Source: a bacterium
GTDB taxonomy: Bacteria > Electryoneota > JAOADG01
Assembly (NCBI GenBank): GCA_026417415.1
Contig: JAOADG010000008.1
Span: forward strand, 829,612-893,611
Direction of reading: 5' to 3'
Length of the DNA stretch: 64,000 nucleotides
The position numbers and the translations under genes were made by a program. Every line of letters begins with the position of its first letter. The first letter of the stretch is position 1. The notes beneath the pieces are model-generated. The model saw only the letters and a program-made list of their open reading frames with translations, had not been told where the DNA came from and ran no database searches. This document shows positions 1 through 64,000 of this stretch, in pieces.

Positions 1-1058
1 GCATCTTTAAAGAATCTGTTTCCTATTTGGATACCACCCCCGCAGAAAATTTTTTGTGAAGTGTCAATTAATCCATACTCTAACGCAGCAGCAAGTACGG
101 TCATTTTAAAGGTACTACCGGGTGGATACATCGCTTGTAAAGCACGATTAAAAAGAGGTTTATTGGGATCTTCAGATAATGCTTTCCAAACTTTACCTGA
201 AATAGCCCCGTCAAATAATTTGGGTGAATAAGTCGGACTGGATGCAAAACATAAGATTTCACCCGTTTTCGGTTCAATGGCAACTATAGCCCCATTTTTT
301 CCTATTAACAAACTTTCTGCTAAAGATTGTAAAGACGGATCAATGCTAATTTTTAAGGGACGACCAGATCCCGGAGCAATATCCGGTGTTTCTAAAATAG
401 GACCTAATTCTTTTCCTTCTACATCTATTAAACGAAATTTTAATCCTGGTATTCCTCTTAACAATGTATCGTATGTTTTTTCCAAACCCACTCTTCCAAT
501 CATTGTACCACCTCGAAGAGATGGATTTTTTTCGATTTCAACTTCGTTAGGTTCACTTATATAACCAAAAAAATGAGCTCCACAATCAATTTTATAATGG
601 CGTTTGGTTTCTTGTTGAATAAAAATACCAGCAAAGTCAGCTCTAAACTCTTCTATTGTCGAAATTTCTTGAAAACTCATATCCCGAAGTACTCTAACCG
701 CTTTGTTTTTAGAAGCATTTTTACCAAATAACACTTTTTTCAAAAGTAAAGTATCAAGGTTCAATAATTCACAAAATTTTTTTAATTTTTTTTCAGAATT
801 ACCAAATTCATTTGGGGTAATATATAACGAGTAACTTACTGTATTTTCAGCGATAACATTACCATATCGATCAAAGATTTCACCTCTAAGTCCAGGTATT
901 TCCGTAATTCTTATGCTATTCGCTAAAGATTTCTTATAGAAAAAATCATAACGAATAACTTGTAAAAAAAACAATCGTATAAAAAGAACACCAAAAAAAA
1001 CACAGGTTAGAAATGACAATATACGATAACGGTTTACAGTCAAATCAAGTGTTTTCAC
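1..1058 (-). CDS. mrdA: Penicillin-binding protein 2 (transpeptidase), C-terminus cut by window edge
   Basis: Peptidoglycan DD-transpeptidase that works with the MreBCD elongation machinery at the inner membrane. The reading frame from a GTG at 1058 is open to the window edge (352 codons). It shows a short cytoplasmic N-terminus, one membrane segment (about residues 14-33), a motif typical of the PBP dimerisation domain (GLRGEIFDRYGN, about residues 57-68), and the active-site SxxK as STFK with the Ser at about residue 315. The SxN and KTG motifs would lie off the window. The GTG has GGAA about 9 bases upstream and overlaps the end of mreD by 14 bases, so the two are probably translationally coupled. 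The mreB-mreC-mreD-mrdA order is the classic rod-shape cluster. Identity is firm; the exact start is likely, not certain. Confidence 0.93.
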   Translation of the reverse strand, partial: MKTLDLTVNRYRILSFLTCVFFGVLFIRLFFLQVIRYDFFYKKSLANSIRITEIPGLRGEIFDRYGNVIAENTVSYSLYITPNEFGNSEKKLKKFCELLNLDTLLLKKVLFGKNASKNKAVRVLRDMSFQEISTIEEFRADFAGIFIQQETKRHYKIDCGAHFFGYISEPNEVEIEKNPSLRGGTMIGRVGLEKTYDTLLRGIPGLKFRLIDVEGKELGPILETPDIAPGSGRPLKISIDPSLQSLAESLLIGKNGAIVAIEPKTGEILCFASSPTYSPKLFDGAISGKVWKALSEDPNKPLFNRALQAMYPPGSTFKMTVLAAALEYGLIDTSQKIFCGGGIQIGNRFFKD

Positions 1059-1533
1059 GCTTGTATTTCCACTTTATAGCGAGTGTGATTACTAAAGAAA
1101 AAAGGGCAGTATAAAGAACAGAAAGTAGTCCTTTTGTAAAAAAATGATACAACCAATTTTCACTGTGATACAAAGTGATTATAGTAATGAAAAAAGTAAC
1201 AAAAATATTTCCGAAAGAAGATAAGACAAACCACCTAATCGGACTAAATGTTAATTGATAAGTAAAATAAACAGCAAATATAAACAATACCGTTATATAA
1301 ACTAAACTGGTTGTTCCTAACGGAATACCTGCAAAAGCATCTAGTACAATCCCCCCTATAAAAGCTACTAAATATGTTTGAGAATTAGATACTTGAAATA
1401 ATGACCATACTAACCCTAACCAAAAAAAGTCAGGAATTATTCCACCTATAGAAATTCTTTCTGCTAAAAATACTTGAATAGGAATCAACCATAAAAAGTG
1501 TAATAAAAAAGAATTTGAAGAGATTGGTTTCAT
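1045..1533 (-). CDS. mreD: Rod shape-determining protein MreD
   Basis: Small integral membrane protein (162 aa) of the elongasome, thought to bridge MreC and the cytoplasmic MreB. The sequence is almost entirely hydrophobic, with about five predicted membrane segments and a basic C-terminal end, and its length is usual for MreD. Sequence alone would be weakly diagnostic. The position between mreC (4-base ATGA overlap) and the PBP2 gene (14-base overlap) makes the call secure. Confidence 0.9.
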   Translation of the reverse strand: MKPISSNSFLLHFLWLIPIQVFLAERISIGGIIPDFFWLGLVWSLFQVSNSQTYLVAFIGGIVLDAFAGIPLGTTSLVYITVLFIFAVYFTYQLTFSPIRWFVLSSFGNIFVTFFITIITLYHSENWLYHFFTKGLLSVLYTALFSLVITLAIKWKYKRENT

Positions 1534-2345
1534 TGATCACCATCACCAAAATACTGTTTATTTTCACTAGTTAAGACAAAGACAAACTCAAGTGCTTCAA
1601 TGTTCGCTGTTGGAACTACAGGTAAATTTAGAAAATGTCCGCTGGGAGATGGTAATGGTAACTGCTTCGCAACTGGTATTCCTTTTGGATAAATTTTGCC
1701 CACACCTGCAGTAATCCACAAATCACCATTCTTAACGTCAGCTGTTAATGGTACACCCTCTACTTTTGGTAGATCACTTTTAGATGTTCTTAATATCCCT
1801 TCTACACGACTTCTTTGGTTTTTAACGGCTATTCCTAAATCAGGATCGCCAATGATTTGTACTTCCGAAGTGGTCAAAGTACTGTAAAGAATTCTACCTA
1901 CTACACCCTTTTCATTGATTACTGGTAATGGAGGTTGGACACCATGATGTAACCCTCTATTGATTACAATTCTTCTATGTCCGATACGAAAATAACGACC
2001 AATAACTTCTGCTGGGATTGTTTTCCAATTTTGACTTGTGTCAAATTCTAAGAATGATTTTAACAAAGGCAATTGAAACTCTGCTTCCGTAAGCCAAGTC
2101 AATTTTGACTTGGTCGCCATTAACTCAGAACGTAACCGTTGGTTCTCTTTCCATATTTCAAAGGTTCGAGGTATCAAGTGAAATGGGTAGATAAGATAGG
2201 AAAATGTACCATTGATAATAGAAGCAACGTTTTGATTGACAATAGAGTTCTTTGTAAGTATCATCATTAAACTTGCTAACCACAATATAAACGCCACCCA
2301 AGTATGAGGGTGGCGTGATAAAAACCTACGAAATGATGCAATCAC
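1530..2345 (-). CDS. mreC: Rod shape-determining protein MreC
   Basis: Periplasmic scaffold of the elongasome, 271 aa. It has an N-terminal membrane anchor at about residues 16-31, then a short coiled coil rich in Glu, Leu and Lys (about 63-100) that drives dimerisation, then the beta-rich MreC core with the family stretches VIGR, IVINRG and KGVVGRI. It starts with GTG immediately after the mreB stop codon with no gap. Length and order are normal. Confidence 0.95.
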   Translation of the reverse strand: MIASFRRFLSRHPHTWVAFILWLASLMMILTKNSIVNQNVASIINGTFSYLIYPFHLIPRTFEIWKENQRLRSELMATKSKLTWLTEAEFQLPLLKSFLEFDTSQNWKTIPAEVIGRYFRIGHRRIVINRGLHHGVQPPLPVINEKGVVGRILYSTLTTSEVQIIGDPDLGIAVKNQRSRVEGILRTSKSDLPKVEGVPLTADVKNGDLWITAGVGKIYPKGIPVAKQLPLPSPSGHFLNLPVVPTANIEALEFVFVLTSENKQYFGDGDQ

Positions 2346-3365
2346 TTAGTTATCCAAAAGTACCTTCGAATACTTTTCAAAATTATCTAAAACCTTGCCA
2401 GTTCCTCTAACCACACAAGTTAAAGGATCTTCTGCAACTGATACGGGTAAACTAGTCTCTTCTCGCAATCTTGCATCTAATCCTCGTAGTAATGCACCAC
2501 CTCCAGTTAACATAATTCCTCTATCACGAATATCAGCAGCGAGTTCGGGAGGTGTTTTTTCCAATGAAGCCCGTACAGCTTTAATAATCGCTGTTACAGG
2601 TTCATTTAACGCTTCACGGATTTCTTCACTTGTTACGTCTACAGAAACGGGAATACCATTTACTAAATCACGACCTTTAGCTTTGGTAGTAAGTTCTTGT
2701 TCTAATTTAAACGCACTGCCAATCTCACATTTTATTCTTTCTGCTTCTCGCTCACCTATCAATAAGTTGTTATTGCGTCTCATAAAATTGATGATGGCTT
2801 CATCCATTTCATCACCCGCAATGCGTATTGAGGTGTCTGATACAATCCCTCCTAAAGATATTACTGCAATTTCAGTAGTTCCACCACCAATATCAATCAC
2901 CATGCTTCCTACCGGTTCTAAAACTTCTAAACCTACACCCAATGCTGCAGCCATAGGTTCAGCGATTAAAAAAACTTCACGTGCACCTGCTTGTTCGGTA
3001 GAATCTTTTATAATTCTTTTTTCTGCTTTTGTAACTCCCGATGGAACACACACAATGATTCTTGGTCTATTCAACGGATTTTTCACAACACGTTTTATAA
3101 AACTCCTGATCATAATTTCTGCTACATCATCATCATCAATTACGCCATCTCGCATGGGTCGGATTACCTCGATATTCTTATGATTTTTACCCATCATTTC
3201 ACGTGCATTTTTTCCAATAGCGATTACTTTCTTGTCGCTTCTTCGGATTGCAACGACTGATGGTTCTCTGACAACTATTCCTTCCGATTTAACATAAATC
3301 AGAGTATTTGCAGTACCTAAATCAATCGCAACATCATTGGTAAATAAATTAGAAAACCAACCCAT
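2346..3365 (-). CDS. mreB: Rod shape-determining protein MreB (bacterial actin)
   Basis: Cytoskeletal ATPase that positions the cell-wall elongation complex under the inner membrane. At 339 aa it is full length. The actin-fold phosphate-1 loop DLGTANT is at residues 15-21, the phosphate-2 loop DIGGGTTE is near residue 160, and the adenosine motif LTGGGALL is near residue 287. The extreme N-terminus (MGWFSNLF) is amphipathic, as expected for membrane contact. It is the first gene of mreBCD-mrdA and lies 9 bases after the upstream lipoprotein gene. Its presence implies rod-shaped cells. Confidence 0.98.
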   Translation of the reverse strand: MGWFSNLFTNDVAIDLGTANTLIYVKSEGIVVREPSVVAIRRSDKKVIAIGKNAREMMGKNHKNIEVIRPMRDGVIDDDDVAEIMIRSFIKRVVKNPLNRPRIIVCVPSGVTKAEKRIIKDSTEQAGAREVFLIAEPMAAALGVGLEVLEPVGSMVIDIGGGTTEIAVISLGGIVSDTSIRIAGDEMDEAIINFMRRNNNLLIGEREAERIKCEIGSAFKLEQELTTKAKGRDLVNGIPVSVDVTSEEIREALNEPVTAIIKAVRASLEKTPPELAADIRDRGIMLTGGGALLRGLDARLREETSLPVSVAEDPLTCVVRGTGKVLDNFEKYSKVLLDN

Positions 3366-3374
3366 TTTTTACTT

Positions 3375-4409
3375 TCAAAGATTATAAAACGAAGGTCTTA
3401 ATTGAATACAAAACTCTTGTACATCTGACAAGTAACGAATAGGAATAACATTTTGAATCGGTTCATAGTTTGGAACTATTGTTAAATCGTTTAATTCTCT
3501 TACTGCAGGATAATAGATGTACCTGTAATTTAAAGCGATTTGATAACCCTGATAAATTTTGTTTAACGATACTTCATCGAAAATTACTCTATTAGTTGAT
3601 GAAGAAAAAGGAAAATCAATGATTCCTATAAACTTACCGCTTAGTTGAAAAGGCATTAGTATATTTGCAATCTGATTCCTTCTTTCTTCTGGGACATATA
3701 CTCCATCTTGTCCATTGTATCCCCAAACAAATTCTGTTTGAATCACTCCATCCATCTGATTAACCAAATCTGGATACCTACTTAAAGAATTTACATTTTC
3801 ACCAATAAACTTCATCCAAGGAAAACGTCTTTTTAAACTATCAATGATTTCTATCACAGAGTTTTTGAATGTTAATTCCAAATTTGGAATTTCAGAAATT
3901 TCGTTCCAACTATCTAAACTTGTAAAGTAACATCCATCATAACTTGCTTCCAAAATATGAACTAAATGGGATTGATTGGACAATGTACTTAGAAATTTCC
4001 ATTCATCGTCCCAAAAACGCACCAGCCACTCATCTGAAGCCATAGATCTCTTGCGAATAAGCCACCTTGGTGCTGTTGAATCTGGTAAACCGTCATGATT
4101 TAAATCCCAAACATTTTGCCAATACGAGTAACTTTCTTTTGCAACTCCGAGAGGATATTTCACAAATACTAAGGCATTACTTTGAATCCTAAGTAGGTCT
4201 ATTTCACTACGAGTAAACTTCAAAGCTTCAGTTCCGTTTTGGCTATAATCCATGATGATCAAATCGTAGCCAGAATTCGCTAAACGATTGAAATAAAGGG
4301 TACGAGCATCAGTTGAAAAAGGATCTTCATGCAGTGTCTTGAAACAAGAAGTTATTCCTATACTTAGAAAAAAGACAATGCCTGCAGAATACAAAGCTTT
4401 AATTTTCAT
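3375..4409 (-). CDS. Lipoprotein with GH114/TM1410-like glycosidase fold
   Basis: Predicted exported lipoprotein of 344 aa. The signal peptide ends in a lipobox (ITSC, lipidated Cys22). The body resembles the endo-alpha-1,4-polygalactosaminidase-like (GH114/TM1410) TIM-barrel family. Support comes from an early segment YDLIIMDYS, the acidic motif DGCYFTSLDSWNE near residue 180, where the family carries an acidic DG-x-D signature, and late strands typical of such barrels. In the third position the usual Asp is occupied by Thr-Ser-Leu-Asp, so catalysis is uncertain. The start overlaps the purH stop by 4 bases and mreB follows after 9 bases. Similarity was judged by eye; substrate and function are unknown, although a polysaccharide role in the envelope is plausible beside mreBCD. 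Confidence 0.62.
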   Translation of the reverse strand: MKIKALYSAGIVFFLSIGITSCFKTLHEDPFSTDARTLYFNRLANSGYDLIIMDYSQNGTEALKFTRSEIDLLRIQSNALVFVKYPLGVAKESYSYWQNVWDLNHDGLPDSTAPRWLIRKRSMASDEWLVRFWDDEWKFLSTLSNQSHLVHILEASYDGCYFTSLDSWNEISEIPNLELTFKNSVIEIIDSLKRRFPWMKFIGENVNSLSRYPDLVNQMDGVIQTEFVWGYNGQDGVYVPEERRNQIANILMPFQLSGKFIGIIDFPFSSSTNRVIFDEVSLNKIYQGYQIALNYRYIYYPAVRELNDLTIVPNYEPIQNVIPIRYLSDVQEFCIQLRPSFYNL

Positions 4410-5986
4410 AAATGTCGAAAATGTCTACGATGGGTGAACAACATTGTTATCCCCGCTTGATTTGCAGCAGCAATTACTTCTTTATCACGAATGGATCCAC
4501 CGGGTTGTATGATCGCTTCTATACCATTTTGTTTAGCCAATTCAATGCTGTCTGAAAATGGAAAAAATGCATCCGAAGCTAATACAGATGAGTGAAGAGG
4601 ATGATTAAAGTTTTTTGCTCTTCGCAAAGCATTGTACATCGCATCAATTCGACTTGTTTCACCACCACCTATTCCTATGGTAAAAAAACAATCATTATTC
4701 TCATTGACAATAGTGATTGCATTGGATTTTACACCCTTTACCACTTTCCAAGCAAATTCAAGCATCCGTAATTGTAGATTGGTGGGTTTAATTTCAGTAA
4801 CGACCTCCCATTCAGAAACAGGGGTGATCCCATCATCAATCTCTTCAACCAACATACCACCCAAAATACGTCGGAATTCATACGGAAAAAGAGGGGGCAT
4901 ATTAGGTATTTCGCAAACCACCCATCGTAAATTTTTCGATTTTGATAATATCTTTTGCACTTCTTCATCAATAGGAGGCGGTGAAAATACTACTTCCGTA
5001 AAAATGCTTGTAATGGTTTCAGCAGTTTTATTATCCAAGGGTTTGTTGAATGCAACCACACCACCAAATGCTGATGTAGGATCGCATTGATATGCCATTT
5101 TATACGCTTCTACCAATGAATTTGCTGTAGCAACTCCACATGGGCTAGCATGTTTTACAATAACACATGTAGATTCCTGAAATAAACTTACTAATCGAAC
5201 CGCACTATCTACGTCCATCCAATTATTAAAAGAGATTTCTTTTCCGCCAATTACCTTCGCATTAGCAAATCCATATTGTAACTCACCATTCACATGATAC
5301 AGTGTAGCTTTTTGTTTTGGATTTTCACCATATCTTAAGGGAATTGGATTACTTAAAGGTATTGTAAACCACTTTTTCCAATGTTGTTCTTGAATAGGGT
5401 CAGATAAAACCCGTGCTATCAATGCATCGTAATTTGCAGTTCGATCAAAAACCTTCCCTGCAAGATACCTTCTAAAGTTTAAAGTTGTACCTCCATTTTG
5501 TTCGATTTGTTTGATCAATTCTGCATAATCTTCGATATCACAAACAACCGTAACAGAATGAAAATTTTTTGCAGCACTTCTTAACATTGAAGGGCCACCA
5601 ATATCAATTTGTTCGATTAGATCTGATTCTGATTCATTTAAATAAAGTGTTTGTTCAAATGGATATAAGTTAACTACTACTAAATCAATTGGTAAAACTT
5701 TACTTTCTTTAGCTTGTTGAACGTGATTTAAATCGTCTCTTTTATATAATAATGCACCATGAATTTTTGGATGTAATGTTTTAACTCGTCCATTAAAAAG
5801 TTCAGGCGTACCTGTCCAATCAGAAATATCAATCACTGAGCAACCAACGTTTCGAATAAATGTTGCTGTACCTCCTGTTGACAGAATTTCAACATTCAAT
5901 TTCTTTAAACAAAGAACTATCTCTTCTAAACCCGTTTTATCTGAAACAGATATTAATGCTCTTTTAATTAAATTTACACTTTCCAT
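4406..5986 (-). CDS. purH: Bifunctional AICAR transformylase / IMP cyclohydrolase
   Basis: Catalyses the last two steps of purine synthesis: formylation of AICAR with 10-formyl-tetrahydrofolate, then ring closure to IMP. At 526 aa it is full length. The N-terminal MGS-like cyclohydrolase domain carries STGGT (36-40) and GRVKTLHPKIHG (66-77). The transformylase domain carries LRYGENP (217-223) and the catalytic Lys-His in KHASPCG (278-284). It lies 1 base after purN, forming a purN-purH pair that supplies consecutive folate-dependent formyl-transfer enzymes of the pathway. The stop overlaps the next start by 4 bases. Confidence 0.98.
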   Translation of the reverse strand: MESVNLIKRALISVSDKTGLEEIVLCLKKLNVEILSTGGTATFIRNVGCSVIDISDWTGTPELFNGRVKTLHPKIHGALLYKRDDLNHVQQAKESKVLPIDLVVVNLYPFEQTLYLNESESDLIEQIDIGGPSMLRSAAKNFHSVTVVCDIEDYAELIKQIEQNGGTTLNFRRYLAGKVFDRTANYDALIARVLSDPIQEQHWKKWFTIPLSNPIPLRYGENPKQKATLYHVNGELQYGFANAKVIGGKEISFNNWMDVDSAVRLVSLFQESTCVIVKHASPCGVATANSLVEAYKMAYQCDPTSAFGGVVAFNKPLDNKTAETITSIFTEVVFSPPPIDEEVQKILSKSKNLRWVVCEIPNMPPLFPYEFRRILGGMLVEEIDDGITPVSEWEVVTEIKPTNLQLRMLEFAWKVVKGVKSNAITIVNENNDCFFTIGIGGGETSRIDAMYNALRRAKNFNHPLHSSVLASDAFFPFSDSIELAKQNGIEAIIQPGGSIRDKEVIAAANQAGITMLFTHRRHFRHL

Positions 5987-5987
5987 G

Positions 5988-6590
5988 TTAATCTCTGTAC
6001 AATTGTTGAATTAATTGAGCTGCAATCACTGGATAAACCAAATGTTCCATTTTCAGCACTCTTTCAGCTAAACTATCTGGTGTATCATTCGGTAAAATAG
6101 GTACTGGTACATGATAAATAATCTCCCCTTTATCGTATTCCTCATTAACATAATGGATTGTTGGACCAGACCACTTCAATTTTGATTCAAGAACTGTCTT
6201 ATGTAGCTGGTAACCATACATTCCTTTTCCACCAAATTTTGGTAGTGGTGCAGGATGGATATTGACTATTCTTTTTTGAAAACGTTCACATAATGCTTTA
6301 GGTATTAGTTGTAAAAAACCACATAAAAAAATAAAATCTATTTGGAATTGATCTACCGTTTCAATCAAAGATTTTTTCCAATCATCCAAAGTAGCGTAAT
6401 CTTTTTTTGATAGTCGTCTACATGGAATTTGATAAATAGAACTCAGCTTTTCTACTTGGGCTTCTCTATCAGAAATTAAAAGAGTTGGTTCTGCATGTAT
6501 TAAATTGTTTTGAATTGCACGTAGTAAGTTTTCAACATTTGTTCCACGACCAGAAGCAAAAAAAGCAACTTTTACTTTTCTATTGAACAT
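5988..6590 (-). CDS. purN: Phosphoribosylglycinamide formyltransferase
   Basis: Transfers a formyl group from 10-formyl-tetrahydrofolate to GAR in purine synthesis. The 200-aa protein has the phosphate loop SGRGTN (13-18), the catalytic Asn and His in NIHPAPLPK, and the catalytic Asp region YDKGEII. The stretch FGGKGMYG after the active site is the variant common in Bacteroidota-type PurN rather than the proteobacterial PGLHT form. It overlaps the preceding LD-carboxypeptidase gene by 11 bases and is followed by purH. Confidence 0.96.
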   Translation of the reverse strand: MFNRKVKVAFFASGRGTNVENLLRAIQNNLIHAEPTLLISDREAQVEKLSSIYQIPCRRLSKKDYATLDDWKKSLIETVDQFQIDFIFLCGFLQLIPKALCERFQKRIVNIHPAPLPKFGGKGMYGYQLHKTVLESKLKWSGPTIHYVNEEYDKGEIIYHVPVPILPNDTPDSLAERVLKMEHLVYPVIAAQLIQQLYRD

Positions 6591-7500
6591 ACAACTTTAA
6601 AACCCCCTTTCTGTATTCGACGAAACTCCCGATTGGAATTGACACACGGTTAGAAAAATGTCCATAGGGAAAGTCATAAATAATAGGGATCTTTCTATGT
6701 AATGTTAGCTGCTGACAACGTTTAACGATACTATCATTGTATTCTTTGGAAAATTGATTTTCATGATTATACCATCTACCCAATATTAATCCATTAATTT
6801 GATCAAAAATTTTACAATGATAAAGCTGGGTCAACATGCGATCAATTTTATATAACGGTTCACCTACATCTTCTAAAATAAGAAAAGCATTAGTAAAATC
6901 TGGTAAAAATGGAGTTCCAATTAAAGTGCAAATCAAAGATAAACAACCACCAATTAAAATTCCGTTCGCTTCTATTTGCTCATTGATTGCTTGAACTTGG
7001 AAAGTAAGCAAGTTATGGTATTGACAAATTTCATTGAATGTTTTCCAGGTCTCCGTTTCATCATTTGTATAAGTAGAAGCAATTACAGGACCAGAAATAG
7101 AACACCAATTTTTGTATTTGAGAAGTGCTAAAGAAAATGCAGTAAAATCAGAAAAACCAATCACCCATTTAGGTTTCCAATGATTGTCCCAACGAATTTG
7201 GTGCAAAATTCTTGTAGTACCATATCCACCACGTGTAATAAAAATTGCATCAACTGAATCATCAGCAAGTGCTTCTTGCAAATCTTTTGCTCTTTTTTCA
7301 TCACTAGCAGCTAGATAGGATTCATCACATAGAGAATCAGGATGAACAAATTCACCAAGATGAACCTGAAATCCAAATTCCTTCAATCGTATCATTCCTT
7401 TCTGTAAAGCTTCAAAGGAAGATGGTCCAGCTGGTGCTACCACATAAACTTTAGCATTTTCTTTAAGCAACGGTGGAACTATCAAATGGCTTAATCCCAT
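6580..7500 (-). CDS. LD-carboxypeptidase (peptidase family S66)
   Basis: Cytoplasmic murein tetrapeptide carboxypeptidase that removes the terminal D-Ala during cell-wall recycling. At 306 aa it has the usual two-domain S66 length. Seen are the family motif RGGYGTTRIL, the GFSDFTA turn that holds the candidate nucleophilic Ser, the GxLxGG-like strand ILIGGCLSLI, the candidate Glu in LILEDVGEPLYKIDRML, and a late GHFSNRVSIPIG that supplies the candidate His. There is no signal peptide. It overlaps the GWxTD gene by 10 bases and purN by 11. It fits with the amidase and lytic transglycosylase encoded elsewhere in the window. Confidence 0.9.
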   Translation of the reverse strand: MGLSHLIVPPLLKENAKVYVVAPAGPSSFEALQKGMIRLKEFGFQVHLGEFVHPDSLCDESYLAASDEKRAKDLQEALADDSVDAIFITRGGYGTTRILHQIRWDNHWKPKWVIGFSDFTAFSLALLKYKNWCSISGPVIASTYTNDETETWKTFNEICQYHNLLTFQVQAINEQIEANGILIGGCLSLICTLIGTPFLPDFTNAFLILEDVGEPLYKIDRMLTQLYHCKIFDQINGLILGRWYNHENQFSKEYNDSIVKRCQQLTLHRKIPIIYDFPYGHFSNRVSIPIGSFVEYRKGVLKLYVQ

Positions 7501-8771
7501 AACGGTGTCACAAGTTTGTATTCACCAAAACCGTCGTAATCAACAAAAGTAAACCGTAGTTGTAAATGACTGTAATACCAAATTTCGTAAGGTCTTCCTT
7601 GTACAACAAAGTGATGCTCTTCTATGTCGGTCGGTTCGCCATAAATAATGTAAATTTTTCCACGGTCACTTTCCCAACCCTGTAACAATTTCGTAAATCT
7701 TTGATTAGCTATTTCTATTCGTTTGTAATATTCTTCCATTCTTTCATTTTTGGGTGTATCTGGAGTAGGATCTCGTTTTTCCCAAAAATGTTTGAATTCA
7801 ATAAGCTGCTGTTCGTATGGCAATTGTAACATCTGATCAACTTGTTCTTCTTCCAAAATATATTTCAATTGTCGGATGGCTAAGGTTAAGTCATTCACCT
7901 GTAGAGGTAAACTTTTTTCTATTATTCGAAAACCGATTGATTTTGTATTTCTAACTCCACTTTGTTCTACTTGAACTATATATTGATAGTTGCTGGGATT
8001 TAATTCTTTAGGTAACAGAGATTTTATATATTCAAGTTTTTTATTTGGTTCAACGAAAAATGCGGTATCAAAAATCACTTTTCCTGAATCGGAAATGAGC
8101 TTTTCGCGTATTTTGATGGTACCACTACCAATAGGTTTTACTTGATAAAAAACATATATGGTATCTGTGGGGTAAAAACTATTTTCAGAACTCATTACCG
8201 TAAATGGTAAATAGTTAGTAGGTAACCATTTTACAAACATTAGCTCAGTCATATACAATTCATTGGAAGAACTTTGGTTTACCTGAATATCAAAAGATTT
8301 ATCTACAAATTTATCCGATAGTCGGTCTCTTAATCGTAATTTAACTTGATATTTTCCAGCAGGGATATCTATTGGGTAAGCACTTTTATACATTTTTAGT
8401 TGCCAATCATCTGAATCTAACTTATTCACAACGATTGAATCCTGCCAATGCTTAACTATTTTATATTTTTTGAACTGCACTTTATTTTTCAAAGTGAACT
8501 CACAGCTTACAATAAAATTTGCAACATACTGATCGTTGTGAAGTTGATATTGTAAGTTTTGATAAGGGATATTCACAAAGAAAACAAAACGAAGAAGTGA
8601 ATCGACATCTGCTAAAAGTATTTTTGTATCTACAGAAAACTTCGGAGTTCCTATTTCACTATCGTAAAGTGGACGGTAAGGGGATTGTCCAAAACTTTTT
8701 TGTAAAAAACCACAAAAAATAAAAAGCAGTAAAAATAAAAAGGTGAATTCTTTATGAACTTGATGTCGCAT
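7491..8771 (-). CDS. GWxTD domain-containing exported protein
   Basis: Predicted secreted or periplasmic protein of 426 aa, with a signal peptide to about residue 29 (hydrophobic core, then SFGQ). The middle is beta-rich and resembles an Ig-like or sandwich region. The C-terminal about 120 aa form the GWxTD domain: helices with NQRFT, then the name motif as GWESD followed by RGKIYIIYGEP and an EIWYY strand, near residues 364-405. The motif has Ser where Thr is usual. Function of the family is not established; it is frequent in Ignavibacteria, Gemmatimonadota and relatives, which helps place the organism. The start overlaps rimO by 20 bases and the stop overlaps the LD-carboxypeptidase start by 10. 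Confidence 0.88.
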   Translation of the reverse strand: MRHQVHKEFTFLFLLLFIFCGFLQKSFGQSPYRPLYDSEIGTPKFSVDTKILLADVDSLLRFVFFVNIPYQNLQYQLHNDQYVANFIVSCEFTLKNKVQFKKYKIVKHWQDSIVVNKLDSDDWQLKMYKSAYPIDIPAGKYQVKLRLRDRLSDKFVDKSFDIQVNQSSSNELYMTELMFVKWLPTNYLPFTVMSSENSFYPTDTIYVFYQVKPIGSGTIKIREKLISDSGKVIFDTAFFVEPNKKLEYIKSLLPKELNPSNYQYIVQVEQSGVRNTKSIGFRIIEKSLPLQVNDLTLAIRQLKYILEEEQVDQMLQLPYEQQLIEFKHFWEKRDPTPDTPKNERMEEYYKRIEIANQRFTKLLQGWESDRGKIYIIYGEPTDIEEHHFVVQGRPYEIWYYSHLQLRFTFVDYDGFGEYKLVTPLWD

Positions 8772-10089
8772 TATCTATTGCAATAAAATTTCTGGTCATA
8801 TTTACTAAGCTTCCTTTCCAACCACCTTCCCAAACGTTATCTAAACATACATTCACTATGCAGCCAATTTTAGAATAACCATTTTCAATTGTTACCGTGT
8901 AATCTATATCAGGGGCATCCCAAACTGTCCTTCCAATTAAACCATCTTGTGTTTTCGTTTCAACCATTACTTGTACAATTTCACCCAATTTCTTCCGATG
9001 AAAAGCTTCAGCAAGTTCAGCACCTAAATCCAAAAGCACTTCTTGTCTATACTTAGCAATTTCCGGATCTACTTCTGGTAATGATATTTTTTCTGCTTTT
9101 GTGCCTTCTTCTTTTGAATAACAAAATACCCCTAACCTTTCAAAAGATGCTTCTTTAACAAATTCTACTAAATGTTCAAACTCTTCTTCACCTTCTCCTG
9201 GGTATCCAACTATTATGCTAGTACGAAGAACAAGATTAGGAATAGTTTTTCGCAATTGATTAATCCAATAGAGTAAAAATTCTGGACTTTTTTTTCTACC
9301 CATTGACCACAAAATTTTAGGATGACTATGCTCAATAGGGAAATCAATGTACGGCACTAAAGTTTTACACGATAAAATTGCATCTAAAAAGCCATCGTTG
9401 TAAGCTGGTGGATGAGTATAAAGAATTCTCATCCATTGAAAATTAAGTTGATCGATTTCGGTTAAAAGTTTTTTTATGTTAGTACCATCTTTTAAATCTT
9501 TACCATAATCATTGACCTCTTGTGCAATTAGAATTAACTCTTTCACACCTTTCTGTTTAAGCAATGTAGCTTCACTAACTAAATCCTTTAATGGAACGGA
9601 TTTATATTTTCCTCGCATTAATGGAATTGCACAATAGGAACAACCACGGTTACATCCATCAGCAATCCGTAAATAGGCATAATGCTTAGGATTTAATAAA
9701 TATCTTGGTGGAATTGTAGGGAAGTTTTCATTCGTGTTGACAATCTGTTTGGCTAAATTTTGCCATTCAGATACTCCAAAAACACCATCTATTTCAGGTA
9801 TTTCTTGCATCAATTCTTCTGAATTTCTTGTAACCAAACAGCCCATTACATAAACTTTTTCAATTAATCCTTTATTTTTCAATTCTACAGCATTTAGAAT
9901 TTCTTCTATTGCTTCTGCTTTTGCTTGTTCAATAAATCCACAAGTGTTGATTACAATAGTATGTGCAGAGCGTATTGAATGGGCTATTGAAATTCCATTA
10001 TGCTGTAGAATACCTAAAAATCTTTCACCGTCAATGCTGTTTTTTGAGCAGCCCAACTGTATTAATAAAATCCCGTTCTTATTTTTCAT
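8752..10089 (-). CDS. rimO: Ribosomal protein uS12 methylthiotransferase
   Basis: Radical-SAM enzyme that adds a methylthio group to a conserved Asp of ribosomal protein uS12. At 445 aa it is full length. The N-terminal MTTase domain has three cluster cysteines at 14 (LGCSKN), 50 (NTCGFI) and 84 (MGCL). The radical-SAM cluster is C146-x3-C150-x2-C153 in CNRGCSYCAIP. A C-terminal TRAM domain follows (about 365-430). LGCSKN and the CNRGCSYCAIP context favour RimO over the tRNA enzyme MiaB. It starts within the last bases of ftsY (4-base overlap), tying it to a translation and secretion group. Confidence 0.93.
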   Translation of the reverse strand: MKNKNGILLIQLGCSKNSIDGERFLGILQHNGISIAHSIRSAHTIVINTCGFIEQAKAEAIEEILNAVELKNKGLIEKVYVMGCLVTRNSEELMQEIPEIDGVFGVSEWQNLAKQIVNTNENFPTIPPRYLLNPKHYAYLRIADGCNRGCSYCAIPLMRGKYKSVPLKDLVSEATLLKQKGVKELILIAQEVNDYGKDLKDGTNIKKLLTEIDQLNFQWMRILYTHPPAYNDGFLDAILSCKTLVPYIDFPIEHSHPKILWSMGRKKSPEFLLYWINQLRKTIPNLVLRTSIIVGYPGEGEEEFEHLVEFVKEASFERLGVFCYSKEEGTKAEKISLPEVDPEIAKYRQEVLLDLGAELAEAFHRKKLGEIVQVMVETKTQDGLIGRTVWDAPDIDYTVTIENGYSKIGCIVNVCLDNVWEGGWKGSLVNMTRNFIAIDNATSSS

Positions 10090-10997
10090 TGTTCCTCATC
10101 CAACACTGCATCTACAAATGCTTTTGGATCAAACGGTTCGAGATCTGTAATTTTTTCACCTGTTCCAATCCATTGAATAGGTAAATCAAATTTTTCTCTT
10201 ATCGCGAATACAAACCCTCCTTTCGCTGTACCATCTAATTTTGTGACCACTAATCCAGTTACACCAGAATGTTTTCCAAAAATATCAACTTGAGATAATG
10301 CATTTTGACCTGTGGTACCATCTAACACTAAGAGTACTTCATGGGGAGCATTGGGTAAAACCTTTTTGATAACTCGTATAACCTTTTCAAGTTCCGCCAT
10401 TAAATTTTTTTTCGCCTGTAACCTTCCAGCGGTATCAATCAACACGACATCATACTTTTTTGAAATTGCAGAAAACACCGCATCATGTGCAACAGAAGCC
10501 GGGTCAGCGCCTTCATTGGTAGAGAGAAAGTTTACATTTGCACGTTTTGCCCAAACTTCCAATTGATCAATTGCAGCGGCACGAAAAGTATCTCCGGCTG
10601 CAACAAGGACAGATTTATTTAAGTTGCGATAATAATTGGCTAATTTTCCAATTGTGGTAGTTTTTCCTGAACCATTCACACCAACCACTACAATCACATA
10701 AGGAACAACATGAACTGATGGTATAGACGAATTTGGAAGTAGTTCAATAAGAATCTCTTTTAACATTACTTTCAATCTGTCAGTTTGATTGTCACCGCGA
10801 TTAACTCTTTTTTTCAAAGCATCAATGATTTTTTCTGAAACAGTAGGTCCAAAATCTGCTGTTATTAAAATATCTTCAAGGTTTTGAAGAACTTGTGCAT
10901 CAATCTTGGGTTTTCCTGTTACAAGTTCTGTTACCTTTTCAACAAGAGCGGTTCTTGTTTTCGTTAATGTTTCTTTTAGTTTGCTAAAAAATCCCAT
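10086..10997 (-). CDS. ftsY: Signal recognition particle receptor FtsY
   Basis: SRP receptor GTPase that docks ribosome-nascent-chain complexes at the SecY translocon. The 303-aa protein has a short N-terminus without the long acidic A domain of E. coli; the NG domain begins almost at once. Seen are the helical N domain, G1 loop GVNGSGKTTT (106-115), DTAGR (188-192), TKLDGTAKGG, and the closing motif GTGEKITDLEPFDP. It starts directly after the nadK stop, with no gap. Confidence 0.97.
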   Translation of the reverse strand: MGFFSKLKETLTKTRTALVEKVTELVTGKPKIDAQVLQNLEDILITADFGPTVSEKIIDALKKRVNRGDNQTDRLKVMLKEILIELLPNSSIPSVHVVPYVIVVVGVNGSGKTTTIGKLANYYRNLNKSVLVAAGDTFRAAAIDQLEVWAKRANVNFLSTNEGADPASVAHDAVFSAISKKYDVVLIDTAGRLQAKKNLMAELEKVIRVIKKVLPNAPHEVLLVLDGTTGQNALSQVDIFGKHSGVTGLVVTKLDGTAKGGFVFAIREKFDLPIQWIGTGEKITDLEPFDPKAFVDAVLDEEQ

Positions 10998-11870
10998 TTA
11001 TCTTTCCGGATGCCGTGAATCTTCACCCCAACGTAATTTTTCACGTAATACTTGATAAAAGTATCTGCCTGTAAAAGTTATTAACTTTACACTAAACGGT
11101 GCTTTTTCCACTACCATCATATCTCCATATTGAATGGTATCCACATAAAATCCGTCTGTCATCACTTGTGCTTCATTTCCTGGAATTGGTTCAATCGTTA
11201 ATTTACGATCACCTTTTATCACCATAGGACGATGAGCAAGCGTATGCGGACAAATAGGAATAACAATTATCGCATCTAAAGTTGGCTCTAAAATCGGTCC
11301 ACCAGCAGATAATGAATAACCTGTTGAACCCGTTGGAGTAGAAATGATAATTCCATCAGAGGTATAGGTATTAAGATATTCATTATCAATTGAAGTTCTT
11401 AATCGAATAGTTCTGCTTCGTTCCCCTCTATCAAAAACAAAGTCATTCAATGCTAACAAGGGTTTCGCATTTCCACCACTTTTGATTCCTTGCAACAACA
11501 TTCTCTCTTCAATTTCAAATTGACCAGATAAAATCGCATCGGTCCAACGGTACAATTCAGGAATTGAAAGTTCTGCTAAATACCCAAGGCCACCTAAGTT
11601 TACACCCAAAATAGGTGTACTAGCTGTACCAATTTCACGAACACAACTTAATAATGTTCCATCTCCTCCAAAGGATAGGACTAAATCTAAAGTAGCTGCA
11701 ATCTTAGAAATCGGTTCGTAAACAAATTCATCCGTTAATCCAAGTGCTTTTAATCCTTCATCCAAAATTAGTTCACAGTTTTTATTCGTAATCCAGCGTA
11801 AGTAATTCGGGACTTCGGTTAAAACTTTGGGTTTTCGCAAATTTCCATAAATGCCAACTTTTGGTGTCAT
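10998..11870 (-). CDS. nadK: NAD kinase
   Basis: Phosphorylates NAD to NADP. At 290 aa it is standard. The catalytic GGDGTLL motif is at 68-74, NLGGLGYLAE at 91-100, and the nucleotide-binding TPTGSTGYS at 178-186, all diagnostic of the NadK family. It lies 6 bases after xseB and abuts ftsY. Confidence 0.97.
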   Translation of the reverse strand: MTPKVGIYGNLRKPKVLTEVPNYLRWITNKNCELILDEGLKALGLTDEFVYEPISKIAATLDLVLSFGGDGTLLSCVREIGTASTPILGVNLGGLGYLAELSIPELYRWTDAILSGQFEIEERMLLQGIKSGGNAKPLLALNDFVFDRGERSRTIRLRTSIDNEYLNTYTSDGIIISTPTGSTGYSLSAGGPILEPTLDAIIVIPICPHTLAHRPMVIKGDRKLTIEPIPGNEAQVMTDGFYVDTIQYGDMMVVEKAPFSVKLITFTGRYFYQVLREKLRWGEDSRHPER

Positions 11871-11876
11871 TGAGTG

Positions 11877-12110
11877 TTACTCTTCTTTTGGAACAATTTC
11901 CTCTAAATGCTTTAGTTTAAGTTCTGCTTGTTCCAGTTTTTTTTGGCATAGTTTGTAAAGAAATTGACCCTCTTCAAATGCATCAATAGCGGATTCAATA
12001 GAAATTTCACTATTTTCTAAATAATTGGCAATTCGCTCTAATCTTTTATACGCTTCTTCAAATGTTAATTGTTCTAATTCAGAAAATTTACTTTTTTCAG
12101 ATTTAGTCAT
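11877..12110 (-). CDS. xseB: Exodeoxyribonuclease VII small subunit
   Basis: Small subunit of the single-strand-specific exonuclease VII, which binds the C-terminal helices of XseA. The 77-aa helical protein has the family core LTFEEAYKRLERI and a Glu/Lys-rich second helix. I place the start at the ATG at 12110 because GGAG stands 6 bases before it; a TTG four codons upstream is possible. The start lies 8 bases inside the end of xseA, the usual coupled arrangement. Confidence 0.93.
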   Translation of the reverse strand: MTKSEKSKFSELEQLTFEEAYKRLERIANYLENSEISIESAIDAFEEGQFLYKLCQKKLEQAELKLKHLEEIVPKEE

Positions 12111-13356
12111 TCTTTTCTCCAAACAATTTCTCTTTACATATCACACGAAATATACCATCACTTAAAGAAACCGAATATTCTTCCTGCACTTGAACCATAT
12201 TGACTGAAGTGATCATTTTGCCTTGTTTATCATGAACAACTGCAAAACCTCTTGCAAGTAATCTCAAGGGATTTAATGCTTCGATTCTAAATACAAGATG
12301 ATTAACGCTAGATTTCAAATTTTCCATTATTCTTTTCATTGCCATTCTACTGCGATGATCCAATTCATCAATCCTTTGAAACAATAAGTTCAATCTATCC
12401 AAAGGACGCGTAAAACTACCTCTTTTCGCTAAATTGTACAACTTTTCTCTTTCATTTTTTATCTTTTGTTGGACAGATGTTTTTATGGATAAGAAGTAAT
12501 TTTCTACATCATCGTGAATTGCTACAGCATCGGGTACAACCAATTGTGCAGCAGCAGTTGGGGTAGGTGCTCTAACATCTGCTGCAAAATCAGACAAGGA
12601 ATAGTCAATCTCATGCCCAACAGCAGAGACAATAGGAATTTTTGAATTAGCTATTGCTCGAACAACAACTTCTTCATTAAATGCCCATAAATCTTCTAAT
12701 GAACCACCACCGCGTCCAACAATAATTACATCTACTTTCTGAGTATCTGGAGCGTTTTCACCACAGTACTGATTAATTTTAAAAATTGCATTTGCAATCT
12801 CTTCTGCAGCCCCTTCTCCTTGAACTTTCACACCTGCAAGAACCACTTCAATCATTTTCCATTGTTGTCGTAGTATTCTCATCATATCTTCAATCGCAGC
12901 ACCAGTAGGACTTGTGACTATCGCAATTCTTTTTGGAAATTCCGGTAAAGAACGTTTTCGTGTTGCATCGAACAATCCTTCTTCACTAAGTCGCTTCTTT
13001 AAAATTTCAAATTGCTGTTGAAGAAAGCCAATACCTGCAGTAATTGCTTGTTCTATGATAAATTGGTATTCACCGCGAGGTTCATAAACCTGAATACTCC
13101 CAAATACAATTACTTTTTGTCCGTTTTCAAAACGAAAGGGTAAAAAGCGTGTAACTGAACGCCACACTACACATTTCATTTGTGCATTAGCATCTTTCAA
13201 TGTGCAGTAGACATGCCCAGAGGTTGCGTAGGTAACATTTGATAGTTCCCCTTCAACCCAACAATGTGGGATACTAGTTTCAAGCACGCTCTTAATTTGA
13301 ACTGCTAATTCTGTAACAGTAAGTGGTTTAAATTCAGTTAGAATGGGTTTATCCAA
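12103..13356 (-). CDS. xseA: Exodeoxyribonuclease VII large subunit
   Basis: Catalytic subunit of exonuclease VII, which degrades single-stranded DNA in mismatch and recombination repair. At 417 aa it is near the usual length. It starts with an OB-fold domain (WVEGELSN near residue 33), followed by the catalytic core with RIAIVTSPTGAA, DVIIVGRGGGS and VGHEIDYSL, then a coiled-coil C-terminus. Upstream lies a strong hairpin that ends the neighbouring transcript, so this gene probably opens the long operon running down to mrdA. Confidence 0.96.
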   Translation of the reverse strand: MDKPILTEFKPLTVTELAVQIKSVLETSIPHCWVEGELSNVTYATSGHVYCTLKDANAQMKCVVWRSVTRFLPFRFENGQKVIVFGSIQVYEPRGEYQFIIEQAITAGIGFLQQQFEILKKRLSEEGLFDATRKRSLPEFPKRIAIVTSPTGAAIEDMMRILRQQWKMIEVVLAGVKVQGEGAAEEIANAIFKINQYCGENAPDTQKVDVIIVGRGGGSLEDLWAFNEEVVVRAIANSKIPIVSAVGHEIDYSLSDFAADVRAPTPTAAAQLVVPDAVAIHDDVENYFLSIKTSVQQKIKNEREKLYNLAKRGSFTRPLDRLNLLFQRIDELDHRSRMAMKRIMENLKSSVNHLVFRIEALNPLRLLARGFAVVHDKQGKMITSVNMVQVQEEYSVSLSDGIFRVICKEKLFGEKND

Positions 13357-13379
13357 TCATTCACCCGTTTTTAGCAAAC

Positions 13380-13413
13380 AACACTTCCCTTCTACTGAAA
13401 GAAGGGAAGTGTT
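13380..13413 (-). terminator. Hairpin terminator after the HU / small ribosomal protein genes
   Basis: A 14-bp perfect stem (13380-13393 with 13400-13413) with a 6-base loop lies 20 bases beyond the stop of the 31-aa gene. On the minus strand the stem is followed by a T-rich but interrupted tail (GTTTGC). It separates the HU transcript from xseA. The tail is weak for a textbook intrinsic terminator, but stem length and position support the role. Confidence 0.72.
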
Positions 13414-13432
13414 TAGCATTGATGAATAAATG

Positions 13433-13528
13433 TTAACGCAACTTTTTCTTATGACGATTTTTGCGTAATCGTTTTTTACGTTTGTGAGTTGCTATTTTAT
13501 GTCGTTTTCTTTTTCGCCCACAAGGCAA
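13433..13528 (-). CDS. AURKAIP1/COX24-domain small ribosomal protein (31 aa)
   Basis: A 31-codon gene opening MPCGRKRKRHKIATHK, with 16 Lys or Arg residues. It matches the short bacterial AURKAIP1/COX24-domain proteins, relatives of mitochondrial mS38 and of mycobacterial small-subunit protein bS22. By family it should bind 16S rRNA near the decoding site. The start is TTG with a perfect AGGAGG 6 bases upstream, which makes translation convincing. It follows the HU gene by 15 bases and is closed by a strong hairpin, so it forms the end of the HU transcript. Cys3 replaces the Ser that is usual in relatives I recall. Very likely a real gene, overlooked by length filters. Confidence 0.88.
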   Translation of the reverse strand: MPCGRKRKRHKIATHKRKKRLRKNRHKKKLR

Positions 13529-13543
13529 GGTTAACCTCCTAAA

Positions 13544-13828
13544 TTATTTAGTATTTTTAGATAATGATTTTTTCCAATCTAACGATATACGAAAAGCTGG
13601 AACCTTTTTTTCAGGTACATGAATCGTTTCGCCAGTACGTGGGTTTTTTCCAATTCGTGCTTTCTTTTCCCGAAGTGTAAAAGTACCTAGGCCTCTCAAT
13701 TCTACTTCATTCCCATTTGCGATTGCTTCACGAATTTCTGCAATAAAACTATCAATTACTGTAGCCACTTCAATTCTAGTAATTCCAGTTCGTCTAGCAA
13801 TGTTATCCACTAGTTCTGCTTTCCTCAT
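13544..13828 (-). CDS. HU/IHF family DNA-binding protein
   Basis: Small histone-like DNA-bending protein, 94 aa. The helical dimerisation part holds KAELVDNIARRTG, and the beta arm contains the signature GKNPRTGETIHVPEKKVPAF, with the intercalating Pro inside NPRTGE. I choose ATG at 13828 since AAGGAG lies 5 bases upstream; a GTG two codons earlier is less well spaced. HU and IHF-alpha/beta cannot be told apart safely by eye. It lies 15 bases after sppA. Confidence 0.94.
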   Translation of the reverse strand: MRKAELVDNIARRTGITRIEVATVIDSFIAEIREAIANGNEVELRGLGTFTLREKKARIGKNPRTGETIHVPEKKVPAFRISLDWKKSLSKNTK

Positions 13829-13843
13829 TGACACTCCTTCAAA

Positions 13844-14755
13844 TTATTGAATTATCCAACGATACTCAAAAACCGGTGATGTTTCAAAAAGGTGATTTTC
13901 TAAAAGGTTTTGTAGTAAGTTTGTGTTGTTACTCTCATCATCGCCCAAAAGAAGTTCTTTAATTAAACTTGTTTTCTTTTTCTTTTCAAACAATTTAGGT
14001 TCACCTACTATTCCACCCATTTTCGCAGCAATGCGAACAGCATCTTGAAATGTACCTAAAACATCCACTAAACCAACACGATAAGCTTGTTGACCAGTAT
14101 ATATTCTTCCGTCTGCTAATTTTAGAACAGAATCTATAGGTAATTCCCTTTGTTCCGCAACCGCAGAGGTAAATTGTTCGTAAGTATCATCTAAACTTGC
14201 CTGGAGGTATGCCCTTTCATCTGGTGTTAAATTTCTAAATGGATTTCCCACATCTTTGAGTTTTCCCGACTTTATCACTTCTACTTTTACCCCAACTTTG
14301 TCTGCAAGTTTATCATAGATTGGGAAAGTTAGGATTACCCCAATGGATCCAGTTATTGTTCCAGGGTTAGCTACGATCGTATCTGCTGCAACTGCAATAT
14401 AATATCCACCACTTGCAGCTACAGATGACATAGAAGCAACCACGGGTTTACCTGACTTTTTCAAACGCAATAAAGCAGAGTAAATTTCTTGAGAGGGGGC
14501 TACAGCACCACCTGGTGAATTGATACGGACCACGACCGATTTGATATTTTTATCTTTTCGTAGTTTTTCAATCCACTCTATAACTGTCTTACTATCTCTA
14601 ATTGGGCCTTCAATTTCAACTACACCTACTTGATGTGTTTTGGCAACAATTGAGTCTTCAGAATTCGATTTGCTTTTTAATACTGAAATTGCAATCACTA
14701 TAAAAATGAATACAAACAGTACAATCATTCCTACAATAAGATCTCGTGATTTCAT
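13844..14755 (-). CDS. sppA: Signal peptide peptidase SppA (short form)
   Basis: Membrane-anchored serine protease that degrades cleaved signal peptides. The 303-aa protein is the single-domain form, with an N-terminal membrane segment at about residues 7-26. The catalytic Ser is in AASGGYY (Ser115) and the general-base Lys in KSGKLKD (Lys167 most likely). GSIGV (about 137-141) follows as usual. A 64-base gap upstream may contain a promoter, but I could not define one. Confidence 0.95.
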   Translation of the reverse strand: MKSRDLIVGMIVLFVFIFIVIAISVLKSKSNSEDSIVAKTHQVGVVEIEGPIRDSKTVIEWIEKLRKDKNIKSVVVRINSPGGAVAPSQEIYSALLRLKKSGKPVVASMSSVAASGGYYIAVAADTIVANPGTITGSIGVILTFPIYDKLADKVGVKVEVIKSGKLKDVGNPFRNLTPDERAYLQASLDDTYEQFTSAVAEQRELPIDSVLKLADGRIYTGQQAYRVGLVDVLGTFQDAVRIAAKMGGIVGEPKLFEKKKKTSLIKELLLGDDESNNTNLLQNLLENHLFETSPVFEYRWIIQ

Positions 14756-14819
14756 AATAGGTATTTCCTAAATTTGTTTATATCCTTTCTCAATGAATAA
14801 GCAAAAACTAAATCACTTT

Positions 14820-16724
14820 TCAAGGTGTTGGATCAGTAATGTATATCTTTTCATTAGGATAAATTTTTTGATTTCTCTGCTTATTGTTCCACTCGAGTAT
14901 TTTTTCTAAAGGTACATCGTACTTTTTTGATATTTTTATTAAACTGTCGCCTTTTTTGACGTAAATAAAACTTGGTTTGTTTTCTTGTTCCTTATTTAAA
15001 ATATTCTTTTCTGGATTAAGATCAAACTTTGCATTTTGTGAATATTTCTCTTCTCTTTTATCTACAATAAAGCCGGTTTTTATTGAATCAGCTTCATTTA
15101 CTTTTATTATTGCATTGTCTTCAAATAGATTATTACGTCGTGCTACACTTAATAACACTGGAAAATACAATGATTTTTGCGGAATTACACGATTACGCGA
15201 AATGGAGTTCCTATTATTCCCTAATTGTTTTATTGATTCATCTCGCAACTGAAATTTTTCAGCTATTTCTTTTAGTTTAATTGGATGTTTTGATGTTGTG
15301 TAATTTACCCAAAAAATTTTTTCTTCAGGTTTCATTTGTTTTAATCGGTTTAATACCATTTTACCCATTCCTAACGGTACCTTAATCGAATTGAACTCAT
15401 TTGTGGGATCTGTCATAAAGTTCACATACTCTGGGTTTAGTTTAACAAAATCTTCGAATGTAAGACCGACGATTTGAGAAAGAATATCAAAACCTACCAA
15501 GCCGTTAATTACAACTTCTTCTAATTCTACTCTTTTCACTAAAATGGGTTTCTGAAAACCATAAACTTCAAGATTCTTGTACAAATCTATGATTGCTAAA
15601 ATTGTTGGAACATAATTGTACGTTTCTTTAGGAATTCTAAATACGCCTCTACCTCTTTTTAATTTCCAATAACTAACGCCTGTTTGGTTATTAATACTCC
15701 TTTTTATACGACCTTCACCTGCATTATAAGCAGCCATCGCTAAATGCCAATCTTGAAAATCTTCTTCATACAGTTTTCTTAAATATGAACTGGCTGCACG
15801 TGTTGACTTTTCAACATTGTATCGTTCATCATACCATTCGTTAACTTGTAAACCATATTTCAAAGCAGTTTCACGCATAAACTGAAATACTCCAGTGGCT
15901 TTTGCACGTGAAACTGCATCATGTTTAAGCGCAGATTCTACTATTGCTAAGCAAATGATTTCTTCAGGAATTCCCTCTTCTTTTAAAATTGGTATAATTC
16001 TCGGGTCCATATGAACAATTCTTGATAAATAAATTTCAAACTGTCTTCTTCCTTTCTCATTATTCTTAAAGTAATTGATTTTTGACTGAACTCTATCATT
16101 ATAAACTAAAGGAATACTTTGTAATTGTGGTTTAATGGGTTGTTTATTCTTACAATCTTCTAAAGTTTGATAGATATTTTTTAATTTAATTTTGTGTTTT
16201 ATAGTATCTATAGTGCATCGCTTAAGCAGCTTTAGCGAATGTTTGAGCAATGTGTCATTTTTTAAATGTGTAAGAAATTGTTTTTCTAAAATATTCCAAT
16301 CAAATGCTCTTTGAGTTGAATAAAATATTCCGTTTCTTCTAAGATTAAAGTGAATCGCTTCTATTCTTGAATACAATTGTTGTGCTCTATTCCAATTAAG
16401 CCAAGGGGTAGAATCAAATGTAGCTTTATAGTAAAATTCAAACGCAGGTAATATAAAGTAACTTGAGCTTTCTTGATCATTTACATTGAAAAAATATTCT
16501 GCAGCCAATACACAGAATTCGGTACTATCCAACAGTTTATCTTCAAGTAAGTCAAAAGTTGGTAAAGTATCAATTTGAACTCTTTCTAAAGTATCTATGG
16601 ATACTACTACTGAATCTTTATCTTTAATATTTTCATCATTGTACATTTTTGGTTTTGCCATACCATAAATTTCAGTACTTACAATTAAAAAAAGGAAAAG
16701 AATTAACGAGAAGGATTTAGCCAT
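14820..16724 (-). CDS. MltD-like membrane-bound lytic murein transglycosylase with LysM
   Basis: Cell-wall lytic transglycosylase of 634 aa. A signal peptide (about residues 1-21) leads into about 200 residues of unassigned sequence. Then comes an SLT (goose-lysozyme-like) domain with catalytic Glu263 in AIVESALKHDAVS, followed by GVFQFM and AYNAGEGRIKR. The C-terminal about 45 aa are a LysM peptidoglycan-binding motif (KKGDSLIKISKKYDVPLEKI). The ATG at 16724 is preferred because AGGA stands 5 bases before it; an in-frame TTG lies 5 codons upstream. The order SLT then LysM is that of MltD. No lipobox is obvious. It is divergent from the lipoprotein gene at 16797. Confidence 0.9.
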   Translation of the reverse strand: MAKSFSLILFLFLIVSTEIYGMAKPKMYNDENIKDKDSVVVSIDTLERVQIDTLPTFDLLEDKLLDSTEFCVLAAEYFFNVNDQESSSYFILPAFEFYYKATFDSTPWLNWNRAQQLYSRIEAIHFNLRRNGIFYSTQRAFDWNILEKQFLTHLKNDTLLKHSLKLLKRCTIDTIKHKIKLKNIYQTLEDCKNKQPIKPQLQSIPLVYNDRVQSKINYFKNNEKGRRQFEIYLSRIVHMDPRIIPILKEEGIPEEIICLAIVESALKHDAVSRAKATGVFQFMRETALKYGLQVNEWYDERYNVEKSTRAASSYLRKLYEEDFQDWHLAMAAYNAGEGRIKRSINNQTGVSYWKLKRGRGVFRIPKETYNYVPTILAIIDLYKNLEVYGFQKPILVKRVELEEVVINGLVGFDILSQIVGLTFEDFVKLNPEYVNFMTDPTNEFNSIKVPLGMGKMVLNRLKQMKPEEKIFWVNYTTSKHPIKLKEIAEKFQLRDESIKQLGNNRNSISRNRVIPQKSLYFPVLLSVARRNNLFEDNAIIKVNEADSIKTGFIVDKREEKYSQNAKFDLNPEKNILNKEQENKPSFIYVKKGDSLIKISKKYDVPLEKILEWNNKQRNQKIYPNEKIYITDPTP

Positions 16725-16751
16725 CGTATTCCTACTCAAAATGAATTATTT

Positions 16752-16783
16752 GAAACATAGAGATATTTTTTTAACTTTACAAA
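16752..16783 (-). promoter_or_regulatory. Candidate Bacteroidota-type promoter for the lytic transglycosylase gene
   Basis: On the minus strand, TTTG (16783-16780) is followed after 20 bases by TATGTTTC (16759-16752), one base away from the Bacteroidota -7 consensus TAnnTTTG. This would give a 5' leader of about 23 bases containing the AGGA motif. It lies in the only divergent intergenic region of the window. It is a by-eye match in AT-rich DNA, so chance remains possible. Confidence 0.38.
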
Positions 16784-16796
16784 CTACGAGTAGTGT

Positions 16797-17837
16797 ATGC
16801 CTGCATTCAAAATACTGTTATCCCTATTATTTCTAACAATTGTTACAGGATGTATTGAAAGATACTATCTCATCAAATGGGACTCTTTTCAAAAGCCAAC
16901 TGTTCATTTTCATTGGACTGGAGATAGTGTTGATTTAGAAACAGGACCGTTACGAAACATCAATGACAATTGGTTATTGATGAATAATGATACTATTGAG
17001 ACGGAACAACCACTTTCTTTCTCACAATTCGGATATTTAAAAAAAACAATCCAGTACAATGAAGGTTTATCCTTAATTCACGATTCATCCCCGATCAACC
17101 CAACTGTTCGTTTTCAAAGATATTTTTTACCTTTATGTAGAATACATTTATTCACTGCTACTATTCCTTGTGCTTCAAATATACAATTGGAAAATCCGTT
17201 TAAAGACGCACCGGTAAAACCAAATTTTGATAACGATTCTATTGGATTATTTTTATCCCCCCAAACCAAACTAGAAATTCAAGAAAAATATCAGCAAGAG
17301 GTTGCCGCATTTTACTTAAATCAGTTTGAAAAGGTACTTCAAAGTATTCGAGATAGTTTAATTTTACAAAACGTTTTTGTTGAATTGCCTGAACAATGGA
17401 CAAAAGAACAATCCTTGCGCTGGTTTAATCAATTGAATAATGACAAATCTGACGATGAATTATTTTATTATTGGTCTTTCTTAAAAGATTCAATTTTGCC
17501 TTCAACTTTACCACCAGATAAGTTGGTAAAAGCACTGTATTTTACCAATGCCATTGAGGACGTTCATCGTTTATATCAAGATATAAGCGATGAAACCATT
17601 ACTGTACAATTGATTAAGAAAGGAATTTTATTAGAGACCAACGCAGATTCAGTTTCAAGTGACACTTTATTTTGGATGGTAAACAACGATCAATTTAGCA
17701 AAAAAGAACCAATCCATTTTAAGGCAACCATGATACTTTTTGATCCATTGAGTACAATCGTTTTGATTTTTATTCTGATTGGTATCATCCTCTATCGTAT
17801 TCTTAAAAGGAACAAGATTTGGATACAAAAGAGTTAA
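16797..17837 (+). CDS. Unknown lipoprotein with C-terminal membrane helix
   Basis: Not recognised. 346 aa. The N-terminus is a lipoprotein signal peptide with lipobox IVTGC (Cys19). The middle is rich in aromatic and acidic residues, with an Asp/Asn-rich early part and a predominantly helical region (about 175-300). Near the end a strong hydrophobic helix (about 314-333) is followed by a basic tail (RILKRNKIWIQKS). Lipid anchor and C-terminal helix together predict inner-membrane retention with the body in the periplasm. It is one of only two plus-strand protein genes, and its end overlaps the next gene by 19 bases, so the two are coupled. ATG at 16797 has only a weak upstream AG-rich stretch. 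Function unknown. Confidence 0.75.
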   Translation: MPAFKILLSLLFLTIVTGCIERYYLIKWDSFQKPTVHFHWTGDSVDLETGPLRNINDNWLLMNNDTIETEQPLSFSQFGYLKKTIQYNEGLSLIHDSSPINPTVRFQRYFLPLCRIHLFTATIPCASNIQLENPFKDAPVKPNFDNDSIGLFLSPQTKLEIQEKYQQEVAAFYLNQFEKVLQSIRDSLILQNVFVELPEQWTKEQSLRWFNQLNNDKSDDELFYYWSFLKDSILPSTLPPDKLVKALYFTNAIEDVHRLYQDISDETITVQLIKKGILLETNADSVSSDTLFWMVNNDQFSKKEPIHFKATMILFDPLSTIVLIFILIGIILYRILKRNKIWIQKS

Positions 17838-18688
17838 ATTCGTTGCTCCATTACCTTCGTATTGTAATACTTAAAGCTGGAGATATTCTGCTAAGTTATT
17901 ATGGTAAAGTTGAAAGTAGTCAGATCATCACCAAATCATCTCATGATTTTGTAAGCATAGCAGATAAAAGTGTTGAAGAATTTCTTTACCATCATCTTGA
18001 AAAAGAATTTCCTGAGTTTGGTTTTATTTGCGAAGAAGGAATACGGTCTGATTCTAATTCTATCTACCGCTGGATTATTGACCCTTTAGATGGAACTACC
18101 AATTTCTTAAGGCAAATTCCAATTTTTGCAATCTCTATTGCACTAGAAGAAAAAGGGTTAAAAAATTCATCGTATGGAGAACGTATTCTCGGAATTGTTT
18201 ATAATCCCGTATTAAAACAATTGTGGTATGCCGTAAAAAATTTGGGTGCTTTTTGTAATGAAGCGAGAATATCAGTTAATCATTCTATTACCTTTGATAA
18301 TGCTTTACTCGCAACGGGTTTTCCATTTCGATCGAAACATTTGACGAAACTTTATATTCAAGCTTGGGAAAAAATGTTTTTAGCTTGTAGCTCGATGCGA
18401 CGTTGTGGTTCCGCAGCAATTGATATGTGCTGGGTCGCTAATGGAATTGTAGATGGTTTTTGGGAATTAAATCTTTCACCATGGGATATTGCTGCAGGTG
18501 AAGTGATCATCAAAGAAGCAGGTGGGATTGTAGGAAGTTTTTCAAAGAATGCCGATCCATTGATTGATGGTTGTATTTGGTGTTCTGCGCCTCAAGTTTA
18601 TGAAAAGGGTTTAATGATTTTGAAAAGTGTCTTTGGAGAAGAATTTACCCCACTATCTTATGTAAATAAGAAAATTGACATTTATTAA
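17819..18688 (+). CDS. Inositol monophosphatase family protein
   Basis: Mg-dependent sugar-phosphate phosphatase of the SuhB/CysQ/IMPase superfamily, 289 aa. Metal-binding motifs are present: Glu in CEEG (71-74), DPLDGTTN (88-95), and WDIAAGEV (222-229), followed by KEAGG. The long insertion near residues 112-121 is family variation. The substrate (inositol-1-phosphate, other sugar phosphates, or PAP) cannot be set from sequence. The start is TTG with AGGAA about 7 bases before it, 19 bases inside the unknown lipoprotein gene. tRNA-Gln follows 23 bases after the stop. Confidence 0.9.
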   Translation: MDTKELNSLLHYLRIVILKAGDILLSYYGKVESSQIITKSSHDFVSIADKSVEEFLYHHLEKEFPEFGFICEEGIRSDSNSIYRWIIDPLDGTTNFLRQIPIFAISIALEEKGLKNSSYGERILGIVYNPVLKQLWYAVKNLGAFCNEARISVNHSITFDNALLATGFPFRSKHLTKLYIQAWEKMFLACSSMRRCGSAAIDMCWVANGIVDGFWELNLSPWDIAAGEVIIKEAGGIVGSFSKNADPLIDGCIWCSAPQVYEKGLMILKSVFGEEFTPLSYVNKKIDIY

Positions 18689-18703
18689 ACTGTTTCGTAG
18701 TTT
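18675..18703 (+). promoter_or_regulatory. Candidate promoter for tRNA-Gln(CUG)
   Basis: A perfect TTGACA (18675-18680) inside the last codons of the phosphatase gene is followed after 17 bases by TAGTTT (18698-18703), placing a transcription start at about 18710, just before the tRNA at 18712. TAGTTTTA also resembles the Bacteroidota TAnnTTTG element. Spacing is ideal but the -10 match is only partial. Confidence 0.45.
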
Positions 18704-18711
18704 TAATTAAA

Positions 18712-18782
18712 TGGGAGATCGTCTAATGGTAGGACAGCGGACTCTGGATCCGTGAATCGGGGTTCGAATCCCTGTCTCCCAG
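18712..18782 (+). tRNA. trnQ: tRNA-Gln (anticodon CUG)
   Basis: A 71-base cloverleaf. The acceptor stem is TGGGAGA with TCTCCCA, the D-arm GTCT...GGAC, and the anticodon stem GCGGA/TCCGT with loop CTCTGGA, giving anticodon CTG. The T-arm is CGGGG-TTCGAAT-CCCTG and the discriminator base is G. The CCA end is not encoded. It decodes CAG. A second Gln tRNA for CAA lies at 29538. Confidence 0.96.
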
Positions 18783-18787
18783 CTCTA

Positions 18788-18817
18788 TGGCACTCAACAG
18801 AAGAGTGCCATTTTTTT
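18788..18817 (+). terminator. Intrinsic terminator after tRNA-Gln
   Basis: A perfect 8-bp stem (TGGCACTC at 18788-18795 with GAGTGCCA at 18803-18810), a 7-base loop and a run of seven T (18811-18817), starting 5 bases after the tRNA. This is a textbook rho-independent terminator for plus-strand transcription. Its T-run overlaps the last bases of the convergent transporter gene. Confidence 0.93.
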
Positions 18818-20222
18818 AATGGGCTCCTTTGCGCTTCGCATTAGGAAAAGCAAACCAAATTTTGATTGATAAGTATGTTCCTAAAAGCGCAAATGGCATC
18901 AAAAATGGTGCCCAAAACATCCAATTTTGTGTAGTTAAAAATCCTAACGAAACTGATTGAACACCAGTGCCTAAATACACAAAACCATCTATGAGACCAA
19001 CTGCTGTACCGGCTGCCTTACGACCACCAAAATCCATTGTTGAAGTACCTGATAACATCCCGTGTACACCGATTACAAACATACTCATTAGTGCGACCAC
19101 CCACCCTAAAACTTCTACGTTTCTATAGGTAAAAAACATTAAAAATGCACCAATTGACATTAGACCATACAACAATGCGGCAACGGGACCTCTACGGCTA
19201 CCAAATATTTTATCAGAAATAAAACCAGCGAAAATTCCACCAAACACACCAGCAAGCATCAACACAAGACCCCAGTTAGCATAAATTAAAGGGGCTTCAT
19301 GAATGATTTGTTTATTAAGCAACTCTTTTACATAAATAGGGAACCAATGCATGATTCCATTTCTCATTACTCCAGAACAGAATTCAATGAAAGCAATGGT
19401 AATAATCACCTTATTCGTTAAAATTTTTCTAAGTACTGTTCCTAAATGAAACTCTTCATCCATTTCACCACTACTTGCATCCCCAGTATCAAAATCTGGA
19501 TAACCCGTTTGTGATGGTTTGTCAAATACTAAGAAATAATCAAGCACAGTGAACACGAACAAAATCAATGATGGAATCCAAAACACCCACCAAGTTTGAT
19601 CTCTTGTGGTACCTTCAATTGCAAACACAGTACGAATTAAACTCTGAACAAAACCCAAATTCTCTGGCTTCGCTTTGGTCGCTTCAACAATAGCATTTCC
19701 CCAATCAAATGCGAAATACAATCCTAAAGAAATTAGGACACCAAAAATACCACCAAAGACACCTCTTTCTCTCACGTGAAACCAAGAAGAATTCACTTTT
19801 ACGATAGCAACTGCACCAAATGATTGAAAATACATATTGCATGCATATAAAAAAGAAAAAATGATTGTTCTATTAGCAAATAGCACTCCATCTTGATAGG
19901 TTAAAAAAGTGTATGTGAACAGCCCTAAAAAAAGATTCATTACCATTACACCGACAGCACTTGCTAAAATCGCCTTGCGACCCCCTAATTTATCCGTTAA
20001 AGGACCATTCAAAAGAAATGCAAATGCATATGTAAACGTTCCTGCAGCAAAAATTAAACCAAAATCTTCTTTCGTCATTAAATCACCTAATGCATTTTTT
20101 GCTACTGTCAGATTGTATCGCCCCATATATAAAAATGCATAGGTTAAACCCAATGGTAACCAATTCAATACTCTACGTGTGCGATAGGCGGTCGAATGAA
20201 TAGGTTTGGTATCAATGGTCAT
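18816..20222 (-). CDS. MFS transporter, organophosphate:phosphate antiporter (OPA) type
   Basis: Twelve-helix inner-membrane carrier of 468 aa. The N-terminal half has MGRYNLTVAKNAL and the A-loop motif DKLGGRKA, and the stretch WFHVRERGVFGG matches the GlpT/UhpT family signature, so OPA-family assignment is good. The substrate cannot be read off. Known relatives exchange glycerol-3-phosphate or hexose-6-phosphate for phosphate. It starts 23 bases after the methylcrotonyl-CoA carboxylase beta gene and probably belongs to that operon, which is unexpected for a sugar-phosphate carrier. The stop overlaps the T-run of the convergent tRNA terminator. Confidence 0.86.
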   Translation of the reverse strand: MTIDTKPIHSTAYRTRRVLNWLPLGLTYAFLYMGRYNLTVAKNALGDLMTKEDFGLIFAAGTFTYAFAFLLNGPLTDKLGGRKAILASAVGVMVMNLFLGLFTYTFLTYQDGVLFANRTIIFSFLYACNMYFQSFGAVAIVKVNSSWFHVRERGVFGGIFGVLISLGLYFAFDWGNAIVEATKAKPENLGFVQSLIRTVFAIEGTTRDQTWWVFWIPSLILFVFTVLDYFLVFDKPSQTGYPDFDTGDASSGEMDEEFHLGTVLRKILTNKVIITIAFIEFCSGVMRNGIMHWFPIYVKELLNKQIIHEAPLIYANWGLVLMLAGVFGGIFAGFISDKIFGSRRGPVAALLYGLMSIGAFLMFFTYRNVEVLGWVVALMSMFVIGVHGMLSGTSTMDFGGRKAAGTAVGLIDGFVYLGTGVQSVSLGFLTTQNWMFWAPFLMPFALLGTYLSIKIWFAFPNAKRKGAH

Positions 20223-20245
20223 TGTTTTACTCTTTCTATTGATGA

Positions 20246-21853
20246 TTACATTCTAAATACAGGTGGAATGGTATCTATAATTGGTGCATTTAATGATGCG
20301 CTAATTGCTAATGATAATACTTTTCTTGTATCAGGAGGACTAATAATCCCATCGTCCCATAATCTTGCAGATGAATAATAAGGATGACCTTCTTTTTCAT
20401 ACTTTTCTAAAATAGGTCTTTTGAAATTTTCTATTTCTTGCGATGTCATTATTTTGTTTTTTTCTTTTAAGGCATCTTGTTTTACCGTTAATAACACATT
20501 TGCTGCTTGTTCGCCACCCATTACGCTAATTCTTGCGTTGGGCCACATCCATAAAAATCGCGGTTGATATGCACGGCCACACATTCCGTAATTACCAGCC
20601 CCAAAACTTCCTCCAATGATTACTGTAAATTTGGGGACCTTAGCTGTAGATACTGCTTGAACCAATTTTGCACCATCTTTAGCAATTCCACCTGCTTCGT
20701 ATCTCTTTCCTACCATAAATCCTGTTATGTTTTGTAAAAATACTATCGGAATTTTTCGTTGTGTGCATAATTCAATAAAATGCGCACCCTTTAATGCTGA
20801 CTCACTAAAAAGTACTCCATTATTGGCGACAATACCAATCAGATAACCATGAATTCTTGCAAATCCGCATACTAAGGTGTCCCCATATCGTTCTTTAAAT
20901 TCGTGAAATCTTGAAGCATCTACGATACGTGCAATGACTTCTCGAACGTCATAAGGAACTCGAATATCTTTTGGAATTACACCATACAATTCACTTGGAT
21001 CATAATAAGGTTCTTGGGGAGGTTGAATTGAAAGTGATACTTGTTTTTGAATATTTAAATTCTCAATAATCGAGCGACAAATTTGTATAGCATGATAATC
21101 ATCAACCGCATAATGATCAGCTACACCGCTAATTCTTGTGTGCACATCTGCTCCACCAAGTTCCTCAGCACTAACGTCTTCACCTGTCGCTGCTTTTACT
21201 AAAGGTGGACCACCGAGAAATATTGTACCATTTCCTTTTACAATGATTGTCTCATCAGACATTGCAGGAACGTAAGCACCACCTGCAGTACAACTTCCCA
21301 TAACAACAGCAATTTGGGGAATTTTTAAAGCAGATAAATTGGCTTGGTTATAGAAAATTCTTCCAAAATGTTCTTTATCCGGAAATACTTCATCTTGCTT
21401 TGGTAAAAATGCACCACCGCTGTCAACTAAATAAATACAGGGCAATCTATTTTCTAATGCAATTTCTTGTGCGCGTAAATGTTTTTTTACTGTAATCGGA
21501 TAATACGTACCCCCTTTGACTGTCGCATCGTTAGCAATAACGATGCATTGTTTCCCACAAACTTGAATAATTCCTGTAATTATTCCTGCTGCAGGCACAT
21601 AATCTTCATACAATTCATATCCTGCTAATGGTGATAGCTCAAGAAAAGGAGTATTTGGATCTTGCAATCGGTGGATACGTTCGCGTGCAGTTAATTTACC
21701 TCTGCTTTTGTGTTTTTCTACTGCATCCTTTGGACCATGTTGATATATTTTTTCAAGAAGATGATTCAATTCACTGGTTAATTGATAATGATAGTCATAA
21801 TTGTTCTTAAAAACCTCTGAATTTGTATCAATTTTGGATTGAAATCTTTCCAT
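20246..21853 (-). CDS. liuB: Methylcrotonyl-CoA carboxylase, carboxyltransferase (beta) subunit
   Basis: Transfers the carboxyl group from carboxybiotin to 3-methylcrotonyl-CoA in leucine breakdown. The 535-aa protein has two crotonase-fold halves. Seen are [14 protein letters not shown] and [12 protein letters not shown] in the N half, and [22 protein letters not shown], split here as NITGFMVG and [12 protein letters not shown], followed by [14 protein letters not shown] in the C half, all typical of MCC beta rather than propionyl-CoA carboxylase. It overlaps the HMG-CoA lyase gene by 26 bases. With the neighbouring carrier, biotin carboxylase, hydratase and lyase it forms a leucine-catabolism operon. 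Confidence 0.94.
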
Positions 21854-22721
21854 TTTCCCTCGTTATTACCTTTTGAATAAAGTCAACTGCTTGAGATAAA
21901 TAATTTGTATCCAGATTTGTTAGAATATTTTTTTCTTCAAGAAAGTAAACAAGTTTTTCGGTTGCTAAATTTCCACCTGCACCAGGTGCAAACGGGCAAC
22001 CCCCTACTCCACCTGCACTTGTATCGTAGATATTAATCCCATATTCCAATCCAACATCCACATTCTTTAGTGCCTTATTGTAAGTATCATGAAAATGCAA
22101 TGCAAAGTCAGATACACTCCATCTTTTTAGTACTTCATCCAATAACACTCGTACTTCATCAGGTTCTGCTTTTCCAATTGTATCACCTAATGAAATTTCA
22201 TCAATCCCCAAATCGAAAAGATTCTTGATAACTGGTATAACTTTAGATGGTTCAATGTATCCTTCATAAGGGCAATGCCAGCAAGTTGAGATATATCCTC
22301 TTACACGTAAATCTGCTTCAAACCATAATGGTTGCATCTCGACTAATCTATCAAAGCTTTCACGAATAGAAGAATTGGTGTTTTTTTTAGAGAATGTTTC
22401 ACTTGCGGCAACAAATACAGCAATTGATTGAAAGCCAGATGCCATAGCACGCTCTAATCCTTTTCGATTAGGAACCAATGCTGTATAAATAGTTTGTTTT
22501 CGTTTATTTATTTTTGAAAAAACTTCTGCACCATCCTTGAGTTGTGGAACCCATTGTGGTGAAACAAAACTTGTAACTTCTATTTCGGGTAGTTTCGCTT
22601 TTGATAATAAATCAATGAAGTGAATTTTATCTTGTGTTGAAATGATTGTCTGAATACTCTGTAAACCATCACGTGGTCCAACTTCTACAATTCGAACTGA
22701 TTCCGGTAATTTTTTTTTCAT
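21828..22721 (-). CDS. liuE: Hydroxymethylglutaryl-CoA lyase
   Basis: Cleaves HMG-CoA to acetyl-CoA and acetoacetate, the last step of leucine degradation. At 297 aa it is the standard bacterial length. The N-terminal substrate and metal motif [10 protein letters not shown] is at 12-21, LHFHDTYN is at about 208-215, and the mobile catalytic Cys is Cys242 in GGCPFAPG. The start forms an ATGA overlap with the biotin carrier gene, and the end overlaps liuB by 26 bases, the longest coupling in this operon. Confidence 0.95.
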
Positions 22722-23236
22722 TCGTTTTTTAATGTCAATGTTATCAATGTGTTTCCTAAATCTACTTGATCATTTTCATGAAAAAGTATTTTTTGAATGA
22801 TACAATCTTTTGGTGCAGTAATCACATACTCCATCTTCATTGCTTCTAAAATTAAAAGTGGTTGCTTTGCCACTACTATATCACCTTCTTGAACATGTAT
22901 TTTTACGACTTTACCGGGCATAGGTGAACGAATTTCTGGTTCAAAATCTTTTTCTTTTACATTGTCCAAATTCTGTACATGGGATGCAAGTGAATCTACT
23001 CTTCTCAAAGCATATGTACTTCCTTTCCAACTAATAAATCGATCGTTCCCTTGTGTATCAATATGACAATGGTAACCACGTCCATTGATACGAACATCTA
23101 AACGCGTAGATTGACGATCATCTAAGTGTATCGTGAGTTCTCGTTCGTTTACAATCGCTTTCCAAACATGATTCCCTATTTTTTGAATGGTTACTTTGGT
23201 AATTTCTTGATTTACCTCGTAGTAGAACTCTTTCAT
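22718..23236 (-). CDS. Biotin carboxyl carrier protein of methylcrotonyl-CoA carboxylase (split alpha subunit)
   Basis: Separate biotin-carrier subunit, 172 aa. The N-terminal about 90 aa are beta-rich and resemble the BT linker domain found in biotin-dependent acyl-CoA carboxylases. The C-terminal biotinyl domain has the biotin Lys134 in EAMKMEY. In most bacteria and mitochondria this domain is fused to the biotin carboxylase as MCC alpha; here it is a separate gene 4 bases after the carboxylase. Operon position assigns it to methylcrotonyl-CoA. BirA at 47685 is the likely ligase. Confidence 0.9.
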   Translation of the reverse strand: MKEFYYEVNQEITKVTIQKIGNHVWKAIVNERELTIHLDDRQSTRLDVRINGRGYHCHIDTQGNDRFISWKGSTYALRRVDSLASHVQNLDNVKEKDFEPEIRSPMPGKVVKIHVQEGDIVVAKQPLLILEAMKMEYVITAPKDCIIQKILFHENDQVDLGNTLITLTLKNE

Positions 23237-23240
23237 TCAT

Positions 23241-24722
23241 TCATTCTCCTATCCAAGGTGAAAAAGGATCACTTTCAAAATCTACACTACTATGATATTC
23301 CGATTTTTCTTGATTGATATATTCACTTAGTGCCGCTAAAGCAAATGCTTCATCCGGTATGGATTGATGAGGTACATTCCAATTAGAAAAAAACTTTTCA
23401 ATAAAATTTGTAGTTGTATTTCCTTTTATAAATTCAGGATGGTTAACTATTTCTCGTAAAAAAGGAATGTTAGTTCTTATGCCTGAAATGCCATATCGAT
23501 CAATTGCCCATTTCAATTTTTCGATCGCCGTTGTCCTTGTGCTATCAAATACCGTCAATTTCGCTAATAATGGATCGTAAAACAATGTAACGGGTACACC
23601 TGCATGAATCCCAAGATCATTGCGAATGTTTACACCAATTGGTGGTTCTAAAAAACGAATGATTCCAGTTGATGGTAGAAAGTTGTTAACAGGATCTTCT
23701 GCATAAATTCTTACCTCAATTGAATGCCCTTTTTGTAGAATTTCATTCTGAGAGAATGGAAGCGATTCACCAGCAGCGATTTTTAGTTGTAATTTCACAA
23801 TGTCTACACCTGTCGTCATTTCAGTTACACTATGCTCAACTTGCAATCTAGTATTCATTTCTAAAAAATAGAAATTATGGAATTTATCTACAATGAATTC
23901 TACCGTTCCAGCATTAACATAATTCACTGCTTTTGCCGCATTAACTGCAGCACAGCATATATTCTCTCGTATTTTAGGTGTTAAAAAAATTGAAGGTGCT
24001 TCTTCTAAAATTTTTTGATGTCTTCGTTGTATGCTACATTCTCTCTCAAATAAATGAATAATGTTCCCTGAGTGGTCACCAAGAATTTGAACTTCTATAT
24101 GTCTAGGTTCTTCTAAGTACTTTTCTAAATAAATAGTGTCATCACCAAACGCTTTTAACGCTTCCCTTTTTGCAGATTCTACAGCAGTTTCTAATTCACT
24201 CGGAACTTGAACAATTTTCATTCCTTTTCCGCCGCCTCCTGCAGACGCTTTCACTAAAATAGGATATCCAATTTCCTCTGCTTTATCTAAGAGCGTTTTC
24301 GTGCTTCGGTCTTCTCCTTGGTAACCCGGAACAATCGGTACATTAGCCAATTGCATTATCCTTCTGGCTTCAGTCTTTAATCCCATGCTTCGGATTGCTT
24401 CTGGTGAAGGGCCTACAAAAGTAATCCCAGCTTTATTGACTTTTTCAGCAAATTCAGCATTCTCAGATAGAAATCCATAACCTGGGTGAATTGCATCTAC
24501 TTTAGATTTTTTCGCGATATCCAGAATTGCATGAATATTTAAGTAAGTATCTTGAGGAACTTCGCCTGGAATATGATATGTTTCATCCGCCCAGTGAAGA
24601 TGTAATGAACGCTCGTCCGGAGTAGAGTAAATTGCTACCGCTGTCAAACCAAGCTCTTGAATGGCTTGTATAATGCGTACAGCAATAGCACCGCGATTTG
24701 CTACAAGTACTTTTTTAAACAT
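23241..24722 (-). CDS. Biotin carboxylase subunit of methylcrotonyl-CoA carboxylase
   Basis: ATP-dependent carboxylation of biotin on the carrier protein. The 493-aa protein opens with VLVANRGAIAVRI, followed by HPGYGFLSEN, the glycine-rich ATP-grasp loop KASAGGGGKGMK, ERECSIQRRHQK, and the catalytic EMNTRLQVEHSVTE. The family normally has GEIA at residue 11; here it is GAIA. The biotinyl domain is absent from this chain and supplied by the next gene. It lies 4 bases after the enoyl-CoA hydratase gene. A paralogue is at 49074. Confidence 0.94.
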   Translation of the reverse strand: MFKKVLVANRGAIAVRIIQAIQELGLTAVAIYSTPDERSLHLHWADETYHIPGEVPQDTYLNIHAILDIAKKSKVDAIHPGYGFLSENAEFAEKVNKAGITFVGPSPEAIRSMGLKTEARRIMQLANVPIVPGYQGEDRSTKTLLDKAEEIGYPILVKASAGGGGKGMKIVQVPSELETAVESAKREALKAFGDDTIYLEKYLEEPRHIEVQILGDHSGNIIHLFERECSIQRRHQKILEEAPSIFLTPKIRENICCAAVNAAKAVNYVNAGTVEFIVDKFHNFYFLEMNTRLQVEHSVTEMTTGVDIVKLQLKIAAGESLPFSQNEILQKGHSIEVRIYAEDPVNNFLPSTGIIRFLEPPIGVNIRNDLGIHAGVPVTLFYDPLLAKLTVFDSTRTTAIEKLKWAIDRYGISGIRTNIPFLREIVNHPEFIKGNTTTNFIEKFFSNWNVPHQSIPDEAFALAALSEYINQEKSEYHSSVDFESDPFSPWIGE

Positions 24723-24726
24723 AGTT

Positions 24727-25512
24727 CTACCGTACTGCCCAATATGGTTTACGCTTTTCTAAAAATGCAGCTAACCCTTCTATACCTTCTTCACTTTTTC
24801 TAACCTTAGCAATTAAATCAGTTGATATCTTTAAAAAGTGATGTGGCTGAATAGAATTTAATTGATGTATATAACGCTTAAATTGTTTTACTGCAAATGG
24901 AGAAGCATCATACAAGTGATCTATTAGTTTGTTTAATTCAACATCTAATTGTTCATTAGTACATGTTTTGTGAACTAAACCAATCTCTTTTGCAACTTTT
25001 GCTGAAAAACGTTCACCTGTGATTCCTAACCATCGAAAATTAGAAAAACCTATTTTTGCTATGGTAAACGGCCCTATTACAGCGGGTAAGATTCCCAACC
25101 TCACTTCTGTTAAACCAAACATTGTATTTTCTTCAGCGATCACAATATCACAAACGGTACATAAACCAAAACCACCCCCCAAAGCTGCTCCGTGAATTTT
25201 TCCGATTACTGGGTATTCACAATCATTAATTGAATGAAACATATTCGCCATTTTCAAAGCTGCTTGTACATTTTCTTCGTAATCTAATGTCGCTGTTCTG
25301 CTCATATATTGCACATCAGCACCAGCACTAAAATTTTTCCCATTACCAGATAGTATAACACCTCTCAAATTGGACTGTTCAGATAACTTTTGAAAAAAAT
25401 GAGTTAATTCGTCAATCATCACTTCATTAAAAGCATTGTTCACTTCAGGACGATTCAGTTTTATATGGCAAAAATTATCTTGCAGATTAACTTCTATTGT
25501 TTGTAGTTTCAT
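24727..25512 (-). CDS. liuC: Enoyl-CoA hydratase family, probably 3-methylglutaconyl-CoA hydratase
   Basis: Crotonase-fold hydratase, 261 aa. Oxyanion-hole regions are GNGKNFSAGADVQYM and HGAALGGGFGL. The catalytic helix reads FGLTEVRLGILPAVIGPF, which fits the AUH/LiuC (methylglutaconyl-CoA hydratase) pattern better than the EchA pattern. This enzyme makes HMG-CoA for the lyase encoded three genes on, so context and motif agree. It is the first gene of the leucine operon; about 40 bases lie between its start and the previous terminator, leaving little room for a promoter. Confidence 0.9.
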   Translation of the reverse strand: MKLQTIEVNLQDNFCHIKLNRPEVNNAFNEVMIDELTHFFQKLSEQSNLRGVILSGNGKNFSAGADVQYMSRTATLDYEENVQAALKMANMFHSINDCEYPVIGKIHGAALGGGFGLCTVCDIVIAEENTMFGLTEVRLGILPAVIGPFTIAKIGFSNFRWLGITGERFSAKVAKEIGLVHKTCTNEQLDVELNKLIDHLYDASPFAVKQFKRYIHQLNSIQPHHFLKISTDLIAKVRKSEEGIEGLAAFLEKRKPYWAVR

Positions 25513-25552
25513 GTTCCCTCAAAAATGAATTTCAAGTTTATATTCAAATAAA

Positions 25553-25575
25553 AAAGCGACTTAAAAAGTCGCTTT
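25553..25575 (-). terminator. Intrinsic terminator after rplI
   Basis: A perfect 10-bp stem (25553-25562 with 25566-25575) and 3-base central loop, 22 bases after the rplI stop. On the minus strand it is followed by TTTATTTG, after T residues already in the stem base. It ends the rpsF-ssb-rpsR-rplI transcript before the leucine operon. Confidence 0.85.
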
Positions 25576-25597
25576 ACTATTTTACAAAATTATTCAA

Positions 25598-26125
25598 TTA
25601 AATCTCTTCTGAATTATCGCTAGAACTTTCTGAAGTTGAAGAATCTTGCTCTTTAGATAGTTCTTCATTTTCTTCTAATATAGGCACAACATTCACATGA
25701 ATGATGGTATGCACATCTGAATGCAATTTCAAGTGGACTTGATGAGTTCCAATGGAACGTATCGGTTCTTCAAGTAACAATTTCCTTCGGTCAATTTCAA
25801 TTCCACGTTGTTCTTTAACCAATTCAGCAATATCTGAAGATGTAACTGCACCAAACATTTTTCCATCTTCACCAACGCGCATTTTTACACTAACTTCTAT
25901 ATGTCCCCATTCAGAAATTGCCTTCATTGCAATCTTTCTTTGTTTCTCATCTTTTATTTTCCAACTTCTCTTAAATACATGCTGCAAAGTTTTTTGGTTT
26001 GCAGGAGTATCAATCATTGCAAGGCCTCTAGGGAAAAGAAAATTTCGTGCGTAACCGTCTTTCACGGTAACGATATCCCCTGCTTTTCCTAATCGTTCAA
26101 CATCTTGTTTCAAAATGACTCTCAT
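25598..26125 (-). CDS. rplI: Ribosomal protein bL9
   Basis: Large-subunit protein at the base of the L1 stalk. 175 aa: N-terminal domain with VERLGKAGDIVTVKDGYARNFLFPRGLA, split here as VERLGKAGDIV and GYARNFLFPRGLA, a long connecting helix, and a C-terminal domain ending in an extra Ser/Glu-rich acidic tail of about 25 aa. The E. coli protein has 149 aa; the tail accounts for the difference. Last gene of the rpsF-ssb-rpsR-rplI operon. Confidence 0.97.
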   Translation of the reverse strand: MRVILKQDVERLGKAGDIVTVKDGYARNFLFPRGLAMIDTPANQKTLQHVFKRSWKIKDEKQRKIAMKAISEWGHIEVSVKMRVGEDGKMFGAVTSSDIAELVKEQRGIEIDRRKLLLEEPIRSIGTHQVHLKLHSDVHTIIHVNVVPILEENEELSKEQDSSTSESSSDNSEEI

Positions 26126-26136
26126 GGTTCAACCTT

Positions 26137-26367
26137 TTAATGTGGATTATCTTGAACAAATGGAAGTAAAGCCATGTGCCTCGCTCTTTTTATCGCGATG
26201 ACCAATTGTCTTTGATGCCAAGCACTGGTTCCACTAATTCTTCTTGGAATAATTTTACCTTCTTCGGTGATGTACCGTGAAAGCATTTTTTCATCTTTGT
26301 AATCTATATAAAAGATTCCTGCTTCTGTAAATCTACACGATTTTTTCTTTAATAAACCTTTTCGCAC
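26137..26367 (-). CDS. rpsR: Ribosomal protein bS18
   Basis: Small-subunit protein that pairs with bS6 on the platform. 76 aa with the family core [18 protein letters not shown] and [30 protein letters not shown] (shown in part: [14 protein letters not shown]). The start is GTG with GGAG 6 bases upstream, overlapping the end of ssb's signal region. It has the standard length and position between ssb and rplI. Confidence 0.97.
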
Positions 26368-26370
26368 TAT

Positions 26371-26787
26371 CTACTCCTGTTCACTCTTTGGATAATCATT
26401 TTGGTTGATGTATTCATCTTCTTGTTCTAAAATAGTCACTTCTTTTTTATTGAGAAATTGAATACGTCTTGCTTTAATTTCTACAACCGTTCGCACTGAA
26501 CCATCATCACCTTTCAAATTCCTACTTTGCAGTTCGCCTTCAACAAGTACAGCAGAACCTTTGCTTAAATTAGCAGCACAATCTTCAGCCAATTTATACC
26601 AAGCAACAATTCCAATAAAACATACATCTTCTTTCCATTGACCGGTATTATCACGGAACTTTCTATTTGATGCAATAATAAAGTTAGATACTGGTGTTCC
26701 CGTAGTAGTATGCCGAATGGTTGGGTCTTTGATTAAATTACCAGCAATCAATACGGTGTTGACATCAGGCATTCGTAATTCTGACAT
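26371..26787 (-). CDS. ssb: Single-stranded DNA-binding protein
   Basis: OB-fold protein that coats single-stranded DNA in replication and repair. I set the start at ATG 26787 because AGGAGG stands 6 bases before it, giving 138 aa; a longer frame would run 56 bases into rpsF. The OB core is clear: VLIAGNLIKDPTIRH, NFIIASNRKF, and a Trp-containing WYKLAEDCAANLSKGSAVLVEG, split here as WYKLAEDCAAN and GSAVLVEG. The usual acidic C-terminal tip ending in Ile-Pro-Phe is absent: the chain ends NDYPKSEQE. That tip recruits partner proteins in most bacteria. Position between rpsF and rpsR is canonical. Confidence 0.94.
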   Translation of the reverse strand: MSELRMPDVNTVLIAGNLIKDPTIRHTTTGTPVSNFIIASNRKFRDNTGQWKEDVCFIGIVAWYKLAEDCAANLSKGSAVLVEGELQSRNLKGDDGSVRTVVEIKARRIQFLNKKEVTILEQEDEYINQNDYPKSEQE

Positions 26788-26797
26788 AAATCGCCTC

Positions 26798-27268
26798 CTA
26801 CTCTTTACTCTCGTCTGGGTTAATCGATTCAAACTCTTGATTTGCCTCTTCAATGGTTAAAGGCCTTTCAGTTCCATAAAGGTCTACCTCTGCCGCGGTC
26901 AACTTTACTGCAGATTCGGATAATTCTGTAGATAATTTCGATCGAATATTATTCTGTTTAGCAATCAACTTTTCCATTCTTGGGGTTATCACAAGAATTA
27001 GATAACGTAAAACTGCTTCATTTAATTTAAGGAACAACTCTAATTCTGAAATCTTTGAGGGTAAAATTTTAAAAACAGTTACGTAATAAACACCGTGCGT
27101 TCTACCTTTAATTTCATATGCAAATCTACGTTTACCCCAGCGATCCCATTCAAGGATTTCTCCTTCACGTCCTTCTATTGCTGAACGAATTTTATTCGCA
27201 ACTTCTTCTACTTGATTATCATCAAGCACAGCGTCCAATGCAAACATTAATTCATATTTTCGTTTCAT
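26798..27268 (-). CDS. rpsF: Ribosomal protein bS6
   Basis: Small-subunit platform protein, partner of bS18. The 156-aa chain has the ferredoxin-like core (KYELMFALDAVL, WGKRRFAYEIKGRTHGVYYV) and a C-terminal extension of about 55 aa rich in Glu, Ala and Thr. E. coli bS6 is 131-135 aa, so only the tail is unusual. The stop lies between the Shine-Dalgarno and start of ssb. Confidence 0.96.
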   Translation of the reverse strand: MKRKYELMFALDAVLDDNQVEEVANKIRSAIEGREGEILEWDRWGKRRFAYEIKGRTHGVYYVTVFKILPSKISELELFLKLNEAVLRYLILVITPRMEKLIAKQNNIRSKLSTELSESAVKLTAAEVDLYGTERPLTIEEANQEFESINPDESKE

Positions 27269-27277
27269 ACACTTTCC

Positions 27278-27913
27278 TTATTCTACCTTTGGTGTAGCAG
27301 ATGAATTTTCTTCTCCTAGAGTATCATCTACAGGTTTCTTTTTACGAATATTGAATTGGTTCATCGTTTTTGAAATACCATTTTCAATAAAATAATCAAC
27401 AACAAAACTTGCTCTTTCTATAATTTGATTGATTTCTTCTCTCAATGTTAATGGTGGCTCCGATAACACTTGATGTGCTAAATGCTTTCTACGATTTTCA
27501 ACATCTATTCTTATACCGATTCTTAATCTTGAAAATTGGTTGGTTTTCAATTGTTCAATAATAGATTTCATCCCCTTATGTCCACCGTCGCTTCCACTTG
27601 CACGGATACGAATCGTTCCTAGCCAAAGATCATGATCATCAAATACTACCAATAAATCTTCTAATTGAATTTTATAAAAATTTAATGCTTGACTAACTGC
27701 TATTCCAGATAAATTCATAAAAGTAGTTGGCTTAATCAAATAGACCTTTGTTGGACTGTGGAAAGAGCTAACTAAAAAGTCACCTGATCCTTTTTGAAAA
27801 GAACAATTTTTTTTTAATGCAATATGATCAACTACCCAAAAACCTGCATTATGCCAAGTATTTTGATACATCAACCCAGGATTCCCAAGTCCAACAATCA
27901 ATTTACTTGGCAA
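27278..27913 (-). CDS. pth: Peptidyl-tRNA hydrolase
   Basis: Recycles tRNA from drop-off peptidyl-tRNA. 211 aa. Seen are GLGNPG (8-13), the catalytic His in TWHNAGF (about residue 21, usually TRHN in this family), the KPTTFMNLSG strand, and VFDDHDLWLGTIRIRASGSDGGHKG, given here as DDHDLWLG and GSDGGHKG. The start is TTG with AAGGA 8 bases upstream. The C-terminal about 20 aa are an extension. The rplY-pth pairing is common. Confidence 0.95.
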   Translation of the reverse strand: MPSKLIVGLGNPGLMYQNTWHNAGFWVVDHIALKKNCSFQKGSGDFLVSSFHSPTKVYLIKPTTFMNLSGIAVSQALNFYKIQLEDLLVVFDDHDLWLGTIRIRASGSDGGHKGMKSIIEQLKTNQFSRLRIGIRIDVENRRKHLAHQVLSEPPLTLREEINQIIERASFVVDYFIENGISKTMNQFNIRKKKPVDDTLGEENSSATPKVE

Positions 27914-27924
27914 AATGAATATCC

Positions 27925-28560
27925 TTATTCTTGGACTTCTTTTTCTTTCTTTCGTTCAGTAATGACTTCTGGTGGTTTTACTTCAGCTGAGTGTTTTGCT
28001 TCGGCTGAAACCTTAGATGGTAACACAATTGCTATTACTTCATCAAGTTCAGTTAAAATTTTAATTCCTTCTTTAACTTCTATTTCACCTACAGTAATTT
28101 TTTCATTTAATCCCAATTTTGTAACATCAACAGAGATAAAATCAGGTGCTTCTAATGGATTTACTTCAACTTCAATTTGATGTAAAATATGATCCATTAC
28201 TCCACCAAAATCTTTTACACCACTCGCTATACCTTCTAAATGGATCGGTAAAAACATTTTAACTTTTTCACCCGCGGATATCGCTTGTAAATCCAAATGT
28301 AAAATTTTTCCAGTTACTGGATGTTTTTGAATTTCACGAATAATGCAATTTGTACCTTCTAATTCGCTATGAATAAGACGAATCATTGTTGGATGTTTAG
28401 CTAAAACATTTTTTAATACATTTGCATTCACTGCAAATGGTGTAACTTCACTAACTGAACCGTACAATATGCCAGGGACTTTGCCTTCTTGTCTTAATTT
28501 TCTCGCTCCACCTTTTCCTATTTTTGTTCTTGCTTGAACAGGTAAATCTACAATAGCCAT
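27925..28560 (-). CDS. rplY: Ribosomal protein bL25 (CTC long form)
   Basis: 5S rRNA-binding protein, 211 aa. The N-terminal L25 domain has KGGARKLRQEGKVPGILYG; the C-terminal TL5/CTC beta domain runs from about residue 95, with GVMDHILHQIEVEV. The end is a Lys/Glu-rich tail (about 25 aa). It lies between prs and pth, a frequent order in bacteria. Confidence 0.96.
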   Translation of the reverse strand: MAIVDLPVQARTKIGKGGARKLRQEGKVPGILYGSVSEVTPFAVNANVLKNVLAKHPTMIRLIHSELEGTNCIIREIQKHPVTGKILHLDLQAISAGEKVKMFLPIHLEGIASGVKDFGGVMDHILHQIEVEVNPLEAPDFISVDVTKLGLNEKITVGEIEVKEGIKILTELDEVIAIVLPSKVSAEAKHSAEVKPPEVITERKKEKEVQE

Positions 28561-28583
28561 TGACTTCTCCTAAACACTCCTAA

Positions 28584-29525
28584 CTATAAAAACAAGGTAC
28601 TTATCGATTCATTCAAATGAATTCTTTTAATCGCATCTGCAAAAAGTTCAGCAACAGACACTACTTTCAACCATCCAGGAACATTCTCCTTAATAGGTAA
28701 TGAATCGCTAACAAACATTTCATGGATGCCAACTTCATCCAACCGATTGATAGCACCTTCTGATAAAACAGGATGAACTGCAGCAATTCGAATAGATCTT
28801 GCACCTTTTTGTTTAAGCAATTCTGTAGCCGTAGCCAAGGTTTTAGCAGTATCTACAATATCATCTACTAGTAAAATGTTTCTATTGTTCACTTCACCCA
28901 AAATATTCATTGCTTTTGCTTCATCAGGTCCAGTTCTTCGTTTATCAATGATCGCTAATTCTGCATTTAATCTTTTCGCATACGCACTTGCAATTTTGAT
29001 ATTTCCCACATCGGGAGACACAATGCATAAATCAGGATAATTTTGAGTCAACAAAAACGAAACAAATACCTTAGATGCATATAAATGATCAACAGGAATA
29101 TTGAAAAATCCTTGAATTTGCGAGGCATGCAAATCCATCGTTAAAACGCGATCTGCGCCTGCAGTGGATATTAAATCGGCTACTAACCTCGCAGAGATTG
29201 AAACTCTGGGTTGATCTTTTCGATCTTGCCTTGCATAACCAAAATAAGGAATAACTGCTGTTACTCTTGCTGCAGATGCTCTTTTTGCAGCGTCGATCAT
29301 TAACAGCAATTCAAGTAAATTCTCAGCAGGTGCTTGTGTTGGTTGAATGATAAATACATCACAACCACGGATATTTTCGCGGTAAGATACTTTTATTTCA
29401 TTGTCTTTAAAGTTTTCAATTAAGCAATCTCCTAATGATACAGGAAGATACTTACAAACATCCAAAGCAAACTGCCGATGTGACCGCCCCGAAAAAACCT
29501 TGATTGGATAAAAATTAGTTGTCAT
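28584..29525 (-). CDS. prs: Ribose-phosphate pyrophosphokinase
   Basis: Makes PRPP from ribose-5-phosphate and ATP for purine, pyrimidine, NAD, His and Trp synthesis. 313 aa. Seen are the ATP and flexible-loop regions (YFGYARQDRK near residue 95), the catalytic HLYA-type segment, the DKRR stretch, and the PRPP-binding loop LLVDDIVDTAKTLATA (about 218-233). It lies 12 bases after tRNA-Gln(UUG) and may share its transcript. Confidence 0.97.
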   Translation of the reverse strand: MTTNFYPIKVFSGRSHRQFALDVCKYLPVSLGDCLIENFKDNEIKVSYRENIRGCDVFIIQPTQAPAENLLELLLMIDAAKRASAARVTAVIPYFGYARQDRKDQPRVSISARLVADLISTAGADRVLTMDLHASQIQGFFNIPVDHLYASKVFVSFLLTQNYPDLCIVSPDVGNIKIASAYAKRLNAELAIIDKRRTGPDEAKAMNILGEVNNRNILLVDDIVDTAKTLATATELLKQKGARSIRIAAVHPVLSEGAINRLDEVGIHEMFVSDSLPIKENVPGWLKVVSVAELFADAIKRIHLNESISTLFL

Positions 29526-29537
29526 ACCAAGTCATTG

Positions 29538-29609
29538 CTGGGGCGGAGGGATTCGAACCCCCGAATGCGGGGACCAAAACCCCGTGCCTTACCACTTGGC
29601 GACACCCCA
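29538..29609 (-). tRNA. trnQ: tRNA-Gln (anticodon UUG)
   Basis: A 72-base cloverleaf. The acceptor stem is TGGGGTG with CGCCCCA (one T-G pair), the anticodon stem CGGGG/CCCCG with loop TTTTGGT, giving anticodon TTG, and the T-arm contains GTTCGAATC. The discriminator is G and CCA is not encoded. It reads CAA. It lies between spoVG (4 bases away) and prs (12 bases away), so it must be cut out of a longer mRNA-type transcript or have its own promoter inside spoVG. Confidence 0.97.
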
Positions 29610-29613
29610 TTCA

Positions 29614-29904
29614 TTAAAATTCTTCCTCTTTTGCTGAAATTGTCGGATCTTCTACCAATTTTTGTCTGTATTTCTCAAGGATTAATTGTTCTAATTCTTG
29701 CCTAAATGTATTATTAATCGGATGTGCGATATCTTTGTAAGAACCATCCGGCATCTTTCTTGAAGGCATGCAAACAAACAAACCCTGATTACCTTGAATT
29801 ACTTTTAAACCACGTACTACAAAAACATCATCCAAAGTGATATTTACAAAAGCTTTAAGTCGTTCTTCATCACGTAAACTGATATTGATCTCAGTAATTT
29901 TCAC
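29614..29904 (-). CDS. spoVG: SpoVG family regulator
   Basis: Small nucleic-acid-binding protein, 96 aa. The family core is clear: ITEINISLRDEERLKAFVNI, then FVVRGLKVIQGNQGLFVCMPSRK with the RNA/DNA-binding C-terminal helix DIAHPINNTFRQELEQLI (fragments shown). In Firmicutes and spirochaetes the family binds DNA or RNA and regulates cell processes; the role here is not known. It sits 8 bases after ispE and 4 bases before tRNA-Gln. Confidence 0.94.
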   Translation of the reverse strand: MKITEINISLRDEERLKAFVNITLDDVFVVRGLKVIQGNQGLFVCMPSRKMPDGSYKDIAHPINNTFRQELEQLILEKYRQKLVEDPTISAKEEEF

Positions 29905-29912
29905 TATAAATC

Positions 29913-30803
29913 CTATTTAATCTGAACACCATATTGTACTGGTTGAACAATAATACATTCATCTTTTACGAATGAATGTTCGTAGGCATTTTTTGCATCA
30001 GAATAGTTTTCAAAACAAACCACCATAGTACTTCCACTACCCGTCATAGAAATCCATTTGGCTTGAAAAGAATAAAAAAATTCTTTCACCTCATTCCAGT
30101 TTTTAATTTGAGGTGAAATGACATCTTCAAAATCATTTTTGAGTTCTCTACTCCACCAAGAAGCAGAGTTTAAAAATTGGTTTAGAAAGATAAAATCTTG
30201 TAAAGAATATGTCAAGTCCCTTTTCAGAACTTCATAAGCATATTTTGTACTGATTGGGACATTAGGAGGACACCATAAAATAAAATATTCCGACAATTTT
30301 CTAGGGATCTTGAATAAAATTTCTCCTCTACCTTTTGCATATTGTAAGCCACCATGATAAAAAAAAGGGCAATCGCTACCCAATTTCAACAAAGCATTCA
30401 AACATTCAATGTCATTCAAAGGTGATTCATTTAACAAGTTCACAGCAATAAACGCACCTGCAGCATCCGAAGAACCACCACCCAAACCAGCACCAACTGG
30501 AATTCTTTTATTTAACTCAATTGAATACGTTTTTGTTGATTTAGTAATATTTCTAAATAAATGAACTGCTTTTAGAACTAGATTATCTTCATTACTTGGT
30601 AAATTCTGATTACCAACAATTGTCAACTCATCGTGTTGATTCTCGGTTTGAATTACCTTTAATTCATCATAGAAATTTACAGATTGAAATATGGTTCGTA
30701 TCTCGTGATAACCATCCGTCCTCCGACTTCCTACCTTTAAACCAAGATTGATTTTAGCGGGACATAAAAGATGGATTGAGTTTATCCTTTCATTATGCTT
30801 CAA
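29913..30803 (-). CDS. ispE: 4-diphosphocytidyl-2-C-methyl-D-erythritol kinase
   Basis: GHMP kinase of the non-mevalonate (MEP) isoprenoid pathway, 296 aa. Seen are PAKINLGLKV (15-24), DGYHEI (30-35), and the ATP loop PVGAGLGGGSSDAAG (102-116), followed by the C-terminal MTGSGSTMV. The start is TTG, 11 bases inside the end of the tyrosine-kinase gene. It implies an MEP route in this organism. Confidence 0.95.
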   Translation of the reverse strand: MKHNERINSIHLLCPAKINLGLKVGSRRTDGYHEIRTIFQSVNFYDELKVIQTENQHDELTIVGNQNLPSNEDNLVLKAVHLFRNITKSTKTYSIELNKRIPVGAGLGGGSSDAAGAFIAVNLLNESPLNDIECLNALLKLGSDCPFFYHGGLQYAKGRGEILFKIPRKLSEYFILWCPPNVPISTKYAYEVLKRDLTYSLQDFIFLNQFLNSASWWSRELKNDFEDVISPQIKNWNEVKEFFYSFQAKWISMTGSGSTMVVCFENYSDAKNAYEHSFVKDECIIVQPVQYGVQIK

Positions 30804-33096
30804 CGTGTTTCTTCTCTATCCTAGTACTTTTTGATTTTTGTTTATCTTTGCTACCATAATAGTAATAGTAATGGTAATAATGGTAATAATAGTAATAGGA
30901 ACCATACACTCTCTTAATATCCAATCCATTTAAAACAACACCCGTCAATTTGACACCGACGCTTTTTAAAATTGAAACACACCGGAGAACTTCACGCTTT
31001 GCAATATAACCCGAATGTGTTACAAGGATAACTGTATCCGCAATTTTAGCTAAAATGGTTGCATCAGTTACAGCAATAATAGGCGGGCTATCAATAATGA
31101 TCACATCATACATTTGTCTCAATTTTTGAATTAAATCATTAAAGAAATCGGAAGCAATAATTTCCGCTGGATTGGGTGGTATTTCACCACATGTCAGAAT
31201 TTCAAGATTCCCTAATTCAGTTGGTTTCAATGCCTGCTCGATAGTCAGGGTACCTAAGAGAATATCAGTAATCCCGTGGTGTCGTTCTAATCTAAAATTC
31301 CGATGAATAGACGGTCTTCTAAAGTCCGCATCTAAAAGTAAAGTTTTCATTCCAGCACTTGCCAACGTAATTGCAAGGTTACAAGACGTTGTCGTTTTCC
31401 CTTCTTTAGTTGTTGCAGAAGTTAATAGAATAACTTGACGTTTTCTTTCTAAATCTGAAAAAAGCAAACTGGTTCTTAATGCACGATATGCTTCAGAGAT
31501 AGGTGATTTGGGAGAAAAGGTAGTAATCAGTCGTGTTTCTAACTTTTCCCAAAGTTGGTCATCAATCTCTTTTCCTTCACGTTCCAATTTTTTAGTAATT
31601 TCATCTAAGTTGATATATGGAATGGTTCCTAATACAGGAATACCTAATCGTTCAATGTCTTCAACTGTCCGAATTGAATTATCTGTATATTCGATTAAAA
31701 TGGATGCAAAAATTCCTATTCCTAAACCGAGAAAAACACCAATAATAATATTTGCTCTTTTATTTGGACGAATGGGAGATTTTGGTGGTTTCGCTTCGTC
31801 GATGATACGAACCGAAGCTTTTCGCCCGGCTTCAGCAATTCTTGATTCTTCGTATTTTTCTTTTAACATCAAATACAATTTTTCATTGATTTGCGAATCA
31901 CGTGTCAACCTTGCTAACATCAAAGATTTTTCAGGTAGTGCTTCTAATCTTGCTTCATAACCATCTACGATAGTACGTAACGCTTCTGCACGGGCTGTTA
32001 GGGATTTGATATCTATTTCAACAGAGAGTATATCTTCGTACAATCGCTGTGAGGTCCCTAACGGATCATTTGTCCCTACAGTCGTCGCAGCAAATTTTCT
32101 CGTTTCTTCTTTCAATCTTTCTTTGATAGCATTAATTTCCGTTTCAAGTGATTTGGCTGTTATTTCTGCACCTGGCGCACCTCGACCTTGTATGGATGCT
32201 AATCGTGTTTGCTTTTCTGCAAGATCTTTCATCAATTGTTGGATTAAAGGAGATGATATCGAGCTGATGTCCTCAACCAACGTCATTTTTGTTTCGGATA
32301 ACTGTTTTCTCAAATAGTCTAACCTTCTCAAACTTGCATTTAAATCCGTCTCTGTCTCTGCCAATTGAGAGCGAAAGTTAGATGATTGTTCAACCAATTT
32401 CATCGTCTCTGCGTCTAATGCTGGAATGCGTTCTTCTTCCATATATTGACGACGAGCTTCTTCACTTGCTGCTAATCTTGCACGTACTTTTTCTAATTCA
32501 TCTTCTAAAAATTTTCTGACTTCACTGACTTCACCTCTGGAAGCTTTCAAACTTTGTTCTAAATAGGTCTCAGCGATTTTATTGGCAAAGTATGCTGCTT
32601 CAAATGAACTCGCACCCGTAACCATGATTCGAACTATGTCATTGTCTCTTGAACCTTTCGCTTCAATACGTTTCCTTAATTGTGTCACCTTATCGTCAAA
32701 ATTTCCAGATTCTTTCAATAGTGTAATTTCTTCACGATAAGGAGATTCTAACAATTTTTTCATTACAGCTTCTGCTAAAGAACGGGATTTGATTAACTCA
32801 ATTTCATTCTGAATTCTATTGCTTAACTGGCCGACGCCTTCATTCCCAAACATGGGCAGATTCCGATCAATAGAACTAACTCCCTCAATTAGAATCGTTG
32901 TTTCTGCCTGATAAACTGGTTGCATTCTAGAAGTTAATATCGCTGTTGAAGTAACGACTACTATAAATGAAAGAAAAATAATCCAACGTCCACGAAACAA
33001 AGCACGTGCAATTCGAGACCAATCCATTTTGGACTGTTCATCACTTAAAATTGGCTGTTCGTACCGTTCAAATTCTGATTCAGTGATCTTATTCAA
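30793..33096 (-). CDS. Wzc/CapB-type chain-length determinant fused to a BY tyrosine kinase
   Basis: Inner-membrane protein, 767 aa. An N-terminal Wzz domain lies between two membrane helices (about 38-55 and 450-469), with long periplasmic coiled coils (about 180-420). The cytoplasmic BY-kinase domain has Walker A SATTKEGKTT (560-569), Walker A' LLLDADFRRP and Walker B VIIIDSPP. The tail carries a block of 12 Tyr with two His (734-747), plus Tyr730, the usual autophosphorylation site type. I set the start at TTG 33096, with AAGGAG 6 bases upstream; a longer frame runs 41 bases into the phosphatase gene. By family it controls extracellular polysaccharide length. The neighbouring phosphatase is its natural partner. 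Confidence 0.93.
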   Translation of the reverse strand: MNKITESEFERYEQPILSDEQSKMDWSRIARALFRGRWIIFLSFIVVVTSTAILTSRMQPVYQAETTILIEGVSSIDRNLPMFGNEGVGQLSNRIQNEIELIKSRSLAEAVMKKLLESPYREEITLLKESGNFDDKVTQLRKRIEAKGSRDNDIVRIMVTGASSFEAAYFANKIAETYLEQSLKASRGEVSEVRKFLEDELEKVRARLAASEEARRQYMEEERIPALDAETMKLVEQSSNFRSQLAETETDLNASLRRLDYLRKQLSETKMTLVEDISSISSPLIQQLMKDLAEKQTRLASIQGRGAPGAEITAKSLETEINAIKERLKEETRKFAATTVGTNDPLGTSQRLYEDILSVEIDIKSLTARAEALRTIVDGYEARLEALPEKSLMLARLTRDSQINEKLYLMLKEKYEESRIAEAGRKASVRIIDEAKPPKSPIRPNKRANIIIGVFLGLGIGIFASILIEYTDNSIRTVEDIERLGIPVLGTIPYINLDEITKKLEREGKEIDDQLWEKLETRLITTFSPKSPISEAYRALRTSLLFSDLERKRQVILLTSATTKEGKTTTSCNLAITLASAGMKTLLLDADFRRPSIHRNFRLERHHGITDILLGTLTIEQALKPTELGNLEILTCGEIPPNPAEIIASDFFNDLIQKLRQMYDVIIIDSPPIIAVTDATILAKIADTVILVTHSGYIAKREVLRCVSILKSVGVKLTGVVLNGLDIKRVYGSYYYYYHYYHYYYYYGSKDKQKSKSTRIEKKHVEA
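30844..30903 (-). repeat. Low-complexity TAT/TAC/CAT codon tract encoding the kinase Tyr tail
   Basis: About 60 bases of near-repeating three-base units (TAT, TAC, CAT on the coding strand) at the end of the tyrosine-kinase gene. Units alternate between two Tyr codons and two interspersed His codons. Purity is imperfect, which should slow but not prevent slippage. In-frame gain or loss would change the number of phosphorylatable Tyr. Confidence 0.7.
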
Positions 33097-33112
33097 TGGA
33101 AACTCCTTTTTT

Positions 33113-33826
33113 CTAAACTTCGTTATATAATAATAAACGAGGAGTAGTTTCAAATAAAGATTTAGCTTGTTGATTATTAGTCCATAAAACTACTTGATGA
33201 TAAACACTACTCATTCCCAAAGGTCGTGATGTATCATTATGTCCATCTGATGCTACTAAATCTGCTAAACCTTCTTGAATTAACCACTTTGCAATACTTT
33301 TGGTTTTATCTCCAAAATCCCCTCTGATTGATCCTGCATTAATTTGCATATAAATCTTATCTTTTTTCAGTTTTTCGTACTCAGATTTTTGAGTATGAAG
33401 TTTCACATACCTTTCAGGATGTGCTAAAGTTATACGATAACCCTCATCCATGTATTTTGATAAAAAAATGCGAAAATTGGGATGATAATCATACATCGGA
33501 AATTCTATTAAAAATACCTTTTTCACTCCACGATAGGTGCCAAAGATTTCATTTTTAAATTTAGATAGTTCTCTCGTAATGTAAATTTCACTTCCTAAAT
33601 GTACCTTAATTGGTATTTTGTTTTTTTCAATAAACTTTATTCCTTCTTCATATCTTTGTAGTATTTTTTCTCTATATTCAGAATTATAACCATCCATAAC
33701 ATGGGGTGTCCAAACAATTTCTGACGTTCCTTCTTGTACAGCGTTCCTAAGCATTCGTTCAGTCATTTCCCAAGATTCACTTCCGTCGTCAATATATGGG
33801 AAGATATGACTATGTAAATCAATCAT
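33113..33826 (-). CDS. PHP-family tyrosine-protein phosphatase (CpsB/YwqE-like)
   Basis: Metal-dependent phosphatase that dephosphorylates BY-kinases. 237 aa with the PHP motifs DLHSHIFPYIDDG (3-15) and TPHVMDG (about 40), a Glu-containing GSEIYIT, the LAHPERY strand, and VASDGHND near residue 193, together giving the multi-metal site. The start overlaps ftsK by 8 bases; the kinase gene follows 16 bases after the stop. Kinase and phosphatase adjacency matches Gram-positive CpsB-CpsD and similar pairs. Confidence 0.93.
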   Translation of the reverse strand: MIDLHSHIFPYIDDGSESWEMTERMLRNAVQEGTSEIVWTPHVMDGYNSEYREKILQRYEEGIKFIEKNKIPIKVHLGSEIYITRELSKFKNEIFGTYRGVKKVFLIEFPMYDYHPNFRIFLSKYMDEGYRITLAHPERYVKLHTQKSEYEKLKKDKIYMQINAGSIRGDFGDKTKSIAKWLIQEGLADLVASDGHNDTSRPLGMSSVYHQVVLWTNNQQAKSLFETTPRLLLYNEV

Positions 33827-36116
33827 GTAGTCCTAACTTTGATAGTAGTTCTTCTAATGTTTCCATATCCTTAATTAATACTTCTCGGGACTTAGAACCT
33901 TCAAAAGGGCCCACAATACCATTTCGTTCCAATTGATCTAAAATTCGTCCAGCTCTTGAGTGCCCCACTTTAAAACGCCGTTGAATCAAGGCAATTGATC
34001 CTTGCTGTTGTCTAACCAACATCCTTGCTGCTTCTACAAATAATGTATCAAATTCCGAATTACTCTCCATATCATCATTAGTATCTTTAAACGATTCCTT
34101 AGGTGGTTTTAGCTCTATAGAAATGGATTGTGGCTGCTGAATAATCCATTTTAACAAACTTTCTGTCTCTTTTCCTTCAATTAACCCACAATGTATTCTT
34201 TCAGGCTTTTGCGCACCTGGAAGAGTAAAAAGCGCATCACCCTTCCCAAGCAATTTTTCTGCGCCACTTTGTTCAATAATGGTTCTGCTGTCTACTTGAC
34301 TTGCTACTTGAAAAGCTAACCTTGTCGTAAGATTGGCTTTTATTATTCCAGTTATTACATTCACAGATGGTCGTTGTGTTGCAACAACCAAATGTATTCC
34401 AACAGCTCTAGCTTTTTGAGCAATTCTTTGAATAGGATCTTCTACTTCTTTTGCTGAAGTTAACATCAAGTCAGCCAATTCATCGATAACTACAACTATA
34501 TAACTTAATGGTTCTTTAGCATTGACATTTCCCTCTCGAAATTTATACTGATATTCTTTTATATCCCTCACTCCTGCATTAGTTAAGAGTTCGAGACGTC
34601 TTTCCATTTCGATTGCACAAGCTTGTAAAAATTTTACTGCTTCAGTAGGTTTATTGACTACTGGTTCTGCACCAGCCATTTGAATTAAATGATGTTTCGT
34701 TAGTACACGATAAGGAGTTAATTCAACTTGCTTCGGATCAATTAGTGCAATTCGGACTTCTTGTGGTGTCTTTTTTAATAGTAACGATGCCAAAAGTGCA
34801 TTAATAAATACCGATTTACCTGATCCTGTCGCACCTGCAATTAACAAATGTGGCAATCGTGTTAAATCCGTAACACGTGGTTGTCCATCTGTTGATAATC
34901 CCAATGCAACTGGAAGAACCAAATTTTCTTTTTGAAAAGCAACTGATTCAAAAACTTCGCGAATACGTACTATTCTCGGATTCTGATTTGGAATTTCAAT
35001 CCCTACCGCGTCTGAACCAGGTATAGGTGCTAACACACGAACACTCACTGCCCTCATTGCTCTTGCTAAATCATCCGAGAGTGAAGTAAATGAACTTACT
35101 TTTACACCAGGTCCTGGAATAAAATCATATCTTGTAACAATTGGACCTGGATGAATTTTAGAAATCTGTGCATGTACATTAAAATCTTTGAGAGTTTTTT
35201 GAAGTTTTTCAGCAATCTCTTCGAAAGGTTCATTAGGAGTAGTAGTGTCACCTTTCTCAAAAATTTCAAGTGAAGGCAGTTTGTATTCAATATCCTGTGC
35301 AATTGGATTTGGAATATTTTCTTTTACCGTTTGAATAGGTGAAGGTGGAACAATTTGAGGGGTGTTATGTTTATCGCTATAGGATGTAATATCTACTCTT
35401 TTAATCTCTGACTCTTCTTCGTTTTTACTTTTCCCTACTTGAAAAGAAACTTCAGGAGATAGATGTTTGGAAGGGATTAGTAATTCTGAACCATTTTGTG
35501 TAGGATTTTCATCAAACCTTTGTGTCGGTTTTTCAACCTGATGTTCCAAAGATTTTTTTTTGATCCAAAGATACACTCGATAAAAAAACTTTGAAAAAAC
35601 CAAACCGGAAACTAATAATGTCGTAAACGTTAAAGCTAAAATTGTTCCAGTAGGATTTAACCAATTAATTAAAAAACCAATTGTTGATGATGATAAAAAT
35701 CCTGATTGGAATTTATTTAAACTATTCAGGAAAAGTACTTGATAAACAGATATCCAACATCCGAACAACCAAGCATAAATGATGATTGGAAGATGTACCT
35801 TAAAATATGGGATTTTTTTATTTCTCCTAAATAACATGATTCCATGGAAAAAAAGTAAAATAGGAAGCAAAAACGAAGGCAGATATCCAAATGTAGAATA
35901 TATTGTAATATATGCTAAAACGCTCCCCACTCGACCAAAAGCGTTTGAATTGGTTATACTCGAATCTACTTCTGGCCAATCATACTCAGAGTAAGTAAAA
36001 AGTGAAATGGCCCAAACAATAGAAAGAAAAAGGGTTATCAAAGCAAAAATCCATCTTCTGGAAGAAGATGGTGGATTGATTTGTAATTCTCGTTCGTCCT
36101 TTTTCTTTTTTGACAT
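33819..36116 (-). CDS. ftsK: DNA translocase FtsK
   Basis: Septal DNA pump that clears chromosome termini and supports dimer resolution. 765 aa. The N-terminal part has four membrane helices (about 22-190), then a short charged linker (about 200-290). The motor has the alpha domain (GPIVTRYDFIPGPGVK), Walker A GATGSGKS near residue 430, Walker B VVIDELADLM, and the C-terminal winged-helix gamma domain (QRRFKVGHSRAGRILDQLE) that reads KOPS-type sites. The linker is far shorter than in E. coli. It starts 0 bases after comB. Confidence 0.96.
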   Translation of the reverse strand: MSKKKKDERELQINPPSSSRRWIFALITLFLSIVWAISLFTYSEYDWPEVDSSITNSNAFGRVGSVLAYITIYSTFGYLPSFLLPILLFFHGIMLFRRNKKIPYFKVHLPIIIYAWLFGCWISVYQVLFLNSLNKFQSGFLSSSTIGFLINWLNPTGTILALTFTTLLVSGLVFSKFFYRVYLWIKKKSLEHQVEKPTQRFDENPTQNGSELLIPSKHLSPEVSFQVGKSKNEEESEIKRVDITSYSDKHNTPQIVPPSPIQTVKENIPNPIAQDIEYKLPSLEIFEKGDTTTPNEPFEEIAEKLQKTLKDFNVHAQISKIHPGPIVTRYDFIPGPGVKVSSFTSLSDDLARAMRAVSVRVLAPIPGSDAVGIEIPNQNPRIVRIREVFESVAFQKENLVLPVALGLSTDGQPRVTDLTRLPHLLIAGATGSGKSVFINALLASLLLKKTPQEVRIALIDPKQVELTPYRVLTKHHLIQMAGAEPVVNKPTEAVKFLQACAIEMERRLELLTNAGVRDIKEYQYKFREGNVNAKEPLSYIVVVIDELADLMLTSAKEVEDPIQRIAQKARAVGIHLVVATQRPSVNVITGIIKANLTTRLAFQVASQVDSRTIIEQSGAEKLLGKGDALFTLPGAQKPERIHCGLIEGKETESLLKWIIQQPQSISIELKPPKESFKDTNDDMESNSEFDTLFVEAARMLVRQQQGSIALIQRRFKVGHSRAGRILDQLERNGIVGPFEGSKSREVLIKDMETLEELLSKLGLHD

Positions 36117-36848
36117 TTAGGTTTGTACCTCAACTTTTTTAATGATTTTACCATCTATAAACTCAGGTACAATTTTTGAAATATTCAGTTTAGAACAAAT
36201 TTCTAAATCATATCCCATTCCGATATTCATTAAAAACCTGCCGTGACTACAATTCATTAGAAGTTGATAGGTGTCAACAAACTGGTTTGCCATCTGAGAA
36301 ACTGCCACTGCTCCATCCGTTCCCAAATGGAAATGATATTTTTCTTTTAACACGTTTACCAAATATCCTGCGCATACGGCATCTTCTAAAGAAAATCGTT
36401 CTAATTTGCCAGAACAAGTAATTAATATGTGATTCGATAAAGATGCAACATAACTTGCAGTTGCCTCAAGATTGTTAAAGGTAGATATGATTACATTTTT
36501 AACGTTGTGAAACTTTAAAATCGTTTTCGATCCGTTAGTTGAAGTATAAATTAACGTCTTACCAAAAACCTTATCAGAAGTATATTCAAAAGGTGAATTG
36601 CCTAAATCAAAACCTATAATCTTTTTTCCTTCTCTTTCCCCACATAAAAGGATAGAGTCCCGATCGAATTGTTTAGCAATCTCCATCGCATCAGATACAG
36701 AACTAGTTGGAATAATTGATCTACATCCATTTTCTATAGCTTGCAAAATTGTAGTACTAGCCCGTAGCACATCAATCACAACGACGGTCTTGTTATTGAT
36801 GCGTTCTTCTGTAATTTCTTGAGGGATTAAACAAACATCAAGATCCAT
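36117..36848 (-). CDS. comB: 2-phosphosulfolactate phosphatase (ComB family)
   Basis: Mg-dependent phosphatase family named from coenzyme M synthesis; most bacterial members have undefined substrates. 243 aa from ATG 36848; a longer frame would begin inside gcvT. Seen are VVVIDVLRASTTI, CGEREGKKI and GFDLGNSPFEY, and a TSTNGSK loop, all family hallmarks. The start is 7 bases after the gcvT stop, with AGGAAG about 10 bases before it. No other coenzyme M genes are in view. Confidence 0.88.
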   Translation of the reverse strand: MDLDVCLIPQEITEERINNKTVVVIDVLRASTTILQAIENGCRSIIPTSSVSDAMEIAKQFDRDSILLCGEREGKKIIGFDLGNSPFEYTSDKVFGKTLIYTSTNGSKTILKFHNVKNVIISTFNNLEATASYVASLSNHILITCSGKLERFSLEDAVCAGYLVNVLKEKYHFHLGTDGAVAVSQMANQFVDTYQLLMNCSHGRFLMNIGMGYDLEICSKLNISKIVPEFIDGKIIKKVEVQT

Positions 36849-36855
36849 AGATTGA

Positions 36856-37959
36856 TCACTTCCTATAAAATGGTGGTTCAACGATTGTTGCCGGTTGTGC
36901 TTTATCACGTATCTGAATAAAAATTTGATGATCTACAGTATGTTCACCATTTCTTACGTATGCCGTACCAATCCCTTTATCTAGCGATGGAGACCACATC
37001 CCACTAGTCACAATTCCTATTTCAGTATTTGATGAATTAACTACTTTCATCCCTTGTCTAGGAATAGCTTTGTCTTTCATCACAAACGGAACGTTATACC
37101 GTTTGGGTAATTCTAATTTTGCTTTTAAGATTGCATCTTTTCCTATGAAATTCGTTTTGTCCATCTTAACAATCCAACCAAGATTAGCTTCAATTGGATT
37201 ATGTTCTGCATCAATTTCATGTCCATATAACGCAAATTTCATCTCTAAACGTAAAGAATCTCTAGCACCTAAACCTACAGGTTCTAAATCAAACGCTTTC
37301 CCAATTTTCCACAATTCGTTCCAAACGTGAATGCTTTGCTCAACAGGAATATATAGTTCATAGCCAAGTTCGCCCGTATAACCTGTTCTTGAAATAATCC
37401 CTTTCACGCCGCAAATTTCTGCTGGTTTACACCAATAGTAACCAATTTCTTCCACATTGATTGGCGTAAGTTTTTGTACCAGTTCCTTTGATTTTGGACC
37501 CTGAATAGCAAGTAATGTAATACTACTACTCACATCCTTTAACTCAACGCCTGATTTTGGAAGATGATGTTTTAACCAAAGAAAATCTTTTTTTGTATTC
37601 GATGCATTTACGACTAACATAACTCTGTCTTCTAATCTGTACACCAATAAATCATCAACAAACCCACCATCTTGGTAACACATCGCAGAATACTGAACCT
37701 GATTAACATGTAGTGTTTCTGCATTGTTCGTAGTCATATAAGATACCCAACTCAATGCATTTTCACCTGTTACTTCAAATTCACCCATATGGGATACATC
37801 AAAAACACCCACGTTCTGTCGAACTGCTTGGTGTTCATAAATTATACCCTTTTGATAATGTAGTGGCATATAAAAGCCACTAAAATCAACCATTTTAGCA
37901 CCCATTCGAATATGTTCATCACATAAAGCCAGCCGAACTAATTGGTTTTGCTTAGACAT
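36856..37959 (-). CDS. gcvT: Aminomethyltransferase (glycine cleavage T protein)
   Basis: T protein of the glycine cleavage system, which moves the methylene group to tetrahydrofolate. 367 aa. Seen are the N-terminal MVDFSGFYMPLHY and VFDVSHMGEFEVTG, the folate-site Asp near QVQYSAMCYQDGGFVDDLLVY (fragment FVDDLLVYR), TGYTGELGYELY, and GLGARDSLRLE. No gcvH or gcvP is in the window. GGAG stands 5 bases before the ATG. A palindrome upstream (37997-38019) may be regulatory. Confidence 0.95.
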   Translation of the reverse strand: MSKQNQLVRLALCDEHIRMGAKMVDFSGFYMPLHYQKGIIYEHQAVRQNVGVFDVSHMGEFEVTGENALSWVSYMTTNNAETLHVNQVQYSAMCYQDGGFVDDLLVYRLEDRVMLVVNASNTKKDFLWLKHHLPKSGVELKDVSSSITLLAIQGPKSKELVQKLTPINVEEIGYYWCKPAEICGVKGIISRTGYTGELGYELYIPVEQSIHVWNELWKIGKAFDLEPVGLGARDSLRLEMKFALYGHEIDAEHNPIEANLGWIVKMDKTNFIGKDAILKAKLELPKRYNVPFVMKDKAIPRQGMKVVNSSNTEIGIVTSGMWSPSLDKGIGTAYVRNGEHTVDHQIFIQIRDKAQPATIVEPPFYRK

Positions 37960-37996
37960 ACAAACTCCAATTTTTTAAGGTTTAATGTAATGTAGC

Positions 37997-38019
37997 ATTT
38001 TCAAAAAGTATTTGAAAAT
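37997..38019. repeat. Perfect inverted repeat between transketolase and gcvT
   Basis: ATTTTCAAA and TTTGAAAAT as perfect 9-bp arms around AAGTA, in the 79-base gap. It lies 19 bases past the transketolase stop and 37 bases before gcvT. It has no T-tail and little GC, so a terminator role is weak; an operator for gcvT is an alternative. Confidence 0.5.
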
Positions 38020-38038
38020 TCACATTCGCTAAATTAGG

Positions 38039-38977
38039 TTAGAACTTACGTTGCAGAACTTTCTGAACGGCTTTTTCAATATTGCTTGCTCTTAAACCGA
38101 AATACTCCAACAATTCATCAGGGTCGCCTGATTTACCAAATTTGTCCATTATCGCAACATATTCAATTGGTACAGGTATGGTTTCAGCACAAACTTGAGC
38201 TACTGCACTTCCTAAGCCACCATTAATTTGATGTTCTTCAACGGTAACAATTGCTTTACAATCCTTAGCGGATTCAATGATTACGTCACGATCAATAGGT
38301 TTTAACGTATGCATGTTAATAACTCTTGCGGTAATTCCCAATTGTGATAAATTATTTGCTGCAATTAATGATTCAGAAACCATCTGACCACATGCAATGA
38401 TTGCGACATCATTTCCATTTGTTAAAATGTTTGCTTTTCCGAAAACGAAAGGTGTATTTATATCAGTAACAATTGGTTGTGGTGCTCTACCCAAGCGTAA
38501 GTATTTAGGTCCTTTCCGTTCATAGATTGCACGTGTTGCTTTTTTTGCTTCCCAGTAATCACAAGGAATTACCATCTCAATATTAGGTAAAGAACGGATA
38601 ATAGCGATATCTTCTAAAATTTGATGAGATGCACCATCAGGACCAACAGTTAAACCACTATGTCCTCCTATAATTTTAACATTTAATTCAGAATAGCATA
38701 CTGTCACCCGAATCATATCTAACGCTCTACAAGAAGCAAACGCACCATACGTTGTCCAAAAGGGGATCTTTCCAATAAGTGCTAATCCAGCTGCAACATT
38801 ACACATGTTTTGTTCAGCTATTCCAACTTGAATAAATCTTTTAGGATAGTTTTCTGCAAACAAGTGGACCATAACCGATTCTTTTAAATCACCAGTTAAT
38901 ACATACACCCGTTCATCTTGACCAATTTCAACTAACGTTTCACCATAACCGACTCTTGTAGGTTTTTTTTCTGACAT
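38039..38977 (-). CDS. Transketolase, C-terminal section (split enzyme)
   Basis: Carries the pyrimidine-binding and C-terminal domains of a split transketolase, which moves two-carbon units in the pentose-phosphate pathway. 312 aa. It opens with TRVGYGETLVEIG, has the activating Glu in RFIQVGIAEQNM, and GGHSGLTVGPDGASHQ. The thiamine-diphosphate diphosphate-binding part is in the preceding gene, 8 bases upstream. Split transketolase is common in archaea and many bacteria and is not damage. Confidence 0.94.
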   Translation of the reverse strand: MSEKKPTRVGYGETLVEIGQDERVYVLTGDLKESVMVHLFAENYPKRFIQVGIAEQNMCNVAAGLALIGKIPFWTTYGAFASCRALDMIRVTVCYSELNVKIIGGHSGLTVGPDGASHQILEDIAIIRSLPNIEMVIPCDYWEAKKATRAIYERKGPKYLRLGRAPQPIVTDINTPFVFGKANILTNGNDVAIIACGQMVSESLIAANNLSQLGITARVINMHTLKPIDRDVIIESAKDCKAIVTVEEHQINGGLGSAVAQVCAETIPVPIEYVAIMDKFGKSGDPDELLEYFGLRASNIEKAVQKVLQRKF

Positions 38978-38985
38978 AATCTTTC

Positions 38986-39834
38986 CTAATGAGATGCTAA
39001 ATAGTTAGTCCACTCATCTAAAGATGTTCCTAATTCTGCTAATGCTTTTTCGGCTTGATCTCTTTTAGGAGCGACCCCGTGCCATTTATAATCATTTTCC
39101 ATAAAAGAGACACCTTTACCCATAACCGTCTTGGCAATTATTACGGTAGGTTTATCGTTCACATTTTTTGCCGTTTGAAAAGCATTGTTTATCTCAGATA
39201 TATTATGTCCATCAATTGTTATGACATGCCACCTAAAACTTTGCCATTTTTCCACAAGCGGCTCTAATGCCATAACTTCTTCAGTATCTCCGTCAATTTG
39301 CTTTCTGTTCCTATCTACAATAGCACATAAATTATTCAGTTGATAATGGCCAGCAAACATTGCGGCTTCCCATATCATGCCCTCTTGCAATTCGCCATCT
39401 CCTAATACAACATAGGTTCTTCTTCGATGTTGTTCGCGTTTTGATGCGATCGCAACTCCACATCCAATTGACAAACCTTGTCCTAAAGAACCACTTGAAA
39501 CTTCAATACCTGGGGTGTCATGGCAGGATGGGTGTCCTTGCAAATGACCGCTTAACTTTCTGAATTGTAATAAATCTTTTTTAGGGAAATACCCTGCTTC
39601 GGCTAAACAAGAATAGTTTACGGGCGTTACATGACCATTTGAATAAAGTAGAATATCTCTATCTATCCACTTAGGATTCTTGGGATTATGAATTAACTCA
39701 CGGAACATTAGTACTGTAGCGAAATCAGTACAGGATAATGAACCACCAGTGTGCCCTGAACCTGCATGGAAAAGCATCGTAATGATATTACGTCGAATGA
39801 TTAGTGCCATTTTTTGTAAATCTTCAACGTTCAT
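38986..39834 (-). CDS. Transketolase, N-terminal section (split enzyme)
   Basis: Thiamine-diphosphate-binding half of the split transketolase. 282 aa with HAGSGHTGGSLSCTD (about 22-36), GSLGQGLSIGCG, and the ThDP metal motif GDGELQEGMIWEAA ... NLCAIVDRN. Pairs with the downstream C-terminal section. It begins 3 bases after uvrA. Confidence 0.94.
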   Translation of the reverse strand: MNVEDLQKMALIIRRNIITMLFHAGSGHTGGSLSCTDFATVLMFRELIHNPKNPKWIDRDILLYSNGHVTPVNYSCLAEAGYFPKKDLLQFRKLSGHLQGHPSCHDTPGIEVSSGSLGQGLSIGCGVAIASKREQHRRRTYVVLGDGELQEGMIWEAAMFAGHYQLNNLCAIVDRNRKQIDGDTEEVMALEPLVEKWQSFRWHVITIDGHNISEINNAFQTAKNVNDKPTVIIAKTVMGKGVSFMENDYKWHGVAPKRDQAEKALAELGTSLDEWTNYLASH

Positions 39835-39837
39835 AGA

Positions 39838-42666
39838 TTATCTCATATCTAATACTTTTTTTAGAAATTGACCTGTATAAGAATTGACATTTTGTGCAAT
39901 TGTTTCTGGAGTACCTTCAGCAATAATAGTACCACCTAAATCACCACCTTCTGGACCTAAATCAATAATCCAATCTGCAATTTTAATCACATCTAAATTA
40001 TGTTCAATCACAACAACAGTATTTCCTTTGTCTACCAGTTGCTGTAAAACTTTTAATAACATTTGGATATCCGCAAAATGTAATCCCGTCGTTGGTTCGT
40101 CTAAAATGTATATGGTTTTCCCAGTTGCAGCTCTGGATAATTCGGTCGCAAGTTTAACTCGTTGTGCCTCACCACCTGATAATGTCGTTGCTTGTTGGCC
40201 TAAATGTATGTATCCTAAACCTACATCGTATAAGGTTTGTAGTTTCTTTCTTATTCTTGGTATTGCAGAAAAAAAGTCCAATGCTTCTTCTACTGTTAAC
40301 TCTAAAATATCTGCGATGGATTTTCCTTTGTAACGTACTTCTAAGGTTTCGCGGTTATACCTTTTACCAGAACATGCTTCGCAAGTTACGTAAACATCAG
40401 GTAAAAAGAACATTTCAATTTTAATAATTCCATCTCCCTCACATGTATCACATCGTCCCCCTTTAACATTAAAACTAAATCTACCCGGTGTGTAGCCTCT
40501 AATCTTTGCCTCAGGTAATTGTGCAAATAGATCACGAATTAGTCCAAACAGCTGAGTATAAGTAGCAGGATTGGAACGTGGTGTACGTCCAATAGGAGAT
40601 TGATCTATTTCAATGACTTTATCTAAATTTTCTATACCGATTAATTTATCAAATGGTAAAGAGGAAGCACGAGCTTTGTTCAAACGTTGTGCCAATGCTT
40701 TGGTTAGTGTTTCAGTAATTAATGAGGATTTACCGCTACCAGAAACACCTGTAACTGCTATAAACATCCCTAAAGGCAAAGTAAGATTGACATTTTTTAA
40801 ATTGTTACCAGTAGCAGATAGGAGCTTTAAAAACTTTCCATTTCCTTTTCTTCTCTCTTTAGGAACAGATATCTTTAGCTTACCAGAAAGAAATTGTCCT
40901 GTAAGAGAATTTTTGTCGTTGGAAACGTCTAAGGGTGTCCCTTTAGCAACAATTTCACCTCCATACCTACCTGCTTTTGGTCCCATATCAATCACATAAT
41001 CTGCACTTCTAATTGTTTCTTCATCATGTTCAACAACAATTACTGTATTTCCAAGTTCACGCAATTTCATTAATGTATTAATCAACTTGACATTATCACG
41101 TTGATGTAATCCAATTGAAGGTTCATCAAGAATATATAAGACACCCACCAATTGACTACCAATTTGTGTAGCCAATTGTATTCGCTGTGCTTCACCACCG
41201 GATAAAGTTCCTGCTGTACGATTTAAGGTTAAATAATCCAATCCCACATTGATTAAAAAATTTAAACGCGAATGGATTTCTTTTAGAATTTGATTAGAGA
41301 TTGTTTTTTCTTTTTCAGTAAGTACTAATTTTTCAAAAAAAGATTTTGCCTGTTGAATTGAAAAAGTTGTAATATCAGCAATAGATAAATTTTGAATTTT
41401 AACTGCTAATGCTTCCGGTTTTAACCTTTTTCCATTGCAAGCAGTACAAGGAATTGAACCCATAAAACTTTCAATCCAGGTTCGGATTTGCTCTGATTGA
41501 GTTTGTTGGTATCTACGATGTAAGTTAGGTATTATTCCTTCCCACTTTCCAATCTGTTCTAAATAACGAGTTCCACCTTCATATTGGTTAAATTTGTATT
41601 TATATTTTTCATTACCTGTTCCATACAATATCATTTTTTGATGTTTATTTTGAAGTTTTTCCCAAGGTATATTGACATCAAATTTTTGTTGTTTGGCCAT
41701 TTGTTCAATCATTTGCATCATCAACGTATCTCCAGTAACAACCGCCAACGCTCCTTCTTTTACCGTAAGAGTCGGATTAACGATTAGTTTTTCTGGATCG
41801 ACCTCTAATTTTGTACCAATACCCGAACAAGTAGCACAAGCGCCATACGGTGAATTAAAGGAAAACAATCTTGGTAAAGGTTCTTCTAAAGAAATACTAC
41901 AATCAATACATGCATATCGTTCACTATACATTTTTTCTTCTTTCTCATCTATAACCACTGTTAGAAGACCACTGGATAACTTTAATGAAGTTTCTACAGA
42001 ATCGATTAATCTTGAACGAAGTTTATTATCTATCTTCAATCTATCTACAATTACTTCAATAGTGTGTTTTACATTTTTCGTTAAACGGATTGGTTCATCT
42101 AAATTGTAGATTATTCCATCTACTCTTACTCTTAAAAAACCATCTTTTTTAACCTCTTCAAATAGATCTTTATACTCACCTTTTCGACCCCGTATAAGTG
42201 GCGCTAGTAAAACAATTTTCGTGTTTTGTGGCAGACATAATAATTGATCAACAATCTGTTCTGGGGTTTGTCGTTCAATTTTTTTACCACATTTTGGACA
42301 AAAAGGGACTCCTATTCTTGCAAATAGTAATCGCAAGTAATCATAAATTTCTGTTACTGTTGCAACAGTTGATCGAGGATTGTGAGAACCTTGTTTTTGT
42401 TGAATTGCTATAGCTGGAGATAGGCCTTCAATTTTATCTACATCAGGTTTTTCCATCAAACCTAAAAATTGTCGTGCATACGCTGATAGCGATTCAACAT
42501 ACCGACGCTGCCCTTCAGCATAAATGGTATCAAATGCTAAAGAAGATTTTCCTGAACCTGATATTCCAGTGATTACAACCAGTTGATTGCGTGGGATTTC
42601 AACAGAAATATTTTTTAAATTGTGTTCTCGTGCTCCTTCTATTCGAATCACGTCTTTATTCAACAA
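39838..42666 (-). CDS. uvrA: Excinuclease ABC subunit A
   Basis: Damage-sensing ATPase of nucleotide excision repair. At 942 aa it is full length: two ABC modules with Walker [12 protein letters not shown] near 33 and [11 protein letters not shown] near 643, signature motifs LSGGEAQRI and [12 protein letters not shown], and zinc modules with CPKCGKK and CDTCEGDG ... CEACSG. The start is TTG with GGAG 7 bases upstream. It lies 26 bases after gpmI. Confidence 0.97.
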
Positions 42667-42692
42667 TGCAGAGCTCCAAAAGTTCGCAGTGA

Positions 42693-44228
42693 TTATTTAA
42701 GGAAAAGTGACTTGCCGGTCATCTCATTGGGTATAGGGATGTCCATCCATTCTAAAATTGTAGGAGCAATATCAGCTAATCTTCCAACTGTTTTTAGTTT
42801 TTTCCTTTTCTCTGGAATTACTGCTACGAAAAATACATCATTTAGGGTATGCTGTGTGTGGGGGCAATTTGCTTTATCATCCCACATTTGTTCAGCATTC
42901 CCATGATCAGCGGTTACAAAAACACCATAATGGTTTGTTAATGCTGTTTCCAAAATTCTTTTCACGCCTTTATCTACAGCTTCAACAGCTGCAACCGCTG
43001 CAGCAAATACTCCTGTATGTCCTACCATATCACAATTCGCAAAATTTACCACCACAAGATCAAATTCGTTTTTAGAAATAGAATTGACTACTGCATCTGT
43101 AACTTCAACTGATGACATTTCTGGTTTTTGGTCATATGTGGAAACATTAGGTGAAGGTATTAAAATCCGTTCTTCATTAGGAAACGGAACCTCAACACCA
43201 CCATTAAAGAAATAAGTAACATGGGCATATTTCTCAGTTTCTGCACAACGCAACTGTTTAAGCCCTCTTTCTGATATCACTTCACCAAATATTTGCTTTA
43301 ACTCAATGGGTTCGAACAAGAAAGGAAATGGGAAGGTCGCATCATACTGAGTCATTGTATAATAAGATAAGCGAAGATCTTCTACATCAAACTCATTAAA
43401 CTGAAATTTAGTTAATGCTTTTGTTAATTGTCTAGCGCGATCCGCTCGAAAATTGAAAAAAAGAACAATATCATTTTGCTTTATTCTACCATAATTGTCT
43501 AAATCATTTACTATTAATGAGGGGACAATAAACTCATCGGTAACATTCTTTTCATAAGATTCTTTAATTGCCTCTACCGGATCTAAAAAAGTTTGACCTT
43601 TTCCAAATACCAAACAATCATATGCACTTTTAATTCGATTCCATCTTTTGTCTCTGTCCATCGCATAATATCTACCCATAACTGATACTACACCACGGTA
43701 TCCCAAATTTCGAGCATATTGATGAATATCATTGACATATTCTATACCTGAGTAAGGAGGTGTATCACGTCCGTCAGTAAAAGCATGAACGGCAACATTT
43801 TGAATTTTTTCTTTACGAAAAATATTTAACAACCCTTTTAAATGATCAAGAGAGGAATGGACACCACCATCCGAAACTAAACCCAACAAATGAAAATTAT
43901 TACGACTTTTTTGTTTCGCCTCAGAAATTAATTTTTTAAATACTTTATTTTTTTTAATAGCACCATTTGATAATGCTTCATTAATTCTAGTGATGTCTTG
44001 ATAAACTATTCTTCCAGCACCAATGTTTAAATGACCTACTTCGGAATTACCCATTTGTCCGGTGGGTAATCCTACATCTTTTCCAGAAGTTTTTAATCGT
44101 GTTTTTGGATAGTTTCCAGTCATCAATTTTTTTAAGGTAGGAGCATTTGCGTGTGCTATAGCATTGGACTGTTTTTCATCACGCAATCCAAAACCATCAA
44201 GTATGATTAAAATTGCTCTCTTTTTCAC
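42693..44228 (-). CDS. gpmI: Phosphoglycerate mutase, 2,3-bisphosphoglycerate-independent
   Basis: Mn-dependent glycolytic enzyme that interconverts 3- and 2-phosphoglycerate. 511 aa. Seen are LIILDGFG, the catalytic Ser62 in [25 protein letters not shown] and the late [11 protein letters not shown] metal site. The start is GTG, 32 bases inside the end of the upstream membrane-protein gene, the longest overlap in the window. Confidence 0.96.
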
Positions 44229-44745
44229 TTAGAACTCGAAACTGATATAACTTTCTTTGAAAAATGTAAGGATAAACACAGTATAGAATTACTAGCAAAG
44301 AAAAAATGATCGTAGATAACCACTTCATTTCACCTAAGATAAACCAAGGAAATACAAAACGTTTCAAAGACCATAAGAAAAAAACCAATCCACTTAATAA
44401 AATTAATACAATGAATTCGAAATGTTTGACATTACTAGTAAAATAAAAACGTAAATTCGTAAACAATATACCCAATAATACAAGTGTTGCAAGAAAATCA
44501 CCAATCCAAATCAGATTATTTTTAAAAAAATAATTCACTAAAAAACCTGAAGAAGCAAAGAACACAGAATCAATGAAAGAAGTTATTTCTCTTTTCCAAA
44601 GAAACAATCCAAAAAGAATAATAGAAATAATGTACAAATAAATTACAAAGTGTCGTATTTTAAAATCTATAAACATGAAAGCAAATAAAGGGAACAAAAT
44701 TGCAACTAAAAGAAAATAATAATTAAAACGGGTAGTCAATTTCAT
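44197..44745 (-). CDS. Unknown multi-pass membrane protein
   Basis: Not recognised. 182 aa, very hydrophobic, with about six predicted membrane helices and few charged residues; the last 20 residues are polar. It begins with an ATG overlapping the PspC gene by 4 bases and its end overlaps gpmI by 32. The position right after a PspC protein suggests a shared membrane-stress or envelope role, but this is inference only. Confidence 0.75.
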   Translation of the reverse strand: MKLTTRFNYYFLLVAILFPLFAFMFIDFKIRHFVIYLYIISIILFGLFLWKREITSFIDSVFFASSGFLVNYFFKNNLIWIGDFLATLVLLGILFTNLRFYFTSNVKHFEFIVLILLSGLVFFLWSLKRFVFPWFILGEMKWLSTIIFSLLVILYCVYPYIFQRKLYQFRVLSEKESNFNHT

Positions 44746-44957
44746 TTTGTTTTTTCGCTTTTGGGAGCACTTTTAACAAAGATAATACCAAGAATGTACA
44801 ATACTAAACCAACCCAATAAACAAAAAATAAAACAGAAAAGATAAAACGTATTAAGATAACGTTTAGACCAGTATATTCTGCTAACCCACCACAAACACC
44901 AAATAATACACGATCATTTCTACTTCGATACAATTTTTTTGGTAATGTAATATTCAT
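44742..44957 (-). CDS. PspC domain membrane protein
   Basis: Small phage-shock-protein-C-type protein, 71 aa. It has the characteristic LYRSRNDRVLFGVCGGLAEYTG followed by one strong membrane helix (about 33-62) and a basic tail (fragments: GVCGGLAEYTGLN). PspC proteins sense or anchor envelope-stress responses. The start overlaps the greA stop by 4 bases. No pspA is in view. Confidence 0.9.
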   Translation of the reverse strand: MNITLPKKLYRSRNDRVLFGVCGGLAEYTGLNVILIRFIFSVLFFVYWVGLVLYILGIIFVKSAPKSEKTK

Positions 44958-45433
44958 TTGCCTATCTCAATAATTTTGTAATGAACAATTCCTGCAGGTA
45001 CTTCAACTTCTACTTCATCACCAACTTTTTTCCCAAGAAGAGCTTTTCCTACTGGTGAAGTAGAAGAAATCTTTCCCGCACGCGGATCAGCTTCTTCAGG
45101 TGATACAATTTTATATGTCATCCTTTTCTTGGTTTTGGTATTTTCAATCACGATAGTGTTTAATAACCCTACTTGATCTGTCTGAATAGAATTTTCATCA
45201 ATGAGTACCACACGACTTAGTAACTTTTGGATACGACTGATTTGCATATCAATTTGTGTTAATCCTTCACGTGCGGCTGAGTATTCTGCATTTTCAGATA
45301 AATCACCTTTTTCTCTTGCTTCTTGTAAACTCATTAACATATCTGGACGTTGGATTTCAAGCAATTCGTATAATTCACGTTCCAGTTTCTTTACACCTTC
45401 CAAACTCATATGAATTGGATGATTATCGCTCAT
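44954..45433 (-). CDS. greA: Transcription elongation factor GreA
   Basis: Rescues backtracked RNA polymerase by stimulating transcript cleavage. 159 aa. The N-terminal coiled coil has the tip acidic residues in EKGDLSENAEYSAAREGL; the C-terminal FKBP-like domain has YKIVSPEEADP and SPVGKALLGKKVGDEVEV (fragments). Length is normal. Confidence 0.96.
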   Translation of the reverse strand: MSDNHPIHMSLEGVKKLERELYELLEIQRPDMLMSLQEAREKGDLSENAEYSAAREGLTQIDMQISRIQKLLSRVVLIDENSIQTDQVGLLNTIVIENTKTKKRMTYKIVSPEEADPRAGKISSTSPVGKALLGKKVGDEVEVEVPAGIVHYKIIEIGK

Positions 45434-45439
45434 ATTCCC

Positions 45440-46933
45440 TCATTCGTAAATAGATTGGACATAATTTACTATTCCCTTTGCTATTGCTTCTGCCTGTAAG
45501 TTTAAAAAAGAAGGACTTTTCAACAATCTCTCATGATCTGGACGAATAATAAAAGTCGCTTCAGTTAATATTGAAAGAGCACCGGTAAAACGTGTCACAG
45601 CGAAATCACCAACATACAACCCTTCATCACTTAAAGCAAGTTCCTTAATTAAACTTTTATGAATATGATTTCCTAAAGGTTTAGCAAATGTATGAAAGTA
45701 ATACGTAGTTGAGCCATTATACATCCAAGGGTTTTGATTATCTGGTACAGCATTTTGATGGATTGAAACCAACATGTGTGCATTCGTACGTTCAGCAATT
45801 TGAACTCGTTCAGATAAAGTCAGCGTAGTATCGTTTTCTCTAGTTTGAACTACTTCTGCTCCTAAATGAATTAATTTTCTCTTCAGTAAATTTGCAACCT
45901 TTAAGTTAACATTTTTTTCACTTATCCAAGTAGGTCCGATGGCACCATATTGTTCTCCACCGTGACCTGGATCAATGCAAATTTTCCATCCTCTTAAAGG
46001 ATAATTAGGAATTGTATCAACTTTATTCTTTGGCGAAAATCTAAGTGTCAAGATTAAAAGATTGGAATCTACTTTTGCATGATAACCAATCCATTTTGTT
46101 TGATCTCGGATGGTAAAGCAGAATTGATTTGTTGTTGGACTTTGTCTTAAGGTAACATTAAGCCAACTCAACCCTTGAATTTGATTATTTGTTTCTAAAT
46201 AGGTAGAATAAAAATTCAAATAAAATTGATTGAAATGAATAGAATCTGAATAAAGGTAAAATAAGGGTAAACTGGTTATCTGAAATTTTAAGTACAAGTT
46301 GGATTGTGTTGAATCAAAATAAAGTTCTAAAAATTGTATTCTGAATTGTTCTGGGGTTTCTATTCTTTGGGTATTATCCTTATGAAACCATAAAATCGCT
46401 TGCGGGTAAGTTTTAGTTGCATAATAGTTACCACTGGTTTGAAACACTTCTAATACAGTTCCATCCATGGGTAATATCACATTTTGTCCACCAGGATCTA
46501 ATTGCAAACGGGCGTTATTTTTGGTTTTGACCCAAATTGGAATTTTCAATTGATTGACAGCACTTGAAGGTCGTTCTGCAATTGACCTTTTAACTGGTAA
46601 TTTTAGATGAACCGTATCGTTTTGATAAATTGCTTGAATATGCCAAGTAAAGTCCTTCTTCGAAGACGGGCATTTAAGCCAAGCTAACCAACCTCCTCCT
46701 GAGTCAATGTTTATAGGTGTGCCATTAATAAAGAGCTTTGTTTCTTTGGGCGAAATAACATTTCCTAAAAGAAATGTCGAATCTATTCCTTTTTCTAAAT
46801 GATAATAACCTTTTTCATCTTTATCACGAGGATAAACAACTTCAACGATAGCGCCTGTAGGAGCAGACGGATATTGCTGTGCAAAAAGATTGATAAAAAA
46901 TAAATTACAAATGATTAGGACGACGTAGAGCAC
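45440..46933 (-). CDS. N-acetylmuramoyl-L-alanine amidase
   Basis: Zinc amidase that cuts the stem peptide from peptidoglycan. 497 aa with a signal peptide (about residues 1-19, ending LFAQ). Several beta domains precede the catalytic Amidase_3 domain (about 315-497): CIDPGHGGEQYGA, Glu in ISEKNVNL, VSIHQNAV, and TEATFI. The start is GTG, 19 bases inside the end of coaX. It acts in the periplasm, probably in cell separation. Confidence 0.92.
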   Translation of the reverse strand: MLYVVLIICNLFFINLFAQQYPSAPTGAIVEVVYPRDKDEKGYYHLEKGIDSTFLLGNVISPKETKLFINGTPINIDSGGGWLAWLKCPSSKKDFTWHIQAIYQNDTVHLKLPVKRSIAERPSSAVNQLKIPIWVKTKNNARLQLDPGGQNVILPMDGTVLEVFQTSGNYYATKTYPQAILWFHKDNTQRIETPEQFRIQFLELYFDSTQSNLYLKFQITSLPLFYLYSDSIHFNQFYLNFYSTYLETNNQIQGLSWLNVTLRQSPTTNQFCFTIRDQTKWIGYHAKVDSNLLILTLRFSPKNKVDTIPNYPLRGWKICIDPGHGGEQYGAIGPTWISEKNVNLKVANLLKRKLIHLGAEVVQTRENDTTLTLSERVQIAERTNAHMLVSIHQNAVPDNQNPWMYNGSTTYYFHTFAKPLGNHIHKSLIKELALSDEGLYVGDFAVTRFTGALSILTEATFIIRPDHERLLKSPSFLNLQAEAIAKGIVNYVQSIYE

Positions 46934-47682
46934 AACCGATGAATCCCGTTTAGAACTAAATTCGGAACATAGTATGGATTAAATTGAAATCGGTTATTAA
47001 AAAATCTTGCATTACCACCAGTTAAAAAAATCTCATATCTTGTATTCTTTTTTTCTGTCAAACTTAGTATTAGTTGTTCTATAGTAAACAATTGCGAATG
47101 AAAAACACCACTAAACAAATTTTGTTCAGTTGTATTGCCAATGAGTTCTTTAGGCGGTTCAAATTCTGTTGCAACGTTTATTTGAGCTGTTTTGTTTTTT
47201 AGTTCACTAAGAGAAATTTCAATTCCAGGAAAAATTACACCACCTTCAAACTCATATTTTTCATTTAGCACATTTATCGTGGTAGCAGTTCCCATATCAA
47301 TGGTAATGAGAGGTGGAGAAACTAAAAATGATGCCTCATATACTCCAAGCAGTCGATCGATACCCAAAGAAGATGGCGGAAGGTAACCAATCAATATACG
47401 ATGTATTAGATCGTGGGTAATCTTTGTAATGTTAAGGTTTCCGTTAAAGTAACTTTGAATGAGTTGAATGATATGCGTGTTAAATTGAGGAACTACGGAA
47501 GCAATACCGACTGATACTTTTTTTTCAAAGTTCCAAACTTGACCTATATGGTTTTTAATTAACTCAACACATTCTTTGGTAAAATTCTTTGAATGCGAAA
47601 AAGTATAAGTGCTAACTGGTTCGTGATCTGTATAGTATCCAAATTTTATCGTACTATTTCCAATAGAAATGGCAACGAACAT
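46915..47682 (-). CDS. coaX: Type III pantothenate kinase, with altered first Asp
   Basis: First step of coenzyme A synthesis. 255 aa, ASKHA fold: ASVVPQFN, GIDRLLG (Asp109), ITIDMGTATT (Asp129), FEGGVIFPG and LTGGNA. These identify the family. The usual N-terminal metal Asp in DxGNT is Ser here (AISIGNST, Ser6, codon TCT), and the later Asp of TTxD is Asn137. Thus two of the usual acidic positions differ, which may weaken or change activity. It lies 2 bases after birA and overlaps the amidase gene by 19 bases. Confidence 0.88.
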   Translation of the reverse strand: MFVAISIGNSTIKFGYYTDHEPVSTYTFSHSKNFTKECVELIKNHIGQVWNFEKKVSVGIASVVPQFNTHIIQLIQSYFNGNLNITKITHDLIHRILIGYLPPSSLGIDRLLGVYEASFLVSPPLITIDMGTATTINVLNEKYEFEGGVIFPGIEISLSELKNKTAQINVATEFEPPKELIGNTTEQNLFSGVFHSQLFTIEQLILSLTEKKNTRYEIFLTGGNARFFNNRFQFNPYYVPNLVLNGIHRLCSTSS

Positions 47683-47684
47683 CT

Positions 47685-48515
47685 TTAAGTTTCAATAATT
47701 CCATTAGAAATGTAATGTTTGGAACCGTCTTCAACTTGAATTACAATTTCACCCGAAGTTGTCAAACCTACAAACTTCCCTTTAATTTCTGATTTATCCT
47801 TAACAACTGTATCTTTACCTATTGTAGGACCCCATCTTAGCCAATTAGAAAGTAAAAGCTCAATTGGTTGTTCTAAATGAAGCCACATTTTTTCAATCAC
47901 TTGAATAAAATGTAGCGTGAATTGTTGTACATCCCATTGCTCATTGGTTACCATACGAATAGAAGTTGCTTGATTTTGTAATTCAACAGGGAAATCATGT
48001 TTTATTTGATTTAAATTTATTCCAACACCCATAACAAATCCTAAGGGAGTTGAACCGTTAAATATGCTATTCATTAAAATACCAGCAACTTTCTTTCCGT
48101 CTAACAAAACATCATTAGGCCACTTTATACTCAAACGACTAGTAAAATTTACTGGAACAGAATTTAGTATGATTCCAGCTTCACGTATTGCCCGAATGAC
48201 TACCAATCCTGCCCATAAGGTCAACAATTGATATCTATCTTCAAATTTTGGTGGTGGTAATGTGACAGATAAATACATTCCAAGATTGTAGGGTGACCAA
48301 AATGATTTTCCTAAACGGCCTAATCCAGAATTTTGTTTACAAGCAGTGACTACTGCACCGATACATCCATTCTTTAATAATTCTATAGCACGTAGCTGTG
48401 TCGAATCAATTTCTTGATAATGTTCCCAACTGATTCCAATCCAGTGTTTTTCTGGATCTTCTAACACTATTTCAGATAGATTTGGATTACTGATTGTAGT
48501 TTTTTTTTGCACCAT
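47685..48515 (-). CDS. birA: Biotin--[acetyl-CoA-carboxylase] ligase
   Basis: Attaches biotin to carrier proteins. 276 aa, no N-terminal DNA-binding domain, so enzyme only. Seen are the biotin/AMP loop SGLGRLGKSFWSP, KWPNDVLLDGKKVAGIL and GVGINLNQ, and a small C-terminal SH3-like domain. I place the start at ATG 48515, 9 bases after GGAG; an in-frame TTG lies 5 codons upstream. It is 29 bases after the biotin-carrier gene, and the two carriers in this window are obvious substrates. Confidence 0.93.
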   Translation of the reverse strand: MVQKKTTISNPNLSEIVLEDPEKHWIGISWEHYQEIDSTQLRAIELLKNGCIGAVVTACKQNSGLGRLGKSFWSPYNLGMYLSVTLPPPKFEDRYQLLTLWAGLVVIRAIREAGIILNSVPVNFTSRLSIKWPNDVLLDGKKVAGILMNSIFNGSTPLGFVMGVGINLNQIKHDFPVELQNQATSIRMVTNEQWDVQQFTLHFIQVIEKMWLHLEQPIELLLSNWLRWGPTIGKDTVVKDKSEIKGKFVGLTTSGEIVIQVEDGSKHYISNGIIET

Positions 48516-48544
48516 ATTCTTAAGCTCCAATTTGTCCGAAAAAA

Positions 48545-49072
48545 CTACTCTGACATTAAAGTGACCAAAAGTGCGCCCTTTTCAACAGATGTTTGTTCTG
48601 GAATATGTATTTTTTTTATAGTGCCCGTAACATTACTTCTTAATTCATTTTCCATTTTCATTGCGGAAAGAATTGCTAACGGTTCACCAAGGTTTATTTT
48701 CTCTCCTTCTTGTTTAAGAAATTTCATTAACAGACCAGGCATAGGCGCAACGTAATGGACTTCTTCCATTTTAGAACTCTGCTTTACAAAATCAAGAAGT
48801 TTTTTACTTTTTTCATCTTGAATTTTACATTCAAAATTCCAACCTTCGGATTGAATAAAAATATGTTTTGACTGTGGATTGATGAAAAGTTTATGTCTTT
48901 TACCATTGATTGACAATTGCCATATTTCTCTATCAGATGTTGGAATCAATTTTGCAGTATAAACTTGATCATGCATACGAATTAAAAATTGATCATGTTC
49001 GGAACACAGTAACTCTAATTCATTTTCAACACCATCTATCTCTAAATAAAATTTTTCCCAATTCTCTTGCAC
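48545..49072 (-). CDS. Biotin carboxyl carrier protein, second copy
   Basis: 175 aa. The N-terminal beta-rich part (about 1-95) resembles the BT linker domain; the C-terminal biotinyl domain carries biotin Lys in SAMKMEN. Ser replaces the usual Glu two before Met, a known variant in pyruvate and some acyl-CoA carboxylases. The start is GTG with GGAG 8 bases upstream. It follows the second biotin carboxylase by 1 base and precedes birA. No carboxyltransferase is adjacent, so its acyl-CoA substrate is unknown. Confidence 0.9.
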   Translation of the reverse strand: MQENWEKFYLEIDGVENELELLCSEHDQFLIRMHDQVYTAKLIPTSDREIWQLSINGKRHKLFINPQSKHIFIQSEGWNFECKIQDEKSKKLLDFVKQSSKMEEVHYVAPMPGLLMKFLKQEGEKINLGEPLAILSAMKMENELRSNVTGTIKKIHIPEQTSVEKGALLVTLMSE

Positions 49073-49073
49073 G

Positions 49074-50597
49074 TTAATTTCTCCTTAAACCTTCCATTCG
49101 ACCATATAGTTTCCAAGATGAATTTGGTTTTCTATTATCTGTATTTATGGAATCCTGAATTCTATGCGTAGAATGATTTTTTTGAATTTGATTAAAAATA
49201 ACTGTTGCAATGAGTACTTTTTCCAATTCAGTTTTTCTTGCATTGGAAAGATTATCATGCGAAAAATGCTTTTCAATAAATCCCGTATTGTAGTTGCCTG
49301 AAAGAAACTCTGAATTTGTTAATGCACTTATAAAAAAGGGTATAGTGGTACTTACCCCTACAATTTTATATTCGTTTAATGCACGTAACATTCGGTTAAT
49401 TGCAGTTTCACGATTTTCTCCATAGGTAATCAATTTTGCTAGAAGAGAATCATAGTAAATAGAAATTTCATCGTTTTTTTCAAATCCACGATCATCGCGT
49501 ATTCCGGGACCAGCAGGAGTATGCAATGAATGAATTATTCCTGACGACGGTAAAAAATTATTCATTGGATCCTCTGCACAAATTCTACACTCAATTGCCC
49601 AACCACGCGGTTGAACATCTTGTTGTTTGATTTGTAGTGGCTCACCAGCAGCAATTTTAATCTGTTGGTGTACGATATCTATTCCAGTAACCCATTCAGT
49701 AACAGGATGCTCAACTTGCAATCGGGTATTCATTTCCAAAAAGTAAAAATTTTGATTTTCATCTACTAAAAATTCTACCGTTCCTGCATTAATATAATTG
49801 GCAGATTTTGCCGCGATTACAGCAGCTTCACATATTTTTTTACGAACATCATCCCTTAGAAAAGGTGATGGTGATTCTTCTATTAGTTTTTGATGCCTTC
49901 GCTGTACTGAACACTCTCTTTCACCTAAATGGATCGTATTTCCGTATCTATCTGCTAACACTTGGACTTCTATGTGATGTGGATTATGAATAAATTTTTC
50001 AATGTAAACTTCATTTGAATGAAACGCTGCTAATGATTCACGCATTGCTGCAGCAAGAGAAGTTTCCAATTCACCTTCATGAAACACTTTTCTCATTCCT
50101 TTTCCACCACCACCATGTGCTGCTTTAATTAACACTGGAAATCCAATATCTCTTGCTATTTGAAGTGCTTGTTGAAAATCTGAAACAGGTTCTTCAAGTC
50201 CCGGAGCAACTGGCACACCTGCAGCTTTCATCAGTTTTCTTGCTGAAGTTTTTGAACCCATAGCTTCTATTGATTCTGCAGTAGGTCCTATAAAAACTAA
50301 TCCAGCATCAGTAACCGCTCGCGCAAAATCACTTTTTTCCGATAAAAAACCATAACCAGGATGTATTGCTTCTGCACCTGTATCTAATGCAGCTTGGATT
50401 ATTTTTTCTTTCACTAAGTAAGATGAAGTAGAAGGAGCTTCTCCTATAAAAACACTCTCATCCGCATAAAAACGGTGCTGTGCACTTTTATCTGCAGCAC
50501 TATAAACAGCAACAGTTTGGATGCCCAATTCGCGACAAGCTCGCATGACACGAATGGCAATTTCACCTCGATTGGCAATCAATATTTTCTTAAACAA
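49074..50597 (-). CDS. Biotin carboxylase, second copy
   Basis: 507 aa ATP-grasp enzyme: ILIANRGEIAIRVMRA at the start, HPGYGFLSEKSDFA, KAAHGGGGKGMR, ERECSVQRRHQK, and FLEMNTRLQVEHPVTE. It is a paralogue of the 23241 enzyme, with the canonical GEIA. The start is TTG with AAGGAG 5 bases upstream. It lies 2 bases after hutU. With the next gene it makes a carboxylase lacking a local carboxyltransferase; acetyl- or propionyl-CoA are likely acceptors. Confidence 0.93.
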   Translation of the reverse strand: MFKKILIANRGEIAIRVMRACRELGIQTVAVYSAADKSAQHRFYADESVFIGEAPSTSSYLVKEKIIQAALDTGAEAIHPGYGFLSEKSDFARAVTDAGLVFIGPTAESIEAMGSKTSARKLMKAAGVPVAPGLEEPVSDFQQALQIARDIGFPVLIKAAHGGGGKGMRKVFHEGELETSLAAAMRESLAAFHSNEVYIEKFIHNPHHIEVQVLADRYGNTIHLGERECSVQRRHQKLIEESPSPFLRDDVRKKICEAAVIAAKSANYINAGTVEFLVDENQNFYFLEMNTRLQVEHPVTEWVTGIDIVHQQIKIAAGEPLQIKQQDVQPRGWAIECRICAEDPMNNFLPSSGIIHSLHTPAGPGIRDDRGFEKNDEISIYYDSLLAKLITYGENRETAINRMLRALNEYKIVGVSTTIPFFISALTNSEFLSGNYNTGFIEKHFSHDNLSNARKTELEKVLIATVIFNQIQKNHSTHRIQDSINTDNRKPNSSWKLYGRMEGLRRN

Positions 50598-50599
50598 AT

Positions 50600-52270
50600 T
50601 TACTCCTTTGAATTTTGTAACATTGGTATTTTAATGTGGTTTCTTTTAGCACAATCAATTGCTTCCTCATAACCAGCATCAGCATGACGAAGCACCCCCA
50701 TCAAAGGATCATTGGTTAAAACTCTTTCTATTCTTCGTGCAGCTTCTTTAGTCCCATCAGCCACAATGACTTGTCCCGCGTGTTGACTGAACCCCATTCC
50801 TACACCCCCACCGTGATGGAAACTTACCCACGAAGCACCAGACGCAGTATTCACTAATGCGTTCAAAATTGCCCAATCGGAAACAGCATCACTACCGTCT
50901 TTCATTTTTTCTGTTTCTCGAAATGGAGAAGCAACACTCCCACAATCAAGGTGATCTCTACCAATCACAATAGGTGCTTTCACTTTATGGTTTGCCACCA
51001 ATTCATTAAATGCTAGTCCTGCTAAATGTCGTTCTCCATATCCTAACCAACAAATTCGGGCAGGCAGGCCTTGATAAGCAACTCGTTGCTCAGCAAGTTG
51101 TAACCAGTGCAATAAACTTCTATTCTCTGGAAATAAATCCGCAACCACTTGATCTGTTATAGCTATATCATTTGGATCACCTGATAATGCTACCCACCGA
51201 AAGGGTCCTTTTCCTTCACAAAACAGCGGTCTTATATAAGCAGGAACAAAACCAGGATATTCAAAAGCACGTTCAAAACCGGCTTGATATGCTTTTGCAC
51301 GTAGATTGTTCCCATAATCAAATGCTATCGCTCCTTTATCTTTTAAAGCAACAATCGCAGCACAATGTTCAGCCATAGCGCGCAAAGCTTCTTTTTTATA
51401 TTTTTCTGGATTTTTTTTACGAAGTTCCAATGCTTCTTGGAGAGTGTAACGATTGGGGATGTAACCTTCTAATTCATCATGTGCACTAGTTTGATCGGTA
51501 ATTACATCTGGTATCCATCCTTTCTTCACCAATTCTGGGATAATATCAGCAGCATTGGCACATAATCCAATTGAAATACTTTGGTTGTCTTGTAACGCAC
51601 GCTGAATACGATTGTAAGCATCTTCTAATGACGTTGCTACTTCATCTAAGTATTTGGTCGCTAATCTACGTTCTATTCTTGCTGGATCAACTTCAATACA
51701 TAAAGCAATTCCATTGTTCATTGTAATGGCAAGTGGTTGTGCTCCTCCCATTCCACCCAAACCAGCTGTGACAACCCATTTCCCTCTTAAATCGGAATGA
51801 AAATGTGATTTGGCTAACGCAGCAAAAGTTTCATAGGTCCCTTGTAAAATTCCTTGTGTACCGATGTAAATCCATGACCCTGCAGTCATTTGGCCATACA
51901 TCATCAATCCTAATTTTTCTAACTGATCAAAATGTTCCCAATTTGCCCAATTCGGTACAAGATTAGAATTTGCTATTAGTACACGAGGCGCATCAGAATG
52001 CGTTTGAACAACCCCTACGGGTTTACCGGATTGGATAAGTAAGGTTTGGTTATCATTCAATTCAATCAGTTCGTTGACGATTGCTTGAAGTGCTTCCTTT
52101 GATCTTGCCGCTTTTCCACGTCCACCATATACAATTAAATCTTCCGGTTTTTCAGCAACTTCAGAATCAAGATTGTTTAACAACATCCGAATAGCAGCTT
52201 CTTGTATCCAACCTTTAGCAATTCGGTTTGTTCCACGAAGCGCACGATAAGGGTATTTTACAGGAAACAT
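50600..52270 (-). CDS. hutU: Urocanate hydratase
   Basis: NAD-dependent conversion of urocanate to imidazolone propionate in histidine breakdown. At 556 aa it is full length. Seen are [11 protein letters not shown], the NAD loop [26 protein letters not shown], the Cys-containing [13 protein letters not shown], and [15 protein letters not shown]. No other hut gene is in the window. It seems to open the operon after the rplQ terminator. Confidence 0.97.
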
Positions 52271-52302
52271 TTTATACCTTTATGAATTGATTGTCAAAAT
52301 AT

Positions 52303-52331
52303 AGAAAAACAGCCCAATGGGCTGTTTTTCT
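52303..52331 (-). terminator. Palindromic terminator after rplQ
   Basis: A 14-base perfect inverted repeat (52303-52316 with 52318-52331) around a single A, with a GC-rich core GCCC/GGGC and flanking A- and T-runs that make it work on either strand. It lies 19 bases after the rplQ stop and ends the ribosomal run before hutU. Confidence 0.93.
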
Positions 52332-52349
52332 AAGAGTTATTTTAAGATA

Positions 52350-52919
52350 TTATTTTTCTTTAGAAGAAGTTTTCTTTGCTTTTTTAGCACCTGGATGCCA
52401 CTTTCCTGCTTTCCATCTTGTTTTCATTAATTTTTCAATTGGTGATGTATTTTCTAAAGCAAGTTTATCCACTTTAGATCTTGCCATTTCTGGTTTTTTC
52501 TCTTCTTTTTTTATTTTCTCTTTCGTACTTACTCTTTCTTCTGCAGCTTTTAGCACTTCTTCTTCAAAACCTACCAATTCAACAATCGCCATTGGTGCAG
52601 CATCACCTTTACGATTACCCAATTTGATGATACGGGTATATCCTCCATTTCTTCCTATGTACTTTGGTGCAATTTCTTCAAATAAATATTTCACGAAGTA
52701 TTTATTATGGACTTTAGAAAACACAATTCTTTTTGCATGAATCGTATTTTCTTTCGCTTTGGTGATGATTCTTTCGGCAAAACTTCGTAGTGCTTTTGCT
52801 TTGGCTAATGTAGTTTCAATTCTTTTTCTTTCAATTAAAGCAAAGGTTAAATTCGCTAAAAGCGCTTTTCTATGTGCTTTTGAGCGATTCAAATAGATTT
52901 TACTACTTAAATGTCTCAT
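52350..52919 (-). CDS. rplQ: Ribosomal protein bL17
   Basis: Large-subunit protein by the exit tunnel. 189 aa: the L17 core (RKALLANLTFALIERKRIETTLAKAKALR, shown as RKALLANL and IETTLAKAKALR) plus a Lys/Glu/Ala-rich C-terminal extension of about 70 aa not present in E. coli (127 aa). Such tails occur in Bacteroidota and relatives. Last gene of the ribosomal run. Confidence 0.96.
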   Translation of the reverse strand: MRHLSSKIYLNRSKAHRKALLANLTFALIERKRIETTLAKAKALRSFAERIITKAKENTIHAKRIVFSKVHNKYFVKYLFEEIAPKYIGRNGGYTRIIKLGNRKGDAAPMAIVELVGFEEEVLKAAEERVSTKEKIKKEEKKPEMARSKVDKLALENTSPIEKLMKTRWKAGKWHPGAKKAKKTSSKEK

Positions 52920-52927
52920 TTTACAAC

Positions 52928-53914
52928 CTATCGTATCCTATATTCTGGTAAATATTTTTCTACTTCCATTCCGAAATCTAATCCGTCTTTAGCAAGTATT
53001 GCTCTTAACTCTTCAAGGGTTTTCCTACCAAAGTTCCGGGCACGTAAAAGATCTTCCTCGTCACGACGGACTAAATCTGCAATGGTCCGTATTCTCATCT
53101 CTTTTAAACAATTTGCAGCCCGAATAGGCATTTCAAGTACTTCAATGGGCTTTTTCAGTATTTTTCGAATTCTAAGGGTTTCATCATCAAAATCTGAATC
53201 ATCTGGGGTAACAGAAACATCAAAAGTGATAAATAATCTCAAATGATCCATCAACATTTGGGATGCAAGTGAAACAGCATCATCTGGTGTTATTGAACCA
53301 TCGGTAGTTACTTCTAAGATCAATCGATCGTAATCTGTTCTTTGCCCAACACGTGTCTGTTCTACCCTAAAAACAACATTTTTTACGGGTGTAAAAATAC
53401 TATCAATAGGTATCATTCCAATAGGAGTATCAGGTAGTCGATTTTCTTCTGCTGGTACATATCCACGACCTTGTCTTACGATAACTTCCATATTGAATTT
53501 TGCTTTATCATTTAAGGTTGCAATATGAAGTTCGGGATTTAAAACTTCAAAATCAGTAGTATTTTTTTGAATATCACCAGCAGTGAAAATACCCGGTCCT
53601 CGTAACGAAAGTTCAACTTTATCAGGTTTTCTATTTAACAACTTAAATCGTACCAGTTTTAAGTTAAGTACAATTTCAGCAATATCTTCCGTTACACCAG
53701 GTATTGTTGAAAATTCATGCAATACACCATCTATTCGTATAGCAGTAATTGCTGCACCCGGAATAGAGGATATTAACATTCGTCGCAATGCGTTTCCTAA
53801 AGTTACTCCATAACCTCGTTCTAATGGTTGCACGATAAAACGACCAAAGGTAGATGAATATGAAGATTCATCCAGTTCAATCGCTTCAGGCATTACCAAA
53901 CCAGGTCCGTTCAT
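52928..53914 (-). CDS. rpoA: RNA polymerase alpha subunit
   Basis: 328 aa. The N-terminal domain has FIVQPLERGYGVTLGNALRR (cut at 20) and ITAIRIDGVLHEFSTIPG; the C-terminal domain, joined by a linker, has the helix-hairpin-helix ARNFGRKTLEELRAIL that binds UP elements and activators. Standard place between rpsD and rplQ. Confidence 0.98.
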   Translation of the reverse strand: MNGPGLVMPEAIELDESSYSSTFGRFIVQPLERGYGVTLGNALRRMLISSIPGAAITAIRIDGVLHEFSTIPGVTEDIAEIVLNLKLVRFKLLNRKPDKVELSLRGPGIFTAGDIQKNTTDFEVLNPELHIATLNDKAKFNMEVIVRQGRGYVPAEENRLPDTPIGMIPIDSIFTPVKNVVFRVEQTRVGQRTDYDRLILEVTTDGSITPDDAVSLASQMLMDHLRLFITFDVSVTPDDSDFDDETLRIRKILKKPIEVLEMPIRAANCLKEMRIRTIADLVRRDEEDLLRARNFGRKTLEELRAILAKDGLDFGMEVEKYLPEYRIR

Positions 53915-53941
53915 TTATCCCTCATTTTAATTTGAATGTGA

Positions 53942-54580
53942 TTACTTAGAGTATAATTCGACCACCATTTGCTCACGCAATTTCTCAATTTCAGGAATCT
54001 CTGAACGTTCAGGTTTTCTAAAGATTCCTTCCATTTTCGCTTTGTCTAATTCTAGATAAGATGGTAAGCGACTTGCACTCATACGTTGCATAGAATGATG
54101 AATGATCTCTAATCTTCTTGATGTAACCTTTTGAGCAACTCCTACTTTATCCCCAGACGATAGTAAATAAGAAGGGATATTGACTGGCTTTTCATTCACA
54201 GTAAAATGGCCGTGTCTTATGAGTTGTCTCGCTGCGGCGCGCGAAGGTGCCATCCCTAAACGATAAACCACGTTATCCAAACGAGATTCAAGCATCACCA
54301 TCAAGTTTGAAGCGGTTATACCGGGCATTCTGGATGCCTTTAAATAAAACGTATGAAATTGAGATTCCAATAATCCATACATTCGCTTAATTTTTTGCTT
54401 TTCACGCAATTGATTTCCATACTCAGAAAGTTTTGTACGACGTGTTCTACCATGCATTCCAGGTGCAAATCCCTTTCTTTCAAAGGAACACTTTGGTGAT
54501 TGACAACGTTCACCTTTCAAATATAATTTTTCACCTTCTCTTCGGCAGATGCGACAAACAGCATCAGTATATCTTGCCAT
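53942..54580 (-). CDS. rpsD: Ribosomal protein uS4 (zinc-type)
   Basis: 16S-binding assembly protein, 212 aa. The N-terminus has four Cys at 9, 12, 26 and 31 in a CxxC-x13-C-x4-C arrangement, the zinc-binding C+ form. The S4 RNA-binding domain follows (LDNVVYRLGMAPSRAAARQL). The rpsM-rpsK-rpsD-rpoA order is the alpha operon. Confidence 0.97.
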   Translation of the reverse strand: MARYTDAVCRICRREGEKLYLKGERCQSPKCSFERKGFAPGMHGRTRRTKLSEYGNQLREKQKIKRMYGLLESQFHTFYLKASRMPGITASNLMVMLESRLDNVVYRLGMAPSRAAARQLIRHGHFTVNEKPVNIPSYLLSSGDKVGVAQKVTSRRLEIIHHSMQRMSASRLPSYLELDKAKMEGIFRKPERSEIPEIEKLREQMVVELYSK

Positions 54581-54603
54581 TAAGTTTCACTCCTGATTAT
54601 CAA

Positions 54604-54993
54604 TTAAACTCGTCTTCTTTTCTTAGGGCGACAGCCATTGTGTGGTAATGGGGTGACATCTTTAATAGATACCACTTGTAAACCAGCAGCGGCTAAAGCA
54701 CGAATTGCTGACTCTCGTCCCGCACCAGGTCCTTTAATATGAATCGCAATTTTCTTTAACCCAAGATCCATAGCAGTTTTCGCTGCTTGTTGAGCTGCTT
54801 GTTGTGCTGCAAATGGTGTACTCTTTCTACTACCCTTAAAACCCATTTTCCCAGCAGATGCCCAAGTAATTGTATTTCCATAGGCATCGGTTAAAGTAAC
54901 AATTGTATTATTAAATGAAGCTTGAATAAAAGCATTCCCATTAGCATCAACTTTTTCTCTTTTTTTCGTTTTTTTCTTTTTTGGATTTGCCAC
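54604..54993 (-). CDS. rpsK: Ribosomal protein uS11
   Basis: Platform protein, 129 aa. Lys-rich start then [20 protein letters not shown], split here as [10 protein letters not shown] and [20 protein letters not shown], and the C-terminal [17 protein letters not shown]. Normal length and position. Confidence 0.98.
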
Positions 54994-55023
54994 GAATATA
55001 ACTCCTGTCTTATTTACACTTTA

Positions 55024-55404
55024 TTACTTACGAGGAGCCATTACTTTTCCAGCAATGGTCTTTCTCTTACCCTTTCGTGTGCGTGAATTGTTTTTTGTAT
55101 TCTGTCCACGAACTGGTAATCCTTTACGATGTCTTAAACCCCGATAACATGCAATATCCATTAATCGTTTGATATTTATTTGGACCTCAGAACGAAGAGC
55201 TCCCTCCACTTTATATTCAGAGGTGATTTCGTTCCTGATACGATTCAACTCATCATCGTTGAGATCAGAAGCTTTCTTGTTAGGGTCAACACCAGTTTTT
55301 TCAAGAATTTTTCTTGAAAGTGTAGGTCCAATACCATAGATGTAACGTAATGCTATTTCAATCCGTTTATTTTTGGGTAAATCTACTCCTGCTATTCTTG
55401 CCAC
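55024..55404 (-). CDS. rpsM: Ribosomal protein uS13
   Basis: Head protein contacting the large subunit, 126 aa. Opens [19 protein letters not shown] and ends with the basic tail after [17 protein letters not shown]. Standard length; follows rpmJ by 21 bases. Confidence 0.98.
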
Positions 55405-55425
55405 CTGTTACTCCAGTATTATAAT

Positions 55426-55542
55426 TTAACCTTGTCTTTGTTTATGTTTTGGTTTTTTAGAACAGATCACTCGAACCACACCTTTGCGTTTGATGACCTT
55501 ACAAGCATCGCAAATCTTTTTTACAGAAGGTCTAACTTTCAT
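55426..55542 (-). CDS. rpmJ: Ribosomal protein bL36 (38 aa)
   Basis: Short gene between infA and rpsM. 38 aa opening [16 protein letters not shown], with zinc ligands Cys11, Cys14, Cys27 and His33, the standard C+ bL36. ATG at 55542 is preceded by GGCGGT, a fair Shine-Dalgarno. Order infA-rpmJ-rpsM is the common one. Confidence 0.97.
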
Positions 55543-55562
55543 ATGTACCGCCTAAATTTTGA

Positions 55563-55781
55563 TTACTTATACCGATAAATAATTCTACCACGATGTAAAT
55601 CATAAGGACTTAATTCAACTGTAACTTTATCTCCTGGTAGTATTTTAATAAAATTCATGCGCATTTTACCGGATATATGCGCTAAAACTATATGTTTATT
55701 CTCCAACTCGACCCGAAAGGTAGCATTTGGCAGTGATTCTATAATCACCCCATCTAATTTGATAGTAGATTCGCTACCCAT
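55563..55781 (-). CDS. infA: Translation initiation factor IF-1
   Basis: OB-fold factor that binds the ribosomal A site, 72 aa. Motifs: [20 protein letters not shown] and [20 protein letters not shown] (20 each), ending in RGRIIYRYK. It abuts map with no gap and precedes rpmJ by 20 bases. Confidence 0.97.
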
Positions 55782-56555
55782 TTATCCATCCAACTCTGTT
55801 AAAATTTCAACACAATCTTTTCCGATGTAAACCGTATGCTCAAAATGTGCAGAAGGTTTTCCATCAATAGTGACCACTGTCCAACCATCTGCTAATGTTT
55901 TTACTTCATAAGTTCCCATATTAATCATGGGTTCAATTGCTAAAGTCATACCTGTTTGTAGAATAGGACCGAAACCGTAATTTCCATAATTAGGAACTTG
56001 CGGTTCTTCATGTAAACTTTTTCCAATACCATGACCAACTAAATCTCTGACTACAGAAAATCCATTTTGTTCTACTATTGACTGAACTGTAGCACCTATA
56101 TCAGACAATCGAGATTGATTCGGTTTAATCTGTTTGATTGCTTCATTTAATGCAAGTTCAGTTACATCCAATAGTTTCTGTTTATCAGGTGAAATTTTAC
56201 CCACTGCAAATGTATATGCAGCATCACCAAAAAAACCATCCACTTCAACCCCGACATCAATTCCGACAATCATTCCACGTAACAACTTCTGATCACTTGG
56301 AATTCCATGGACAACGACATTATCTATTGAAATACAACTTGCAAAAGGAAACGGATTTAATGGATTTCCGTACCCTTTGAATGCAGGTTTTCCGCCTTCA
56401 CGTAAAATGAAAGCTTCTATTTCTTGATCGATTTCTTTCGTTGTAATTCCTTCTACCATCAAAGAACTGACAAACTTTAAACACTTGGCTACAATTTGTG
56501 ACGCTCGCCGAATCTTTTTCACTTCATCGGGAGTTTTAAGTTTGATACGATTCAC
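55782..56555 (-). CDS. map: Methionine aminopeptidase, type I
   Basis: Removes the initiator Met from new proteins. 257 aa. Metal ligands lie in GIDVGVEVDGFFGDAAYTF (two Asp), GHGIGKSLHEEPQVPNYG (His), IEPMINMG (Glu) and SAHFEHTVYI (Glu). The start is GTG, overlapping the adk stop by 4 bases. The secY-adk-map-infA order is classic. Confidence 0.97.
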   Translation of the reverse strand: MNRIKLKTPDEVKKIRRASQIVAKCLKFVSSLMVEGITTKEIDQEIEAFILREGGKPAFKGYGNPLNPFPFASCISIDNVVVHGIPSDQKLLRGMIVGIDVGVEVDGFFGDAAYTFAVGKISPDKQKLLDVTELALNEAIKQIKPNQSRLSDIGATVQSIVEQNGFSVVRDLVGHGIGKSLHEEPQVPNYGNYGFGPILQTGMTLAIEPMINMGTYEVKTLADGWTVVTIDGKPSAHFEHTVYIGKDCVEILTELDG

Positions 56556-57184
56556 AAAAGTGCCGCTTTAATTCTTGAATACACTGTCTCGATATCGCCT
56601 AAAGCATCTACAACCTTGACACCCACTTTACTTTGATAGTAATCAAATAAAGGAGCCGTTTTTCTTTCGTATTCTTTTAATCGTACTTGAATTGCTTCAG
56701 GCATATCATCCGAACGTTGTATCAACGTCTCACCGGTGATATCACACTTCCCATCAACTTTGGGCGGATTAAAAATTAAATTGTAAACACGTCCTGAGTT
56801 GATTGCTACTCTTCTTGCAGATAACCGTCGAATGATTTCTTCATTGTTTAATTCAAGCGAAATTACTCGATCTATTCGCATTGCTTTTTCTACTAATAGC
56901 CGATCTAATCCTTCCGCCTGTGGAATAGTACGAGGAAAACCATCAAAAAGATACGATTCCCCTATAATGATTTTTGATGCTACCATCTCCAATATCACAT
57001 CATCAGGAACGAGTTCCCCTTTATCCATAAAAAATTTGGCTTTAATACCTAATGGGGTACCTTTTTGAACTTCACTTCTTAAAATATCCCCTGTACTTAA
57101 TTGGACAAAACCGTCTCTTTCTACAAGTAATTGTGCTTGCGTTCCTTTACCAACTCCAGGCGCACCTAATAATATAATATTCAT
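56552..57184 (-). CDS. adk: Adenylate kinase
   Basis: Balances ATP, ADP and AMP. 210 aa, long form. Walker A GAPGVGKGTQ (7-16), LSTGDILR, and FDGFPRTIPQAEGL. The LID region has Tyr-Asn-Leu and lacks the four Cys of zinc types. I choose the ATG at 57184, which overlaps the secY stop by one base; a GTG one codon earlier also exists. Confidence 0.97.
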   Translation of the reverse strand: MNIILLGAPGVGKGTQAQLLVERDGFVQLSTGDILRSEVQKGTPLGIKAKFFMDKGELVPDDVILEMVASKIIIGESYLFDGFPRTIPQAEGLDRLLVEKAMRIDRVISLELNNEEIIRRLSARRVAINSGRVYNLIFNPPKVDGKCDITGETLIQRSDDMPEAIQVRLKEYERKTAPLFDYYQSKVGVKVVDALGDIETVYSRIKAALL

Positions 57185-58518
57185 CACATTCGCCGCGTTC
57201 TACCGCGAATACGACCGGTTTTCATTAAACCATCATAATGACGCATTAACAAATGAGATTCAATTTGTTGTAATGTATCTAATGCGACACCCACTAAAAT
57301 CAAAAGCCCTGTACCACCATAAAATGCTGCAAAATTGTAACTTGTTCCTGCATACTTCATGATAATGGTAGGAATAATGGCAACTAAAGCCAACGCTATT
57401 GAACCGGGTAATGTAATCCTTGAAAGGATATTATCAAGATAATCCGATGTCCGCTTACCAGGTTTAACTGCAGGAATTAGTCCACCATACTTTTTCAGAT
57501 TATTTGCAACATCTACTGGATTAAATGCTATTGCAGTATAAAAATAGGTAAAAAATACGATTAACAGACCATAAATAAACATATAAATAAAACTATCATA
57601 CGTAAAAGCCATATGAATCCAATTTCTTAATTCCCATTCTTCTGGTAAAAATGTTGCAATTGTAGAAGGGACAAACATAATCGTTTGTGCAAAAATAATT
57701 GGCATAACGCCAGCAGTATTGATTCGTAACGGGATATGTGTGGATTGGCCACCCATCATCCTTCTTCCAACCATACGTTTGGCATACTGCACGGGTATTT
57801 TTCTGACACCTTGTGTAAGGTAAACCACTGCCACGATGGAAAAGAACATTAAAACCAATAAGAAAAGCACTCGAATAATTCCATGGACACCCTCAACAAA
57901 TAAACGATACTCATCTAGGAAAGCCCAAGGAATTCGGTCTATGATTCCAATGAAAATTATTAAAGAGATGCCGTTTCCAATTCCTCTTTCAGTAATCCTT
58001 TCACCTAACCACATAATGAAAACGGTTCCAGTAGTCATAGTAATCATGGTCAACAAATAGAAACCTATAGTAGCCCCACCAGGTACAACCGGTCTTCCAC
58101 CTGCTTCTAAAGAACCTAAATAAGCAGCAACACCAAGAGATTGAAGTGCAGAAATCCCTACAGTTAAATAACGAGTCCACTGAGTTATTTTTTTTCTTCC
58201 TTCTTCACCTTCTTGTTGCAGTTTTTGTAAAGTGGGGATAACAGTTCCTAATAACTGCAATATGATTGATGCAGAAATGTAAGGCATGATTCCTAAAGCG
58301 AAGATGGTGGCTTTACCAAAATTTCCACCGGCAAACATATCGTATAGTCCAAATAGGGTTCCCTTCTGCATCTCAAAAGCAATTGCCAATGCTTCGCGAT
58401 CAATCATAGGTACAGGAACATGTGCACCTAAGCGATAGATAAAAAATATCCCTAGGGTAAATAAAATTCTTCGTTTTAATTCTGGGATATTAAAAATGTT
58501 GCGTAATGTTTGGAACAT
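57184..58518 (-). CDS. secY: Preprotein translocase subunit SecY
   Basis: Channel subunit of the Sec translocon, 444 aa, ten membrane helices. Seen are the cytoplasmic start, YRLGAHVPVP, the plug-side IMPYISASIILQLL, and GERITERGIGNGISLIIF. The end RTRRM is basic. It is between rplO (12 bases) and adk. Confidence 0.97.
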   Translation of the reverse strand: MFQTLRNIFNIPELKRRILFTLGIFFIYRLGAHVPVPMIDREALAIAFEMQKGTLFGLYDMFAGGNFGKATIFALGIMPYISASIILQLLGTVIPTLQKLQQEGEEGRKKITQWTRYLTVGISALQSLGVAAYLGSLEAGGRPVVPGGATIGFYLLTMITMTTGTVFIMWLGERITERGIGNGISLIIFIGIIDRIPWAFLDEYRLFVEGVHGIIRVLFLLVLMFFSIVAVVYLTQGVRKIPVQYAKRMVGRRMMGGQSTHIPLRINTAGVMPIIFAQTIMFVPSTIATFLPEEWELRNWIHMAFTYDSFIYMFIYGLLIVFFTYFYTAIAFNPVDVANNLKKYGGLIPAVKPGKRTSDYLDNILSRITLPGSIALALVAIIPTIIMKYAGTSYNFAAFYGGTGLLILVGVALDTLQQIESHLLMRHYDGLMKTGRIRGRTRRM

Positions 58519-58530
58519 TCATTTATCCGC

Positions 58531-58980
58531 TTATTTTGTTTCTAGTAGTTCAACTTCGCCACCTGCAGCGCGAATTTTTTCAATTGCACGTTGTGAAGCA
58601 GCATCTACAATAACTTTTAGTTTTTTTGTAATGTTTCCTCTTCCTAAAATCTTGACTGGACCTTTTTTTAAACTAATTAAACCCTTTGAGGAAAGTAACT
58701 CTTTGGTAACCTGTTCATCAAAAGCTTCCAATTGATCCACATTGAGGACTTGATACTCAACACGAAATGGATTTTTGAATCCTCTTCTGGGTATAGAACG
58801 ATAAAGTGGCATCTGACCGCCTTCAAAGCCAAATTTTTGACCTGAACCACTTCTTGCTCCATACCCTTTTATACCACGTGTCGCTGTGCGACCATGTCCG
58901 CTGCCATAACCACGAGCTATTCTCTTTTCTTTTTTTACAGCACCCTTTGCGGGCTTTAAATTATCAAGTGTAAATCCCAC
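58531..58980 (-). CDS. rplO: Ribosomal protein uL15
   Basis: Large-subunit assembly protein, 149 aa. The Gly/Arg-rich N-terminus (RGYGSGHGRTATRGIKGYGA) and the C-terminal KVIVDAASQRAIEKIRAAGG are family signatures. The start is GTG. Confidence 0.97.
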   Translation of the reverse strand: MGFTLDNLKPAKGAVKKEKRIARGYGSGHGRTATRGIKGYGARSGSGQKFGFEGGQMPLYRSIPRRGFKNPFRVEYQVLNVDQLEAFDEQVTKELLSSKGLISLKKGPVKILGRGNITKKLKVIVDAASQRAIEKIRAAGGEVELLETK

Positions 58981-58997
58981 TTTAGTATTTCCTTAAT

Positions 58998-59183
58998 TTA
59001 ATCTGGTATTTCTTCAACTTTTACTAAATGAGAAACCTTTGCAATCATTCCACGAATTGCTGGAGTATCGTGATGTATTTTTACAGAGTACAGTTTACGA
59101 AAACCAAGTGCAGCCATTATTTTTTTCATTGATTTAGAACAATCAATTTTGCTTCGTACATAAGTAATTTTAAGTTTTCCCAT
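58998..59183 (-). CDS. rpmD: Ribosomal protein uL30
   Basis: 61 aa, opening MGKLKITYVRSKIDCSKSMK. I set the start at ATG 59183, just after the rpsE stop and with GGAGGA about 7 bases upstream inside rpsE; an upstream extension of 10 codons would overlap rpsE and adds no family sequence. Ends KVSHLVKVEEIPD, standard. Confidence 0.96.
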   Translation of the reverse strand: MGKLKITYVRSKIDCSKSMKKIMAALGFRKLYSVKIHHDTPAIRGMIAKVSHLVKVEEIPD

Positions 59184-59184
59184 C

Positions 59185-59823
59185 CTATTCCTCCCGTAAC
59201 GCACCCGCAGCAAAAATTTGACGTTTTGACACTCCTCTTTTACTGGAAACCTTTTGTAAATCCAAACTTTTTTCTAACCCTGCAAATACAGCTTTTACAA
59301 CATTATGCGGGTTAGTGGATCCTAACACTTTTGTCAGCACATCACGCACACCCAGAGCTTCCATGATGGCGCGTACAGGACCTCCTGCAATAACGCCAGT
59401 TCCTTGAGAAGCGGGTTTCAGGATTACCTTTCCAGCACCATATTTTCCAATGATGACGTGTGGAATCGTTGTACCAACTATGGGAAATCTTTTCAGTGAG
59501 CGCTTTGCCAATTCGGTTCCTTTACTGATTGCATCTGCTACTTCGTTTGCCTTACCTAAACCGAACCCTACTTTACCTTTTCCATCACCTACTACCACCA
59601 ATGCATTAAAAGAAAAATTTCGTCCACCTTTTACAACTTTAGCCACTCTATTCACGTGAACAACTTTATCAATCAGTTGAACGTCGCCAACAGCAGTTTT
59701 CTCAACCTCACGTGCAACTACTTCTCGTGTTCGCCCTCTTTTTTTAACTTCTGGTTGTGCACCAGATTGATGGTCTGTCTCGTAATTTTCCATCTCTTGA
59801 TTGTAATTATCGTTTGTGATCAA
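59185..59823 (-). CDS. rpsE: Ribosomal protein uS5
   Basis: Decoding-fidelity protein, 212 aa. An acidic and polar N-terminal extension (about 45 aa, with [15 protein letters not shown]) precedes the core [19 protein letters not shown]. The core has [19 protein letters not shown] and [19 protein letters not shown]. The start is TTG 59823 with GGGAGG 9 bases upstream and a 4-base overlap with rplR; an ATG 10 codons on is the alternative. Confidence 0.95.
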
Positions 59824-60191
59824 AGTAATAAACCTCCCTCTCGTGCGCCTTCTGCAACTGCAGCAATTCTTCCATGATAAGGATAACCATTTCTATCAAA
59901 TACTACTTTTTCAATTCCAAGTTCTTTTGCTTTCTTGGCAACGAGGATACCTAACGCTTTACTTTTTGCTACTTTCCCACTTAAAGATTGTTCAACTATT
60001 TCTTTATGTGCAGTGGATAATCCAGTTATGGTTCGCTGTGCTATATCATCAACCAATTGGCAATAGGTTTGTTTTAAACTACGATACACAACTAATCTAG
60101 GTCTTTCTTGTGTTCCCAAAATACGAGCACGGATGTGACGTTTTCTTCTCTCTCTTGCAACTTTCTTATGATCTTTAAACTTCTCAATCAT
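59820..60191 (-). CDS. rplR: Ribosomal protein uL18
   Basis: 5S rRNA-binding protein. I set the start at ATG 60191 (123 aa, normal length), with AAGGAG about 11 bases upstream; TTG two codons earlier (60197) has tighter spacing and cannot be excluded. A longer frame to 60242 has no Shine-Dalgarno. Core: [31 protein letters not shown]. The stop overlaps rpsE by 4 bases. Confidence 0.95.
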
Positions 60192-60254
60192 AAACAATCT
60201 TTCTCCTTTAATGTATGATCCCAATTGAATTTGGGCAGCCATACTTAACTTGAA

Positions 60255-60797
60255 TTATTTGCTCTTTCCAGTTTTCCCAGCTTTTCTCAAAATTACCTCA
60301 TCTAAGTATTTAATTCCTTTTCCTTTATAGGGTTCTGGTTTTCTAAATCCGCGAATAATTGCAGACACTTGTCCTACAGCTTCTTTATCAATACCACTTA
60401 CAACAATTTGTGTAGATTTAGGAACTTCAACCGTTACCCCGCTTGGTGGCACAAATTCAATCGGGTGTGAATACCCTAAACTTAATACAATTGCATCACC
60501 CTTTTTTTCGGCTTTGTACCCTACACCAACTATGTCTAAAGTTTTTGAAAATCCTTCAGAAACTCCTGTTACCATATTGGCAATAAGTGAACGCATTAGC
60601 CCATGCAGTGCTCGGTCAGTTCTAGCATCAGTTTTTCTTTCTACCGTTAACACATCTCCATCAATAGAAACACTGATGGACTTTGGTAAAGCTCTTTGTA
60701 GTGTACCTTTAGCACCCTTTACTTGAATAACGTCGTTTTGAATAGATACTGAAACACCTTTGGGTAATATGATCGGTTTTTTTCCAATTCTTGACAT
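60255..60797 (-). CDS. rplF: Ribosomal protein uL6
   Basis: Large-subunit protein near the GTPase centre, 180 aa. [15 protein letters not shown] start, [19 protein letters not shown], and the C-terminal [17 protein letters not shown] signature. Standard spacing to rpsH. Confidence 0.98.
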
Positions 60798-60822
60798 AAA
60801 TCATTCCACCTAACTTGATAGA

Positions 60823-61218
60823 TTACCAAACATAGCAAATCACTTCGCCACCCACACCCAATTGCTTTGCACGTCCACCGGTAATGACACCTTTGGGTGT
60901 AGTTAAAATCGAAATTCCTAATTGATTTAATACTCTTGGAATTTCAGTTTTTCCAACATAAACGCGCTTGCCAGGTGTAGATATTCTTTTTATTCCAGAA
61001 ATTGCTGGGGTACCATCTAAGTCATACTTAAGGTATATTCTCAACATTCCTTGTTTACCATCTTCAACCCGTTTGTAACTTCGGATGTAATTTTGAGCTT
61101 GTAAAATGTCACAAATAGCTTGTTTCATATTGGATGCAGGAACATCCACATATCGGTGGTGTGCATACTGTGCATTTCGAATAGCAGTTAAAAAATCTGC
61201 AATTGGATCCGTAATCAC
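60823..61218 (-). CDS. rpsH: Ribosomal protein uS8
   Basis: 16S central-domain assembly protein, 131 aa. Opens MITDPIADFLTAIRNAQ and ends GGRAKQLGVGGEVICYVW, the usual uS8 end. The start is GTG with GGAG 6 bases upstream. Confidence 0.98.
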   Translation of the reverse strand: MITDPIADFLTAIRNAQYAHHRYVDVPASNMKQAICDILQAQNYIRSYKRVEDGKQGMLRIYLKYDLDGTPAISGIKRISTPGKRVYVGKTEIPRVLNQLGISILTTPKGVITGGRAKQLGVGGEVICYVW

Positions 61219-61229
61219 TTTTTACTCCT

Positions 61230-61493
61230 TTACCAACTGGCTTTTCTTACGCCTGGAATATCACCTAACAATGCCATTTCTCGAAAACATAGACGACAAA
61301 GTCCAAATTTTCTTAAATAACCACGCGACCTACCGCATCGTGAGCAACGATTGCGTATTTTAATTGGTTTATATCGATTAGGTAATTTTTTTACTAATTC
61401 TTTAAATTCTTGTTGGTCTTTTGCTTGACTATGTAATTCAGTCACTTTCCTTACAATGCGTGCCTGTTTTACTTTCATTGCTAAACGTGCCAT
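61230..61493 (-). CDS. rpsN: Ribosomal protein uS14, medium length with zinc motif
   Basis: 87 aa. The C-terminal core [20 protein letters not shown] continues into C-R-L-C, giving Cys50, Cys53, Cys66 and Cys69, the zinc-binding C+ arrangement. C+ forms are usually about 61 aa; forms near 90-100 aa usually lack the cysteines. Here a longer N-terminal part (about 27 extra residues, Lys-rich) sits on a zinc core. Position between rplE and rpsH is standard. Confidence 0.95.
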
Positions 61494-61508
61494 TTCACAC
61501 CTTTCAAA

Positions 61509-62237
61509 TTAACTTTCTGTTCCTTCTCGCTTTCTAAATGGCATACCCAATTCTCGAAGTAATTCCCGAGCGTGTTCATCGGACTTTGCTGTAGTAACAA
61601 AGGTTATGTCCATCCCATGAATTCGCTCGACTGCATCATAGTTGATTTCGGGAAAAATGATCTGTTCTTTTATTCCTAAAGTATAATTTCCACGTCCATC
61701 AAAAGCTTTATCCGACACACCACGAAAATCACGAATTCTCGGAATAGCCAAATGAAATAGTTTATCAACAAATTCCCACATTACTGCTCTTCTCAATGTA
61801 ACTTTCACACCTACTGGCATTCCCTCACGAAGTTTAAAATTGGAAATTGATTTTTTCGCTTTTGTAATGACTGGTTTCAAACCTGTGATTGATGCAACTT
61901 CACCAACGACGCTATCAATATACTTTGTATCATCATGCGATCTACCAACTCCTACATTGATCACTACTTTGTGTAATTTGGGTACTTCCATTGGATTTGA
62001 TAATTTCAACTTTTCTTTTAAAGTAGGAAGAACTTTTTCTTGATAATACAACTGGAGTCGTGGTTTATATGAACTATCAACTTTTAAGTGTCCACCTGCA
62101 GCTGGTGCAGTTGCTGCAACTCCTGTTTTTGCTACGCTTTTTCCTTTAGGTGCTGCAGCTTTGGGTTGCTTTTGGGGTGCTGCACTTTTACTACTTCCAG
62201 ATTTAGTACCTTTTTTTGTCTTTTCTTGTTTTGCCAC
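61509..62237 (-). CDS. rplE: Ribosomal protein uL5 with N-terminal Lys/Ala/Pro extension
   Basis: 5S rRNA-binding protein. The canonical fold starts at about residue 57 ([20 protein letters not shown]) and continues with [14 protein letters not shown] and [20 protein letters not shown] to a normal end. Before it lie about 56 residues rich in Lys, Ala, Ser, Pro and Gly, low in complexity. The ATG has AGGAG nearby (GGAGAATGTAAAAGGTGGC region), and no in-frame Met precedes the core, so the extension appears translated. uL5 is usually 178-187 aa; this is 242. Confidence 0.94.
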
Positions 62238-62290
62238 CTTTTACATTCTCCTACGTTGTTCCATAGTAGTTTACCAGAATAACAACGTGA

Positions 62291-62608
62291 TTAAAACGAT
62301 GAACCTGATTTCTTACTTACTCTAACCGATCGTTTTTTACCATTTTCTTCAATTCTTCTATGTCCAACTCGAGTAGGTTGATTGGTTTGTGGATCAATCA
62401 CCATCACGTTTGAAATGGAAATGGGTGCTTCTCTTTCAATGATTCCACCATTTGGTAATTTTTGATTGGGTTTTGTATGTCGTTTAATAAAACGTACACC
62501 TTCTACTATGACAGTTCCTTTCTTAGGAAAAACTTTTAAAACTCGCCCCCTTTTCCCCGCATCATTTCCTGCAATCACCAATACCATATCGTTTTTCCTT
62601 ACATGCAT
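62291..62608 (-). CDS. rplX: Ribosomal protein uL24
   Basis: Early-assembly protein, 105 aa. Start set at ATG 62608, 7 bases after a perfect AGGAGG; a TTG two codons upstream is too close to it. KOW motif DMVLVIAGNDAGKRGRVLKV (20) and the RHTKPNQKLPNGGIIEREAP stretch are typical. Confidence 0.96.
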   Translation of the reverse strand: MHVRKNDMVLVIAGNDAGKRGRVLKVFPKKGTVIVEGVRFIKRHTKPNQKLPNGGIIEREAPISISNVMVIDPQTNQPTRVGHRRIEENGKKRSVRVSKKSGSSF

Positions 62609-62619
62609 TTTCAATCCTC

Positions 62620-62988
62620 CTACAAAACCTCTGGGGCTAATGAAATAATTTTCATTTGTTGTTTATCGCGCAATTCCCTAGCAACTGGACCAAAAATTCT
62701 TGAACCACGAGGCTCCAACTTATCGTCTAAAAGTACACAAGCATTATCATCAAAACGAATATATGAACCATCTTTTCTACGTATTTCCTTATGTGTTCGA
62801 ACAATCACTGCTTTGGTCTTTTGCCCCTTTTTCACTTGTCCACCAGGAATAGCGCTTTTGACACTGACCATAATGATATCACCAATCGTTGCAGAACGGC
62901 GCCAACTGCCACCATAAATTCGAAAACATTCTACAACTTTTGCACCTGTATTGTCAGCAACTGTTAATTGTGTCTGTTCCCGTATCAT
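62620..62988 (-). CDS. rplN: Ribosomal protein uL14
   Basis: Interface protein, 122 aa. [17 protein letters not shown] start, [19 protein letters not shown] and the end [20 protein letters not shown]. Fully canonical. Confidence 0.98.
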
Positions 62989-63006
62989 TTTAGTAATTCC
63001 AATCTT

Positions 63007-63267
63007 TTATTTTGCTTTTTCAATAATTTCAAGTAAACGCCAACGTTTTAATTTAGATAATGGACGTGTTTCCATCACTTTCACAAGATCTCCGATCCCT
63101 GCGATATTTTTTTCATCATGAGCATAAATTTTCGATGTCCGCCGTATATACTTACCATACAACGGATGGGGTACTTTACGCTCAACAGCTACAGTGATGG
63201 TTTTTTGCATTTTGTTGGATACAACTCGACCAATTCTAACTTTTCTATGGCCTCTTACTACTTGCAT
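63007..63267 (-). CDS. rpsQ: Ribosomal protein uS17
   Basis: 16S-binding OB protein, 86 aa. Core [19 protein letters not shown] and [18 protein letters not shown]. Normal length and place after rpmC. Confidence 0.97.
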
Positions 63268-63292
63268 TTGAACACCTTATTGCTATTTTTAA

Positions 63293-63505
63293 CTATTGAC
63301 CCGGGGCTTTTCTTTTTCCCATTTCATATTCTTTTAATAATGTTTTTGCTCTTGCAATATCGCGTCTTAATACTCTCAGACGTAATGGATTATCCAAGGG
63401 TTGCGATACTCTTTGAAAACGAAGTTCTGCATAATCACTTTGTAATTCTGCAAGTTTTTCTTTTAGTTGCGGTATCGTCATTTCGGTTAAATCGCGAAGT
63501 TTCAT
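63293..63505 (-). CDS. rpmC: Ribosomal protein uL29
   Basis: Exit-tunnel protein, 70 aa, two helices: [20 protein letters not shown] and LRVLRRDIARAKTLLKEYE. The start overlaps the rplP stop by one base (TAATG). Confidence 0.97.
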   Translation of the reverse strand: MKLRDLTEMTIPQLKEKLAELQSDYAELRFQRVSQPLDNPLRLRVLRRDIARAKTLLKEYEMGKRKAPGQ

Positions 63506-63918
63506 TATACCTCCTCACGTTCCACAACTTTGCATTGAATAGGTAGTTTTTGAGAAGCCAACCACAAAGCTCTTTTAGCCATCTCAGGTTCGACTCCTTC
63601 AATTTCAAAAAGTACACGCCCAGGTTTCACTACTGCCACCCAGAATTCAGGTGAACCTTTCCCCTTTCCCATTCTTGTTTCTGCAGGTTTAGCTGTAACA
63701 GGTTTATCAGGAAAAATTCGTATCCAAATTTTACCACCTCGTTTCACATGTCGTGAAATTGCTTTTCGTGAGGCCTCTATTTGTCTGGCAGTAATCCAAC
63801 CGGGTTCTAAAGCTTTTAACCCAAACTGACCAAAAGAAACATCTGAACCGCGATAGGCTAATCCTTTCATCCGACCGCGTTGCTGTTTTCGATATTTTAT
63901 CCTTTTAGGTGCTAACAT
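63505..63918 (-). CDS. rplP: Ribosomal protein uL16
   Basis: A-site region protein, 137 aa. [19 protein letters not shown] start, the arm with [20 protein letters not shown] (20), and [20 protein letters not shown]. Canonical; follows rpsC by 17 bases. Confidence 0.98.
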
Positions 63919-63935
63919 TTGTGTATCTCATCCTG

Positions 63936-64000
63936 TTATTGTTGCATTTGTGTTGGGCTCCATTTCCCAAGCACATCTCCTTTACAAATCCAAACTTTTA
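63936..64000 (-). CDS. rpsC: Ribosomal protein uS3, C-terminal end only
   Basis: The window edge keeps only the last 21 codons. The frame reads KVWICKGDVLGKWSPTQMQQ then TAA. KVWI-x-KGD/E is the conserved uS3 end, and the place before rplP is where rpsC stands in the S10 operon. The residue after KVWI is Cys. Confidence 0.9.
   Translation of the reverse strand, partial: KVWICKGDVLGKWSPTQMQQ

Follow-up and report, generated by a model that had tools for sequence, protein, structure and literature searches.

A predicted 31-residue bS22 gene with a TTG start beside an HU gene in a bacterium of the phylum Electryoneota

The ribosomal protein bS22 is an already known kind of protein, covered by papers on Actinobacteria, Flavobacterium and Borrelia; the E. 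coli 'S22' (RpsV/Sra) is a different protein that has the name alone in common with it. In solved ribosomes bS22 fills a pocket of h27, h44 and h45 and contacts the 50S subunit (PMC10618245, PMC10085706, PMC5876184). In Borrelia this pocket also includes h2 and the 50S contact is made at H68, and the gene, which is small and unannotated, begins with GUG and not with AUG (PMC10618245); in C. acnes bS22 touches the 50S subunit at H67 (PMC10085706). The mycobacterial and Cutibacterium bS22 proteins and mitochondrial mS38 (AURKAIP1/COX24, PF08213) occupy the same ribosomal pocket (PMC10085706, PMC5876184). A further comparison is with E. coli rpsT, which encodes bS20, an abundant 30S protein that touches h44, from a UUG start that is typical only of several gammaproteobacterial families, but bS20 is unrelated to bS22 and its gene forms a single-gene operon (PMC10931766).

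We analysed a window, a stretch of 64,000 nucleotides of bacterial DNA, in which a preliminary description had placed a 31-residue ribosomal protein gene with a TTG start behind a perfect AGGAGG. The features of this locus, from upstream to downstream, are as follows.

13844-14755, minus strand: SppA-like S49 peptidase gene, upstream of HU (PF01343, E 8.6e-56)
13544-13828, minus strand: HU/IHF-family gene, upstream of bS22 (PF00216, E 5.8e-30)
13535-13540, minus strand: Shine-Dalgarno sequence AGGAGG, 6 nt before the TTG of bS22
13526-13528, minus strand: TTG start codon of bS22
13433-13528, minus strand: predicted bS22 gene, 31 residues, TTG start, stop codon included
13380-13413, minus strand: hairpin after bS22, perfect 14-bp stem and 6-nt loop (-31.6 kcal/mol, z -5.8 against shuffles)
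12103-13356, minus strand: xseA, exonuclease VII large subunit, TTG start, next downstream of bS22 (PF02601, E 2.1e-89)
11877-12122, minus strand: xseB-like ORF, a name we presume from gene order and general knowledge
10998-11870, minus strand: NAD kinase-like ORF, again a presumed name

Identity and conservation of the bS22 gene

The coordinates, strand, length, start and AGGAGG of the preliminary description proved exact. The ORF translates to MPCGRKRKRHKIATHKRKKRLRKNRHKKKLR, and a phmmer search of solved structures (up to E 10) matched this peptide to three distinct chains with E values of 3.6e-9, 4.7e-9 and 5.8e-8: 7jil chain 5 (five entries, named S22 or L38), 9i5v chain 10 (by name an AURKAIP1/COX24 domain protein) and 8fmw chain V (bS22). 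Identities to the three chains were 24, 25 and 23, compared with maxima of 15, 16 and 14 among 5000 composition-preserving shuffles per chain, and the similarity is therefore not merely one of common basic composition. We take 7jil chain 5 to be the bS22 of Flavobacterium johnsoniae and 8fmw chain V to be that of Borrelia burgdorferi (bb0822). The former is of the same length class and identical to the window peptide at 24 of 30 residues, but has Ser3 in place of Cys3; the latter is identical at 23 of 28 residues and shares Cys3, whereas its gene starts with GUG and that of the window with UUG. The Flavobacterium loci examined start with ATG, in a scan that favours ATG, in contrast to the TTG and AGGAGG of the window. 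No Shine-Dalgarno match precedes bS22 in 61 of the 80 named loci listed, which are mostly Bacteroidota.

The assignment of the start codon is based on two observations. The stretch from the upstream stop to the TTG contains no in-frame ATG, and the TTG aligns with M1 of the solved bS22 chains, so we regard it as the real start. The longest match to the anti-Shine-Dalgarno complement ahead of the gene is AGGAGGT, and the 16S rRNA of the window genome ends in ...GGATCACCTCCTTTCT, with an intact anti-Shine-Dalgarno sequence that pairs with AGGAGG. AlphaFold, run on the single sequence, predicted a single helix (residues 4-30, pLDDT 92), which is a weak test because basic peptides often fold in this way. 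Judged by these sequence comparisons, the ORF encodes ribosomal protein bS22.

The preliminary description had also made the protein a relative of mitochondrial mS38; the bS22 part of this claim stands on the solved chains, and kinship to mS38/COX24 is indirect and supported only through relatives. The search it proposed, of the 31 residues against COX24 and bS22 profiles, came back empty: the window peptide matched neither COX24_C (PF08213) over the cut-off nor NCBIfam NF047430 (ribo_bS22), no other Pfam or NCBIfam model matched it, and COX24_C searched against the whole window genome found nothing. With E values up to 10 allowed, 10 of the 18 members of alignment A2 have a COX24_C match, the best at 1.1e-6; one member matches NF047430 (E 0.012), and the A2 profile itself matches mS38 of 8a22 at E 0.0088 and mS38 of 6xyw at E 0.46. 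The mycobacterial and Cutibacterium bS22 proteins and mS38 are linked to the window protein by such intermediate sequences.

A bS22 match at E <= 0.01 was found in 36 of the 39 genomes of the window's phylum, and these 36 loci span 32 genera. Most codons show synonymous change, with third positions that vary and residues that stay, as translation of the gene predicts. The three genomes with no match are G001, G030 (80% complete) and G038 (56% complete). Loss of the gene in G001, which belongs to the window's own family, lacks support; there xseA extends to the edge of its contig, and the missing gene is probably an assembly gap.

To follow the gene beyond the phylum, we searched 386 genomes, each at least 85% complete and in a sampling that seems to rotate through phyla, with a nine-sequence model, and 150 matched at E <= 1e-3. 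Subtraction of the 33 matching genomes of the phylum and of the non-matching G001 from these totals leaves 117 matches among 352 sampled genomes outside it, the weakest of which are of low quality and short, with E values reaching 4.4e-4. The 118 outside loci compared below comprise those of these 117 genomes, G041 among them, plus that of G044; they represent 84 families, and outside spread was counted by families, not phyla. The encoded proteins are 28-34 residues long, a range that includes the 31 residues of the window protein, and the preliminary remark that the gene falls below usual length cut-offs is supported. The same note had called Cys3 unusual, which we find not to be the case: Cys is the commonest residue at this position, in 32 of the 36 phylum loci (Ser in the other four) and 62 of the 118 outside loci.

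Gene neighbourhood and the hairpin after bS22

HU adjoins bS22 in the window, as had been described, with a gap of 15 nt between the HU end (13544) and the TTG. The HU start is likely the ATG at 13828, the longest ORF beginning at a GTG at 13834, and the window genome has two further genes of the HU/IHF family. HU was counted in other loci with a profile built from the HU proteins of bS22 loci. In the phylum, 33 of the 36 loci have a same-strand HU gene upstream of bS22, 32 of them within 350 nt and one (L020) at 828 nt; the exceptions are L017, which has a short upstream stretch, L032 and L185. The HU-bS22 gap exceeds 120 nt in 18 of the 33, long enough for a separate promoter. Outside the phylum (L192-L308 and L031), 64 of the 118 loci have a same-strand HU ahead of bS22, and one more has HU downstream; the upstream HU is within 120 nt in 56 of the 118, in 36 of the 84 families. 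The same profile found HU in none of 60 control loci around bL36 or bL34, all of them from the phylum. The HU-bS22 order is thus conserved among many bacteria. We saw no report of this pairing among the open-licence papers listed, which is weak evidence of novelty, and a passage search of the Borrelia paper gave no mention of HU or of an operon (PMC10618245).

HU is the commonest neighbour of bS22; second among same-strand neighbours is a cluster, SppA-like by eye, that occurs in 21 of the 118 outside loci. This clustering was single-linkage on stop-to-stop ORFs; in cluster 1 HU is mingled with a fused frame, the frames of clusters 2 and 3 lie on the opposite strand, and the HU numbers given here were therefore taken from the HU profile. 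Among the named loci listed, HU lies within 150 nt in 49 of 80, 500-1600 nt upstream in 16 and is absent in 15, close HU being mostly from Flavobacteria and Bacteroidales and distant HU mostly from Chitinophagaceae and Cytophagales. Ten spirochaete-titled loci, one of which starts at a contig end and none of which is from Borrelia itself, had no HU beside bS22. The Neomarinimicrobiota locus L042 has MltD-like, SppA, HU, bS22, XseA, XseB and NAD kinase genes in the same order as in the window; of the other three loci from this group, L037 has no detected XseB, L039 no detected SppA, and L038 begins at bS22.

Several smaller observations concern single neighbourhoods. In L239, L245, L247 and L268 the HU match upstream of bS22 is part of a frame longer than 200 codons, in which HU is fused to another protein or shares the open frame with one. 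A gene with a motif like LVLSDTH, presumably phosphodiesterase-like, stands just after bS22 in L012, L023, L285 and others; its cluster is present in 11 of the 118 outside loci, with 10 ORFs downstream of bS22. The top-ranked named match among those listed (L033, 97%), titled Melioribacter sp. nzgw155, has a bS22 with an ATG start and HU 807 nt upstream, in a locus unlike the window's.

The preliminary description had the HU-bS22 transcript end at a strong hairpin. The hairpin is indeed there and strong, but the end is not borne out: further genes on this strand, xseA and the presumed xseB and NAD kinase ORFs, lie beyond it, no T-run follows the hairpin on either strand, and a terminator scan gave 0. 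Lacking a T-run, the hairpin does not classify as an intrinsic terminator in the window, and it may be an attenuator, a processing site or an RNA end. In family f3, a stem followed by TTTTT comes after bS22 in 7 of 10 loci, about 55-100 nt after the stop codon, and the HU-bS22 unit probably ends at this stem in some relatives. These seven (L003, L004, L005, L007, L010, L016 and L018) share a near-identical terminator, GGGCCTT...AGGCCC and then TTTTT, and several f3 loci have a common GCCG...TTGCCGGA stretch ahead of it. An alignment of the f3 region after bS22, made to look for a conserved RNA structure, gave an empty alifold result (0.0), and the single folds share mainly the terminator. Rfam at gathering score over the whole window returned two tRNAs only, and eight related loci gave no Rfam match at E values up to 1.

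The TTG start codon of bS22

In the phylum, bS22 starts with TTG in 30 of 36 loci, GTG in four and ATG in two, and all 36 have a Shine-Dalgarno match of at least 4 nt. Two other ribosomal protein genes were scored in the same phylum: bL36 starts with ATG in 29 of 30 loci (GTG in one) and bL34 with ATG in all 29 scored of 30. TTG in 30 of 36 bS22 loci against 0 of 59 for bL36 and bL34 together (58 ATG, 1 GTG) gives a Fisher p of 4e-19, a value that overstates independence as the genomes are related. Base composition was rejected as the cause, the TTG loci spanning a locus GC of 35 to 66%. Starts of the HU genes themselves were ATG in 19 and GTG in two of the 21 that could be scored (12 of the 33 were unscored). 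For xseA, eight of the 30 loci have a single candidate start, which is ATG in four, TTG in three, the window's included, and GTG in one; of the remainder, eight had more than one candidate and 14 were unscored. The window xseA TTG at 13356 has a stop codon directly before it and no ATG near. TTG is thus unusual for an abundant ribosomal protein in this phylum, not for every gene. We saw no report of a fixed TTG in bS22 among the open-licence papers listed.

Outside the phylum the picture is different. The 118 outside bS22 starts are ATG in 91, GTG in 15, TTG in 10, CTG in one and TTA in one, the last (L299) left out of the start-codon test as TTA is no start codon; TTG was also found in all four genomes of another small phylum. 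Counts from the named genomes listed were excluded from the statistics because the first search pattern begins with Met and favours ATG. With the 120-nt limit for HU adjacency, which was set before start codons were compared, non-ATG starts occur in 20 of 56 HU-adjacent loci and 6 of 61 others (p 0.0009), or by family in 15 of 36 and 5 of 47 (p 0.0016), an association that was noticed after the fact and in which families are not fully independent. Allowing for GC it has a p of 0.0055, and in the stratum of at least 55% GC it was not visible (11 of 28 vs 2 of 6, small numbers). Since 36 of the 56 HU-adjacent outside loci start with ATG, a weak start is not required for this arrangement.

Possible roles of the gene pair

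We put the probability at about 0.63 that HU and bS22 would be carried on one transcript, on which a weak start sets bS22 output and the hairpin separates or protects the segment. The protein, a basic peptide of one helix, would occupy the pocket that h27, h44 and h45 form in the 16S rRNA, as in the solved ribosomes. Being the gene after HU and read from the same mRNA, bS22 would be made in step with the growth-linked supply of HU; as the HU mRNA is expected to be abundant, a weak UUG behind a strong Shine-Dalgarno sequence would keep bS22 below HU. One mRNA may let the cell tune the bS22:HU ratio. The hairpin would probably separate or protect HU-bS22 from the xseA-xseB-NAD kinase part. Ribosome binding in this organism, co-transcription, regulation and the roles of the UUG and the hairpin are inferred. 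Joint growth-linked expression of a nucleoid and a ribosomal protein, which had been suggested before, is made more plausible by the wide conservation of the gene order. As two HU paralogues lie elsewhere in the genome, the HU beside bS22 may not be the abundant copy. The TTG starts of xseA weaken our confidence in the transcript and weak-start reading, and strengthen that in a historical one.

On the latter account, the TTG would have been fixed once in the ancestor of the phylum and tolerated under a strong Shine-Dalgarno sequence, and the HU order would be inherited and non-functional. The replacements by GTG and ATG, the Shine-Dalgarno match ahead of every phylum locus and the three TTG starts among eight scorable xseA loci all fit with this. 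However, ATG is one base change away, yet TTG persists across 32 genera and a wide GC range, bL36 and bL34 stay ATG in the same phylum, and outside the phylum 36 of 84 families have HU next to bS22. We consider this account unlikely.

The persistence of TTG across that GC range in 30 of 36 loci, and its presence in all four genomes of the other phylum, could also reflect self-regulation, in which 30S subunits lacking bS22 are more permissive for UUG and the weak start senses bS22 shortage. bS22 touches h44/h45 (PMC10085706), and there is precedent by analogy: ribosomes free of bS21 favour the rpsU mRNA in Flavobacterium (PMC9976891), and autoregulation has been proposed for E. coli rpsT, whose product contacts h44 and whose start is UUG, but compelling arguments for it are lacking according to the same review (PMC10931766). 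Moreover, an effect of bS22 on start-codon choice is a supposition, some xseA loci start with TTG as well, and ATG in 91 of the 118 outside genes means that such a circuit cannot be general; we regard it as improbable. An even more tentative version joins the two ideas, HU-bS22 being a widely conserved pair that in this phylum carries a translational thermostat in which bS22-less 30S subunits prefer the UUG of bS22. If true, ribosome completeness would be coupled to the supply of a nucleoid protein from the same mRNA.

It is very improbable that the main job of the protein lies off the ribosome, as a basic nucleoid or RNA-binding partner of HU or as an antimicrobial peptide. Its linkage to HU would fit such a role, as would the finding that C. 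acnes bS22 inhibits E. coli cell-free translation as well as the growth of other bacteria (PMC10085706), but in solved structures close relatives were built as components of the ribosome, 36 of 39 genomes of the phylum carry the gene, and the window peptide, read by eye, has no hydrophobic signal stretch. That the ORF is an untranslated chance frame downstream of HU, as its low-complexity composition (18 of 31 residues K or R) and the lack of Pfam or NCBIfam matches to the peptide could suggest, is refuted by the solved homologues, by identities above all shuffles and by residue-by-residue conservation with synonymous change in 36 of 39 phylum genomes, which goes beyond chance for a basic sequence.

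The HU-bS22 pair and its persistent weak start make a testable case of ribosome parts that may be tied to chromosome proteins. The pairing may also be of practical use. bS22 can go unannotated, and HU, which marks the place in about half of the outside bS22 genomes, could serve as a landmark for locating missed genes; a simple rule, to look right behind HU and to allow TTG and GTG starts, would recover them. A contig titled SAR202 cluster bacterium (L053) has a Flavobacterium-like bS22 with HU adjoining, and is possibly mislabelled or contaminating.
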